NCBI RefSeq assembly: GCF_036785885.1
Contig: NC_092317.1
Coordinates: forward strand, 2,296,501 to 2,360,500
Length of the DNA stretch: 64,000 bases
Direction of reading: 5' to 3'
Origin: Coffea arabica
Taxonomy: Eukaryota; Streptophyta; Magnoliopsida; Gentianales; Rubiaceae
The translations under genes and the position numbers were made by a program. The notes beneath the pieces are model-generated. The model was not told the DNA's origin. It made no database searches and worked only from the letters and a program-made list of their open reading frames with translations. Position 1 is the first letter of the stretch. The number at the start of each line of letters is the position of its first letter. Below are positions 1 through 64,000 of this stretch, one piece after another.

Positions 1-3000
1 AGAAAGATGGGCTTCACGGATGACATACACTCCCCAATCCTCAGATCCGTATTGATCAGCAATACTTCGTGCATCAAAGAAATCAAACTTTCTTGTTCTC
101 ATTTTTCTGCAATTTATCACAACGAAAGTAACCTTTAAAAACGGCAAAATCATCAGGCTGTAGAAATGATCAAATACTCAACCATAAATAAGTTAAACTG
201 ATTAATTAAAAGCTTAGAAAGTAAAGCACCTTTTTCTGTGTCGGACATTCATCACAGTGGCATGTAACTGCATTTTAACGGGAACAGGTTATTGCTGCAA
301 CATTCTAAATGAAACTACGACAGCAAATTATTGAAGAAGCAGCAAATACATACTACTATAACAATTTAGTAAGGAAATATACCAAGCAGCACCTGGATAG
401 AATGAAAGGTTTTCCGAGGGGGGGAAAAAAGAGATAAGAAACTCCAGTGCCATACCTTTAGCTTGTGTGTCGCATCTCTCTCAAGAACAAGACCAGCTTC
501 AACAAATGCATCAATGATAACCTCTAACTTTGTTCAAGAAAAACACAATAAAAAAAAAAGAGCACTCGGTATAATGTTAAAAAATAATGATTTGGCAAGC
601 CAACTATAATACTTCATGTGCAATGAGGAACAAAAAGTTAAATTGGACGACCAGAATATTTGGATACGACAAGCACGTAATAGTCGTTCCTCGCCACCAA
701 TTTCTTCAACAGGAGCATAGAGAACACGAGCTTTAGCAAAAGAACCCTTCATGCATTCCTACAAGAACATACACAAGAAACCTTATGCAGTTGTGAAGAA
801 CTAAACATATGATGAGCTTAAAAAAAGGAAAAAAAATAAAAATCGTCATCCTTTACTCTTTTTTTTTTTTTTGGGCTGCAGGGTGGTGTCTTTGGTATGA
901 ATCTCAATCTGGTACTCTCTCTAGTAAAGTAAGTCTATAATAACAATCATTCAAGTAACCCAGCAGTGTGAAATGTAATTGGGAATTGCATACGTTTAAG
1001 GAAAAAAAATAAAAACCGTCATCCTTTACTTTTTTTTTTTTTGGCTGCAGGGTGGTGTCTTTGGTATGAATCTCAATCTGGTACTCTCTTTAGTATAAGA
1101 AGGATTGGGATGTAAAGTAAGTCTATAATAACAATCATTCAAGTAACCCAGCAGTGTGAAATGTAATTGGGAATTGCATACATTTTTTCTAATTTGCCTC
1201 AAGGATTTTTTTGCTTTCTTTCTGTTATGAAAAACTTCAAGAAGTTATGGTTTTCTTAACAAAAAATGTGTTTTAAACTCGTAAAATAATGATGCTCTGC
1301 GACTAACTTTCCAAGATTAAAAAATAAAAATGATACCAGGCCTTTAAGTTGAATAGAAACAGGCCGGCTGTCCAAGGCTTGGATTACTTCTGATGAAATG
1401 CTCTGCACGGCAGGATGTCTGTCATGGTCCACCACCAATGTAACTATCCAAACTCAAGATTATGAAGACAACCTTACCTGCAATACCTCGGCTGCAGCTC
1501 TAAGTAGGTCCTTGTTCCATAATTTCAGCATCAGTACAGTTAAGTGAAAAGTTTTCGGCCTAATAAATATGGATCTCTCAATGCCTGACTCTGCCATGTG
1601 AACACTACTTCAAATACTACTCAAAGATGAGAAGAAATGATATATGAAGATATATTAAGGCAAGAGAACTATTTGACCAAACACTGTCAAGCAAGAAAAT
1701 AGTCTCGGACAAATATTGATGAATGAACATATAATCTGCGGAAACTTACAGGTAGACGCCAAGAACACCAAAGAAACATGATGACAAAATTTATTAATTC
1801 CATATGCCATAAAGACAGACTTGCATACCAGATACTTTTGAAGTCTTCTCCAAAGCAGAGGCCTTGGACATTTTAGGTGGGTAACTTGCAAGTGGTATGC
1901 TGGTGACACTCCTTCTAACATGTTCATTACCATCTCTGGCTTTAATTTCAATTGCATGTTTTGTTGCTTTATCTGCGTGCTGTACATCAGGTTCCTCATC
2001 TGATGTACTTGCATCTGAATCCACGGTTAGTATATCGCCTTGATCTGTGTCTTGGGTTCCTAGGATTGAATTCTGAAATTGGACCAGCTTATCTACCAGT
2101 TGAGGATGTATAGCCAATGGAAGTGAGACAAAGTGAGAGTAGTCAAGACTTGGGCTTTGAACTGCCTGTAGAGATCAGAGGCATACAAAAGCAATACGCA
2201 TTACAAACTTAAGAAAAATAGAAGACTCCACTGCCTAGTTTGAATATTCTAGAGCCCAAAACAGATTCAAGAGAAGAAGAGAAAGACAACACATACAAAT
2301 GAGGTGTGATGATCAGATGTAATAAAGAACAACAGCAGGAAATCTACAGACTTATTTGAAGACTGACAGAAATGACAAAAGGATATCTTTGCAGGATAAA
2401 ATCATCATGTGGTTGCAGGTAAATAGGTAAACCAATTCATGTAAGATAATTTTACAAGAAAACAAAAAGAAACTCTCAGCAGTTTCCTTCAGTTTAGCTT
2501 TCTAAATCTTGCATTCAGTGTATATATGATAAACCAATTAAGGATGATGGAGGTTTGGGAGAAAAAAGCTGTGCACTAAGATGCCAACCAAATGTAGTAA
2601 AATGATAATAATTACTATAACAACTTCAGGAATATGTTCTAGCTGGTACTGACCTCATCAATAATGTCCAGTACTCTCTTGTGTGCTCTATCAACACTTT
2701 CAGCAGAATCACCTTCAATGACTGCAACATATGACTGTCAAAGTAAAAACTATGATACCCTTGTGAATTTCAGCAGTGCATCAGAAACTCCAAAACAAGA
2801 GAGTCCAATCCTTATAATGGAGGGAAAAAAAACAAAGAGGAAAACGCTTAAAACAGGAATTAAGACTCTGAGAGCCTGATGGTTGAGAAAAAGATTGTAA
2901 AGAGTGTACAACATGAGTGAGACTCTATTTTATCAGCTACCAAGGACAATTTTCTGATTCAGTTGTCCAACTTCAGCAAATATAAAAGGATTACTAGTGC

Positions 3001-4654
3001 ATTATATGCCATCAGAGGCTAAGATTGTTGACCCTAAATCACAGAGCAAGATGTTCATCATATACGTTCATAACAGAAAAAGACTGAACTAAGTTGGTCA
3101 GATATAAGAAACCTACTTATAGATTCCTCCTTTTTGGAAGAAGGAAAGATAATTTGAACTCCCATCTCTTCCTCAACTTTTCGTTGTGTGGCTCCCCTGT
3201 AGGAGAAAATTTTTAGGAACACATAGAATGATAAATAATCTCAAAAGAAATGGACATATGCTTTCATACCCTTTTCCTTTGATAAAACGGATCAGTGAAG
3301 ACCCCACCTACAGATTGTCAAATAAAATTAGACACAAGAAAGACGAGAAAACAAAACTACTAAATATTATGTTGAAGACAAATTGATACTTACCATCGTA
3401 TAGTAGCAAATTAGTCATATGCTAGGAAAAGGATAAGAAGCATGTAAATAATTACACAATGCATATTAAACTTGTGATAAAATTTTGCTTGACACACGTA
3501 CTTTAATGGTTAAAAACTCAGAACCCCTTATATTCAGAGGCATGCAGGAACCGACATGAATTTACAAATCCATAATGAAAGTTTGTTACTGCAAGCAACT
3601 TCCTACTGCTAAAACATATGCTCCCTAGGAAGATAAAGCAAGACCAGTTATGTCGGCAGTAGATATATCAGAAGCATACCTCTAGTGAAATCGAATGCTT
3701 TGCAGTTGAAGATATTGGCTCTATTGAAGCTGCATCCTTCTCAGATGAATTTATGGGTTCTCCTTGTAATCCTTTAACTTCATCACCAGATTTCACTGAC
3801 CGAAGATTAATCTCTTGATCATCCCCAACTCTGACTTCATTTTCACGTTCAATTGTTGAAAGATGTGAAGAAATGCCATCCTGCACTTCTTTCACTTGAC
3901 TCTCTATTTCATTCTTCTCACTACCAGCAACAACTGCAGAGTTCTCAGAATCAATCTTTACGCTGTTGCCTTCAAAATCTGTGCATTCACATCTAAAACC
4001 AGTCAATTGCCAGACGTAATTCCATTCTGGAGTGCATGTGTACCAATATCAGCAGTTCTAAGTTTCAAAGACAGATCAAGATCGGTAATTTCAACAAGTT
4101 TTTAGTAAAGCATCTGCAGCATAAAATAGATATTGTAAGAGCAAGGCAGGTACTTCTTCGGAACTTGGAAAACAACAGTTCATCTGATCAGAACACCAAC
4201 ACCACTTGGTCTCACACTTTCAACAAGTCACAAGTGTAGTCTTTTCACATGATCTTCAGCACAAATTTACCCTGCTACCTGCTCTTCACTTTCTCCCAAA
4301 GAAATTGAACAGCGAATAAATTCTTCATTTTTGTCACTTGTTAATTAGATTTTTTAACCCATCCGCGTTTCTAAAATGACAGAAATAAATTTTCCATAAA
4401 TGATCATCTATTGGTCTTCCTAAGACAGCACCAAGCACCGTGAAGTGAACATATGAACAATTCCCAGGAGTTGATTGGTACAACATGAAGCAAAGTTGTA
4501 GTGTGACTAAAATCGACGTGGGAGGTAGATATACAAATATGCAATGAAAAGTGAACTTCAGATTCAGCTGAGAAACCTCACCTTGGCTGCTACTTGATTG
4601 TGTAGCCACTTGTCTCCACACACGGGAAACCTTATCTCGTCTTGTCCGGTCCAT
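1..4654 (-). CDS. ASCC1-like protein: KH domain plus 2H phosphoesterase (LigT-like) domain, 3' end off the window
   Basis: Twelve exons read on the minus strand: 4654-4582, 4026-3680, 3307-3270, 3196-3117, 2721-2654, 2165-1829, 1584-1478, 1402-1337, 758-668, 523-456, 267-230 and 97-1. All splice phases close, giving 470 codons with the C-terminus missing at the left edge. A KH domain lies at about residues 141-200, with the glycine loop RFIKGKGGATQRK. The AKAP7-type 2H domain follows and carries both catalytic motifs, FHLTVLML near residue 326 and LHATVMN near 426. In animals ASCC1 is a subunit of the complex that serves transcription coactivation and alkylation repair; the plant role is not established. 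The start MDRTRRDK was chosen because its exon fits the downstream phase; an upstream in-frame ATG at 4723 is possible. Residues about 25-140 are low-complexity and weakly conserved. Confidence 0.9.
824..1182. repeat. Two-copy tandem duplication inside an ASCC1 intron
   Basis: Copies at about 824-996 and 997-1182 are nearly identical over the T-run, the ggctgcagggtggtg segment and the tail ending gggaattgcatac. The second copy has about 20 extra bases (near 1098-1118) and a slightly shorter T-run. It lies wholly in the intron between exons 1337-1402 and 668-758, so it does not alter the protein. Confidence 0.9.
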
Positions 4655-5444
4655 ATCTGAATGTAGAAGTGCCCCAATATCAACGCTCCGCAACTTATGA
4701 TCAAAAGAGCATCTCTGCCACATGAATTACCAGAGTCGGTTAATTCAGAAATTTGTACCACGAAAATTCATAATTTCAAAATTTTCTCTCCTCATTCCTC
4801 AAAATGAAACATAATAGTACTCATAACCTCACTATTCAGACCGTGTGAAAAAAAGTGTAATTCTAGCCATACGATTTAGATAATACATTAAATGAGAAAA
4901 AGACATGTATCTCCATTAAAGAACATCTTCAGCAATTTGTGAGAGGAATTCCAACCAGTAAGTGTCGTACGGAGTTGGAATTTGCAGAGAGTTTAGTGAC
5001 TGTTCTAGCAAGGTCGGCTCTGCAGCGACAGTGAATTAGACATGTAATAAGAACCAATAACTCTGAATAATTGATGAATTGCAAGAGCTGTTAATATGTG
5101 CAGTTCAAAGGCGAAAGAGGTTGTCTTTCTGAATTTTAGTGGCGGAGTGAAGTTACGATTTTGCGAGTTTACCTAATGAGGGACCTGCAACTGCAAGCTA
5201 GCATTCGCGAACGTCGTCGTCGTTGGCGGCGGAAGCAGCTGAGATGAGTGGGAAATTGGCACTTAGGTCTGATCTCTTGGTAATTTTATTTTTAATTTTC
5301 CTTTTGCTGTTTCCAAACACGTGTGAAGAGTTGGCCTAAAACTAATAAAATAAACTACAAAAATAAGAATAGAGAGAAAATAGAAAATTATTTTTTTATT
5401 ATTTCAGTTGATCGCAAGTTGTTACGAAAAAGTTAGAACACCTC

Positions 5445-5526
<82 letters not shown>

Positions 5527-6370
5527 TAATACGAGATTAAGGATACATGAATCATATTAAACATCCATTCACGAATTTAGTACTTCAAGTACATGAATTG
5601 AATAGCTCCATTAATGAACTAACGAATAACGAAAGGATTCACCTAATACACCAATGAATCTTGTCGAGAATTCATGAATCAATTTTCTCGAAAATACGAA
5701 TGGACATTGTAAAAGTTAATTAATCCTCCCACTTAACATTTAACTAGAAAAAAATTAAAGCTTGAATAACTTTTATGTAAAATTTTATCTTTTTTTTCGA
5801 CTGAACAGAAGGCAGGAAACAAAAGAAAGATTTATGTATCAAGTATGTAATAACTTATGTAAACTTAATACAATGACCTTTAGTTATAAGAGGTTGGTTT
5901 TATTTATAAGCATTTGCAATTTGGAGATCCATCTAAAGCAAGTTGTGAGAATGATATGGGAGTTGTTCGTGTTTGGATCAAAAGTAGACTCAATTATGGT
6001 ATATTCACCCGTCCTCAGTGTTCCACTTGGTCACAAAAGCAGAGAAAGACCGTTTCTTAAATTCTCAAAAGCATACCTTAGATTGTGCGCAGAGTTGATG
6101 TAATGATTATACAAATCAATCAAATCCATGCTTCGACTTTATTAAAAGATTTTGCGCACTGAAAAAAAGTGTGCCGGTATACCAAGTCCTTTTCACTATC
6201 AAATCAAACAAATACCATACTTGGGATATTAGACTGCCAAATACCATCAGCTAAAGGCAGGAATACCATAAGAACCCTTTCTTTATTTTTGCAAGGAACC
6301 TCAAATTCCAGCTTATCCTCTACCTCTATTTTACAGTTCCAGAGAGCCATAACGGGCCTCTGTCAAACTG
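4655..6370. other. Spacer between the divergent ASCC1-like and GDU-like genes
   Basis: This stretch should hold the promoters of both genes, the minus-strand one near 5250-5330. It contains a long TA microsatellite at 5453-5518. The ORFs at 5762-6103 and 6169-6531 have no recognisable protein features and I do not call them. Confidence 0.5.
5453..5518. repeat. (TA)33 microsatellite
   Basis: An uninterrupted TA run of about 33 units, preceded by a short TG run. It lies upstream of the ASCC1-like gene. Length is likely to vary between individuals. Confidence 0.98.
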
Positions 6371-6694
6371 ATGGTTTGCTTAGGAATTGCATTCAGGTGC
6401 AAGCACACTTCTGGAATATCTTATCTCCTCTCCGCGTTGGTGATCGTAGCCATTCTTGTGGGGTTAAGAATACTTTGTTACGGCGTATATCGGCTTTCAC
6501 ATCGACGGGAGCCCAGCAATTATGGTTCTGATGCTGGGGTGGAGTTGCAGCAGCCGAGCAGCGGTCCATGGCAGCCTCCCCTGAGTTATATGATCAGGAC
6601 AAGTTTGCCGGAGAGTAAGCTTGTGATCTTAGCTGCTGGAGATGATCAAGTTTCATCTGTGGCTCAACCCATAACCTTTCTTCGCCCCAAATGA
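6371..6694 (+). CDS. GLUTAMINE DUMPER (GDU)-like small membrane protein
   Basis: A single-exon ORF of 107 residues. A hydrophobic segment at about residues 17-37 (SYLLSALVIVAILVGLRIL) is followed by a basic stretch and then, near residue 85, SKLVILAAGDDQ. This matches the layout of GDU proteins: one transmembrane helix, then the cytosolic VIMAG motif. Here the motif is degenerate (VILAAG). GDU proteins raise amino-acid export in Arabidopsis and bind RING E3 ligases of the LOG2 type. The protein is somewhat short at its N-terminus for the family; an in-frame stop at 6350-6352 rules out extension without an intron. Assignment rests on the layout and motif only. Confidence 0.6.
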   Translation: MVCLGIAFRCKHTSGISYLLSALVIVAILVGLRILCYGVYRLSHRREPSNYGSDAGVELQQPSSGPWQPPLSYMIRTSLPESKLVILAAGDDQVSSVAQPITFLRPK

Positions 6695-7813
6695 TTGATT
6701 GGCTTATGTGTGATTCAAGAATCAAGCCTACCACCATTACTGGATGTTCCTTTCATGCTGATGGCGGCAATGAAGTGTTCATTTTTCAACCTCAAACTCA
6801 ATTAAGTACCCAAGTACGTATACACCAGAAATTGATTTGTATAACCACATCGCCACCATTAATAATGCTAAATAGTTGATAAATTCACCGTTCGATTATT
6901 TGAAGGCCTCATTCCTGAGTTATAGGCTTGTTCCTTTGTGGGATTTATGCTCTACCCAATACTGAACAAGTGGGGTTTCGAATCATAATTGATTGGGAAA
7001 AGGTGGTAATATTCAATACACTTTGCTTTCTGTTGCGTCTTCCCTCATCTGAGATCCCTGGGAAAGGGGATCAAGTTGGCCCTTGTGAACAGCTTGCTGC
7101 ACTATCTCCCTTTAACCCTTTGAGCGAAATGCGGCAAAAGGAAGAAAAATCTATGGACCGACCCCATCATCTCCACCCCGTAGGAACTACGAGATCACCC
7201 CAAAGACGCCTTCGGCATCCAGGGGTCACGGACCGACCATAGAACCCTGTTCAATAAGTGGAACACATTAGCTGTCCGCGTTGGGTAGTAAGGGTCGGGA
7301 GGGCCTTAATCCACGATTCCTCCATCTTAAATATACACCTAATTAATACTACAACTTCTTTACTAGTGTCATGAAGCAGCAGGAGTGTGAATTTACTAGT
7401 CCATTCCTAAAATTTATCACTAGCATCATGTTTTTCCAAACAACAATATATTAACACCTTATCTCGGAACTAATCATTTTAAGCGTTTATTTTTTTTTCT
7501 TTTTTAAGTTTGAACAGAAGAAAAAGCAAAGCATCCAACACATACACGTACTCCGGGGTTCATAGATGAAGCAGGCAAATCTCATACTAATTCACAGTTG
7601 CTAGCCAGCACGAGTAAATCCAGTATTACTCCCTAGTCTTCTGTACATCTAAGCATTAAATTTGGTCGTCTAAACTTTGCTCTCCTGGTGTCCATTCCTC
7701 GAAGATGGGAAGAACTGAACCGTCATTATATATCTCCTTTTAGTCCATGGCATCTAAAAGACTGAAAACAGTTCCAGCGGGTTTTTTACCAGACGGGTGG
7801 GTCATTTTCCATT
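6695..7813. other. Spacer with plastid-derived insert, between GDU-like gene and WD40 gene
   Basis: Apart from the plastid-like segment described separately, I see only AT-rich sequence. Part of 7700-7813 is likely to be the 3' UTR of the minus-strand WD40 gene. The ORF at 6928-7242 is created mostly by the plastid insert. Confidence 0.5.
7046..7300. other. Nuclear plastid-DNA insertion (NUPT) from the inverted-repeat rRNA region
   Basis: The block from about gagatccctgggaaagggg to the gtaagggtcggga segment is much richer in GC than its surroundings. I recognise it as sequence of the plastid inverted repeat near the rRNA operon, probably around trnA/rrn23; the exact source is from memory. 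Compared with my recollection of the plastid sequence it has several point differences and a short deletion near 7278, so it is not recent. Both ends pass abruptly into AT-rich nuclear DNA. A transfer by way of mitochondrial DNA cannot be excluded. Confidence 0.75.
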
Positions 7814-10800
7814 TCATGCAAGCTCAAAGTACTCGCAGTTGTTCTGTAGGGTACCTCGTGCGGTACTACTTGCACACTTGACCCGCCAAACTTTAAGGAC
7901 TCCATCCAAACTTCCAGTGCAGATGGTACAACCATCATCAACCTCCTCATTGCCAGTCCCACAAGCAGCAACAAATGCTGCAACGCACCTGATCGGTCCT
8001 CTATGACCCAAAAGGACTGCCAAACATTTATGCTGACCCTCTGGATCCCTAACCCATACCCGGCAGCTGGAGTCAGCCGACCCGCTAACCACATAACTGG
8101 CCGCGGTGGCCAAGCACATTACCGCGTGAGTATGGCCTTGGAGGGGGCCCCCATATTGCAACTGCCCCGAAAACCAACCTTTTAGCCAATAGTGTATGTA
8201 GCCATCGGTGCACCCGCCGTAGAGGAACCCTCCATCCGCCGTCAAGGTCAGGGTTTTTACCGGGGAATACTTTGCGGGCAGGGTGACTGTCAGGGAATGT
8301 GGGCGGTCCCCGCTGCAAAAGTTGCGCCTCCACACCCTGACCGTGGCATCGTCGGATGCGGTGTAGAGGACTCCGTCGTCAGCTACAACTATGGCATTGA
8401 TGGGCTCTCGATGGGCTTGAATTGTCTCCATGCATTTTAGATCAGATATTCTCCATACTTTTACTGTTCTATCAAGAGAAGCTGAGTAGAGGATGTCATC
8501 TGATACGTTAATTGCTAGTGATGTTATTGGTGCCGCATGTTTCATCTGTACGTTGCATGTATTGATCAATCTTTAGGGGCCAAAAAAGAGGGAAAAGAAA
8601 ACTCAAGGGTTATGCATGTATGGGTTCAATTGTGAGCGATGTTTACCCGTCCATCATGTTGCATGCGTTGGTACATCTCTAAAAGAAACAAAAAAAAAGG
8701 GGGTGGAGAAACAAACTGCCTCCAAAAATATCATGCAAGATTCTCTAATGAGATCAAAAACAGAGTTGAGGGGTTGACACCTTAAAAAAAATAAAATGTA
8801 GTTAAATAGGAAAAATATATAAATATAAAGTTGGATAATAATTATTAATATATGCACATACATGTTAAGTTAGATGTGATTTTAGATATATTAACGAGTA
8901 TATATTGAACATTCTTTTTAAAACAAAACCCTGTATATGCACAAGTTGGATACTCAGCATGCAGCACAAGTATTTAAGATGGAGGGATGGTATAAATGTT
9001 TGTAGAAAGGCCATAGTTGCATGGTAGATGAAAATTGTCTGCCATATTATGGAGCTCGCTCTCGACTTAGTTGTTTGTGCATTTAATTGCATCACCTTTA
9101 ATTTGCTGTCCAAACCCAGAAAATTGCACAATAAATGGGAACGGATGAATCTATTGAATATGTGTATGAAAGCTTTGTTATGATTTCAACAAACAACTGC
9201 TATCTAGCTGATATATTCAGAAATATTTATGATAGTTAAGCTGATATTTGGAGGGTTAGGTTAGATGGCAAAAGCCTCTTAGTTAAAATTAAAAAAAAAA
9301 AAAAAAAAATCTTGGCATTATTGCACTTGAAGACACATATTGGGCCAATGTCTACATAATTTGCTTTTATGAACAAAAGAGGCCAATTCATGGCATTGAA
9401 GGTTTATACTACTTGTATCATTCTGTGGCTTTCCCGCCACCGGAAGACCCAAATTCCCAAATTGTTTGTGAAAGATAGGGAAGACGGCGGAGACGGGTGG
9501 GCATACGGGATACTTGATTACATAATGCACATAGTATATGATTCCATTTTTAATGATAATCTAGTTATTCTCTTTCTTATTGCAGTCGTTGAAAAAAGCT
9601 TTTTAATCATTATCCAAAGAAAAAAAAAAAGCTTTTTAATGGGAACTGGAGTCCAAAACTTGACTTTAATTAGTTTCAATCCTTGAAAGGCCCTAAAACT
9701 CGATTTCCCAATGGCAGATAGTTCCTGAAACAAGTAAAAGTCAAGACTCCTCCAATCATATGTTTAGACCCCCTGCATGCTTTTTAATCTCTTGTAAACG
9801 GCAGGCCTACAGTCTACTTTTTATTAATGAATTGCACTCTCATTATTTATTTTATCATATGGTCTAATAAATGAAATTCATATGATAAAAATGACAGTGG
9901 GGGTTTGCAATTAACAAAAATTGGAGTGCGATTGACATTTTTGCTTTTTTTTTTTTGGGAAATCCTGATTAGTAAATCATACAACGTAAGAAAATTAAAC
10001 ATTCAGTTCTCTAAAATCTTGTCATATGCCCAAAAAAAAATAAAATTTTGATTTCGCATATAACAAAATTACTGCACCAAACCAGCTCGGTTCTTTAAAA
10101 TAATAGAGTTGTTTTCAGAAACTATGCTACTTATAATGGGGTTAACCTAAAGTAGTTTAGCTCCCCCCAAAAAAAATTATGTTAAAGTGGACTGCGCAAT
10201 TGTTAAAAAAAAGTGTAATGAGAGTCGAATATTAAGGATGGGTTCAGTTTTATTCTTATCCAGGTTTAGTAATTCATAATAGGAAAAGGTAGGTTTGGAA
10301 TTCATGTCCGGAGCAGTAATGGAACCTATGCTGTTTTCTGCATTGCTATTTGGAGGTCTATTTAGAAGTTTTAAAGCAACTGTTGCTATGAATCTTATAA
10401 AGAGTCGACTGAAGCACGCGATCTTTGAAGCAACCACATAATCATCACCGTATTTCCATCCACATGAGGCTTTTTTTTTTTTTTTTTTTGTTGAAAACAG
10501 AAAAAATTAGTAGTAATAAAATCGTTCTGATCCTAATTAAGGACCGGTGTCCATGCAGAACACAGTGATATTTAGCACTCACACATGGCCGACCTATTCT
10601 ACTCTCTTCAGATTAATTATGATATACAGTTGTATGCCAATTAACTACAACAATAAAAGAAAGCTTGAGTAATTATGAAGAAGAAAGATTACCATCTTAT
10701 CTTTGCCGGTGATGTAGCTGCGGACATAACCTCCGGGCTTAGGAATAGTTGCTACTCGTACATGTTTTACAGCTCCTTCCCAGGTTCGGTGCCAAACCCG

Positions 10801-11265
10801 GATTTTACAATCGGCATACGCAGCATAAACCTTATCATTCGATACTTGTAAGGAAACAACCATGTTGGCCTTGGACTTGAGCTGGCCGCATTCGGCGAAC
10901 TCGGGCAGCTTCCATATTCGAATGATACTACCCTGGGAACCGGTATACGCCAGACCATTGGACGCTGCGATGGACAAAATCTGGCCGTCCTTTTTTAGCA
11001 CCGAAGAAATGCATCTGTAGATGGTGTGGAGATCATGGTCCTGCTTGGAGGACGTGAAGGAAAGGCGAGGAGAGGAAGGTTGAGAGAGGTAAAGGCGGGG
11101 AGAGAGGGAAGTTGAACTTAAACGAGGTGGGGTTTCAGCGAAGGAGGCTTCTTTATGGGAAATACTCCTGGAGAATTTGTTGGTGGCGTCTTGAGTTCTT
11201 ATGGCTAGAGATGGAATATTTGGGGGAGAATCGGGACGGGGAGAGTCTAGTGATGCCATTTGCAT
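7814..11265 (-). CDS. JINGUBANG-like WD40-repeat protein
   Basis: Two exons: 11265-10693 (191 codons) and 8545-7814 (243 codons plus stop), joined across a 2.15-kb intron with donor ATG|GTAATC and acceptor ACAG|ATG. The 434-residue product has a Ser/Pro-rich N-terminus and seven WD-type blades ending in IIRIWK, KIRVWH, TVKVWR, TVRVWR, IHYWL, SCRVWV and VLKVWR. The length and the start of the second exon (MKHAAPITSLA) match the plant JINGUBANG family. One Arabidopsis member restrains pollen germination in wet conditions; other members are largely uncharacterised. The intron holds only AT-rich sequence and short poly-A/T runs. A second ATG two codons downstream is an alternative start. Confidence 0.88.
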
Positions 11266-11678
11266 CTCTCTTACTCTTTCTCTACTATTTCCTTTCTTGA
11301 TCTTGAATGGATGGATGGAGAGATGGTACGGGAATTATGGAGCTGGTGGAGCGTTACGGTAGTAGAACATTTAATTTATGTGCCATGCACAAATTAATGC
11401 TTCTACCAAGATTAGGCAAAGTCATCATGTCAGCAGCGTAATAATTATGGCAAAAATTCTTATTTCTTAATTCTATGGAGGTTGTGGTCTGTGTGAATGG
11501 TAGCGTGGGTAAGGAACGTAAAAGTTTTGTCACGTGAAGTTGTGATAAGCATTTTTATCTTAGTTTTAGCACAGAACGTCGTCGTGTGTCAATCTTTCAT
11601 TATCTTAGGCCGGCTTTTATTTATTTATTTATGCCCAGGATTAGAAAGCGCAATTGCTACGCATTGTGCCATTGGCAT
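11266..11678. other. Short spacer upstream of the WD40 gene
   Basis: This is the presumed promoter and 5' UTR of the minus-strand JINGUBANG-like gene. It ends at the target-site duplication of the hAT element (ATTGGCAT, 11671-11678). No other structure is seen. Confidence 0.5.
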
Positions 11679-12324
11679 TAGTGCTGTTAATAGAGCCAAG
11701 TCGAGTCGAGTATCTAAGCGCCGAGCTCGACTCGTAACAAATTCGAGTCAGGCTCGAGCTCGCTCGACCGCCCGGACGAGCCATGATATGCACTCGAACT
11801 CCGACTCGAAAAATAGAAATGTTACTCGAATTCAAGTTCGAGCTCGACTCATTTATCACAAACGAACCAAGCTCGGAAGAGCTCGAGCTCGAGCTCGAAA
11901 TATCTGTCCTAGCTCGAGGCTCGATTTTGAGGCTCAAGTTCGAGGCTCGAGGCTCGAGGCTCGATTTCGAAATATTTGTCCAGCAATCAGTTATTTCGAA
12001 GTCCTGCTCCAACATAGTTCCAATTAATAGATCCAAAAATTTGTCCAAAGTTAGGCTATCCAAAATCAACAAAAATTACTAGGATTGGCAACCAATGCCA
12101 TTCTTATTCAAGAATAGACAAACTCTAACCACATTTCATCCGAGACAACATATAAGACCATAACATCCATACAACACAAACTAATAATTAAAGACTAGGC
12201 AAGAAAACAACCATATTTACCTTAAATTTAAGCTATATGCAAAGTAAAAAAAAACTTTATTGAAAGGTCACATCTTCTTTCTAGTTTTACATTTCCTGAT
12301 TGTACAAATTTCTGAATCGTTCGT

Positions 12325-12399
12325 TCAGAAATTGGCCATCAAGACTGCCTCCCCAAGAATGTGTCTTTCGATTGCTTCCATCACCTTCTCCTTCGTCAC
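12325..12399 (-). pseudogene. Second exon-like segment in the same hAT element, origin unknown
   Basis: A 3' splice-site-like sequence (AATGTAG|GTGACG) is followed by 24 open codons (VTKEKVMEAIERH then ILGEAVLMANF) and a stop. The segment begins in phase 0, the same phase in which the aminopeptidase exon ends, so a spliced transcript could join the two. I do not recognise the parent protein. The segment is short, so the open frame could be chance. Confidence 0.35.
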
Positions 12400-12812
12400 C
12401 TACATTTATTACAGTAATAGTAGAAATCGATTAATTACACATTAATATTTCCAATGAACTCAGTAAAATAAAATAGGGGTATACACATTAATATCTGATT
12501 CTATTCAACACAGAAAACTTTAAAAAAAAAACTCAATCTTGAACCCATATATAATCAGCATAAGCAGCCCCAATACTCAGTAAACAAGAACAGGCTTAAA
12601 CTCATATGAACATAAAAATCATGTTTAACAATAATGAAAGGTAGCTAATATCAACATTGGGCAGCCAACTCTTCCAGACAATAATGCAACAAAATTGGGC
12701 TCCAGATCATTAATTATTTGATGAATTGACCTTGCTGAAACAGTGAAACTTAAATATGAAAATATTTATAACGTCTTTTGCCAAATACAGGAAATTAGCA
12801 CCAGAGATTTAC

Positions 12813-13046
12813 CTCATCAAGAGTTGTTATCAGTATACCACGAACTTTTTCCTGCACAAGGTTCTCTCTCAAATCTTTTAACTTGTCTGCAACTGAACGA
12901 CCAGAAAATTGTGGAGGATGCACAGCAACAGGATTCAGTTCAAGTGGTGAGCGGCTAATCCAAACTTCATCCACCAAGTTTCTGGGTGTCTGAATCAACT
13001 TTTGCTGTTTCTTACTAAAAGCAATGGCAGCATCTTTTGGTAAATT
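12813..13046 (-). pseudogene. Captured aminopeptidase P exon inside the hAT element
   Basis: The minus-strand frame is open for exactly 78 codons. It contains SKKQQKLIQT, NLVDEVW, NPVAVHP, GRSVADKLKDLRE and GILITTLDE in the order expected for the linker and start of the second domain of plant Xaa-Pro aminopeptidase P (APP2-like, M24 family). It keeps a 3' splice-site-like left border (ACACTAG|AAT) and a 5' splice donor (GAG|GTAAAT), both in phase 0. The catalytic M24 region is absent, so the piece cannot be an active peptidase. Genes captured by transposons are usually fragments like this one. Confidence 0.8.
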
Positions 13047-13202
13047 CTAGTGTGGCAGTTAACAAATACCAGTTAACGTGGTGAATGTTTCCAAAAAAAG
13101 TGGTTCATCAGGGATTAGGAAACTAAAGAATTGCTTCTTCTTGCGGCTTCACCGCTTCAGTAAACCCAGAAGTAAAATTACATAATTTTAAAAAAAAACT
13201 AA

Positions 13203-13555
13203 CGTGGGTAGCGGCGTGGGTTGCGAAGCCTCTGACTGTGGGTAGCGGCGGCGAAGCCTCTGGCTGTGTTTTGTTGTTGCGGCTGTGGGTAGCGGCGAAG
13301 CCTCTGGCTGTGGGTAGCGGCGGCGAAGCCTCTGGCTGTGGGGTGCGGGCCGTGCGGCTGAGAGGCAGAGACGGAGAGGGAGGTTGTGGGTAGCGGCGAC
13401 GGCAAAGCTTATGACTGTGGGGTGTGGGCCGTGCGGCTGAGAGGTAGAGACGGAGAGGGAGGTTGTGGGTAGCGGCGGCGGCGAAGCCTCTGACTGTGGG
13501 GTGTGGGCCGTGCGGCTGAGAGGCAGAGACGGAGAGAGAGGACTGTGGTCCAGTA
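13203..13555. repeat. GC-rich minisatellite inside the hAT element
   Basis: About three units of roughly 79 bp (starting near 13313, 13389 and 13468) share a core with gaagcctctg, ctgtggggtg and cggagaggga. Shorter partial units lie to the left. Because units are in register, overlapping Pro/Arg/His-rich ORFs appear on the minus strand. I regard those as a result of the repeat, not as genes. Confidence 0.85.
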
Positions 13556-13831
13556 GGGTGCGGCGGAGAAGAAGAATGAAATGAAAGCAATGGAAATATC
13601 GAACCCTAGTCCAAATTTCTGCTCTTTGACTGCTAAAATGACAAAAATGCCCTTCTTTGTCGAGCTCAATCGAACTACTTGGTTAAAAAGAGAATTCGAG
13701 CTTACTCGGCTCGATAATTAAATGAGTATATTTCTAGTTCGAGTTCAACTGAAATTAACGAGTCGAGCTCGAGCCTTATCGAGTCGAACTCTAACGAACT
13801 TTCGAGCTACTAGTTTGGCTTAACAGCTCTA

Positions 13832-14285
13832 ATTGGCATTCAAAGGTTTAAAACAAAAATGGCGCGATAATAGAAAAAGAAGAAAGAACTTCCAATCGTA
13901 ACAAACGCACGATGGCCATGTTATACCAACTTCAGAGGCACCATAAGTTAAACTTAGATTACACCATTAGCCCTGCTTAGAAGAATTTAAAGATTTGACT
14001 CCGCCTCAGATCAACCACAAACATTGGCCTGAATTTTTAATAATATGTCTCGAAAGTTGACCGCGATGCACAACTGCTTTCTTCTCCTTTTGCATTTTTG
14101 CCCGTCTACACTCCGCAATTACCTGCTAGCACAGATTCTGGTGCAGTGATAACTAAGAAATTAAGACGAGGCATCCAAGGTCTATCAGGAAATGCGCAAG
14201 GAAGTCAACTTGTTACGTCAACTAGAATCTAGGCTCTATTCTGAAAAAAGGAAAAAAAAAATACAACAAATGGCCCAAACTAGCC
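13832..14285. other. Spacer at the 3' end of the methyltransferase-like gene
   Basis: It begins with the right copy of the hAT target duplication. The remainder probably includes the 3' UTR of the minus-strand gene that ends at 14286. No ORF or repeat of note. Confidence 0.45.
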
Positions 14286-17200
14286 CTAAGAGTCTTGTTC
14301 AGAAATCTGGAGGTATACCATCTGAGTATATCCATTAAATACAGATGTTTCTAGTCGACCTAATCCAAGCCTCCGGAATAAGCCGTATTTCCCATCCTCA
14401 ACAATAGGACTGGGAACCCGAGCTGGATCATATCTTGTTTGATGGGTAAGTGAAGGACCAGCAACAGGGGGCAGCTCCCAATAAATATCCAGCACCGACT
14501 CTACAAACCTGCTGTTCTGAAAATGTTGCGAGTATGTTATTGCCTTGTTACTGTGATTAAAATCATCGCGCATCTGCCCTCTTACACCCCACCATGCCTC
14601 ACCTGGCCCACATAGTTCATCTATATCCACAGCCTTTTCCCAGAATTTCTTCCTTCTAAACCTTATCCTAGCTTCGTCACCATCTCTAAAGCAGCTATGG
14701 CCACCACCTGGAAGAAAAGCACAACTATGTCCACTGATTAAGAAAAAAATACCTACTTAGCAATGCAACGTCAATATTCTAAACATCCCCAGTTCGAAAT
14801 GCTTACATTAAAAAAAATCTAATGTACAATACAAGCAAATCAATGCTTATCTACAGCATGAAAATGATTAACCACCCTTCAACACTTGCATTATGTGATG
14901 AACATATCAACAAAGCAATTCTCATGTGAAGGGAAATGCTCTAACATGGAGGGCTGTCTTTTTTCTGATCCTTCTGCACTCTCGCAAAATGTGTACTCTT
15001 TTTTCAATTTATTCCTCATTTAGAAAAGAATCCTTAAAATCTTAACACAGTCCTATTACCAGAAACACAGTAAGCTGCAGAGTTGAACAGTATTTTATTG
15101 ACTGATGAACATATGGATGATTTGGAAGCACCAGCAGCGTAATAACAAATGACTTAACACACATGCATGTATGAGGATGATTCACAAGACCCGAACAAGA
15201 TATAACTTAATAGGTCAGAAGATCGAGGCCATGAAGGGGCAAACATGTAGAGCTAGATTTGGGTAGAAAAGATTACAAAATGGGACAGCAATGATTGCCA
15301 CATATCCTTGAGGAAGAGTACTCAATTAGGCTCTATATTTTGTTAACTGACAACACTGCAGAAAAGATAAATCCTACAAAACAAAACAAAAAAAAGAAGA
15401 AGAAGAAGAAGCTTTCCATATTGCGTAGCCTTTCATGTGTATGTTTTTATTAGTTACAGGATAACCCTTTTTATTCTTCATAAGATGCTAGGAAATGAAA
15501 TCAATCTCAAATGTGACATGGCCAGTAAGAATCTTCTGCTTGCTTAATAGATCAATAAAGCACAGGCAAAATTACATAGTTAAGCATTAAATAAAGTTAT
15601 TTAACAAAATTGATTTTACATTTGAGTTGGCGAAGTTTCATCTTAAGAATGAAGTTCTATAACATGTGTCCCATAACAATTCATCTGTCCAAGACAAGAA
15701 GACTAGGTGAGAACAATTCATCTCATAACAATTCATATGTACCACAACAATTCATCTGTCCAAGACAAAGAAGACTAGGTGAGAACCAACCTCTAATATA
15801 ACTTTGATCACATATCTGTCTGAAGGAATAATGATCCCCTGTTCCAGTGTCATAGTTATCCTCAAAAACCAGATGCCTGAAGCCAGCTTTGAGTGCTTGC
15901 TTTAACCTACAAGTCATATGAAAAAGTAAACAGAAAAATAAAGATCAGGGCTTTGATAAACTCGGCCTGCAGGATATAACTGGATAGTGGATTGCTGATC
16001 GTAAATAATCCAAGTTCTAACTAGAAAGTGCAATCCGAAATTGCAGAAACCATGATCACCTTTTCAGTTCATTCTGATGGTCATCAAAGAAGACAAGAAC
16101 CCGTGTGAGATCTTTTATTTTGTGTTTCTTCATCACTCGGCCCCAGTCAACACTGCCAAAATCCACAAAGTCTTTTCCAGCAAAGTATGTGCAATTCCCA
16201 TCAACATAAGCAGGCCCTTTTTTCAGGTACTTCTCAGGATGGCGAGGGGAAAGCGATACAATTGGTGTATCAGGCATTGCTTGCCGTAAAACCCATGTTG
16301 AATGTCCCTTGAAGGCACCACTCTCAATCATCAATTCTGGTTTCAGCCACTGGGCAATGAACCAAAGCCCAAAACTGTGGTCAAAGCCCATGCCATACAT
16401 GTTGTTCTTTATTGGTCGAGTTTCATAGATAGGCACAAACTCCTCCAAACCTTTGAGTAAATCCTTCATTGTCCATTCAACAGTTTTTCCTTGTTTCGAT
16501 CTGCCTTTTGACAAGGATAGCAATTAAACGGATGAAAACTATATAAGCATTTCTTTCTGTTCTCAACTTAATCCTCAAAGTGATAAAAACGACGAGTTTA
16601 ATCTCAATTGTGCTAATTGGTTACTGATTTGTTCGCAACACATTTAGGAACAAAGTCCCTGAAGGAGAAGAACGGTGAGAAAAAAAAAAAGTAAAAAGGC
16701 CAACATAAAAGGTCCGGATAATAGTAGTTGAGCGGCTTTAGTACACCTAAGGCAGCAATTAACAAGTCGTGTCAACTATTGCTTGTAGGATCAAGTAATG
16801 GTTGCCGCACACAGGTAAATGAACAGTAACAAAGTACTAAGTTAGACCCTGAATTATTCTTCTACTTAATCCTTTTGGACAATGACCAAACATTTTATCT
16901 TCAAACCCCATATTCCCAAGCAAGAAGAATGATATAACTCAGGCACAGCTCGATTTTTCTTCTCTATAAGCCTGATTAACCCCTCTTTCCCCCCCCCCCC
17001 GGGGGGCGGGACCGCTGCCCCTTCAAAAAAAATACCGAAACCGCAGCTCCAAAGGTTCCCGCACAATTGATTGGCAAATTAATAACTCACCTTTAGTCAG
17101 GCAAATCCTAATAAGAAACCCTCAAGAGAGATGAAATTTTTCTCAAAATACAAATCCACATATATCACAAACGATTAACAACAAAACTAATCAAGTCAGA

Positions 17201-17621
17201 TCTGTATTAACAAAGTTTCCTTAAAACCATAAAAAAATCCCTGAAAAGAGAGGGAGAAAAAGAACTTACACCAGGGAACACCAAGGGACCCGAAATCCGA
17301 CTCGAGGTCATCGAAGCCGAAGAAGCGTAACCGAGATATATGATCGGACGAAGCGGCCTTGAGGCAGACCAAATCACGGGTGTGGACGAAGATGGAGCAA
17401 ATCACGATAACCACAAGACCTAGAATGAGAATGGGCCATAAATGTCCAGTCCGGGTCAAGTAATTGGTAAGCCGCATTGCAGCAGTGGAAGCGTGCTTCC
17501 GGGTTTTGGATTCATCGGCGCCGGATTCTTCGTCGCCTTCCACTTCATCATTCACTTGCGCCGCCCTTCGTGTCGATACCGAGAGTGCCCTCTCCAGCAT
17601 CTTGTGTGGTGTACTCGTCAT
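14286..17621 (-). CDS. Conserved plant membrane-anchored protein with methyltransferase-like fold
   Basis: Four exons: 17621-17270, 16504-16060, 15906-15791 and 14707-14286. All phases close, giving 444 residues. The N-terminus is acidic and serine-rich. A single membrane helix lies at about residues 61-80 (LWPILILGLVVIVICSIFVH), followed by a soluble part containing WCRSKQGKTVEW, MIESGAFKGHSTWVLR and RVLVFFDDHQNELKR, and a C-terminus with GPGEAWWGVRGQMRDDF. The ESGAFKGHST loop resembles a glycine-rich cofactor loop of SAM-dependent enzymes. I recall the Arabidopsis relative At3g28670, described variably as an oxidoreductase or unknown. Its reaction is not established. One helix near the N-terminus suggests a type II membrane protein, perhaps of the endomembrane system. 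Confidence 0.85.
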
Positions 17622-18927
17622 TTTCGTTCCTCCACTCTCTTTATTAGTGAAGTGTTGAGGAGAGCAGACTAATTAATCACTGTTGGAACCTAAAGTTTAA
17701 GAAGATTAATTAATCACAGACTTATATCCTATGTCGTGGTAGTACTAATTGGAAGCGGAGCTCCCTTCTACCGCTTATTTGTTAAGTGCATATTACCATG
17801 CGATTTTAAGACTTTCCCTCTTCTTCTTTTTATTACTACCTGATCAAGCTATCCTTAAATTCCATCCCACCGCTGTTTCGTGTATATGCAAAAATATATA
17901 TAATAATAAAAGTGAGAAATTTTTTGAAATGAATTGTTGCAACTCGTTCAGAAAATTTTTGAACCAAAATCAATTCACAGTACACAACCTAATACACTTC
18001 GTTTGGAATAGTTGTGTTTTGAAATATTTTATTACAACAATTTATATAAAAAAATTTTCCCATAAATATTTTTTGTAATGTTTTTAAGACATATTTTGGA
18101 ATGTTCTTAAAACTTAAAATTTTTAGGATATTTTTTAAAAATTAACACTACTACCCACCGCCACCACGCCTTCTCTCCCTCCTCCTCTCTCCTTCCCCTC
18201 CCTCTTCCTCCTCCTATCTCTTCTCCTCCCTCTCTCACCTCCTCCCCTTCCGCACTCCTCCCCTCCCCTTCCAAATCACAGCCTTTGGTTGCAACCAAAG
18301 ATTGAGGCCAGATCCGAGAAGGGGGGACCTTAAGAGGAGGGTTGTGACGGGGAAGGAGAAGGGAGTATGGGAGGAGGAACAAGAGGAAGAAGAAAGAGGG
18401 AGTAAGAGGGAGAAGAAAGAGGAGGAAGGAGAAGATGTTGGTGGTGATGGATAGAAGAAGAAGATGGTGTAGATTTATATATATATATATATATATATAG
18501 AGTTGTTTTTGATATAAAGAATGAATGTGATGTTTTTGAATTTGTTTTTGTTTATGTATTACTGTAACATTGTATATAAAAAAAAAACTTATTTTTCAAA
18601 AAATGGAGAATCCAAACAGAGCATTTGTCTCAAGCTGGCCGAGCAACAAGAATAAATAATCTCCAACAAGTGAATAAACATCATCATGCGACAAAGGGAG
18701 GAAGGTAACAGTAAAACTGATTTGCTGTTAGCAAGCACTTCATTTACATTCTGATTTCTGTTCAAGAAGTTAAATAAAAGGAGGAAACAAGATATCTGGG
18801 CTTTCTCCAGTTGTGCTGCTGTTCGTTACAATATATTTCCATCTAATAAAACCTAACACTTTAACCCAGCCAAAATATCAAGAAAGCTTCAGCAAAATCC
18901 CCCATTTGTGGAACTTTTTGTAACTTT
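17622..18927. other. Spacer with a degenerate MITE-like repeat
   Basis: It holds the presumed promoter of the methyltransferase-like gene, then AT-rich sequence, and a repeat-like block at about 17998-18622 described separately. The last part (18640-18927) is likely to be the 3' UTR of the Aux/IAA gene. Confidence 0.45.
17998..18622. mobile_element. Probable MITE remnant with TTTGGA termini
   Basis: The left end reads CTTCGTTTGGAATAG. The right end, on the other strand, reads CTCTGTTTGGATTCTCC. Between them are AT-rich arms, a purine/pyrimidine-biased core at 18160-18430 and a short TA run at 18477-18499. No clear target-site duplication was found, so the exact borders are uncertain. Confidence 0.4.
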
Positions 18928-21647
18928 TTAACTTTGGTTCTTGAACTTCTGCATAGCCCTCGGAGCTGCACGAAACACAGAATAGATGTAAGCCGCTTGT
19001 CGGTCAACATATTTCAGAGCTAGCTATTCAACCTATTGTAATAGATCGCCAAGTTGAGCAAAGTTCATCATTTCTAATGGCCTTTACAAGAAGTATAGTC
19101 TCATATGAAACCATTGTTGCCTTAGAATTCTAGAGCAAATGAGAAACTAAGACAAAAATGGAATATATCAATCAAATGGAAGCCTTCATGAGTTGGACGT
19201 ACCCAGCCCAATTGCCTCTGACCCTCTCATGATCCTTAATCTCTTGCATGAACATATGAACATCCTACAGAAACCAACAAGAAGGAAATAAACTGTCAAT
19301 TTTCTTCAGAAGTAGCAAGTTCATGAAAAAACTTATAATATTCATATCAATGATATGACTCCCAATCCTCCTAACTTAATCACCAGAGAAGGCTTAAAGA
19401 AAAACCAAGAACTCACATGAGGCTAAAGAGAGGGAAAAGAAGAGGATGAGAAGGAAATTCAGACAATATTTCATTATCCATCACAACTCCTCCCATGATG
19501 GCTAAGGCACTATTCTTCAACTAAAACCATATTTAACAAGTTACATATACTAATTTCTACAGACTTATGAAGCTAATTTAATTGAGACTGAGACTTACTC
19601 CCATGGAACATCACCAACTAGCATCCAATCACCATCCTTGTCTTCATAGGTTAGCACATGTTCAGAGTCATGGAGGAGATCCTTTAAGCCCCTCTCATTG
19701 AGCCCCTCTTGCTCTGAAAGTCCATTAGAAGTGCACTGTCCTGAATTACAGCGAGGAAAACAAGTCAATCATCACTGTCATACATGATTTTAGAACATGA
19801 CTAATAACATTTTAACTACAAATTAACCACACACAACGGGAAGATGATGTTCTGGCACCAACACATGAAATAACTAGGCAGGCAGATTGCTATGAAAAAA
19901 TTCTCAAACTAAATCTAGCTTACTTGATGTCCAGTTTTATACTAAGAATCTCAAAGAAAGAAAAAGAAAAAGGGAGGCAAATAGCATCCCTAATCTGAGA
20001 AAAATGTAAATTTTAGGTGCTAATTATTAGACTAGAACTATTGCTGCTCAAATTTTCAATCCTTCATGGGCAATCAAAATTTCGATCTTTCAGAAATGAT
20101 AAATTGTGCAGATGAATATGTTTCCGCGTCTGTGTAACTGTTCATCCGTGTGATTGTGTGTCCGACAGAGTTAGAGACTGACCAATTGTAAAGCAGCTGA
20201 ACATCTTCTCAAGAGCAGATGAGAGTTCTGCATAGTTGCAGTATGTTTTGAGATCAACTTTCCTAAGGTATGGAGCACCATCCATGCTGACCTTAACATA
20301 AAGGCAGCTTGGTCCTGATTTTGCTTCAGCATCACTATTTTTTGATAAGTTTGTAGCAAGGGTGTTCTTTCGGAAAGATCGAATTGGTGGCCATCCTACC
20401 ACTTGTGCCCTATCAGAAGATCATATGTGCTGAGTGACTTAAAAGCGTTGCAATATATCACATGTGACAATAACTCAAAGGACAGGAGCACATAAATAAG
20501 ATGCATTAAGAGCTCCCAAAGGATTCTGAACATGAAACAGGGAAAAGGGCAATCACAGGCGCAAGTAAAATGTATCCATTATGACACACGCTGCCTTCTT
20601 TTTTTAGTAGAACCAAGTAAAAGTAATACTAATGCTGCAATCAAACAAACTAGAAGACTCACTGATTATTACTGGAGTACTTCAATTTTTAGGGTATCCC
20701 TGAAGAAGGGCAGAGTTCACCTCTGATTTGCCAAGATTGGCGATCTTCAAAAGGATATGAATTGAGAGCTTCACCTTTTTATGTTTTCTGAATAATCCAT
20801 CGGAAAACTGAAGTTCAACAAAGCTAGATAATAGCCTACTTGCAAATCGGCTTGGGTCGTGCAAAGACTATTATTAATTCTTATTTAGCCCAAGAAACTC
20901 GACAAACGAAACTATGCATAAACCAACAAAATGCATTCGTAAGCCCACATGTAAGTTACAGCATACAAAATCTCTCTAATCATCACTTTTTTGAGCAGGA
21001 AAAGAAAAATGAAAAAGAAAAGAAACAGCTAGACACACGGACATAAGTAGGCGGTAAACGTTAGAAAGGGGAAACAACAAAGAAGGAAAAGGGGAGGAGA
21101 GGGAAACTTACTTTGAAGCAGGAGAGCTGCCATGGTCTTTAGCAGAAGAGGTATTCTTCTCCTCAACAGGCTTAGCAGCAGGGGGAGCACCTGCCTCTTT
21201 CCCAGGGAGCCCAGGCAAACATGATTGCAGAGTATTAATGTTCTTAGAAGCACCATCCTTCCCTCCCCCAGGAGAGAACAAAACCTCAGTCTTTCCAAAA
21301 GACACATCAGAACTAACCTTCATCCTCAAATCCCATTTTCCAGATCCATCAATGGCATCAGAAAAACCCCTCTTAGCCCCTGAGACACAGCTCTTAAACC
21401 CACTAGTTTTTTCCTCTAAATCCTTTCCAAATAGGGAGACCCCATGTCCAGCTTTCCTTTCAGGAGACTGTGAACCAGGCAAGCCAAGTCTCAGCTCAGT
21501 CTCCTTCAGATTCAAGGCATTATTTCCTTCATCCTCCGGGCAAATATTAGAGGAAGAAGATGACGAAGACGAGATCTTGTCAGAGTTTCTTTCAACTGAA
21601 GAAGCCTCTGATAAGCCTATGTAATATTGCTCCTGTGGTGGAGACAT
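18928..21647 (-). CDS. IAA27: Aux/IAA auxin-responsive repressor, IAA27-like
   Basis: Five exons: 21647-21112, 20409-20183, 19740-19599, 19264-19203 and 18965-18928, in phase throughout, giving 334 residues. Domain I has TELRLGLPG (about 50-58, EAR repressor motif). Domain II is VVGWPPIRS (about 182-190), the degron bound by TIR1/AFB receptors in the presence of auxin. Domains III/IV form a PB1 fold with the [17 protein letters not shown] strand, the acidic [17 protein letters not shown] loop and [19 protein letters not shown]. The N-terminal YYIGLSE and the [12 protein letters not shown] stretch favour IAA27 over IAA8/IAA9. It represses ARF transcription factors in the nucleus until auxin triggers its degradation. 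All functional motifs look intact. Confidence 0.93.
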
Positions 21648-22194
21648 TAAAATCTTGAGCAAAAAATGAAGGTTGAAGAGGAATGGAATGAAGCAAGGAG
21701 AAATGAAATGGAGAGAAAGAAGGCAGCTTGAATGCTTGAAGCAAAAATATGCTACAAAGTAAGGGAGTGGTTGCTCTTGGTTCTGCACTTCAGCAGCAAA
21801 AAGAGATGGTTCTTTTGATGGCAGAAAAGAAAAGAAGCCTCTTTGGCCTTTCTGTAGCCTTTTCCATTTGTCTGATTTCAATTTTATACCTCCCACTGTC
21901 CCACGATAATAGATTTAGCCAAAAATCAAACAGTCCTAACATAGGAAAAATTATTCATGTTACTATTATACTCTCTCCCAGAAAAGTAAACATAAAATTA
22001 ACCAAGTCCCCTTGATAATTTGCAGGATATAGTTAGTGGAAAGAGTGCTATTTTGTGGATAACTAGAAAGATATATCATTTTTATTATGTAATATTTTAA
22101 AATTTTTGAAAAGTTGAAATACAATTCAAGAAGTAATTTGTTGTGTAAGAAGGATTTATGTTAGTGCAAAGTATACAAATGATATTTTGTAAAC

Positions 22195-22370
22195 ATAGGG
22201 TGTGTTTGGATAATTACTATTTGTACAAAATTTATTTTTTTCATCGCAAATAAAATTTTCAACTCATCTTTTTTATTTTTTTATTAACTTTTTTATCTCA
22301 CATACAACACATTATAAAAAGTGTTAAAATAATTATTTTAAATCATATTTCAAATAAACTCGTAATTGGC
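22195..22370. mobile_element. Small MITE of the TGTTTGGATAA type
   Basis: The left end, GGTGTGTTTGGATAATTA, and the right end, on the opposite strand GAGTTTATTTGAAATATG, are loosely inverted. The interior is AT-rich, with tatctcacatacaacac, a motif shared with other repeats of this terminus. No convincing target duplication was found. Confidence 0.45.
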
Positions 22371-22925
22371 ACGAGCTACGCTAAAAGTTCATGTTCAAAT
22401 TCAATTTATCTCCTTATCGCTGCAAAATAAACATAGGTAAAAAGAGCGCTATGAGGGGGTAACAAACTTGAAATTGCCTATTCAAGTTTAGTTTGTTTAT
22501 TTATTGAAACAAACCTAAACAATGTCCGAGTAATTTGAAATGTGTATATGTATATTTCCAATGTGATGCTCATCGAGCCGAGTTTGAAATTTTATCAATT
22601 ATGAAAAAAAATTTCACATTTGATATCAATGTATGGTTGATGTTGTAACTTTTATCATTAATACACATTTTAATGAAATTATGATATTTTATTAAAAAAT
22701 TAACAACGTCAACAAAGTCTAATAATAATGTCGAGCTCAAATCAAGTATTGAGTTGCTTTATTTGTCTTTCAACCCAAGCTACAATTGAGGTTAAGGCAA
22801 CATTTATAGAATTGTTAATAATCTTACGAGTTCGCTGACGTGGTCTAGTCTTCCAGACATGTTATTAGTGTCAATTATTAATTACTAGTAAAATGCTGAT
22901 AAATACGGCTAAGTACATATCTTTT

Positions 22926-23006
22926 GAGACAAAGCCACCAAATTTCGTGACCGCGAATGGCCACGGACACGAGGACCCCATCCGGCAAACCCACCGACAG
23001 GAGACA
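22926..23006 (-). promoter_or_regulatory. Two possible auxin response elements (TGTCTC) upstream of IAA27-like gene
   Basis: GAGACA occurs at 22926-22931 and 23001-23006. Read in the direction of the Aux/IAA gene this is TGTCTC, the classical ARF-binding site. The sites are 1.3-1.4 kb upstream of the start codon and 75 bp apart. Six-base motifs occur by chance, so support is weak. Confidence 0.2.
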
Positions 23007-26000
23007 ACCTTTAGCCAGAAAAAAAATAAAATTATCAAATCGAATACTAATAATTTATCTTATCTCCCTAATCTACTTTAATCAACAGCAGCTAACGTGC
23101 ACCGTCCACCAGGCGGCGCAGGTTAAAAGGAGGAATCAGTTGCACGGAATAGGAGATGGAGAAATAAGATGGGAAAAGCCCGAGGTAAACCCGTAACGTA
23201 TTTATCAGCAAATTAATAAAACAACATGCGATTTTACTGAAGGCGGCAGGGTGAAAACGTGCGAAATCCTAGAAAATTTTACAGTCACTGGAAACACTGA
23301 CACAAAAGATCAATTGTAGAACAACCAGAGCAGACCAAACTTAAAAGATGCCTCAGAAGCAACCGTAAAGAGTTAAAAAACCAATTGTCAGCTCTGCTTT
23401 TTCTTTATTCCTTTTTTGTTTTTATCTTTTATTTGTCTTTTTACTCAATGGCTCTACTTTTTTTTTTTTTTAACCACGCCCATATCTAACAGTAATTATT
23501 GTGTAAATCCAAAAAGTAAACAAGCGTGCGGATTTGATCAGACGGTGTAGAGTGAATGGGAGGAATGGAAGGCTAAGATCCATGCACTTCCCATCATATT
23601 CGGTGGTTAGGGGACACAACAGCGTCCGGTTGTTGAGTTGAGTTGACTGTAGTAAGCAGATATGATGGAATCGTTGACCCTACGGCGCACGCCTCCCTCC
23701 TTTAACGTTTTCCGGGCCGTTGATCACTAGCTCGTTAAATTGCTAATTAGACCTTCACATTTCTAAAAATTCTCAATCAAGTCTGTTTATTGGCCAAGGA
23801 AGCAAGCAAGCACCAAACAAATACAAGTCGTACATGGAGGGGAGGACCAAATATGAGCTAGATTCTAAAATGTTTTTCTATACTGAAATTTTTAGCATTA
23901 TTGGGACCATAGTGACCGAGTTGCCGTCACCGTTAACTGCTTACTCTGCTAAGTCTTCAAACATTTTTATTTTGCAGCTTGCTGGGAAACACCATCATGT
24001 GCATAGAATTGTATCAGTCTCCCGTTCCTTTTTCTCTCTGCAATCATTTCTTTGATGAAATAGTAGCAATATAGCCAGATGTGGTGAAGAAGCAATGAAA
24101 AGAGTAAAACAAGGGGCTATACTTTTCTTTTCTTTCTTTTATTTTTTGACTTGTTCCCAGTATACAGGATTGAAAAAGGGTGATCCAACCGGACCAAATA
24201 AGAAATTCAAAAGGACTGAATCACTATCGACACAGATAAGTACCTGCTGACAAAACATTGATCAATATATCATTAATCGATACAGTCTTTCTTTTTGTTT
24301 TTTTGTTGGTGATTGTCTACCATCCAGCCTTTGAAGCACTCGTTAAAATGTAGTTTAAGTGTTGTGGAAAAAAAAATCTGACAATTGAACAAACTCAAAC
24401 TAACAAGACACTGTATTAAATCGAAGAACTCAAATCACACAATGTGGGTGAGTCAAAACACTTAATGCTTAGCTAATCAATAACCTTGTATTGTTTAGAC
24501 GTCTTAATTGAAATTAACCACACCCTAAAGATTACATCATGCTTGCTTCAAAAATCAAAATGGGTCCTGTTTAGCTCAAATTCCACTACGCAAATGCTCA
24601 GGATTCGGTCAATTGACCCATCTGATTTCGACTTTGACTTGCATTACAGGATTCGTTGTATTTGGATGCCAGCTTGACCCGGCGTTGAATCAACCGGTGG
24701 CCGGTGGTTGGCCCTGCCAGGAGTCAATACTTGACTGGTTGGGTTTACCACTTTGCTGGCTTTTACTTGCTCGCCTTTTTGTTGTCTACCCTGCTTTCGT
24801 TGCCTCGGGGCTCCCTTGTTCATAAGTCTAACAAAATGTCTTCTAACTCTAAATCTCATAAAGAGAAAAAAGAGAAATTTAAGAGCAGAATAAAAAAAAA
24901 TTTTACAGTCATTCAGCTGACGTCGTTACCAATTCAATGGCGGCGTTTGGAAGACATGAAGAGAGAGAATACTTACCAGTTACCAGTACTAGAATGGTTA
25001 TATTCTATCAGAAGAGGCTGCTCTAACGATAAGGGAAACTTTGCAAATTGACTAATAGCCGAAACATTTGACGATGATCTTGAATCATGATGCCTGAAAC
25101 GAAAAAGAAGAAGCAGATGTTAAGTTTCAGAGGCCCGCTTAAAAAATAAAATATGGGTTTCGGGTCGAAATGTGCCGGTAGCTGCTGGATCTGGATGGCG
25201 ATTGATTCAGGATTGGTTGGTATGGTGGGTCCTCGAAATGTGCCTGGCACAAGATAGTGGGCCCGCCCAAAAGTGCCGGAAAAAGGAAATCAAAGCGTTA
25301 TCCATGTAGGGTCACGGGTCACCGGCACCGCACAGCTTAGTTTTGTGGTTGAGGAAATCCGGGCCTGGTGTTGACGGTTTAAAAAGCAAAAACGAGAGAG
25401 ACGGGAGAAGAGTTCGTATCAAAATAGTAGTAGTGGAATCAGCAACCAGCCCAACCAATCAGTATTCACCATGTATGTATCATGTACGTATTGTTGATCA
25501 AACACTTTTTTATAATCAAAATAATGTGGCCATGGCACTGAAGGATGAGCCCACTTTCTGCCTGCCATTACTACAGTGCATACAAAGTTGCCAATAGCCC
25601 ATAAGCTAGACTTAGTCGTCCTCTTGGGGGAAAAAAAAAAGGTAAGTACCAGCGACATTCTTCATCTCAAGATTCTCTATTCCATAATTCTCTTTGTCAA
25701 CGAATTTCATAACATCTTTTCACTCTATCGTTTAGGCAGTGATTGTTCCATCAAATTGATGCACCATTGTTGATTCATAGCTTCCCGACTTGAGGTGATA
25801 ACTGATTTGAGTTAAGTTCGCACCAAATTTCAATATTGAAGATTATGGGGTCAGTATCATCAGGGGACAGGACACTCGTGAAATTACCATAAGATGGAGG
25901 AGGTGGCTATCATATAGAAGAAAAACTTCTGCCAAAGCTGTATTTGTCCATTTTGAATGATGATAATCCGAAATTAGTGCAACATTTTGGGAAAGTAATT

Positions 26001-26966
26001 AATATTCATATTCGATCATTTTATTTGGGCTGTAGAGAAGTTTGTTAATGGTCGATGATATTCTTCGCATTCTAAAAAGAGTTAAATGACATAAACACTC
26101 ACTCCATAGATTTTTCTAATTTTTTAATTGCCAAAATACGCTCAAGGTATAATTTAACGATAACTCTGTGTTACTTTTGTAGAAACCTTTTTTTAATTTT
26201 AAAAAAAACTCTAACATTATTGTTTAATAAATCCTAAAGTAATACACAATTTCAAAATAATAATAATAAAAAAAGTTTAGTACTTTACTGAAGAACTACT
26301 AAACAATTGATCATGGTTGTTAAGATTCTCTTCTATCACTAGTTGTATTATAATCCAAGACTAATTTAAGAGTAGGAAAAATTAAGTGATAAAATAAAGA
26401 AATTTACTACCATTAAATACATAGATGGGCACTTTTTTGTCTCCAAAAATATTTTTGTGTCATTTTATTAAGAACAAAAAAAGAAAGAAAGGAAGGATGA
26501 AGTGTCTGGAGCATTTTTCGAAATGCTTAAATCATTTGCATTGATATTGATCTCAGTTTCATAGCATTGTCATTTAGCAGTAGCAGGAAGGACAAACTTA
26601 ATTTTATTTTTGCTCCCAAACTGTTCTACTGGCAGACGTCTCAATCGTTCTCCATCTGTTGCGCGCCCATATCACACACGCTACTTCGCCAGTGCTGGAA
26701 GAAATCAAAAGAAGGTGGCTTTTTTTCTTTTTTTTCAGATCATCCTGATCATAACTTCTCGGACTGGGATTTGAAAGTTCAATGAACGATATCAATGTTG
26801 GGCTTTGATGTGTCATCATCAGGAACTTGATCTATATCCGGAAGGAAATTACGTATTCGAGCACAAGATACACCAATCATTCGTCGGTGGAGTAATGCTA
26901 CGTATAGCAGCCTCGTCAACTTATTTTGTAATTGCAAAATGTTGAAATTTCGGGGAAAATTTATTT

Positions 26967-27280
26967 CAAAGGCATTATTTGATAATTCAATTCAACACTT
27001 AAATTTAATAGATTCAGATGAGTTTGATAATAAAAAAAATAGAATATATGAATGAATTAATTAAACAATATCGAATTTTCTAGATAAAACTTGCTCTAAA
27101 AAAATAAATGATCAGTTATTCGCTCATCAACTTAATATGATATACACTACTTAACAATTCATTAAATAATAAAATATATATTCAAATATAGCAGATTATA
27201 TATTTAACAACTTATTAACTTAATCGATTCAAGTTTCAGATTTCAATTTTTAAATTTTAATTTTATCAAACGCTTTATTA
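26967..27280. mobile_element. MITE with TTTGATAATTCAATTCA termini
   Basis: The left end ATTTGATAATTCAATTCAAC and the right end ...ATTTTATCAAACGC are inverted relatives. The interior has AATAGATTCAGATGAG near the left and CGATTCAAGTTTCAGATT near the right. I recognise the pattern as a common asterid MITE type, from memory. The target duplication is not clear. Confidence 0.5.
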
Positions 27281-27825
27281 TTACAAGTGGTGTGTGCCTG
27301 AGATCTCCCTGCCTGTCTGTCTGTCTGTCTGGGCCACTGCCATGGGTCTCAAGGCATGTTGGTTGGATTGCACTACTTGTGACAAGTCCAACAAGTGATT
27401 CAGTGCGTCTTTCATCGTTGGTTGATCATTGATAAGTCGCTGACTAATTCAGTCTATAGGACGGTACAAAAACAATTGGGCTGCGGCCTCCTTCTAGACC
27501 CATTAGAAGGACCCTCTAGAGACATGTTGCTGTCTTTTGCACTTTCAAATCATTTTTTTTTTTTTTTGGTTCTAACTTTTATTAGAATTTATTAATCACG
27601 TTAAGCTAGTTGTAACAAATAAAATGCATGAAGGTATTAAAGTAAAATACCGGAGTGGATTTGTTGAGCCAACAGTTCAATTCCGAAGGAATTAAGAAAT
27701 CATGTATTAAGATCCTCATTGAATCTTGCCAGTATCACTGTTCATATCTTTAGAATGAATTCCATGATAAGAAAAATTGAGTCAGAAATCCACAAACTTA
27801 TTAGTATAATAAAAAGAATAAATCT

Positions 27826-27955
27826 TATATATACTGATAGTGTATACATTATCACCGTTGGATCCATGACACATATGCAAAAATTAAATTTTAAATTCAA
27901 ATTTTATATAATCATCATTCATCCAACGCTAACCGTGTATACACTATCAGTGTTA
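27826..27955. mobile_element. Foldback MITE (GATAGTGTATACA ends)
   Basis: ACTGATAGTGTATACATTAT on the left is answered by GTGTATACACTATCAGTG on the right. CCGTTGGAT and ATCCAACG lie just inside, so most of the element can pair with itself. Related sequence without the full hairpin occurs near 48958-49000 and 60280-60345. Confidence 0.65.
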
Positions 27956-28287
27956 AAAATATTAATCCTAATAAAAAACACATAGTCACTATTTATGGTC
28001 CCTCAAGTCTGCAATCATGGAATATTTATTTATTTATTATTATTTCTATTATTTTTTGAATGGAGGAATAAATCAACTAATCAAGCAGTGGATATCCCCG
28101 TTCCTGTTATCATTGTTATTTCCTTTTTTTTTTTTTCCCACGGGCAGCCCCTTTTCCTACAAGGACATAATCGTCACTTGATAATTTCGCTCGCATGTCT
28201 GACTGAAAATGACCCATTATCTATTCATCTCGAATTCTTCAGTTAGCACCCACTGCTGAGTGCTGATCTTCCTTCACCCGTTCAGTC

Positions 28288-28989
28288 ATGGCGGCCTCTC
28301 TTCGCTCAAACGTCAACTTCGTCGCCGCCCCCCATTCTTCAATCATCCGACCAAATAGCAGTCGGAGCCACACATCCATACGCTGCGGACCACGGGACAA
28401 TCGTGGTCCGATAACCAGAGGCCGCGTATTAAGCACAGAAGCAATCCAAGCCGTTCAAGCCCTCAAACGAGCCCACAGAGCTAACCCCACAAATCTCAAC
28501 GACAGCACCCATCTCTCCCAAACCCTCTCTCGCCTGATTAAAGCCGACCTCATTGCAGCCTTCAAAGAGCTCCTCCGCCAGGACCACAGCGAAATTGCTC
28601 TCAAAGTCTTCTCAGCCGTCCGATCGGAATACAATCTGGAATTGGGTCTCTACGCTGAGTTGGTCACAGCTTTGGGCAAGAAAGGTTTGACGGAGGAAAT
28701 CGAGGGAGTGGTCTGGGAATTGGAAAGACGGGGTAGAATCCAGTGTGATGATAAGGGGCTGGCGAGGTTGGTTAGAGCGTTGATAGCCGCTGATTGTGGG
28801 GGATCAACGGCCAGGATATATGGGTTGATGAAGAGGAGTGGATGGGGGTCCAGTTTTGAGGTGGATGAGTATTTGGCAAAGGTGTTGAGCAAAGGATTGA
28901 GGAGATTTGGAGAGGAGGGCTTGGCTAACGAGGTTGATGCGGAATTGAGGAGGTCTTATGAAGGTGTTTTGGAGAAAGCAAGAAGTTAA
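28288..28989 (+). CDS. THA8-like short PPR protein, chloroplast-targeted
   Basis: A single-exon ORF of 233 residues. Residues 1-33 are rich in Ser/Arg/Ala with few acidic residues, as in a chloroplast transit peptide (MAASLRSNVNFVAA). The rest is helical-repeat sequence typical of short P-type PPR proteins, with YNLELGLYAELVTALGKKGL, ELERRGRIQCDDKGLARLV and ARIYGLMKRSGW. This matches the THYLAKOID ASSEMBLY 8 family. THA8 in maize and Arabidopsis binds specific chloroplast introns (ycf3-2, trnA) and is needed for their splicing; its loss blocks thylakoid development. Assignment to THA8 itself, as opposed to a THA8-like paralogue, is not certain. The start is the first ATG after an in-frame gap. 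Confidence 0.82.
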   Translation: MAASLRSNVNFVAAPHSSIIRPNSSRSHTSIRCGPRDNRGPITRGRVLSTEAIQAVQALKRAHRANPTNLNDSTHLSQTLSRLIKADLIAAFKELLRQDHSEIALKVFSAVRSEYNLELGLYAELVTALGKKGLTEEIEGVVWELERRGRIQCDDKGLARLVRALIAADCGGSTARIYGLMKRSGWGSSFEVDEYLAKVLSKGLRRFGEEGLANEVDAELRRSYEGVLEKARS

Positions 28990-29354
28990 CCCAACCTCTT
29001 TTAGTGTACTGATGCTAGACTGATTCCGTAATTTAGCAATACTTGATTTATAATGGAATCATGATTTTGTTTTCTGCTTTTATTGCCCTTTATGGCCATT
29101 ACCGATAGAATGTTCCACGTAACACCTAAAATGCACTGCTGTAATTTTAGTGGTTAGATATCTATGAAGCAGCCTCAGATTCTACCTTTTTCTATTTAAA
29201 ATATTTTTTAGCACATTTGTTAATTATTAACCTCACTAATATAAATAAATTATATATCTATATATGTGTGTGTATTTATGTATATGTATGCACACACGAA
29301 CATGCATAAATTCAAAACAAAAAAAAAAATCTCTAATCCAATTGAGCTTTTACC

Positions 29355-30097
29355 TAGGGGTGAGCGCAGATCGGGTATTCGTCCCGTCCATTATTTGATT
29401 GACTCAACTCGCATCTTGCAGGTAAGTTATTTTTTGATCCTTGCCCGCCCCCCGCATATCAACGGGTACCTAATTATAAGGTATCCGTTGAGATAGGATT
29501 GGGTCAACGGGTATCTGCCTCACTCTACTTATTATTTAATTTTTTAAAAAAATGATTTATATTAATTTAATTTTATATTTTACACATTCATCTAAAATTT
29601 AATAAAGATTTTTTTCTCAAAAAAAAGTCTTCCACTAAGAAATAAACATGTGAAGAGAATACAAGAAAAGGAAAAAAAAATTTAAAAGAATTCAAAATCA
29701 ATAAAAATTTGAAATAAGTAACATATTTTTTTAAATATATGTTCCATATTAATTAAACTCTTTTCTATAACACATAAGATCATGACTTCTACAAATGAAT
29801 CTTGTAAATAAATTATAGTCTCTTATATTTGTAATGTAATTTGTTCAGTGAAATTGTTTATTTAGCTCTAAAAATATTATTTTATAGTACGTGTATAAAA
29901 ATAAAAAATATATATGCGGGGTAGGTCGGGTATCCGTGGATTTTTAATTTGTGACTCTAACCCGCCATACATTTTAGTGAGTATCCGATCCTCTTTTGAC
30001 CTGATCAAATATTACAAATTGGATATCCTAATTTTCGGATCGAATCGGACTGGATACATCGGGTTTTTGAGTTTGCTCATAATTTTGCCCACCCCTA
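29355..30097. mobile_element. hAT-type MITE
   Basis: The 743-bp element has ends TAGGGGTGAGC and GCCCACCCCTA. Flanks are CTTTTACC (29347-29354) and CTCTTACC (30098-30105), an 8-bp target duplication with one mismatch. Short repeats of the type gggtatccg lie near both ends. No coding capacity. The mismatch suggests an older insertion. Confidence 0.85.
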
Positions 30098-30799
30098 CTC
30101 TTACCTTTTTTTTGGTTAAAAAATGGAAGTAGGCTATTTTACCTCAAGAAAAATACAAGAAAACAAAAGAAAAAGGGCCATAAATTAGCAGTCATTTCTC
30201 CTTATGTTTAAGTGCTAGGCTAGCCCTCACTCCTCCAAAACAAGCTAGTAGTAGTACTACAATTTACCCTCGGCTGCAGCAGTCAGTGTACAGCTAGATT
30301 GTCCAGCCGCGGGCCTGGTGAAGGAGAAAATAGAACGAAAGCGCGAAATATTCTTGGTTAATTATCATTCATCTTGAAAGTCTACAGCTTAAAAATTAGG
30401 CAAGGAGAACGGACCCGAACTTGATCATCGTCTTCCGCTAATAACACTAAAAATCCTCCACCGCCAGCGGGCACTCCCGTTGATTTCTCCCTCCTATTCT
30501 ATTATCCCAACATTTTCTGTCTAATAACTATCCGTATTTTGCTCGAATTTAGTTTTTTTTTAAATAAAAATAAAAGAAAAACATTATCCCCTTGTAAACC
30601 TCATTTTGGTTTCCATCAGTTACTGGGAGATAACGTAAAACACTAAAATTTCGTCTCACGTTGTGAAAATAGAGACCCTGAAAATGATTCTCTATTTCTT
30701 CTGAAATTATTAGTTTATGCTATTAAACTATTAAGAGAGTAGTACTATGTAATTCCTCAAGGTGTTGAAGTACTATGCATTGTACAAAATGTTGATAAC

Positions 30800-31567
30800 A
30801 ATCAAATAGAGCCTATTTGAACTTGAATATTTATCTTCTTTTCTTTTTTCTTTTTTTTTTAAAATCCTTCTCCTTGAGTCAGGAAATCGATTTCTCTGAA
30901 ATGGACTCTCTAAAATCGATTTTAAAGAATCTACTTCGGCTTGCTGGTTCTCATAGACTGCACGTCTCAATTCTTCGTTTCCGAATTTTCTCCCTTCTTC
31001 CAACTTCTCGCCTTGCAGTTTTATTCCTGCACTTCGCTGCTGACATGATCGAAATTTTCTCTTGGAGAGGCTAAACTAATAAGAAGCTACAAGAAGCACT
31101 AGATTTTCTATTGACCATTGGAGAGAAGATCATTACTCTGAATTTAAGAAGAGCTTCTTTTCGATGTAAGTACAAATGTTGGTTGGGACCGTGTTGGGCC
31201 TTTATGACTAGTTGGATGAGATACTGTTGCATTGAACTTCTGTAGAAAAAGTTTAGATCTTGAAGTGCCATCCAAAATTCCAAATTGCATATCATAGAAT
31301 CCCGATTCCCAACTTGTCTTGTACCATTATGTTTGATCTTGCTATTCTAGCGCGTTGTTTGTTAACTGACATCATATAGTTTCCGCCGTTGTTTTCTGAT
31401 TTAGGCTACATTGAAAGGGATATCTGGGCTCCAATGGTCAATCAAAAAATTGTTCTGTTACCACTCATTCCAGTCAATGTCTCGGGGCTTGGCTGATGTT
31501 GTTATCGTTCGAGTCAATGTCTCTGGGCTCGGGCTTGCTGTTGTTATATCGTTCGACTCTAAACAGG

Positions 31568-31637
<70 letters not shown>

Positions 31638-32240
31638 CCTCTGTCTCTCTCTCAAGACTTACAAACACATGCACACACGCGCACACACACTCACGCACAC
31701 CTTTGTGTCATTTCCTACCATCCACACAGCTGCTGTAGTATTTGCCTTGACAAGGAATGACAAACCTTAAAAGTTTACTTAACTCTTCTCTATTTTTGTG
31801 TTTCTCACAGATCACTGGAATGTCCAATGTCAAGCATGAAGTCTCATACAATGTACAGAAACTTGCAGAGCGTCATCCTTAAGCAGTCTCCTTGTATATC
31901 TTCCCCATGGAAGATGTGTCTTTGAGAAGTAGATGTCCTTTACATTTATTCTGAGGGCACACATCTTTTACTATCAAAATAGCTGCCAAATGACTGCTGC
32001 CGTGGACTGAGTCCTGACCAATGTGTAAGCAATTGAATTCTATGTCCTGGCAGGTCTGTTTATCATTTTGTAACACGGTGCTGTGCAGCTTATTCTTTTT
32101 TTTTTTTTTTTTTGGAGTGCTTTGGTGCTTTAGATGCTCTGAACCGCTTGTTATACAACTGCAATACTACATAGCAATCTTGTATGTTAACCTTGGTGCT
32201 TTAGATGTTTTCCATCAGCAATTTTTGGAATGACAAAGAA
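30800..32240 (+). other. Possible spliced transcript, unassigned
   Basis: The composition is less AT-rich than the surrounding spacer, and splice-like sites can be read: a donor CGAT|GTAAGT near 31166 and an acceptor CTCACAG near 31810. Downstream of the latter there is an open stretch (ITGMSNVKHEVSYNVQKLAE) that ends in a stop at 31880. I cannot connect it to a known protein. It may be a lineage-specific gene, a non-coding RNA or chance. Confidence 0.2.
31569..31634. repeat. (TA)33 microsatellite
   Basis: A pure TA run of about 33 units, followed by CT- and CA-rich tracts. The long YI-repeat ORFs across it on both strands are artefacts of the repeat. Confidence 0.98.
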
Positions 32241-33839
32241 TGATGTCCAGAAAAAGCATTGCTATTTCAATTCTTTAGGAAAAGTATCTACGCCACTTTA
32301 AGGAGTGCATCCAATCCTATGAAACGTTACATGTGAATTGTGATGTCCAAAAACCCATGTTGCTGTTTATTTTTGAGCTGTCCCTGATCCATTTGCTCTT
32401 CTTTCTTTCTTTTTAATGATTCTATTGTTACACTTTTCTTCGTTTTCTAAAGTCAATCAGAACTTCATATGATTGTGGTTTGACTTCAGAAATCTCTCCT
32501 TTTCTGCCTTGCTGGATTCCTGGATTGCCATAGCCCAATTAGAATAGGGATATTCATATATTTAGAGCTCGTGGGTGCATTACCGCTCGGATGTCTACGA
32601 TGAACAAGCAAAGCAAGGCTCTGCTTAGGTTAGGTTTCCATAACCACGCTGAGTGTGTAATCTCGACCCCCCGGAAATCCAGACTTGATGTCTTCTTGAA
32701 CTCCGACATAAATTTAACCTATATCTTGGTCATTTACGTAACCCAACTAAGCTATAAATCGTAATTTTTTTTTTTTTTTGGGTTGGCGTTGAGAATTTGA
32801 TGTAAAACCCGTTATCAAGCCTTTATTAACTGGATTCGAAGCTTTACGTGTCAGGCATTATTCGACTCGATCCCCAGATGCAATTCGATGGCCGCGCACG
32901 CTCCCAAAGGATATTGCTGGATCCCGCTCCTCTTTCAAATTGCTGAAGTTCGTTACCAAAAACCAAGAAATTGCTACCACTATGGAGGGGAAAAAAAAAA
33001 GAAGAAGAAGAAGAGGAAGAGGAAGTTGCTAAAGCGTGCTTTGAAAACTTGATTCACAATTTCACACATTGCAATTACCATGGAAAAGTATGACTTTAGC
33101 ATTTTAAACATTAAAGTAGATTGTGGTAATAACTGAAATGACAATACCATGGGAGTCGGAGCTTCACCATGGGAGGAAAAGGGTTCTATCGGCACTTAAT
33201 AAAGTTTCCCTTGATATGAAGAGGCTAATTAATATCACTTTTCACTCTCCTAAGTATTGCTTCTTCGGTAGTTTATATCTTAAACTTTTACCTGTGACAT
33301 TTCTTACCTACACTTCTCTTGCCACTTTGACGCAACTGAAACGTAGATGCTAATTTGTGAATATGTCGAGCACTTAAGTAGCATTTTCGTTTTATGAATA
33401 AAAACATATAGATGACAATCGTGCTCTATAAAATAGTCTGGTTAATGTTCAAGAAATTATGTATAACTATGCAAATATACTTGTAGTTAGCGGTGAATTG
33501 CTAAAGCAGTATGTTGTCTTTCTCCATTTCGCACAGCTCCCTTTACAGTGAAACTCGAGGACTAACATTAGGAGTCTAGGACAACGGCTTATGGCGCCTT
33601 CGAGAAGCCCCCTTTTGTTTTTCAGGTTTTGAAAGGAAATGTTATTTACGCTCCCATTTTTGTTATTTACATTTTTACTGTCATTTTAATTTATTAGATT
33701 ATATGATAAAATAAATGATAAAAGCGCAGATAACATTTTCTGATCTTGAAATATTGGATGATCTTTCATCCAAAGAATTTATTCTTTCCACAAAGAAACC
33801 ACATTTTCTATTTTCCTATGTATATATGATATTGTCAAT

Positions 33840-33945
33840 CATTGGCCTTTAGCCTAATAGCCATATCGTACGTTAGATCGAGGATTCAAATCGCACCTAA
33901 TACATTACAAACAAGCATTGTGCTTCTTTTATTTTAAAAAAAATT
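33840..33945 (+). mobile_element. SINE-like remnant
   Basis: A stretch with TGGCCTTTAGCCTAATAG, then GAGGATTCAAATCGC about 40 bases on, and a T/A-rich tail resembles the A box, B box and tail of a tRNA-derived SINE. The B box is imperfect and no target duplication was seen. Confidence 0.3.
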
Positions 33946-34066
33946 TAGAAAATGCAGTAGTACACTTGTCACCCTCCATCCTAAAACAAGCTCCCAGTTA
34001 GACTCTTTCTCTCCATAGAATAGGAATAGTGTAAATTGTAGCTGTTAGACATATATGTGTATGTGT

Positions 34067-34069
<3 letters not shown>

Positions 34070-34104
<35 letters not shown>
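34070..34104. repeat. TA microsatellite upstream of the bHLH gene
   Basis: A TA run of about 17 units, preceded by a short TG-rich tract. Confidence 0.95.
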
Positions 34105-34106
<2 letters not shown>

Positions 34107-34238
34107 TTTTATCATTGTTGTCCATTTATTTTTGGGCACATTCGACTTTAAGCTACTAAAAATGTGAGACATTAGCTATATCTAATCATGGCTTGGGAAA
34201 AGAGCATGCTATCCCAATTAACACATAATGATATCTGG

Positions 34239-34265
34239 ACCTAACCCTAACCCTAACCCCAACCC
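34239..34265. promoter_or_regulatory. Telo-box-like (CCCTAA)n motif upstream of the bHLH gene
   Basis: cctaaccctaaccctaacc is three to four units of the plant telomere-like CCCTAA motif, about 460-490 bp upstream of the bHLH start codon. Telo boxes (AAACCCTAA) in plant promoters are known sites for Trb/TRB and related Myb proteins. Here it may equally be a small interstitial telomere-like insertion. Confidence 0.5.
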
Positions 34266-34727
34266 AACTGTATTACAATCCCTAGTTACCACCCCAAATC
34301 AAGGAAATAAGCTCCACAAATGTTTGTTTTTTGGCCTGAAAACACTCCTCACCAGCTTTTTTTCTGCCCCCACTTTGTAATAAAGTTAAAGTAAGAATAA
34401 AAAGAGCAATAGATGCATGATATATGGAGAGAGAAAGGAAGCACACACAGACACACACAAAAAACACAAAGCTTCTCAACCCCACAAGTATGAAATACTG
34501 CTACTTTGTTGACAAAGACATTGGGTTTCCTGAGCCTCTTCTGAGAAAGCAAACACAACCCTGAAAGCTTCAACAAAGGCTCATTTTGGTGTTCAAACAA
34601 GGAAAGATGACAAAGTGAAGAGTAAAAGCTAAAAAAGAGAGCAAAAGGAATTGTTACAGCTTGTTCTATATATATTTTGCACGAATGATTCGAATAAGCA
34701 GCTAAATCACTAGTACTACTGTTACCA

Positions 34728-37700
34728 ATGATGGCAGGAAACCCTAACTGGTGGAGCATGAATAGCATGCATCCACAATCTCATCAGCACCAGCAGTTTC
34801 CTTCCACCACTACTTTTCATTCACCTGCTCCTCCTCCTCCTCCTCTTCCTCCACAGTATAATTTGTATGGCGGATCTTCTTCACCTCTTTCTGCCAACTC
34901 TTTGTCTGATCATCATCCCAACCAAGACTTCCCACGCTCATGGAGACAACTGCTCTTGTAAATCTCTCCTTCTCTTTTTAATTATTTGATGTCTGCTAAT
35001 TCACGCATTTTCTTTAAAGAGGGTCTACTTGAATTTAAGTTCTCAAAGATGAACACTAGTCCTTTGCTAGCTGTACTTGTTCTTCCAGCATGTTAACTTT
35101 TCTAGCTTGTGTGTTTGTGTTCTTTCTTTATCTATTGATTTTAAATAGTAATCCTCAGTAGCTTTTGCGTATCTAACCAGCAGGTAGATTAAACAAACTT
35201 TTGCCACTCAACTTTTAATCTTTTTTTTTTAAATTTTTTGATTCTAGTGTCTGATAAGATAAAATATTTTTTAGCTCAAAGTATTTGCCGTGATTTGAAG
35301 AAACATAGAACATGGATGATCAAATTTAATGATGATTACTTTGCAGGGGTGGGTTAGCTAATGAACAAGAAAGGTTTGTTGGCAGTCCTTTTCAAAACAA
35401 GAAGTTGGAGAACTGGGAAGACCAGACTTTGAACCCATCTTTAGGAGTTCCTGTTTCTGATGTGAAACAAGAGGTTGCTCTAAGTACTAGCGTACTTTTT
35501 AGAGCTGCTGCAGATGAGGAATTTCAAGCTTCTACTAGGCCTTCTTGGTCACAAGTCGTGCAAGCATCTTCTCCGACCTCTTGTGTTACAAGTTTAAGCA
35601 GTAACCTATTGAACTTCTCTAGTAGCAAAGCCGAAGGAAGGAATCAAAATCCAGAAAATTCATCTGAGGTAAGCCATCAATTAAGTGGTGAAGGGTAGAT
35701 TTCTCTTTTTCTAGCTCTTTCTTTTCTGTTTTTCCTTTTTTGGGTTTTGCTAGTGGCCAAGGTTCCATTAGTACATGTCGAAGCTCTTAATTTTTTTCTA
35801 TTTAGTATGTCCAAAAATTAATCAACTTTAAGATTTATTTGGTCTGCCGCCAGTTGAACCACATTTATGCAGAAGGAGAGAACATTATCTTTGCACCATA
35901 GCACAAGAAAGGGGTGCTAGCTGATTTTGTACATTAATTAGTCGTTGAACCAAACAGTATTTCTTCATATTTAAATTATTCCATTACTTCTTGCTTATCG
36001 TTGTCTTTGTTTTGTTGTAAAAGTGCAACAGCTCGATAGCCGGTGGTGTATCTAAGAAGCCTAGGATTCAACACTCCACAGCCCAACCAGCTCTTAAGGT
36101 AGTCATTTTATGCCTCCACTTGTACAATCTTGCATTTCTCAAGACTTCATAGTCAGCAACATGTCTCATTCTTCAATGAAAAAAAAAAAGAGAAAAAACT
36201 GGATCAAATTTTTGAAATGCATGCTGGAAATAGGACTTCCTAATTATTTTATCCGCTTACTTAAATTTTACCATATATATATGTATATATATTCATTCTC
36301 AACAGGTAAGAAAGGAGAAGCTAGGGGATAGAATAACAGCCCTTCACCAACTTGTTTCCCCATTTGGAAAGGTACATATATCCAATATTAATTAAACATC
36401 TCTATCTGGACCGTCTCCATTATTTACTTGTTATATCTCAAAGCCGACTGTGATCACTGAAACAAAGAAATTAATTAAGATAAACGAAAGAAGAAACTTG
36501 TTTAGTTTATGATAAAGGCCATCATGAAAGTTTTACTTAATACAAATACACAATTATATGATGCTTAACCTTTTTTTCTTTTGAGAGGAGGAATGAGTTT
36601 GCTAGCTAATATTCCTCAACTTTATCTTCCCTTCCCATCTGGTTTGTCTTTTGAGATTGAGAAGACCCGGTAAGAAATGACTATGTGGGTGTTGTGGCAT
36701 GTTTCTCTTTTGCAGACTGACACTGCTTCTGTCTTATCAGAAGCTATTGGGTATATCAGATTCCTTCAGGCCCAAATTGAGGTGAGGTGATGTACAGTAG
36801 GATAATTCTTTCTAATCTTGCATCAGATTTTTACCCTAGACACTTCAGTCTGCAACGACCTAAAAAAAAAAAAACAGTTAGCTAGTGAAAGCGTGCAGTT
36901 CAAAAAGTTCCCATCTGCTCGTGCTTTCCAGACATCCATGCATGAGCTAATTTTTGCAGTTGTAAGAGATGAACAGAAAAGAAGAGAAATATTCTTGTAC
37001 AACAATTTTCTTTTTCTTTTTGGGTAGGTGCAATCAATTTTCTTTTAGGAGCTGCTTTAGTTTAATTTGCACCTGAAAATTTGATTGCAGGCACTTTCCT
37101 CTCCGTACTTGGGTAATGTATCAGGAGGATCAGGGAGCATGGGTCAGGGTCACCAACAACAATCTGTAAGATAGATAGCTATTCAATCCTTACAACATGC
37201 GCATCTTCACATTTCCCCAAGCAAAGGGGAAGATCCTCTTTCTTTCTTTCTCTCTTTCATACACGTGTGTTTTACTGATTAATGCTGGCATTCGATTCTA
37301 GTTCTGGCCACCTAACTGGTTATCAAGATGGAATTGTTTAAGATTCTGCCTACAGAAAATGGAATTGTTTAAGATTGAAGAATAAATTCTGCCTACAGAA
37401 AAAGGAATTGTTTATTTCTTGTTCGTCTAAGAGCTTAGCAGGCATGCTGTATTGGATCCATTGCTAGCCTTAGAGCAACTCATTCTCGAAGTCAAAGAAA
37501 GCCTTTTCCCTTCATTATTGTCGTTGTTCTTTGCTGAAAATTATAGCAAGTTGATATGTGCTTGAGGGTCGGACACCCTCACCTACGCACAAAGTTTGTG
37601 AATAGTAAATTAACGTACTTATCCTATGAGCTGTGCAAAAACAATAATAATTTTCTTCATGTCTTGACGTTATACCTTAATAATTTTCTTCTTGTTACAC

Positions 37701-37862
37701 TTATTTAGGATTCATATCTTCGTGTAATCCTAGGTTGTCCAAGATCGGCCTAAGGACTTGAAGAGTAGAGGGTTATGCCTGGTTCCCATATCTTGTACTC
37801 AGCACGTCGGAAGTGATAACGGAGCAGATTACTGGGCTCCAGCTCTTGGCGGAGGATTCTAG
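34728..37862 (+). CDS. bHLH transcription factor, bHLH68-like
   Basis: Seven exons: 34728-34957, 35347-35668, 36024-36098, 36306-36371, 36716-36781, 37091-37165 and 37734-37862. Phases close for 320 residues. The start [14 protein letters not shown] is typical of the bHLH68/bHLH112/bHLH123 subfamily. A Pro/His-rich stretch follows. The helix-loop-helix covers about residues 210-253 ([20 protein letters not shown], then [20 protein letters not shown]). The basic region lacks the usual HER residues, as is normal for this subfamily, so contact with a standard E-box is doubtful. Members act in the nucleus in stress and growth responses. The C-terminus [11 protein letters not shown] is conserved in relatives. 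The neighbouring IAA27-like gene matches the pairing known in Arabidopsis. Confidence 0.9.
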
Positions 37863-38908
37863 TCGTGGCAGCAGTCTGCTCTCGCTTTATCAATGGAACC
37901 CCCTTAATTATGGAATGATATAACATCACCAGCAGTCATTCTTCAAACTAAGACTGACTGCTCTTGATGCTACTATGCATTCCAAGAGAGGAAGAAAATT
38001 AAAAAGATCATATGCTACTAGCTTTGTGTGTAATGTATATGCTCTTCAATCTCAAGTTCATTTTAATTCCAGTACTCCCCTTCATTCAAATCCTACGATT
38101 GTTCATGTCAATGGTACAAGTCGATCACAAATCCTAGCTAGTAATAGTTTTATGCTTTAAACATATTTTAGAACGTACGGAAGCATGTGGATTTAACTCC
38201 TCCCAATGAGTTGCCTTCTGATCAGTTCTTAAAGCTCCAATATTCTCACTGACATAAAGCAGATGGATATTCGTTAATTTGACAAAGAGAGAGTGGTTAC
38301 CATTTTCTTTTCTCACTACATGAATGATGAAACTCCAGACTTTCTACTCTTTGAAGAAAGAAAGAAAAACTGGTGTTTCGTTCCTTTGAAGGTATGGGGA
38401 GAAGTTGGTGTGCTACCTTTGAGTCAACTTCTTTTTGAAGTAAAATTACCTGAGCCATTAACTAATCAATTTAGATGGAAGTAATTAATGGCTTAGATAA
38501 TGCAATCTCTGGATATATTAGAACTGCACTTAATTAATTAGCTTGATGTTAAATCATATTCGGCTAATTTAGCACTTGTTAATCTAATTCACCAAACGCA
38601 AAAGCAAGCCTTGTAATTTTGTGTTTAAATGAGCACAATTAACTAAACAAGTAAAAAATGCTCTCCTTGCGCGCTGGGTTCTGTGTGTGTCAAATTTAAC
38701 CGAATAAAAATCGTTTATATTATAAAAATACTTCTAATGTTTAAAAGCATTTTTTAAAAAAAAATAAATATACCGTAATTCCAAACAAACAGGGCCTTAA
38801 TCATATAAGAATTTTGTGAGCCAAAAAGATCTTGGACCCAGGCATGCACCGACCAAACGAAGGTCCTTCTTTGGATTACTCATTATTAATCTGTTCATTC
38901 ATGACATT

Positions 38909-39202
38909 TTACACGGATCGGAGAGCTGCTAATGAACTTGCCATTATTATTGTTAAGGAAGAAAAGATGCTTGTATTGTATTGTATGTGGCGCCAAATAC
39001 TATGAAATATCAAGCAGGGTATGGCGGTGGACGGTGGGGCTGCGTCTAATCCGCATGTGCGAATCTGGCCCCGATGTCTTCCTAGCCCTAGCTTGAGGGT
39101 CAGGTCAACCTGGACTTCTCCATTATTATGTTCATCACGTACTGCTGCAACTGCAAGTGTGCCAGCCAACAACCCAAGTGAGGTCGTGACGTTAGCCTCC
39201 AT
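38909..39202 (-). CDS. Doubtful small ORF with an LxLxL motif
   Basis: A 97-codon ORF starting MEANVTTSLGLLAG and containing VDLTLKLGLGR, which fits the EAR-type pattern LxLxL. A TATA-like AAGTATAATT lies about 75 bases upstream of the ATG. I recognise no family. Composition does not clearly differ from the spacer, so this could be chance. Confidence 0.25.
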   Translation of the reverse strand: MEANVTTSLGLLAGTLAVAAVRDEHNNGEVQVDLTLKLGLGRHRGQIRTCGLDAAPPSTAIPCLIFHSIWRHIQYNTSIFSSLTIIMASSLAALRSV

Positions 39203-40670
39203 CCGTCGGGGTTCCTTTTCTACTTTTCACCACATATCTTTCTCATTTCAACTCTTGCTGCAATTATACTTTTTCTCCAACTTCCATTCTATTTTTTTTG
39301 TGCCTAAAAACTACTACACTAGTGGGATTTCTCTCAGAGAAACCACTCGATTAATTTATGTATAGTAGTAATTAATTGTTAGCGCATATTATTGATTCAT
39401 TCGATTCATAAAAATAAATTACTTTCTCATAAAGACTTGTTTGTTCAAATTTCGTTCGTTATTATTTCTATAAGCGGCTTATGAATTCGTTTCAGAGTAT
39501 GCTCATACTTGTGATGACCATACAATACTAAAAAAAAAAAAGTGGTAACTAGTAAGCAATAATGTGTGCAAGAACCAGTGATGCTTTTTCACTGGTCCGG
39601 TGGGAGGGACCATTCCTTGGTCTCTCCTTCTTGTGACAAGTTGCAGTGTCGCAATAGTGATGTCACGTATTCATCAGACGCATTATGTACAATGGTATAA
39701 AGAGGGAGGGTTGCCAATTTTTATTATTTTTTTGAAAAAAAATTATTTATTTTTATTGTTTAAAATTTTTATGAGGGAATTGTTTAAATACTCACTCACT
39801 CACATCTTCCACTTAGATATTCCACTTGCTAAAAAAGAATGCCTAATAGTACTACTGAGGTTATTATTAGAAGTAGAGCAATAAGTGGCCATTATTTAAA
39901 GATGACTGCAAACCAAACATGGGTCAAAACAATCATCAATTAATCATACTAAATTATGAAAAGATTGATTGTCTGCTTGTGCTTTACAAAAGGGCTGTAG
40001 GAGTTGTTTATTTACTATTTTTCCAAAGCAAAAAAGACAGCAAATAATAAGCGATCAATGGACGGGGGCTTTGCCAAAATGCTTGCCCCTTTGCACTGGT
40101 AATTGCCACAAATTAAACTGCCAATAATGATCAGCACTGACCAGCGACCTTTTCCCCCTTTTTTATTTTTGTTTTGTTTTGTTTTGGCAGAAGCACAATC
40201 AGACACGAGGAAAGAACTGTTTGGTGCTTTTTATTTTATAATATAAGACGGACATTGGAGATCTCCTTCAAATATCTGGTCGAAATACAACAGAGCGACA
40301 TTTTTGCTTTCTTGTCAAAAAGCCAAACAGGGTCTTCATCAATCAGCATTAGTGAGTGAGTCTTGAGTTGTTCCAACAAGTCACTTGACATGTAAATTCT
40401 ACATTTTCAGCATAGTCAAATGAATTTCAATTGTTAAAGAGAAAGTGGGAAAATACCCAAATAATTTCGAATTACAAATTTGCTTCCAAAGATTTCCGGC
40501 GAGAACGCTAGGTTGACACCACAATCCAGTTCAAATTCTTGTGAATCTTGGAAGTCAACAACTGCAAGAGTTTATTTGCATGTTTCGATTATGTATCTAA
40601 TAAATAAAGACAAGCTTTTGGGTTTTGCACCCAACAAAAACAAGAAAAGAAAAAAATCCCCATTTGTTTT

Positions 40671-40680
<10 letters not shown>

Positions 40681-40701
<21 letters not shown>

Positions 40702-40702
40702 G
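40681..40702. repeat. G22 homopolymer after a T-run
   Basis: An unbroken run of 22 G follows about 14 T. It could form a G-quadruplex, and the exact length may be affected by sequencing error. Confidence 0.9.
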
Positions 40703-41665
40703 AAGACATATCATAAATACCAAAGTACTTGGGTTTTAAAGCCAAAATCAAACCAAAATCTGTACGAATGGTTCACCAAAGTACTTGTTTTGTTGGTTGG
40801 TATTGTTGGAAATTTTCCTTTAGGTTCATGATAATGCCTGTGTTTGGTGTCTAGCTTCATCTGCACCCGAACTTTGCCCCCTTAAAGATGGTCGATCTGG
40901 ACCCCTCGACGTGACCAAAATTTTCCAGTCTCATTAGGAAAAAATTCACTCTGAAAATTGAAATTTTAGTTGGCAATTGGAGACCGGAGAGCACATCTCT
41001 CTCTCTAAAGTCAGTTTCATTCATTCTCTGTATATAAAAATTGATGTTGACACTTGTATATTGGCAAGCCCTGAACATTAAGCTGAATCTTAAACTCATC
41101 TTTCTCAGGATTTACCAGGAAGGCCTTTATTCAAGTGAACAAATAGAAAGGAAGTTTATTTTCATTTTCAAAAGTATTCTTGTGAATCTAGAAATTAAGT
41201 AATAAAATATCGTTATGATTTATAATAAGTTAACGTCCCGGAATAATAGCCTAAAAATATTAACAAGAGTATTATTAAGAGCAATTTGGCAAGTAAATAC
41301 TAAATAGAGATAATTACATTGTTGGGAATTGCCTTATATTGATGCTACAAAGTACAAAATAATGTGCTTCTGGCCCTCAACTCTACAGGTTTGCTCGGGG
41401 ATGGACGGGGCCCGAACTGCTTTGGGCTAGCCGTGGAACAAACGAAACCTGGCCTGTGTAATTGACAAGATAAAAGCCCAAAATCGTCCGTAGACAGGAC
41501 CCAGAACTCATTAACGATGACCCAATGTTTGATATTAGTTACCCAAAAGACAAAACCTATAATCTCCTCTGACTTGTATTTGCTGTATGGTGGATGGTAT
41601 CCCCTCTGCAATTTGGATTAGTTTAAGAGTTTAGACACTGGTATTCGGCTATTTGCTGCCCAAAA

Positions 41666-43712
41666 ATGGCCGAAACTGATAGTAAATGGAAGAAGACTGC
41701 TCTTCTGGTCATAGACATGCAGGTGCTGGCCATCCTCCTACCTTCTATTGATCTTACTTTTAACTCAGAAAGTAATCATTTCTGGATTCTAGTTCTACTG
41801 TTCTACATCTGCCTTTACTATTTCTTGTTTGGTTTGCAGCCTCTAATCATTTTCTTGATATTTTTGTCTTTCTAATTCTTGAGTTTGGATTGAAGCTTTA
41901 TACAGCCTTGAGTTTGGTTGTTTTCAGAATGATTTTATCCTCCCAGGAGGTCCAATGCTCGTTAAAGGTGGGCAAGCTATTGTTCCCAACGTCATCAAGG
42001 CTGTAGAGGTTGCCAGAGGCCGGGGCATCCCTATAATTTGGGTATTCTTCAGACCAGTTTTTGCGCTTAGCTCAGTTTTGTTACTCGGCAGACAAAAGAC
42101 GAAAGTTGAAACTTTGGCTAGAAATCCCAAGTTTAAATCATGATTGTTTAGACTTGCGTATTTTGGTCAAGGCAACTGGAAAATTTCATCTTAATCAAAT
42201 GGTAATTTTATATTCTGGTATCAGAGTAATCAGAGGCGAAGAGAAAGTTCAATTTTGCTGTGAATTTTTAATTCGCACAAGTGCTTTATCCATCACCTAG
42301 TACATGATCCCTATGTGAACCCAGAGAAAAAAAAATAAAGAAGGTATACGATCCCTATGCATGGACTGAAAAATTACAAGTTAATAATGTGATGGGTAAG
42401 TCTGGGAATAGCGATTCGCTTTAGCTTGCAAATGACTTTTGGTAAATCGACTGTAGGTTGTTCGTGAGCACGACCCTTTAGGGAGAGACGTCGAATTATT
42501 CCGTAGGCATTTGTACTCTCCGGGGAAACCAAAACCAACATCTAAGGGCAGTTTTGGAGCAGAATTAGTTGATGGCCTTGAAATTAAGGGAGATGATTAT
42601 AAGCTGGTGAAGACACGTTTCAGTGCGTTTTTCAATACCCACCTTCATTCATATCTTCAGGGTGCTGGGATTAGTAATTTAGTCATCACCGGTAAATGAG
42701 TTTTGGGTGTCATCTCCTGTATTTTTTATTTTTTTTTTGTCTATTTTGCTAGGAAATTATACTTGTTAGATTTGTACTTTCCATGTTGCGTAATTGATTT
42801 CTTAAATTTCTTTCCCAGGTGTCCAAACTCCAAATTGTATCCGGCAAACTGTCTTCGATGCAGTGGCATTGGATTATCAATCTGTAACTGTAATTATTGA
42901 TGCTACAGCTGCTGCTACACCTGAAATACATGTTGGTATGCAATGCATGTCTTCAATCACATCAGTGAGTTTTATACAGAAAGGTTTTCTTTTGCTCCAA
43001 TGGGGGCGCTGTTAATTCCCCATCCACACCATCTTAACCTCAATGTGCACTAAAAGATGGCCTCACTGTGCATGTGGATTGGAATTTGTATCACTGTACT
43101 TGCTGGCAATTGAATGAGTGCGAGGGCACTGCCCATTTGTTGTCATTTTTGTACCCTGATATGTTCAATTCCCAGTATGTTAAACTTCTCTAAATGAAGT
43201 TATGGAAACCATTCCATGCCCTGGTAGGCCATTTTTCTTCTTCTTCTTCTTCTTTCATTTAGTTCTCTGATTCTATTGCGTGGACATGGTTCCTTTAGCC
43301 AATGTCACAGATGCATACTGTAACAGTAGCATGAATACCCCTAAATATGGAAGAGTGATTGTTTGGAGTTTTTATGGTAAACTGTGTGTATTGGCTATAT
43401 AAGAAATGAGGAGTGTACCAATGAGAGGACGGTGACAAAACACAATACTTATTTCTGGTTTCTGTGACCAATAGACCAAGTAATAATGAAATCTGGCTGA
43501 GATAAGTGGAGGGAAAATTTCATGGAAAAGGTGATGGAACTCTTAAAAATGTCAGGGTCTATTTCTGCTGCTAAGTGGCAATCTCTTAAAAAAGTCTATT
43601 TCTGCTTTCTGATACGATTGCTTGTCATTCCTCAACAGCAAATATACTGGACATGAACAACATTGGAGTCACTGCGCCAACACTCGCAGAATGGGCTGAA
43701 TCCAATACCTGA
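41666..43712 (+). CDS. Isochorismatase-family hydrolase, nicotinamidase-like (At3g16190 type)
   Basis: Five exons: 41666-41722, 41928-42041, 42457-42691, 42819-42935 and 43639-43712. Phases close for 198 residues. The fold-defining motifs are ALLVIDMQNDF (residues 12-22), REHDPLGRDVELF (60-72), VKTRFSAFF (108-116) and GVQTPNCIRQTVFDAVA (136-152). The positions of a nicotinamidase-type triad appear filled: Asp17, Lys109 and Cys142. The closest Arabidopsis protein I recall, At3g16190, is nonetheless listed as a probable inactive nicotinamidase, so the substrate is open. No transit peptide is evident, which suggests the cytosol. It lies about 7 kb upstream of the NPF1-type transporter, the same partner as in Arabidopsis. 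Confidence 0.9.
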
Positions 43713-44478
43713 AGTATAGTCGGTGTCAGTCGGGTAACAGTAGGGTCCTTAAAGACTGAATTTCAGCTGGTCATATCATATCCCAGAAGCTGAATATTGG
43801 GCTCTGCGCTCCCTGATTTCAAGTAATCAGCAGGTTTTTGCTTGCTTTGGTTTCTGTCATTATTGTGATTCAGAAGTCTCTTTTGTTGGCTAGTTCGCAT
43901 TGAATGCAGATGGCTTCAGCTGTTGCTGCTCTGTTGTAGTTTCTCATATGTGTTCAGAACCGTGCCTTGGCTTTCTTCTTTTGGAACGTTTTTATGTTTC
44001 TGACTTTGGAAGGCAAGATGGAAAAGTTAAATGGAGAAAAACTCCCCCGGGCAAAATACTTGGGCTTGGCCCAACTGTAGCCGGTTATTAGTGCTGATTC
44101 TGTTTGATGGCAGTAGAATGCCGTGCCAAATTTGTGCTTTTATTGGCCCTACTTCAGTAAGCAAAGGTGGGGAAGCCCAGCCCCCCCTAATGGGCCTTTG
44201 TGTAAGCTGACGTTGCTTTCAATTTGCTGGGCAAGTCAAAACCGTGTTTTGGACTTTTGGTTTAGGTACCACCAACCACCGCCGTGTCAGTGAGAAAATG
44301 TGAGGAATTTTGCCTTAAAAAACAAAAACTATTTCTGGAGTGGGTCCCAAAAGTTGAATATCTTTGGTAAGTCCAAGCACGTTACTACTTACTACTTAGT
44401 AGCGGGCTGGGGCTTGGTCCGCTTGGACGTGGTCCTCCCTCTCTCTGATGTGATTTCCCTCGCTTTTGGACAATAGCC

Positions 44479-44513
<35 letters not shown>

Positions 44514-45603
44514 CGATAGCCGCTTTTTGGCAATACAACAATGCAATTGCAATCTAAACAAGTCTATAACACGCATACGAAGGTGACCCCTATAGGTTAA
44601 ATTAATTGTTTTTTCTAGGAAAAAAAATGTTGCAGCATAACATAATAGGTTTAATTCACAAGTTTTTGGACCACCGCTTGAGACCCAGAGAAAATTGTTA
44701 GTCAAAGGAAGACTTCTCAGCAGATGAGTTGCCTCCCCTCCATATCTTCTTTCTTGGATCACTCTCAGAAGGAGTGACACACACGTCCATATTTTGCCTC
44801 CTCATGTTTCATGATCAACCAAAATAGATCCGATGATGCGCGTGTTTAGGTTTTGATTCTACTTTTAACATTCTTCAAAATTCATGCTTCATTTTGTACC
44901 ATTACTTTGCTCTTTGCTTTTAAGTTCAGCCCAACAATTACCAAATTCAGAGTTGAGCTCAGCTCAAGTGACTCGACTTGATCATCAAATACACTAATAT
45001 GCTATGCTTGATCATCAAATACCGATATCTTCTATTTGCATTTTGCAAGGTTAACAGAGTCTGAATATAATATTCAGCTCGATTCGACTCGTTAAAAGTT
45101 TTAAGAATATGTAACGTGTAGCAATAATACAATGAAGAAGACAACTTCAATGCATCTTTAATTACTCCCAAAAGAGAAAAAATGAAGAAGACAACAATAT
45201 GTCATTGTTAGTTTCGTTGTCAAACCGATTATTAGAAAGAAGCTTGGGAGAGAGAGAGAGAGCTGGCTTCAATAATAATGAGCCAGAACCCGTAAGGAAC
45301 GACTAACGAGACAATGACAAGAACCATGAAAAAGAAAGATGGCTATGGGTACCGGCCATCGGGGAAGAAGGTAACACGATCCGTGTTTAAGGATTATTAC
45401 TATTATTATTATTATTAATTATTAAGCGGAGAAGGGAGGAGATTTAATAAAGTGATGAAGAAAAATGGAGATTCATACCCAAAATTTTTAAGTTTTAAGA
45501 TCTCCAGTTTAGTTACTGAACTAAAACCTTCTCGACTCTAAAGAGCTACTAATAATATGTATCAGTGATCACCGCAAAACCAAAAGTTATTCAGTCACTC
45601 TAA

Positions 45604-46411
45604 GGGTCCGTTTGTTTCGGGTGAAAATGTTTTCCAAGAAAATATTTTCCTAATTTCCCGTGTTTGGTTGCACAAAAGTTACTGAAAACATTTTCCTATG
45701 TAAAATATTTTCACTCATCTTATGGAAAACAACTTTCCTTCCAAACTTACTGAAGTTGTTTTCCGAAATGCATGCATCTCGCGCTGTAGTATGTTCCAAA
45801 CTTACTGAAAACATCTTGTAGTATGTTTTTTTTTTTTTTTTAGTGTAAACAAGAGGACTCGAACCCAAAACCTTTTCCTTACACTCCTTCCCTCGTACCA
45901 CCCAACCCAACCCAACCCTCCCCCTAGTATATTCAAAATAAAAAAAAACCTCATCCTGCTCATCCTATGCTAGTAATTAATTATGTATAATAGGGACATT
46001 CTTTTCTAGAGAAACTTTCAGCAGTGAGAGTGCAAGATATATGTCACAATAAGCATTGCATGTGATTGATATTTGACACTAAATGGCCAGCAATTTGTTT
46101 ATTGCTTAAGGAGATATTTTTTATTCATATATATATTTCTCCAAGATTTTTTAAAGTTAAACAATGAGATAAATTTTCTTATTTTGCATGGGAAGAAGTA
46201 TGTAGTTATAATGTGTAGAAAGTAAAGATAGAGATAAAAGTGAAAATATTTCAAAAGTTAAACAAACACCAGAAAAATGAAGTAAGAACATATTTTCAAT
46301 AAACTAACCAAACACCTGAAAATGATGAAAGGTAAATGATTTTCATGGAAAATTACTTCCACGGAAAATTTTTTCCCAAGGAAAACATTTTACTTCCAAC
46401 CAAACAGACCC
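45604..46411. mobile_element. PIF/Harbinger (Tourist)-type MITE interrupted by a SINE
   Basis: The ends are GGGTCCGTTTGTTTCGGGTG on the left and, on the other strand, GGGTCTGTTTGGTTGGAAGT on the right; both then continue with AAAATGTTTTCC. The flanks are TAA at 45601-45603 and 46412-46414, the 3-bp duplication typical of this superfamily. The internal SINE adds about 100 bp. No coding capacity. Confidence 0.7.
45838..45924 (-). mobile_element. tRNA-derived SINE inserted in the MITE
   Basis: Read on the minus strand: a TGGTACGAGGG segment (A-box-like), GGGTTCGAGTCC (a good B box) and a poly-A tail of about 18. The element is bracketed by TAGTATGTT (45829-45837) and TAGTATATT (45925-45933), a near-perfect 9-bp duplication. 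The body is short, so the head may be truncated. Confidence 0.65.
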
Positions 46412-47050
46412 TAAAAGCAGAATTCACACTTAGAATCGCCCCTTCAAGTTCAAGTAGATTTTCATCAAAGTTTGTCGCCTCTGATTACACGAGTCCTCCC
46501 TGCAAATCTCATAACTCAGAGCTTCCCAGCATGCTGAAAGTTGCACCGTGAAGAAATGATATGAATTAGTACAAGTAAATTCACATCTATCTCTTCATAC
46601 CAGACTTGTCGCAAGATACAATAAAATAAAATTACAAAGGCTGTTCGATCTTTTTTTTTAATCAGACAGTAACAATTAATCTAATCTACTTCTACTCCTA
46701 ATCACACTCTATTCTATCCCTACAGAAATTGACAGAAACTGAACCATTATCGAACCAGATAGATACATTACGCATCCATATATATTTAAAAGAAATCACA
46801 TATAATAACACATTAATGAAAGATAAGATTTAAATTCTTACCTCCCACCTTACAAATGGCCGTTCCGTTGGTTACAAATGGTGTCCGATTGATTGGGGGG
46901 TTTTTTCACCATTAGATGTTAATTTCGCGAGAGTGCACTTTTGACAGCTAAGTGCACAGCCTTTAAACCATGTCCACACCTGTCACTTGGCCCATTTGCC
47001 AAACTTTGCACGGCGCTGAGCGCTAAATCAATTACTCTTACTATTATCAG

Positions 47051-47795
47051 TAGGGATGGCAACGGGGCGGGGTTGGGGCGGGGGCGGGGTTCCCGGCCCC
47101 CCGCCCCGTTGCCTATTAGTTCCCCCCGTCCCCTGCCCCGTCTCCCGTTTTCTGCTCCTCTCGCCCCGCCCTCGCCCCGCTTTCCCCGCGGGGGCATCCA
47201 CGGGGTTAATAAAATTTTATTAGAATTAAATTTTAATAAATAATCAAGTACTAAAATATCAATACATCACCAAATTATTATTCATTGTAATTTTACAATT
47301 GAAACTCATAAAAACGATCAAACAGAAGTTATTTGAATACAATCCAATATGATGAAATAAATATAACTAAAATAGTCAAATTTTCACTTTTAGTACAAAT
47401 GCAATCACTAATTCTTTATTGTGTTTGTACTTTTTTTTTTGAGAAAAAAGTGTTATTCTATTAAGTGTAATTAGAAATTTAGTATAAATGTATTAGTAAA
47501 TTTAGTATAACTAATTAATAAATTCTATTAGTAGACATGCATAATTATTTATATAATTGATAATATCAATTATATTACATAAACTAATATACATTATATA
47601 ATACATCTAACTAATAATATCATTATCATAAGTTTATAATTAATTAACTTACATATTATATATATTTATATATATATATATTTTTTGTTTTGCGGGTGGC
47701 GGGGCGGGGGATGGGGAGGGGGTATACTCCCCCGCCCCCGCCCCAACCCCCGCCCCGAGAGCCCCCGCGGGCACCCGCCCCCATAGCCATCCCTA
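47051..47795. mobile_element. hAT-type MITE with GGGGCGGGG-rich ends
   Basis: The 745-bp element is bounded by a perfect 8-bp duplication ATTATCAG (47043-47050 and 47796-47803). It begins TAGGGATGGCAACGGGGCGG and ends with the inverted GGGCACCCGCC...ATAGCCATCCCTA. The ends hold many GGGGCGGGG and CCCCGCCCC motifs, while the centre is extremely AT-rich. No transposase. The perfect duplication suggests a rather young insertion. Confidence 0.9.
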
Positions 47796-49758
47796 ATTAT
47801 CAGACATCGCTGTTACGACTGCTACAGCAGAAAGATGTCAAACTGCAAATCTCCCTTTGTGCAAAAAAAAAAAACAAAAAAAAAACAAAAGGAACTGCAC
47901 CAAAACTAATGCTCTACAGTACGCAAGGGTTTCAAGAGAATGAATACGTCCATGAATTTCAAAAAACGTAACATAGTCAAATCGCACTTGTAGCAACTTG
48001 TGGTTTTCAGGGCTCCTAAAATAGATAGGAGTACGGATTTCTAGAAAACCAGGGTGCCTTAGGCCTGCTAAACCAAAATGTGCAAGTAAAGAAACCAAAA
48101 TCCTCACGCCAGTGCAGGATTTGAACTTCTCATCATGGGTGAGGCCGTGGGACTGGGAGTGGGTGGCGGTGCCCCTGCCGATCTAGCTAGTACCCTTACC
48201 TGCCTCACCAACAATCAGTAAATGCCATTTTCTTCTGTCTGCCAAACCAAACTAAGAGGATACTGCTGCACAGCCGAAACCAGTTGCCTAGCTACTTTGA
48301 TCCCATGAATTATATAAGGGGGAAATTATACGTTACAAGCGACTTATTTAATTGTCCCTGAAAAGAGAAACTCTGACGCGTGGTGAATATGGTGAAGCAG
48401 TGAGGATTGTGAGTTGGACTTGTCAGTACTCAATAGTTGTTCCTATGAGAGATATTAGTACATCCAAAAAGCAATAATAATATAGCGGTAAGATGGATCA
48501 TTTTCTTACCAACAATCGTGTACGTACTGAAATTGGTGTGATGATTGTCCTCCTGTATTGGTGATTAATTATAAATACTCATATCCTTATTAATCTATTT
48601 AATTCTTGATGAATCGAAACCAACCTAAAATATTTGCATCAAAATGCATTATAGGATTCGGTGGAGCTTCATCTCAGACGTAATGGAAAAAGTTTACAAT
48701 TATTTTTTATGGGCCCTTGTCCTTCTAATCTTATTGAGCTTTTACATGGATTTCGGTAGGCAAGTCGAGTGCCTCCCTATTGCAGTAGTGCATGCCTGAA
48801 CGACGGGTCCATGATGTGCTTAGACCAGCCTATGAGCCGTGCTCGCCGGGTCCCGGGGTCTGAGTGTGGTCCTATCTCATGGACCCACCAAGTCGGATCA
48901 TATGGAATTTTCAGTACCACTTATGTATTTATATTAAAAGTAAATTATATATATATTATCAGTGTATACACTATTACGGTTAGATGAATGACACATAAAT
49001 AAAATTTGAATGGCACGAATCACATGTCATGTTTATTTAACTTGTCACGTGCTATTTATTTATGTTTTTTTTTACTCTCATGTGATAAGTGAAATTTACA
49101 CTGAATTTGACACCGAAAAAGTTACCCCAACTGAGGTCGGACACCCCATGAGTAATTAATAGTAATACACTGCTACTGCTGCTACTACAAAATAAATAGT
49201 GTAAAAATAAACAACAAAATCTAGATTAGACAGATAATTTGAATGAAATACTAAAAAACTATTTATACACACTGGTACACTGAACTAGTTGCACCAAAAT
49301 TGTCTACTAGTTTTCGTCATATGTTCTGTGAGAATGTTGTGTCCCCTCTGGACCTTCTCATTCGGCTGATCGTTCATATTGAAAGTGAAAGGGAGCTATT
49401 GAAGTAAGTAGAAATTCTAAGAGAATTAGAGAACAGCTTAGAGATAGTTTTTTTTTTTTTTCCTAGAACCTTTTTGGGTTCTAGATTAGTTGGTGAGAGA
49501 TTACAGGAAAATTGTTGGGGAAACTCCTTCACGATGTTTAATATACCATAAATAAAGACTGAAATTAAAAAAAAAATGATTAACAGCAAATGGATACATT
49601 CGTTTGAATTGCAAATTTTAGAGTTTGTATATATAAAAAAAATTTTGATTAAAGAATATGTTGAGTTTTTTTTTTGTGAAAACTTGCAATCCAAACAAGG
49701 CCTAGTTTTCATAAATGATGAGCGCTACTCCGTCACAGAAAACGTTAATAGCGAGTCT

Positions 49759-49915
49759 TAGGTTGTGTTTGGATTGTATTTTTCGTCATTTTTCATGAAA
49801 AAATTACTGTAGCGATTTGATATATGTGAGAAAAAAAGATGATAGAGAAATGTGATCACAAAAAATGATAATATTTTCCGACGGAAACAAGTAATCCAAG
49901 CGTGGCCACATTATG
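49759..49915. mobile_element. MITE of the TGTTTGGATTGTA family
   Basis: The left end GGTTGTGTTTGGATTGTATT and the right end, on the other strand, GGCCACGCTTGGATTACTTG are inverted. The interior has ttactgtagcgatttgatatatgtgagaa, a segment shared with the element at the right window edge. Confidence 0.6.
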
Positions 49916-50451
49916 GCTCATAAAAGGGGATCACGTCATCTGTTTTGTACTTGTATTGGGAAACAACAACATGTTTGATAGTATCATTAAACCTTCTCCT
50001 CTTCCTCTACATGTTAATTAAATAAAAGGTAATCTTTTATGAAGCTTAGCGTATAGTCGAGTCGATCATTTATTTACTTGTATTTTCTGGTACCTAATCA
50101 GAAATCTGCTGCTAACAAAATTTGGCTCGTCACTTCGAAGTTAGAACCGGAACAATGCCCCATACATAAGATAACTTCCCGAGGCATCGAATCATCCGGG
50201 GATGTAGCTGTTAAATTTTGCCAAGATTTTTGAACCTACGAGGCTGTGCTATAAAACCTCAAAACTCGCAAATTGATGCATCGCCCTTCCTAGTTCATAC
50301 CAGTACCATACCACTGTATGTATCATTGCCTGCCTGGGGACTGGTGGGAGTGGTTGATAAGCCTCGAGCTCTCGCGCCCTCCCTTTTTTCTTTTTCCTTT
50401 TTCTAGCTAGCTAACCCAGACTGATCTTGTCTGCTCAGAAAGCCAACTAAG

Positions 50452-51591
50452 ATGGAGAAGGAGATGAAGAATCATTCAGTAATCTCACCATCAGAATCTA
50501 AGGTGGAAAAGGAAACCGGGAATCCTTCGAGTGGGATCGGTGATGAAAATGAAACGGACATGGAAAGGCTCACAGCAAGGAGCAGAAAGGGCGGCCTAAT
50601 CACCATACCGTTTATCATAGGTAAATGTTAACAAAACTACACATTCGTCGTACCATAAAAATTGCAAGAAAGCCTAATGTATCTCCGATGGACGTCCCCT
50701 CCCATCCCATGTATTAGATTTGTGCAAATTTTCAGCTTAATAACATTCAAGCCCATAAGGAAAAAAAAAAGTGTTTTCACTGAGGAAAACTGACGACTGA
50801 TTTCCTTTTGTAACTTTAACCTCAGCAAATGAGGGATTTGAGAAGGTGGCAAGCTATGGGCTGCTGCCGAATATGATACTGTATATGATGAATGTCTACC
50901 ATTTGGGATTCGCGAAGGCAAACTACATCCTCTTCCTCTGGTCTGCTGCCACCAACTTCACCCCAATTATTGGAGCTTTTCTTGCTGATTCCTACATGGG
51001 ACGTTGTCTCACCATTAGCCTCGGTTGCATCATCAGTCTCCTGGTAACTATTATATCTTCTCATTCAACCCCTAAGTCCGGTAATTTTTCCTTTTTAAAT
51101 TCTGTAGAATCTCATTCTCAGGCAGTGAGTTATCACAAAAATGTTTATTTCACACTTTCTTTGCCCTTTCAATATTGGCTCAAGTTTTGTTGCAACAGTT
51201 ACGGTTACCAAATTAAAAGGAAGTTCACTGATCAGTACTGTGTTTGCCATTTTCTTTCTTACAGAAAAAGAAAGAAAATACTTTTGATTGCCCACTTAAC
51301 TATTACACCTCTTTAACGCGCATATCTCGAGAGTTTTTTTTTCCTTTTTTCTTTTTTGACGGGTCGGTTCATTCGGCAGGAGATGATGCTCAAAAGTCAA
51401 AAGGTAATGACTGACTGACACCGCATCCATGTCCATGTGTTGGAGAAAAGAGAGGCCGTTAAAACTTAAAAGTGTATTTTAGTGAATGAGTCTGTCATGT
51501 GTTGGGCCAAGTGTTGCCATTGGAAACTATTATAGATTTGCAAATTTCTTTTTCCAAATTCTTTTTTCTTTCGATTCTTATTCGCATACCA

Positions 51592-51622
<31 letters not shown>

Positions 51623-54194
51623 TTTTTTTTAAATTCTTGAAAAAACATATGTATATGTGTATGACCAGTCTGCAGGCCTAATGGTCGCATGCAAAAACTT
51701 ACTGTGCCAATTCTAAGAGCGATACATAGTTGAACTATTGCTTGTTCCAAATTTGTTGTTAATAAAGTAATGGATCAGTTCTCTACTAGTTAACTTGTTT
51801 CGTGATTGATAAAAGAAGCAATCCTTTCTACGTACATTTATCACTTCTTTTGGACTGAAAAAAGCTACAATTATTTGTGGGGCAGCACTTCCACACATTC
51901 AATACGCTTAAAAGGCAAAAAGGTCATGATTTTGCTTTTCATTTTTGCTTTAGTCTCCGTCAATACTGAAACAGGTGAAAAAAAAAAAAGAAGAAGCTTT
52001 CATGTTCTTTTACTGCTTCCTGAGGTCCAAAAAATCAACTCGGCAAATTAGAGAACTGATGTATGAGACTATATAGATTTTCTGCCATTAATTGGCACGA
52101 GGGGACGTCAGAAATGAAACATGCACATCTTCTTCTGTATCCTGCAAAGTAGGGAGTTTATTATTATCGATAAAACTAGTGACAAGAAATTGGTGAAATG
52201 TTAAGACGAAAGGGAATACAGTGAAGGTATTCTTTCCTGCTCTTGAGTTTACATTTTGCAAATTAAAATGGACTGTGAAGCTAGTGATGCATGCATGTTT
52301 AGAATGTTGTGCCCTTTGGAAGGAGCCTCTTGTTGAAATCATTTGGGAAAACATAAAAGTTGACGTGGCATGCAGCAAGAAAAGAATATTAGGGAGCAAT
52401 TGTTTGGCTTTATGATAATCAACGTGATGACCAAATTGAGGGAATGTTTGATTGCAACAGGGCATGATGCTCCTTTGGTTAACGGCCATGATTCCAGGAG
52501 CAAAGCCTCCAACTTGCAGCCCGCCCCTGCCCTGTAAAACAGCCACGCCCGCACAGTTATTTTTCTTGATCGCCTCTTTTGGCCTTATGTCAATTGGTGC
52601 AGGTGGGATAAGATCAGCTTCCATGGCTTTTGGTGCTGATCAGCTCGATAAAGGAGATAATGCTGGTAATCAAAGGGCATTAGAAAGCTATTTTGGATTG
52701 TACTATGCTGCTACCACATTGTCGGTTTTGGTTGCTCTTACGGGCATTGTTTACATCCAGGATCACATGGGATGGAAAGTAGGCTTTGGAGTTCCTGTGA
52801 TCCTAATGTTCCTCTCGGCTTTGATCTTCTTCCTTGCTTCTCCAATTTACATTAAAAAGGCAGCTACCACGAGTTTGTTCACTGGGTTTGCACAAGTAAT
52901 TGTAGCTGCATACAGGAATCGGAAACTTGCCCTCCCTCCTCCGGAATCGGGTAACTACCATCACGAAAAGGGTTCAAGTTATATCGTCCCATCCGGGAAA
53001 CTAAGGTACGAACTATCATCATATCAGCACTAATTAACATTGTGATTTTGTTATAACAACTCAGAAAACATGATACCGAGGCTCGATTTAAGGTGCACTA
53101 AAAAATGTCAAATTGCCATTTCACTACAAGAAAGATGTCTCTTCATGGTGAGATGCACTTTTAAGAAAACGAAAAGACACAAGTCTATTGGTTTCAATTG
53201 GCGTCATTCAAGCAAAATGTTAAACACCCTACTTTATCATTCCAATAAACCTTTCTGATTCGGTATGATTAGGTTCTTGAGTAAAGCGTGCGTTCTCCAA
53301 AATCCAGAAGATGTTACACCATCTGGAGTTGCTTCAAATCCGTGGAATCTTTGTACAGTGCAGCAAGTGGAGGAACTAAAGGCACTGATTAGAGCTATCC
53401 CAATATGGACCACAGGAATAATGATGTCAATTAACATAAGCCAAAGCGCTTTCCCGTTGCTTCAAGCCAATACCATGGACAGACATTTGACTTCCAGCTT
53501 CGAAATTCCAGCCGGTTCTTTTGGCGTGTTTATGATCATAACTATAACTGTTTGGCTCATTCTATACGACCGTGTGCTCCTTCCATTGGCATCAAAGATC
53601 AGAGGAAAGCCAGTGCGGGTTGGCACAAAATTAAGGATGGGAGCTGGCTTATTCATGACAGCAATGGCCATGGCGGTTTCTGCGATCGTGGAGCATATTC
53701 GACGAAGAAAAGCAATCGATCAAGGTTTCTTGAATAATCCTCGAGGATTGGTAAACATGTCAGCTATGTGGCTTGTGCCACAAAATGTTGTTGCTGGCTT
53801 AGCAGAGGCTTTGAATGCAATTGGCCAATTTGAATTCTATTATACAGAGTTCCCAAAGAGTATGTCCAGTGTTGCTGCATCTCTATTTGGACTAGGAATG
53901 GCTGTGGGAAGCTTGTTGGCTAGCGTTCTCCTCAGTGCTGTGGATAAATACACCAAAAGGGAAGGGAAAGAGAGTTGGGTTTCAAACAATATCAACAAGG
54001 GTCGTTTTGATTACTACTATTGGCTTCTTGCTATTATGAGTTTTATCAATTTGCTTTACTATATACTCTGTAGTTGGCTCTATGAACCTTGTGCTGATCA
54101 AGTGAAGAAGGGCGAAGTTGAAGAGAAAGAAAAGGAATTGGAACAGCGATCACTGAGACCGGGTTCACCATTTAGGACTGATGCCACCGCTTGA
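50452..54194 (+). CDS. NPF1-type (NRT1/PTR family) proton-coupled transporter, copy 1
   Basis: Four exons: 50452-50620, 50826-51043, 52461-53005 and 53273-54194, in phase for 617 residues. The family motif ExxEK is present as NEGFEKVASYG near residue 58. Later hallmarks are SIGAGGIRSASMAFGADQLD, YFGLYYAATTLSVLVALTG, the central cytosolic loop, PIWTTGIMMSINISQ and FYYTEFPKSMSSVAASLFGL. Twelve membrane helices are expected. Overall it matches Arabidopsis NPF1.1/NPF1.2 (NRT1.12/NRT1.11), low-affinity nitrate transporters of companion-cell plasma membranes that move nitrate into phloem for young leaves; some NPF1 members elsewhere move gibberellin. The substrate here is inferred only. Intron positions agree with the second copy at 62319. 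Confidence 0.93.
51596..51621. repeat. (TG)n microsatellite in NPF1 intron 2
   Basis: About 13 TG units followed by a T-run, inside the 1.4-kb second intron of the first NPF1 gene. Confidence 0.95.
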
Positions 54195-56197
54195 GCTGAA
54201 CATCGATACGTCTGGTTTTAATTCTTTTATATAATACATCCGTGCGGTGCCATATAGGAATGTACGTATGTACCTATATTCTAGATGTAGTAGAAATTGT
54301 GGCCCTGATCTTCCAATTTTTATTGAGTATATTCTTTTGCTCATTCAAATGATATGATTCTCTTTATGTTACTGAATCCTGAGGATCCGAGGTATAAGTA
54401 CTAGGTAGAGAAGCAGAATTCGAGTGCCCCGGGACAGTTTCAGAAAAAGTGGGCAGCATAATGATATGTTTATCGACTGGTTTTATAGTTATAGTGGAGG
54501 AGGACGAGGAGAAAAAGATTCGAAGAGCTGCTAGAGATAAGACTTGCTCAAGTCACTAAACGTTTTCAGTGCCTAATGTAAAGATGGGCGTTTGAAAATT
54601 GACATTATTGTGATCAGAAGATGGTAGGAACTTTTACTGTAAGAAAAGAATTGCAAGAACCTCAACTGCATGTTGAGGTTGGTTATAATTTAAAACGTAT
54701 TTTCTGCATTAAGGTTGATTATGACACTTTCTCGTGATGGGAATAATTTTTGTTTCCTAGACAATATAAGCACTCGTGATGGGATGACTTAAAAAAAACT
54801 TGTAATTTGTGGGCTAGTTACAAAACACTAGAAGTTAATTTCTTAACCGTACGGTTTATTCAGATCTCCAAATGGTATGGTTTTGATAAGAAAATTCAAC
54901 TACATCTGTCTTTATTCTTCGTCTTTTTCCCGAGTACTTACCAATTATCGAATCTTACTGGAAATCTGAAAGCAAAAGTTACACAACGAAGAGAACAAGA
55001 CGCTAGCTGCTATCAGGAAATGATAAGCTTTCGCGTACACAGCATGCAGGGTCGGCAGGGCTGCAGTTTTTCATGGCATAAATGCATATGCAAAGAAAAA
55101 ATGTCAGAAAATCATTCTCCAAAAGAAAACAAAAAAAAGAACAAATTAACGAACAAAAATTTGAAGGATTGTTAGGATAGTACAGGGGAAATTCTAATAA
55201 TTGAGAATCTCATCCTGGGAACAAAAGTTGAAAGCTTCTACTGCTTACAAGTTGCAGTCTTTGGAGCTAGGCTTCCTCAAGTCATGCAAATTGCAGAGCC
55301 TAGCTACAATACAAACAAGAAAGATCCATGTAGCCATGCAATGGGCAGCGAGAAGAAATTATTACACCCTGATATATCATCAGATTCAGGGATGATTTCA
55401 GCACGCAACCTCATGTGAAAGTGAAAGTGAATGGTTGGGTTCACTTGTAAAGGAAGGATTGCTTCGTATTTCTGGCTTTGCAACGGTCCCTACCACACCA
55501 TATACAACGAGAAAAACTTAACCTTTGAATTATTATAGGGGAAAAACATACGTCATATCGCACTTTCATTGGATTTTACGCACTGACGCATTATCAAATT
55601 TTAAATGCAAAGTAAATACTGCAAGCAACTTGCATTAAGATAGGAGTACTAGTGTATGACAGTAAAATGTAATTAAGTTATAAAGGTAACTATTAATTTT
55701 TTTATAATGATGAAGTTGGAAGTTCAAAAGATTGACTAAAAATTGTTTACACCAACTCTATGAGAATAATTGTTGTTTTACAATGTTATAATCCCATCTC
55801 TATTATCCATTCTATGGAATATTTGAAATAATTTCCTAATGCACGAAAAATGTGTGCTATTCGAACACTTTTTTTTTTTTTTTTAAAGTATAGATAACAT
55901 ACAATTAGAAGTAAAATAAAAATAAATAAATAAAAGGTCACTGGAATTAGCTCCTTCTCAAGAATAGAGAATGCTCTATTCTTCAGTTGTAGCATGGTAT
56001 ATTACTTCTTATTGAATTTGAAATATTCAAAATTTATAATTTTTGTGGCAATTTTTAAGTGTCATTTAGGATACTGGCACTAGTATGATACTGGCAGTAG
56101 CCACCACACTCATTTTGAGTGCCACAATGATTTAAAGGGCACGTGAAAGCTATGTCACAATTCTTTTAAGCTACACTGAAAACTAGCTAGTTGTAAT

Positions 56198-57130
56198 GAC
56201 GTTTGGGTGCTTCGTTCATGCTCAGGAATTGGAATTGGATAAGGAATGAATTATAAAAAATCAGTATGGTATAAGCTCCTAGTATTATTGAAATCACTAA
56301 TGCTTGGTACAATTTTTAGTGGAATGGGTATCAAAATTATTATTGCATTTTTTCACTATCTTTTTCTTTGTTGGGTTCAATCATACGGGGCCTTTAGCAA
56401 CAACCACCAGCCATCGTCGGACCACCCCTAATCAAGACCTTAGGCTTTTTTCTTTCTTTCTTTTTTTTCTTTCCTAAGTTCAGTCATAACTTATATGATG
56501 AAACAACGTCAACTTTTCTTTTTCCTTATCAATTGATACAATTCAAATTGAGAACTTGTCAATGGCTTGCAAACATATTTAAGGAAGTTTGAGTGGGGTG
56601 ACACTAGACTCGAGCCGATGTGGTTTCTTTCTCAAGTTGAAGCTGAATCCCTTGAGATTGCGGCTGTAAATTCTAGTACTGATTCAAACTTAGAGGTGAG
56701 TTGTGTAGGAGCTTGTTGTGATGGATGAAATTTGGGGGGGAGGGGTCTAGGGTTAGGATTTTAGGGGTGAGGAAGGAGTGATTCTAGTGAGGGGGAAGGT
56801 GGAAGTTTTGAGATGTTGAGTGATGGTAACAAGGAAAATTTTTAGATGTCATGGAGGAGGAGACGAGTGGAAAGGCGGTGATGAGGGATGACTGGATAGG
56901 GGTGAAGGGATGAGTGAATACAAGAAATGTTTTATAAAAATTATTTTGGAATCAAATATAGAAATTAATAAAATCCACCAATTCAATTCGCTCAGGAATT
57001 GAGAGTTACTAATTTTATTGAATTCATTCCAAAATCTTCAATCTCACACCTATTATCCAAGCACTTAAAATAGACATCATTCTAAATCCTGATTCCCGTG
57101 CCCTTGGTACCCTCAAACCAAGCACCCCCT
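56198..57130. mobile_element. Probable MITE with GGGTGCTT ends
   Basis: The left end GTTTGGGTGCTTCGTTCATG and the right end, on the other strand, GAGGGGGTGCTTGGTTTGAG are inverted relatives. GCTCAGGAATTGGAATTGG and its counterpart CGCTCAGGAATTGAGAG near 56989 lie inside. The interior is purine-rich in part (56700-56900). Borders and target duplication are not resolved. Confidence 0.45.
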
Positions 57131-57391
57131 CAAGTGTCATTAAATTACTGTTTGGTCGTAGTGGATGGCCGGATGCGGGCCTGGCCCTGAGTCGCATAGT
57201 GTGACTCTGTGCAATGGACAACCGGCAATTGGGAGTAGGGACCCCTAACTTTTGACTATTTTAGTTGTAGACGAACTTTTGACTACCGGCAATTACTGTT
57301 TTTGTCACGAACTAGGAGGTGGTGGGGCCCTGAAGTTGCATGAACGATGGAAAGAAGCTACCATGCAGTGTCCGATGACAAGCAATTCAAT

Positions 57392-58531
57392 TGGAGGTAT
57401 CAATCTATGTTTTCAGAACCGATAGCGACTCGGCCGAGGTCAGGGGTTAGGGGTCAATGGGTTCGACCGGGGGTCGATAGGGGTCGAACCGGATGACGTC
57501 ATAAATAAAAATTATTTAAAAATTAAAATATTATATATATAATATCTAATAATATATTGATATTAATAAAGGTATATTCATATATATTTGATGTTTCAAA
57601 TATATTTAACAAGAAAATACAAAGAAATTAGAACAATCAAGTAGCAATTTATATTATTTAATAAATATTAACAAGTTTAGAATTAAAATTATGAATTTAA
57701 TTGAAAAATAACATCAAATTTTAGAACAATATTTATAAAGTATCAAATATTTGAGGTATATCAATAAGTTTTAACAATTTAGGGGGTCAAAACATAATAT
57801 TAAAAAGTTTGAATTTTTTTTTAAAAAAATTACTGTTGAACCGGAAAAACCGATTTTTGCCCGGTCAAACCCAATTTTTGACCGGCTTTGACCGAGTTTT
57901 AAATTTCCGGTTTTTTAATATGGCTCGGACCGGCTACCTGGCCGGTTCCCGGTTCGACCGGCCGGTCCGGTCCGAGTTTCAAAACAGAGGTATCAATGGG
58001 TCCGGTTTGGATCCAGATCTAATAAATTTTTTCGGATTTGGGTTAAAATTAATTTCGATATCAAGATCCGAATTTGTACCCATTTGTTCTGACAAAAACG
58101 GATCAAATACGGAATATGAGATTTCGACCCGTATCCGATCCAGACTCGAACAATATATTAATAATTATAAAATATGAATATTTCTAAATACATTTCTTTT
58201 ATCAAATTAACAATTTAATAATGACTTTGTAGATTGATTTGTGATTAGTTTTGGATTGGCTATTGCGAATCATTTGTTATTTAGTTTTGTAATATGATTT
58301 GTTTAACTTTGGAGATTGGATTTTGTGATTGGTTTTGGATTTAATTTTAAAATATTTAAATTTGGATCTTTTCTTTCTCGATAGACTCGGACACGACAGA
58401 ACTAGCAGTTCTGGGACTCTAAGGTTAAGACCTGTTGGGTATATGGGGTCGGTTCCGAGTCTATTACATAAAAGCGGGTTTAAATTCGAAATTTTCAATT
58501 TCGACCCGAACTCGACTATTTGACACCTCTA
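57392..58531. mobile_element. hAT-type MITE (outer element), split by a second hAT element
   Basis: The ends are TGGAGGTATCAATGGG (interrupted after 57404) and the complement of TAGAGGTGTCAAATAG. The flanks are a perfect 8-bp duplication AATTCAAT (57384-57391 and 58532-58539). The part right of 57989 has motifs such as ggatccagatct and gacccgaactcg. Without the inner element the body is about 550 bp. No coding capacity. Confidence 0.8.
57405..57989. mobile_element. hAT-type MITE (inner element) nested in the outer one
   Basis: The 585-bp element is flanked by GTATCAAT (57397-57404 and 57990-57997). The ends are CTATGTTTTCAGAACCG on the left and, on the other strand, CTCTGTTTTGAAACTCG on the right. 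Subterminal zones carry many GGTCGACC-like and CCGGT motifs, and the centre is AT-rich. The flanking match extends two bases further (AGGTATCAAT), so the duplication could be 8 to 10 bp, but ungapped alignment of the ends favours 8. Confidence 0.8.
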
Positions 58532-61466
58532 AATTCAATCACATCAAAATCAATATTAACAATCTTAATGCGTAAATACGTGCAAAATTAAAAGTCGTGA
58601 ATTCATTCACTTAGATGTCTCATATATTCTTTTAATTTTCTTTCTATTAAATACATACAAAATTAACTTTCTACTAAAAATACAAAAATAACTTTTAATT
58701 TTTATTTACAAAATTCAAAAAGAAAATTATCACTAAATTCAACATTAAAGAGCCTAAATAAAAAGCTATATGACAAGATTAAATCACATAAATTGTCTCT
58801 TTTTAAGATGTATAACATATAAGGCGAATGTTGGATTGAATTATAAAGTGAAAGAGATTATAAGTAAGAGATCTTGAATCCTTAATTCACGATTTCCTAC
58901 TTATATATTTTTTTTTAAAAAAGGTCTAACATAAGAATTTCTACAATCAATAATTTTATTTTTTTTTTCTTCTTTTGAAGCAGCACTGTTAAAGAAATAT
59001 AAGAAATCAAGGAAATCCAACATTTTACGTTCAATCCAAATTTCGAAAAGGAAGTCCCAAACCCAAGAGGGATGAATCATGAAACTCTTAAAACCCAATG
59101 TAAAGGGATCGTCTATTTCCTGCCATTTGAAACCAGGGGAGAGGATGATGGTTGTTTGCTGGTGCGTACGGAACCACGATCGCCTTCCATTTAGTTTACA
59201 TATATATTAAGTCTGAAGCATGTTTACACATTGAGAAATCTGTGAAAAAGTAAAAATAAGTGATTAAGATAAATCCAAAAAATCAAAATACATTTTGAAG
59301 ACCGGAAGCTGCCATCCCAAATACAAACCCGGCGACAGATTGCAACTATAGTAGAAGATATCCAAAAAATGACCGAATGTGCTCTTTTGAAGGGTTAAAT
59401 GAGGATGCTAGTAGATAGTTATGCTACAGCTCGAGCAAAATTGCTCTTCTGAACTTTTGTGATAAGGAGCGGGACTACTCAACTCAGCAGTCAGTAGTGC
59501 TAAATGCACTGTTGTAAAAATTGGGGCCCTTGCTTCAATAAATAATATGCAGTTTTGCTATGATGTAAAATTTATTATCATTTCGGAAAAGAAAATTAAG
59601 ATACATCCGCGTGGTGAGTGGTGGCTGCACGAAGGGTAACATACATGCGTGCGTGTGTACACTCGCCAAGCTTTAAGTTGATTTATGAGGATTGAGGGAC
59701 CCCAGAAGCGCCTTATTAGTAACAAAAGAAATGTATCGGAACTTTTAAGCAAAATACACACAATTAAGCTTGGCACCCCACTGCAAGGACTAAAGTGCAA
59801 AAAGGTGGGGCGGAGACTCACGGGAAGGAATTTCACAGTCTCAACAAAACATTTGCAAAAAAGCACAAGAAAATGTTTTTCTGCCCATTTTCTCCCACCA
59901 TCATTTTCCCCATTCCCACCTTTAGCGTGGCGCCTCGTTTTTAAGTGAAGGCTTCAACTTGGCTACTACCGCATGTTTTGCCTCGGTCAAATTATAGCAA
60001 ACTAGTAATTACTGTGACAGTTGCCATTTAGTGATTCTTTATGCGACAAATATAATATTGATCTTTTATGCGACCAATATTGATCTTTGAGGACAAGTTC
60101 TTCTAATGCACTATACATACATCAGAAGTGAACCTTTTTTTTATATATTTTTTTCCAAAATATATTTACTTACCCAAAAACCAACCTGCAAATAAATACA
60201 TAGACAAACAAACAAACAAACATACATGCATATAAACCAAATGAATAATTCATTTCTCAGTGAATAAATATTTTCTGTGCTGACAGTATATACATTAACG
60301 TTTTGACAAAAAAAAAAAAAGTATATACATTAACGGGTCTTGATGGATATCAAATATATAAAATTCGGTGTTCAAATTCAAATTGAAATAATGTGGCATG
60401 CATTTAGATACATTAATAGGGTAAGAAATATTAATTTTTTTTTTAAAAATGTATGTATGTTCTCTATACGCATATACATGTATGTAATGTCTATTATATA
60501 GTTCTTTAATTATAACCAATGCAGGGGCAAACTTTCTCTTAATTAACAAAATTGAACTACTAAACTACCACTTTCAAATCCAAGTTGATAATTGGTTTTC
60601 TTAAACTAGACTTCTCTCCGGTGAATCGGAGAGGATTTCAGTTCATTATACTATAATAAAATCAATATGGAAATTATTTTTGAAAAGCAACACCGTTCAT
60701 AATATGTATATCCCTTATGCCAGTTATACTCAAAAAGTGTCTATTTCTAAGGTTTTTTTAAGCTATATTAGTATGAAGTAAATTTAGTAGTTGTTGTCTC
60801 GTGGGCCATCTTTTACTTTAATCCAAATGCCTAAGTTCTTACAATTTAACAAAAGAAAATTAACTTAGCTAAACTAATTCAAAGTTTTTTCGTTGGCATG
60901 ATTATGCATCATTAAAAAAGTTTAAATATAAAAAAGAACGATTTTTCAAAGTTTTATGTCATTGGGCAAATACTAAACAATGTGTTCAAGGTTTAGTAAA
61001 TTATTATAGCAATTGCCCCAAATTTTCCTTTTCTCTATTTGGTGTCCCCACGTATTTACACTCCAGCCTCTACTCCAGCCCATTTTTTCAATTCGGTACC
61101 TCTCCAGGTCTCCCCTTCACTCTACTCTAGTTTGGGGGTTAAGGAAAGAAAGGAAAAGAACATAAACCTTAAGCTAGAAAAGAAAAGAATAGAAAAGAAT
61201 AGAAAATATTGTACTATCTTTCCATGTTATTTGGGGAGTTTTGGAGGAGAAAGGGAATGAAGTAATTTTCCTTTATTTGGAAGTGGAGAAAAGTGAAAAG
61301 AAAAGATTTTGTTTTACATAAATGCCCTTAAATGTTAAATTTACATGAGTATTCTATTAGGTTATATTGTAAACTTTTTAAGGGTAAAAGTGGTATATGG
61401 TTATAATTCATTTAACCAACTCCACTTTCTTTCCCTGGGCGAAAAGTTTTTTTTTTTACTTGAAAG

Positions 61467-61862
61467 TAGGTTTGCAAATGAATTGAGCCGCTCGAGAGCC
61501 GATCGCGAGCGACTCGAGTCCGAGCTCGACTCGAGCTAGGTGAACATCGAGTTCGAGCTATCCAAGTCGAATTCGAGTTAAAAAATAATAAATTCGTTAG
61601 CTCGCCAGCTAACGAGTTCGATTATATATATTTTATTTTTTATTTTAATAGTAAAATTACATATATATTTTTAATATTTTATTATTTATTAAAAATTTAT
61701 TATTTTATTTATTTTTTAAAAAATAAAATAATTATTTTTTATTTTTTTTAAACTTGAACCCGAGCTTGACATTTTGAGTTCGTTAAACTTGAGTTCGAAT
61801 TCGAGGCTTCGTAAAATTAATTATATTAAAATTCGATTCGATTCCATTTGTTTGCACCCCTA
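61467..61862. mobile_element. hAT-type MITE near the second NPF1 copy
   Basis: The 396-bp element has a perfect 8-bp duplication CTTGAAAG (61459-61466 and 61863-61870). The ends are TAGGTTTGCAAATGAA and the complement of TAGGGGTGCAAACAAA. Subterminal CTCGAG/GAGCTCG motifs resemble those of the element at 11679. It lies about 460 bp upstream of the NPF1 start codon, so it may touch that promoter. Confidence 0.88.
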
Positions 61863-62254
61863 CTTGAAAGGGACCTGACGTCCTTCCTTTTCTGTTCAAT
61901 TTTTTCCTACCCAAAGTCTCAAAAGTGAGAAAATCTCAACCTTCCTTAGTTTTCTTTTCCTTTCTCGCCGTTGTGATTTTCAGATTCTCTAATTATTTGC
62001 TTGTTCACTTCTGGAGTATTTTTTCCTCAGCCATCGCCGTGGTAGCGCTTGTCTTCACTTGTAATCAATTGCTGGCTCTCTAAAGCAAAGGTTTCTCATA
62101 GATTTGTGGTCATAATCTCTCGTGTGAGCTTTCATATTTGACTATTGACTAAGAAAACATACTACTAGCTTCCAAATAAATATGAGCATCTCTCTTTGTT
62201 TTCATTCACAGGAAGCCAATACTGTGGGGAAGGGTCACAGTTATTCACTCTCCT

Positions 62255-62345
62255 CAAAGCAATCTAAGTTGGGAAAGGAGTTGGAGAGTTACTCTCTATC
62301 TCCACACAACAATCTAAGATGGGAATGGAAATGGAGAGTTATTCA
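62255..62345. repeat. Short tandem duplication across the copy-2 start codon
   Basis: gcaatctaagttgggaaagg at about 62259 and acaatctaagatgggaatgg at about 62309 begin two units that continue with gttggagagttactct and atggagagttattc. In the right unit a T-to-A change creates the ATG used as start. Confidence 0.7.
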
Positions 62346-64000
62346 AGTAATACTGGTGCAATGGACAAGAAGGAAAAACTCTCAACAACGAGAAGAAAAG
62401 GTGGCCTAGTAACCATGCCATTCATCATAGGTAATTCATTCAATCAAGAAACATATAGTTTATTTTCTGATACAATAACTCCTCAAATTCTTACGTTTGA
62501 GCTGAACCAATGAATTGAGTTGAACCTTATTTTTATTTTTTTTCTTTCTCTTTTTGGGTGGGGGTGGTCAGCAAACGAGGCATTTGAGAAGGTGGCAAGT
62601 TATGGGGTGTTGCCAAACATGATATTCTACTTGATGAAAGGCTACAACTTGAGTTTTGCAAAGGCAAACTACGTACTCTTTCTCTGGTCCGCTGCTACCA
62701 ATTTCACACCGACGCTGGGAGCTTTTCTTGCAGATTCATATTCGGGTCGTTTTCTCACCATTAGCCTGGGTTGTATCTTCAGTCTTCTGGTAATAATTTT
62801 ACTGCTAGCTTATATCTTCAGCTTCTTCTGCTTGAATCATGTGCTTCATTTCTTTTCCCGATGAAACTTCCTCCTGACAGCTACCAAGTTAAGAGTTTTA
62901 TTTAGCCCTCTCTGCCTCCCCCGGTCCAAGTCCAACTTAGTTTAGACTAGAGGAGGGGGCATGAATTTGCACGACCTGCGTTTTTCTTCGTCCCTTTTTC
63001 CACTTCAATTCTTCAAATAACTAATTTTAGTTCCAGTGTTGGAACACTTTTTAATCTGTTTTAACTAGCATTTTTCTGGAAGTTCTGTTTACAAAACTTT
63101 GCTGCTACTTAGTTCGTTTGAGTTTTATCCCCTCGGAAATCTTCCCAGGCAAGGTACCGGTACCTCAGCAATATGTTCCAAAATTTCGCAATTATTGTAT
63201 CATACTAACTGCAATCATTTGCTCCTTTTTTAAGGGAACAAAACGTAAATAGAAAAAGTAAAAAGAAAGGGTACTAAGTACCGATCGCTTTTACCTAGAT
63301 TTCAGCTCCCAAGGTGTCGTCGAAGCGGCTTAGATGCCCAGAGAATCCCAACTGCCGAGTATGTCCAACCTTTTACCGTAATTTGCCTTTTTCCTCCAAA
63401 GTTCCAAGCACCAACAAATCCCGGATCAAATCCCATGGCTAAAAAAAAAAAAAATCCCATTGCTAAATATCTTGGCAGTACATGTATATCGGCAGGCCTT
63501 GTTTCGATTGCAGTCTTTTAAAGAAATATTTTTATATTTTTTGTGTTCGTATTTTTCATTCACTTTTTTGTTTGGTATGCATCAGGTCGTTACAAGATAT
63601 TTTTTTTAATAAAAATTTTAGAAAATAATAATCCAAACCAAACCAAGTTCACCTTAAACGCCCATTTGCACAAGGCCTCAAAATTACTGCTCTAGTGGCA
63701 CAACACATAGGAAAGCACTTGGTAATGCAAAAAAAAAAAATGTTTTGTTTTGAGATGAGTATAGTTGTTGGAAGTCAAGAGCCATGATGATGTTTACACC
63801 TGTCCGTCACTTCACCTAATTATGAAATTGGAGTTCCAGGATGATGTCAAACTAGTTAACAATCTCTCTCTCCCTGCAAAAACATATAGCTTCTGTTTGG
63901 ATTGTGAATTATTAGAGATATTTTTACTGTAACATTTTTTGTGATATGATGTATGTGAGATAAAAAGGTAATTGGAAAGATAAAAAAGATGTATTAGAAA
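62319..64000 (+). CDS. NPF1-type transporter, copy 2 (5' part; continues beyond the window)
   Basis: Exons 62319-62430 and 62572-62789 are visible; the remainder lies past the right edge. Translation gives MGMEMESYSSNTGAMD, RRKGGLVTMPFII, then ANEAFEKVASYGVLPNM, FAKANYVLFLWSAATNFTP and ADSYSGRFLTISLGC, closely matching copy 1 with the same exon borders and phases. The ExxEK motif is intact. The N-terminus is about 20 residues shorter than copy 1. Sequence 62790-64000 is intron 2, which already exceeds 1.2 kb and contains one MITE and the start of another. An in-frame ATG at 62325 is an alternative start. Function as for copy 1; whether the gene is whole cannot be judged here. Confidence 0.88.
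63497..63645. mobile_element. TTTGGATT-family MITE in intron 2 of NPF1 copy 2
   Basis: The left end CTTGTTTCGATTGCAG and the right end, on the other strand, TTTGGTTTGGATTATTATTT are inverted. It is about 150 bp and AT-rich, without a clear target duplication. Confidence 0.5.
63893..64000. mobile_element. TTTGGATTGTG-family MITE cut by the window edge
   Basis: It begins CTTCTGTTTGGATTGTGAA and continues with tttactgtaacatttttt and atgtatgtgagataaaaa, sequence shared with the element at 49759. The right end lies outside the window. Confidence 0.6.

Follow-up and report, generated by a model that had tools for sequence, protein, structure and literature searches.

The analysed window is a 64,000-nucleotide stretch (G000:C8:2296501-2360500) of a genome of 1.198 Gb in 131 contigs, whose genes point to a plant and whose contigs, judging from their paired matches, appear to pair as homoeologs. 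It holds a 2.15-kb element (Table 1) whose inverted ends, TAGTGCTGTTAA and TAGAGCTGTTAA, are identical at 11 of 12 positions and whose two flanks carry a perfect 8-bp duplication, ATTGGCAT. The counterpart of this site on C7 aligns with both flanks and reads GTGCC-ATTGGCAT-TCAAAGG, with a single copy of the duplication and without the element; it is the exact empty site. The ends, the duplication and the empty C7 site thus bear out the original prediction of a hAT element with clean inverted ends and a perfect duplication. Since the C7 site is empty, the C8 insertion occurred later than the separation of the C7 and C8 copies, the distances between C8 and C7 in the two flanks being 0.0252 and 0.0074.

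A WD40-type gene in like orientation has its apparent start codon (at about 11265, on the minus strand) 414 bp from the element, which lies on the upstream side. The ORF pieces of this gene lie at 10645-11265 (weak propeller matches) and 7814-8572 (WD40, E=8.2e-30), and the element is absent from C7. Neither tRNA genes nor Rfam matches at the gathering score were found in 11400-14100. Beyond the element, some 300 bp on C8 (14850-15151) are missing from the C7 locus; inspection by eye showed no clear transposon ends there, so the difference may be a deletion on C7.

Table 1. The hAT element of the window and its component parts (positions are those of the window).
Feature	Positions	Strand	Remarks
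Left target-site duplication ATTGGCAT	11671..11678	strandless	one copy at the empty C7 site
hAT element, non-autonomous, 2,153 bp	11679..13831	minus	strand of the captured exons, also of the L027 transposase
Left arm, terminal inverted repeat TAGTGCTGTTAA and GAGCTCGA-rich subterminal repeats	11679..12182	minus	common to the family
PEBP-family gene fragment (intron end, last exon, post-stop sequence with AATAAA)	12179..12520	minus	donors C12, C11
AATAAA poly(A)-signal-like hexamer	12256..12261	minus	also in both PEBP donors
PEBP last exon, 24 codons and TGA, AG phase-0 acceptor	12325..12399	minus	encodes VTKEKVMEAIERHILGEAVLMANF
44-bp captured piece	12514..12557	strandless	donors C16 (95%), C15 (94% over 35 bp)
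85-bp captured piece	12555..12639	strandless	donors C19 (92%), C20 (89%)
164-bp captured piece	12634..12797	strandless	donors C22 and C21 (92% each)
Aminopeptidase P fragment (intron end, exon, intron start)	12797..13087	minus	donors C14:8162178-8162519, C13:6366393-6366734
Aminopeptidase P exon, 78 open codons	12813..13046	minus	95-codon donor exon minus 51 bp
Stretch of uncertain source	13089..13178	strandless	also in the sister and at C8:3302248-3302329 (87%)
GC-rich tandem repeats, units of about 79 and 28 bp	13200..13571	strandless	related sequence in other family members
Right arm, terminal inverted repeat TAGAGCTGTTAA	13577..13831	minus	
Right target-site duplication ATTGGCAT	13832..13839	strandless	

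The parent aminopeptidase P (APP) gene, for which the original prediction proposed a search, is present on C14 and C13, where the donor loci match both the exon and its flanking intron sequence. A 51-bp deletion apart, the captured fragment is 98% identical to these donors over 291 aligned bases, six of which differ from C14. Our search for this fragment, in which every first-look candidate was scored, recovered it at four places: the window, a sister element on C2, C14 and C13. The exon matches Pfam Creatinase_N_2 (E=2.3e-9) and APP-1 in the PDB (E=3.3e-5), a protein match of the kind whose absence had been named as evidence against the assignment. In the donor, the Creatinase_N_2 profile is continuous from this exon (profile positions 2-48) to the next one (49-92). 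The predicted minus-strand exon of 78 codons is therefore real, with its AG acceptor and its donor site (GTAAAT), but 78 codons is not the length of the donor exon, which has 95 in both C14 and C13; 51 bp were lost in frame from the window copy, and 17 codons with them. Intron bases are retained on both sides of the exon, indicating that the capture was made from DNA.

The second exon-like piece of the original prediction does have its own acceptor, the same phase and a natural TGA stop, but it is not derived from aminopeptidase P: it is the last exon of a PEBP-family gene. The captured fragment is 81% identical to its donor on C12 (C12:864145-864539) and 79% to that on C11 (C11:1687782-1688186) when gaps are counted, and 93% and 92%, respectively, over aligned bases. 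The same kind of search, again scoring every first-look candidate, recovered it in the window, in the sister, on C12 and on C11. Alone, the 24-residue exon scores weakly (Pfam E=0.087, below the cut-off; PDB E=1.4), and the PEBP assignment is made because the DNA matches the donors and because the first exon of one of them (C12, 148 aa) matches PBP at 1.4e-29. The last exon of the C12 donor corresponds to the captured piece with two residue differences. Here too, the intron sequence within the donor match indicates a capture from DNA.

Codon changes relative to the donors (two nonsynonymous and one synonymous in APP, two and two in PEBP) are too few for a test and give no sign of constraint. 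The pairwise distances for APP (window-C14 0.021, window-sister 0.042, C14-C13 0.010-0.016) and, over common sites, for PEBP (window-C12 0.070-0.074, window-sister 0.031, C12-C11 0.038) are small and not polarised, and do not give the order of capture and chromosome-pair duplication. By sequence comparison, it is only the insertion at the window site that is placed after the C7/C8 split.

Between the PEBP and APP fragments, three further donor pairs together cover 12514-12797. The shortness of these three pieces (44, 85 and 164 bp) counts against the mosaic reading proposed below. The C19 locus contains an ORF with a ubiquitin domain, and the 85-bp piece was copied from outside this ORF. The C22 locus contains ORFs with HMA-domain matches just under the Pfam cut-off, and the 164-bp piece lies about 2 kb away, outside the ORFs. 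The C16/C15 sequence lies to one side of PEBP in the window element and to the other side in the sister, so that one simple order of capture fails to explain both. A single host locus (C16, L047 3329-3428 and 3675-3718; C15, L048) corresponds to 99 bp in the sister and 44 bp in the window, and about 53 bp of the 99-bp piece are also present in relatives such as L027. Two origins would account for the likeness of this locus to the family: a capture made by the family long ago, or a hAT remnant at the locus itself. To the right of APP, 13132-13212, which overlaps the stretch of uncertain source, recurs in L055, a further copy of the hAT family. An 82-bp match to 13089-13178 (L053 1501-1582) is located on the same contig at a distance of about 1 Mb, and may represent a donor, a remnant or shared ancestry.

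From the left arm to APP, the exact overlaps at the five joins of the window element are 4, 3, 3, 0 (with a 2-nt insert) and 1 nt, and a simple chance model gives 0.004-0.035 for their sum. The two internal joins of the sister have no overlap, one being blunt and the other containing an insert of about 10 nt, and the chance figure for the window and sister joins together is 0.02-0.13. The excess of microhomology is thus modest in the window and smaller when the sister joins are added, and the overlaps at the window joins would weakly favour templated repair with switching.

The search for other copies, also proposed at the outset, revealed a multicopy family. The whole element gave at least 46 matches in the genome, a lower bound because 40 of the 558 first-look candidates were scored. 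From these, we took out 20 stretches, together with one longer stretch for the sister. Scanning for the arms recovered 17 copies including that of the window, 14 of them with both arms in view; no right arm was found for L020, L021 and L022 within the stretches taken out. When the best pair lying no more than 60 nt from the expected ends is taken, 10 of the 14 two-armed copies, the window counted, have matching ends flanked by a perfect 8-bp duplication. Two of these ten, L023 and L025, have one common duplication and look like a single insertion that was later copied. The duplication of L019 has one mismatch, and the scan assigned none to L015, L018 and L024. The recurrence of these ends with duplications of their own, the matches of both exons to donor genes and the empty C7 site together place the element beyond a chance arrangement.

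One family member (L027; 5,085 bp, with its own duplication ATTGTGAT) contains a single ORF of 739 aa on the strand that corresponds to the minus strand of the window. This ORF matches hAT-like_RNase-H (3.5e-25) and Dimer_Tnp_hAT (5.4e-25) as well as the Hermes transposase in the PDB (1.1e-14), so on these matches L027 is a relative with the same ends that encodes a hAT transposase. Judged by L027, the left arm of the window element corresponds to the 3′ side of the transposase ORF and the right arm to its upstream side. Of the window element, only the two ends align with L027, both outside the transposase ORF; the element therefore has no transposase of its own. Its segments 12183-13303 and 13378-13554 do not align with any of the four long relatives (L023, L024, L026 and L027).

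Other family members also carry host DNA. The 902-bp interior of L017 is common to L015, and about 725 bp of it match C4 and C3; parts of this stretch are present in L014. On C4, the stretch starts 66 bp past an aspartic-protease ORF (TAXi_N, 3.5e-28). Therefore, host DNA has been captured more than once by this family. The C4 locus downstream of the aspartic-protease ORF (L056 1186-1910, in C4:74786800-74789800) gives the matches to the L015 and L017 interiors and to parts of L014.

The sister element on C2 (L029; 3,055 bp) has its own duplication, TTATGGTG, and carries both the PEBP and the APP captures, which shows that the captured DNA moved with the element. Its order is left end, a piece of the transposase N-terminal region, the 99-bp C15/C16 piece, PEBP (531 bp), APP (579 bp, with both exons and the intron between them), GC-rich DNA and right end. 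The join between APP and the right part is identical in the two elements. This join, together with the two captures, indicates that both elements most likely come from one ancestor, which would already have held both captures and from which each element later lost or gained parts. In the sister, both coding pieces are broken, by a 2-bp deletion causing a frameshift in the APP exon and by a premature TGA in the PEBP exon.

The hAT ends, the duplication, the empty C7 site, the donors, the transposase-coding relative and the sister with both captures are direct observations, and we consider it highly probable that the window element is a non-autonomous Pack-hAT in which fragments from at least five loci (the PEBP gene, C16/C15, C19/C20, C22/C21 and the aminopeptidase P gene) stand where its relatives have the transposase gene. 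Such host pieces would have been copied in at the DNA level while breaks in the element were being repaired, with switching between templates, and its movement would rely on the transposase of relatives such as L027. A transcript started in the right arm would read the captured exons downstream of it in the transposase sense, and could splice the APP exon to the PEBP exon and end at the poly(A) signal carried by the element. Such a chimeric transcript would lack its own start codon and would most likely be non-coding baggage. The best reading is thus a mosaic Pack-hAT that is mostly baggage.

As to how the pieces were assembled, the model proposed for Pack-TYPE elements, in which neighbouring elements insert in tandem and are re-mobilised jointly (PMC8903248), could replace templated repair, since hAT structures compatible with it are described in that report. 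Nevertheless, the donors belong to five different contig pairs, the pieces measure 44-342 bp with overlaps of 0-4 nt, and no family arm aligns between the captured pieces, which makes this route unlikely.

Likewise unlikely is that the mosaic Pack-hAT gives rise to a non-coding chimeric transcript, or to small RNAs acting on the APP or PEBP parents. The identity to the donors over aligned bases (98% for APP and 93% for PEBP) and the position of the captured exons on the same strand as the L027 transposase agree with this possibility, and transcribed transduplicates have been proposed to act in regulation (PMC2528002). Nevertheless, nothing in the DNA distinguishes such an element from inert baggage. 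In a more speculative version, to which we give a low probability, the 5′ leader side of the transposase gene would function as a trap. Host fragments caught in it would be read in sense from a promoter belonging to the element, and the transcripts would be spliced and terminated at a poly(A) site that had itself been captured. If so, the element would be a small assembly line of non-coding chimeric RNAs acting on several parents.

A functional chimeric APP-PEBP peptide, arising from the predicted splicing of 12813 to 12399, is very improbable. In the window copy, the two exons are open and their phases are compatible, and the splice dinucleotides and the downstream AATAAA are in place. Nevertheless, on the minus strand from 13831 to the APP acceptor, the only ATGs are at 13183 and 13108 and open ORFs of 1 and 11 codons, neither of which contains a phase-0 GT, and no AUG within the element can be joined in frame. 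In addition, the codon preceding the APP exon is TAG and the exon itself has no Met, so any product would need a start within a host exon further upstream. The window APP exon is also short by 17 codons, with two nonsynonymous changes against one synonymous. The missing in-frame AUG and the frameshift and premature stop of the sister lead us to reject the chimeric peptide, and the TAG and the lack of any sign of constraint likewise speak against this part of the original prediction; the element probably makes no working protein. Finally, the idea that the exon was left here by a resident aminopeptidase P gene, with the inverted ends around it a coincidence, can be dismissed almost entirely, as no point was found in its support, the matching C7 site is exactly empty, the donors are on C14 and C13, and the C2 sister has the same join between APP and the right part.

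The capture of gene pieces by hAT elements, taken in the original prediction to be undescribed in this form, has been reported in print both as Pack-hATs and as hAT transduplication (PMC8903248; PMC2528002; PMC3260210). Our literature search retrieved no paper joining aminopeptidase P, a transposon, a gene fragment and a plant. Pack-TYPE elements of the hAT superfamily have been described in maize and rice, among them an element by which a maize gene has had an exon extended (PMC8903248). Like them, the window element is non-autonomous, with hAT ends, an 8-bp duplication, captured host DNA and several copies. It differs from the Pack-hATs of that report in its plant, in the five donors assigned within 2.15 kb and in having its empty site in the same genome. 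In grapevine, the variable parts of Hatvine-6 derive from exons, introns and non-genic DNA (PMC2528002), and the window element resembles it as a hAT element with common ends and a variable part matching the same three kinds of host DNA. In contrast, transposase coding sequence is reported to be common to the Hatvine-6 elements (PMC2528002); the window element has none, and its sister keeps a part.

In maize, two Ds2 and nine Ds-l4 elements with gene fragments were reported in 2011, their route of acquisition being called not known (PMC3260210). These are likewise hAT elements with filler DNA including introns and with donors on other chromosomes, although they belong to another hAT family with other ends, and one donor each is named for Ds2-22 and Ds-l4-354 (PMC3260210). 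The soybean element Tgm-Express1 contains fragments of five unrelated host genes that are spliced into chimeric RNAs (PMC1947982), and the window element is comparable in uniting pieces of at least five host loci. Nevertheless, Tgm-Express1 is a CACTA element within an intron of a transcribed gene and its chimeric splicing was shown (PMC1947982), whereas splicing of the window element is a prediction from its DNA.

Compared feature by feature, the window element has the testable characters of a Pack-hAT and differs from those described in detail (five donors, 2.15 kb) rather than in kind. It is therefore a clear example of a known phenomenon, with no new gene indicated. As such, it documents gene capture by a hAT element with unusual completeness, since paired donors, a sister, a transposase-coding relative and the exact empty site are all present in one genome. 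The joins of its short patchwork can be read, and can serve to test how host DNA is acquired by cut-and-paste elements.
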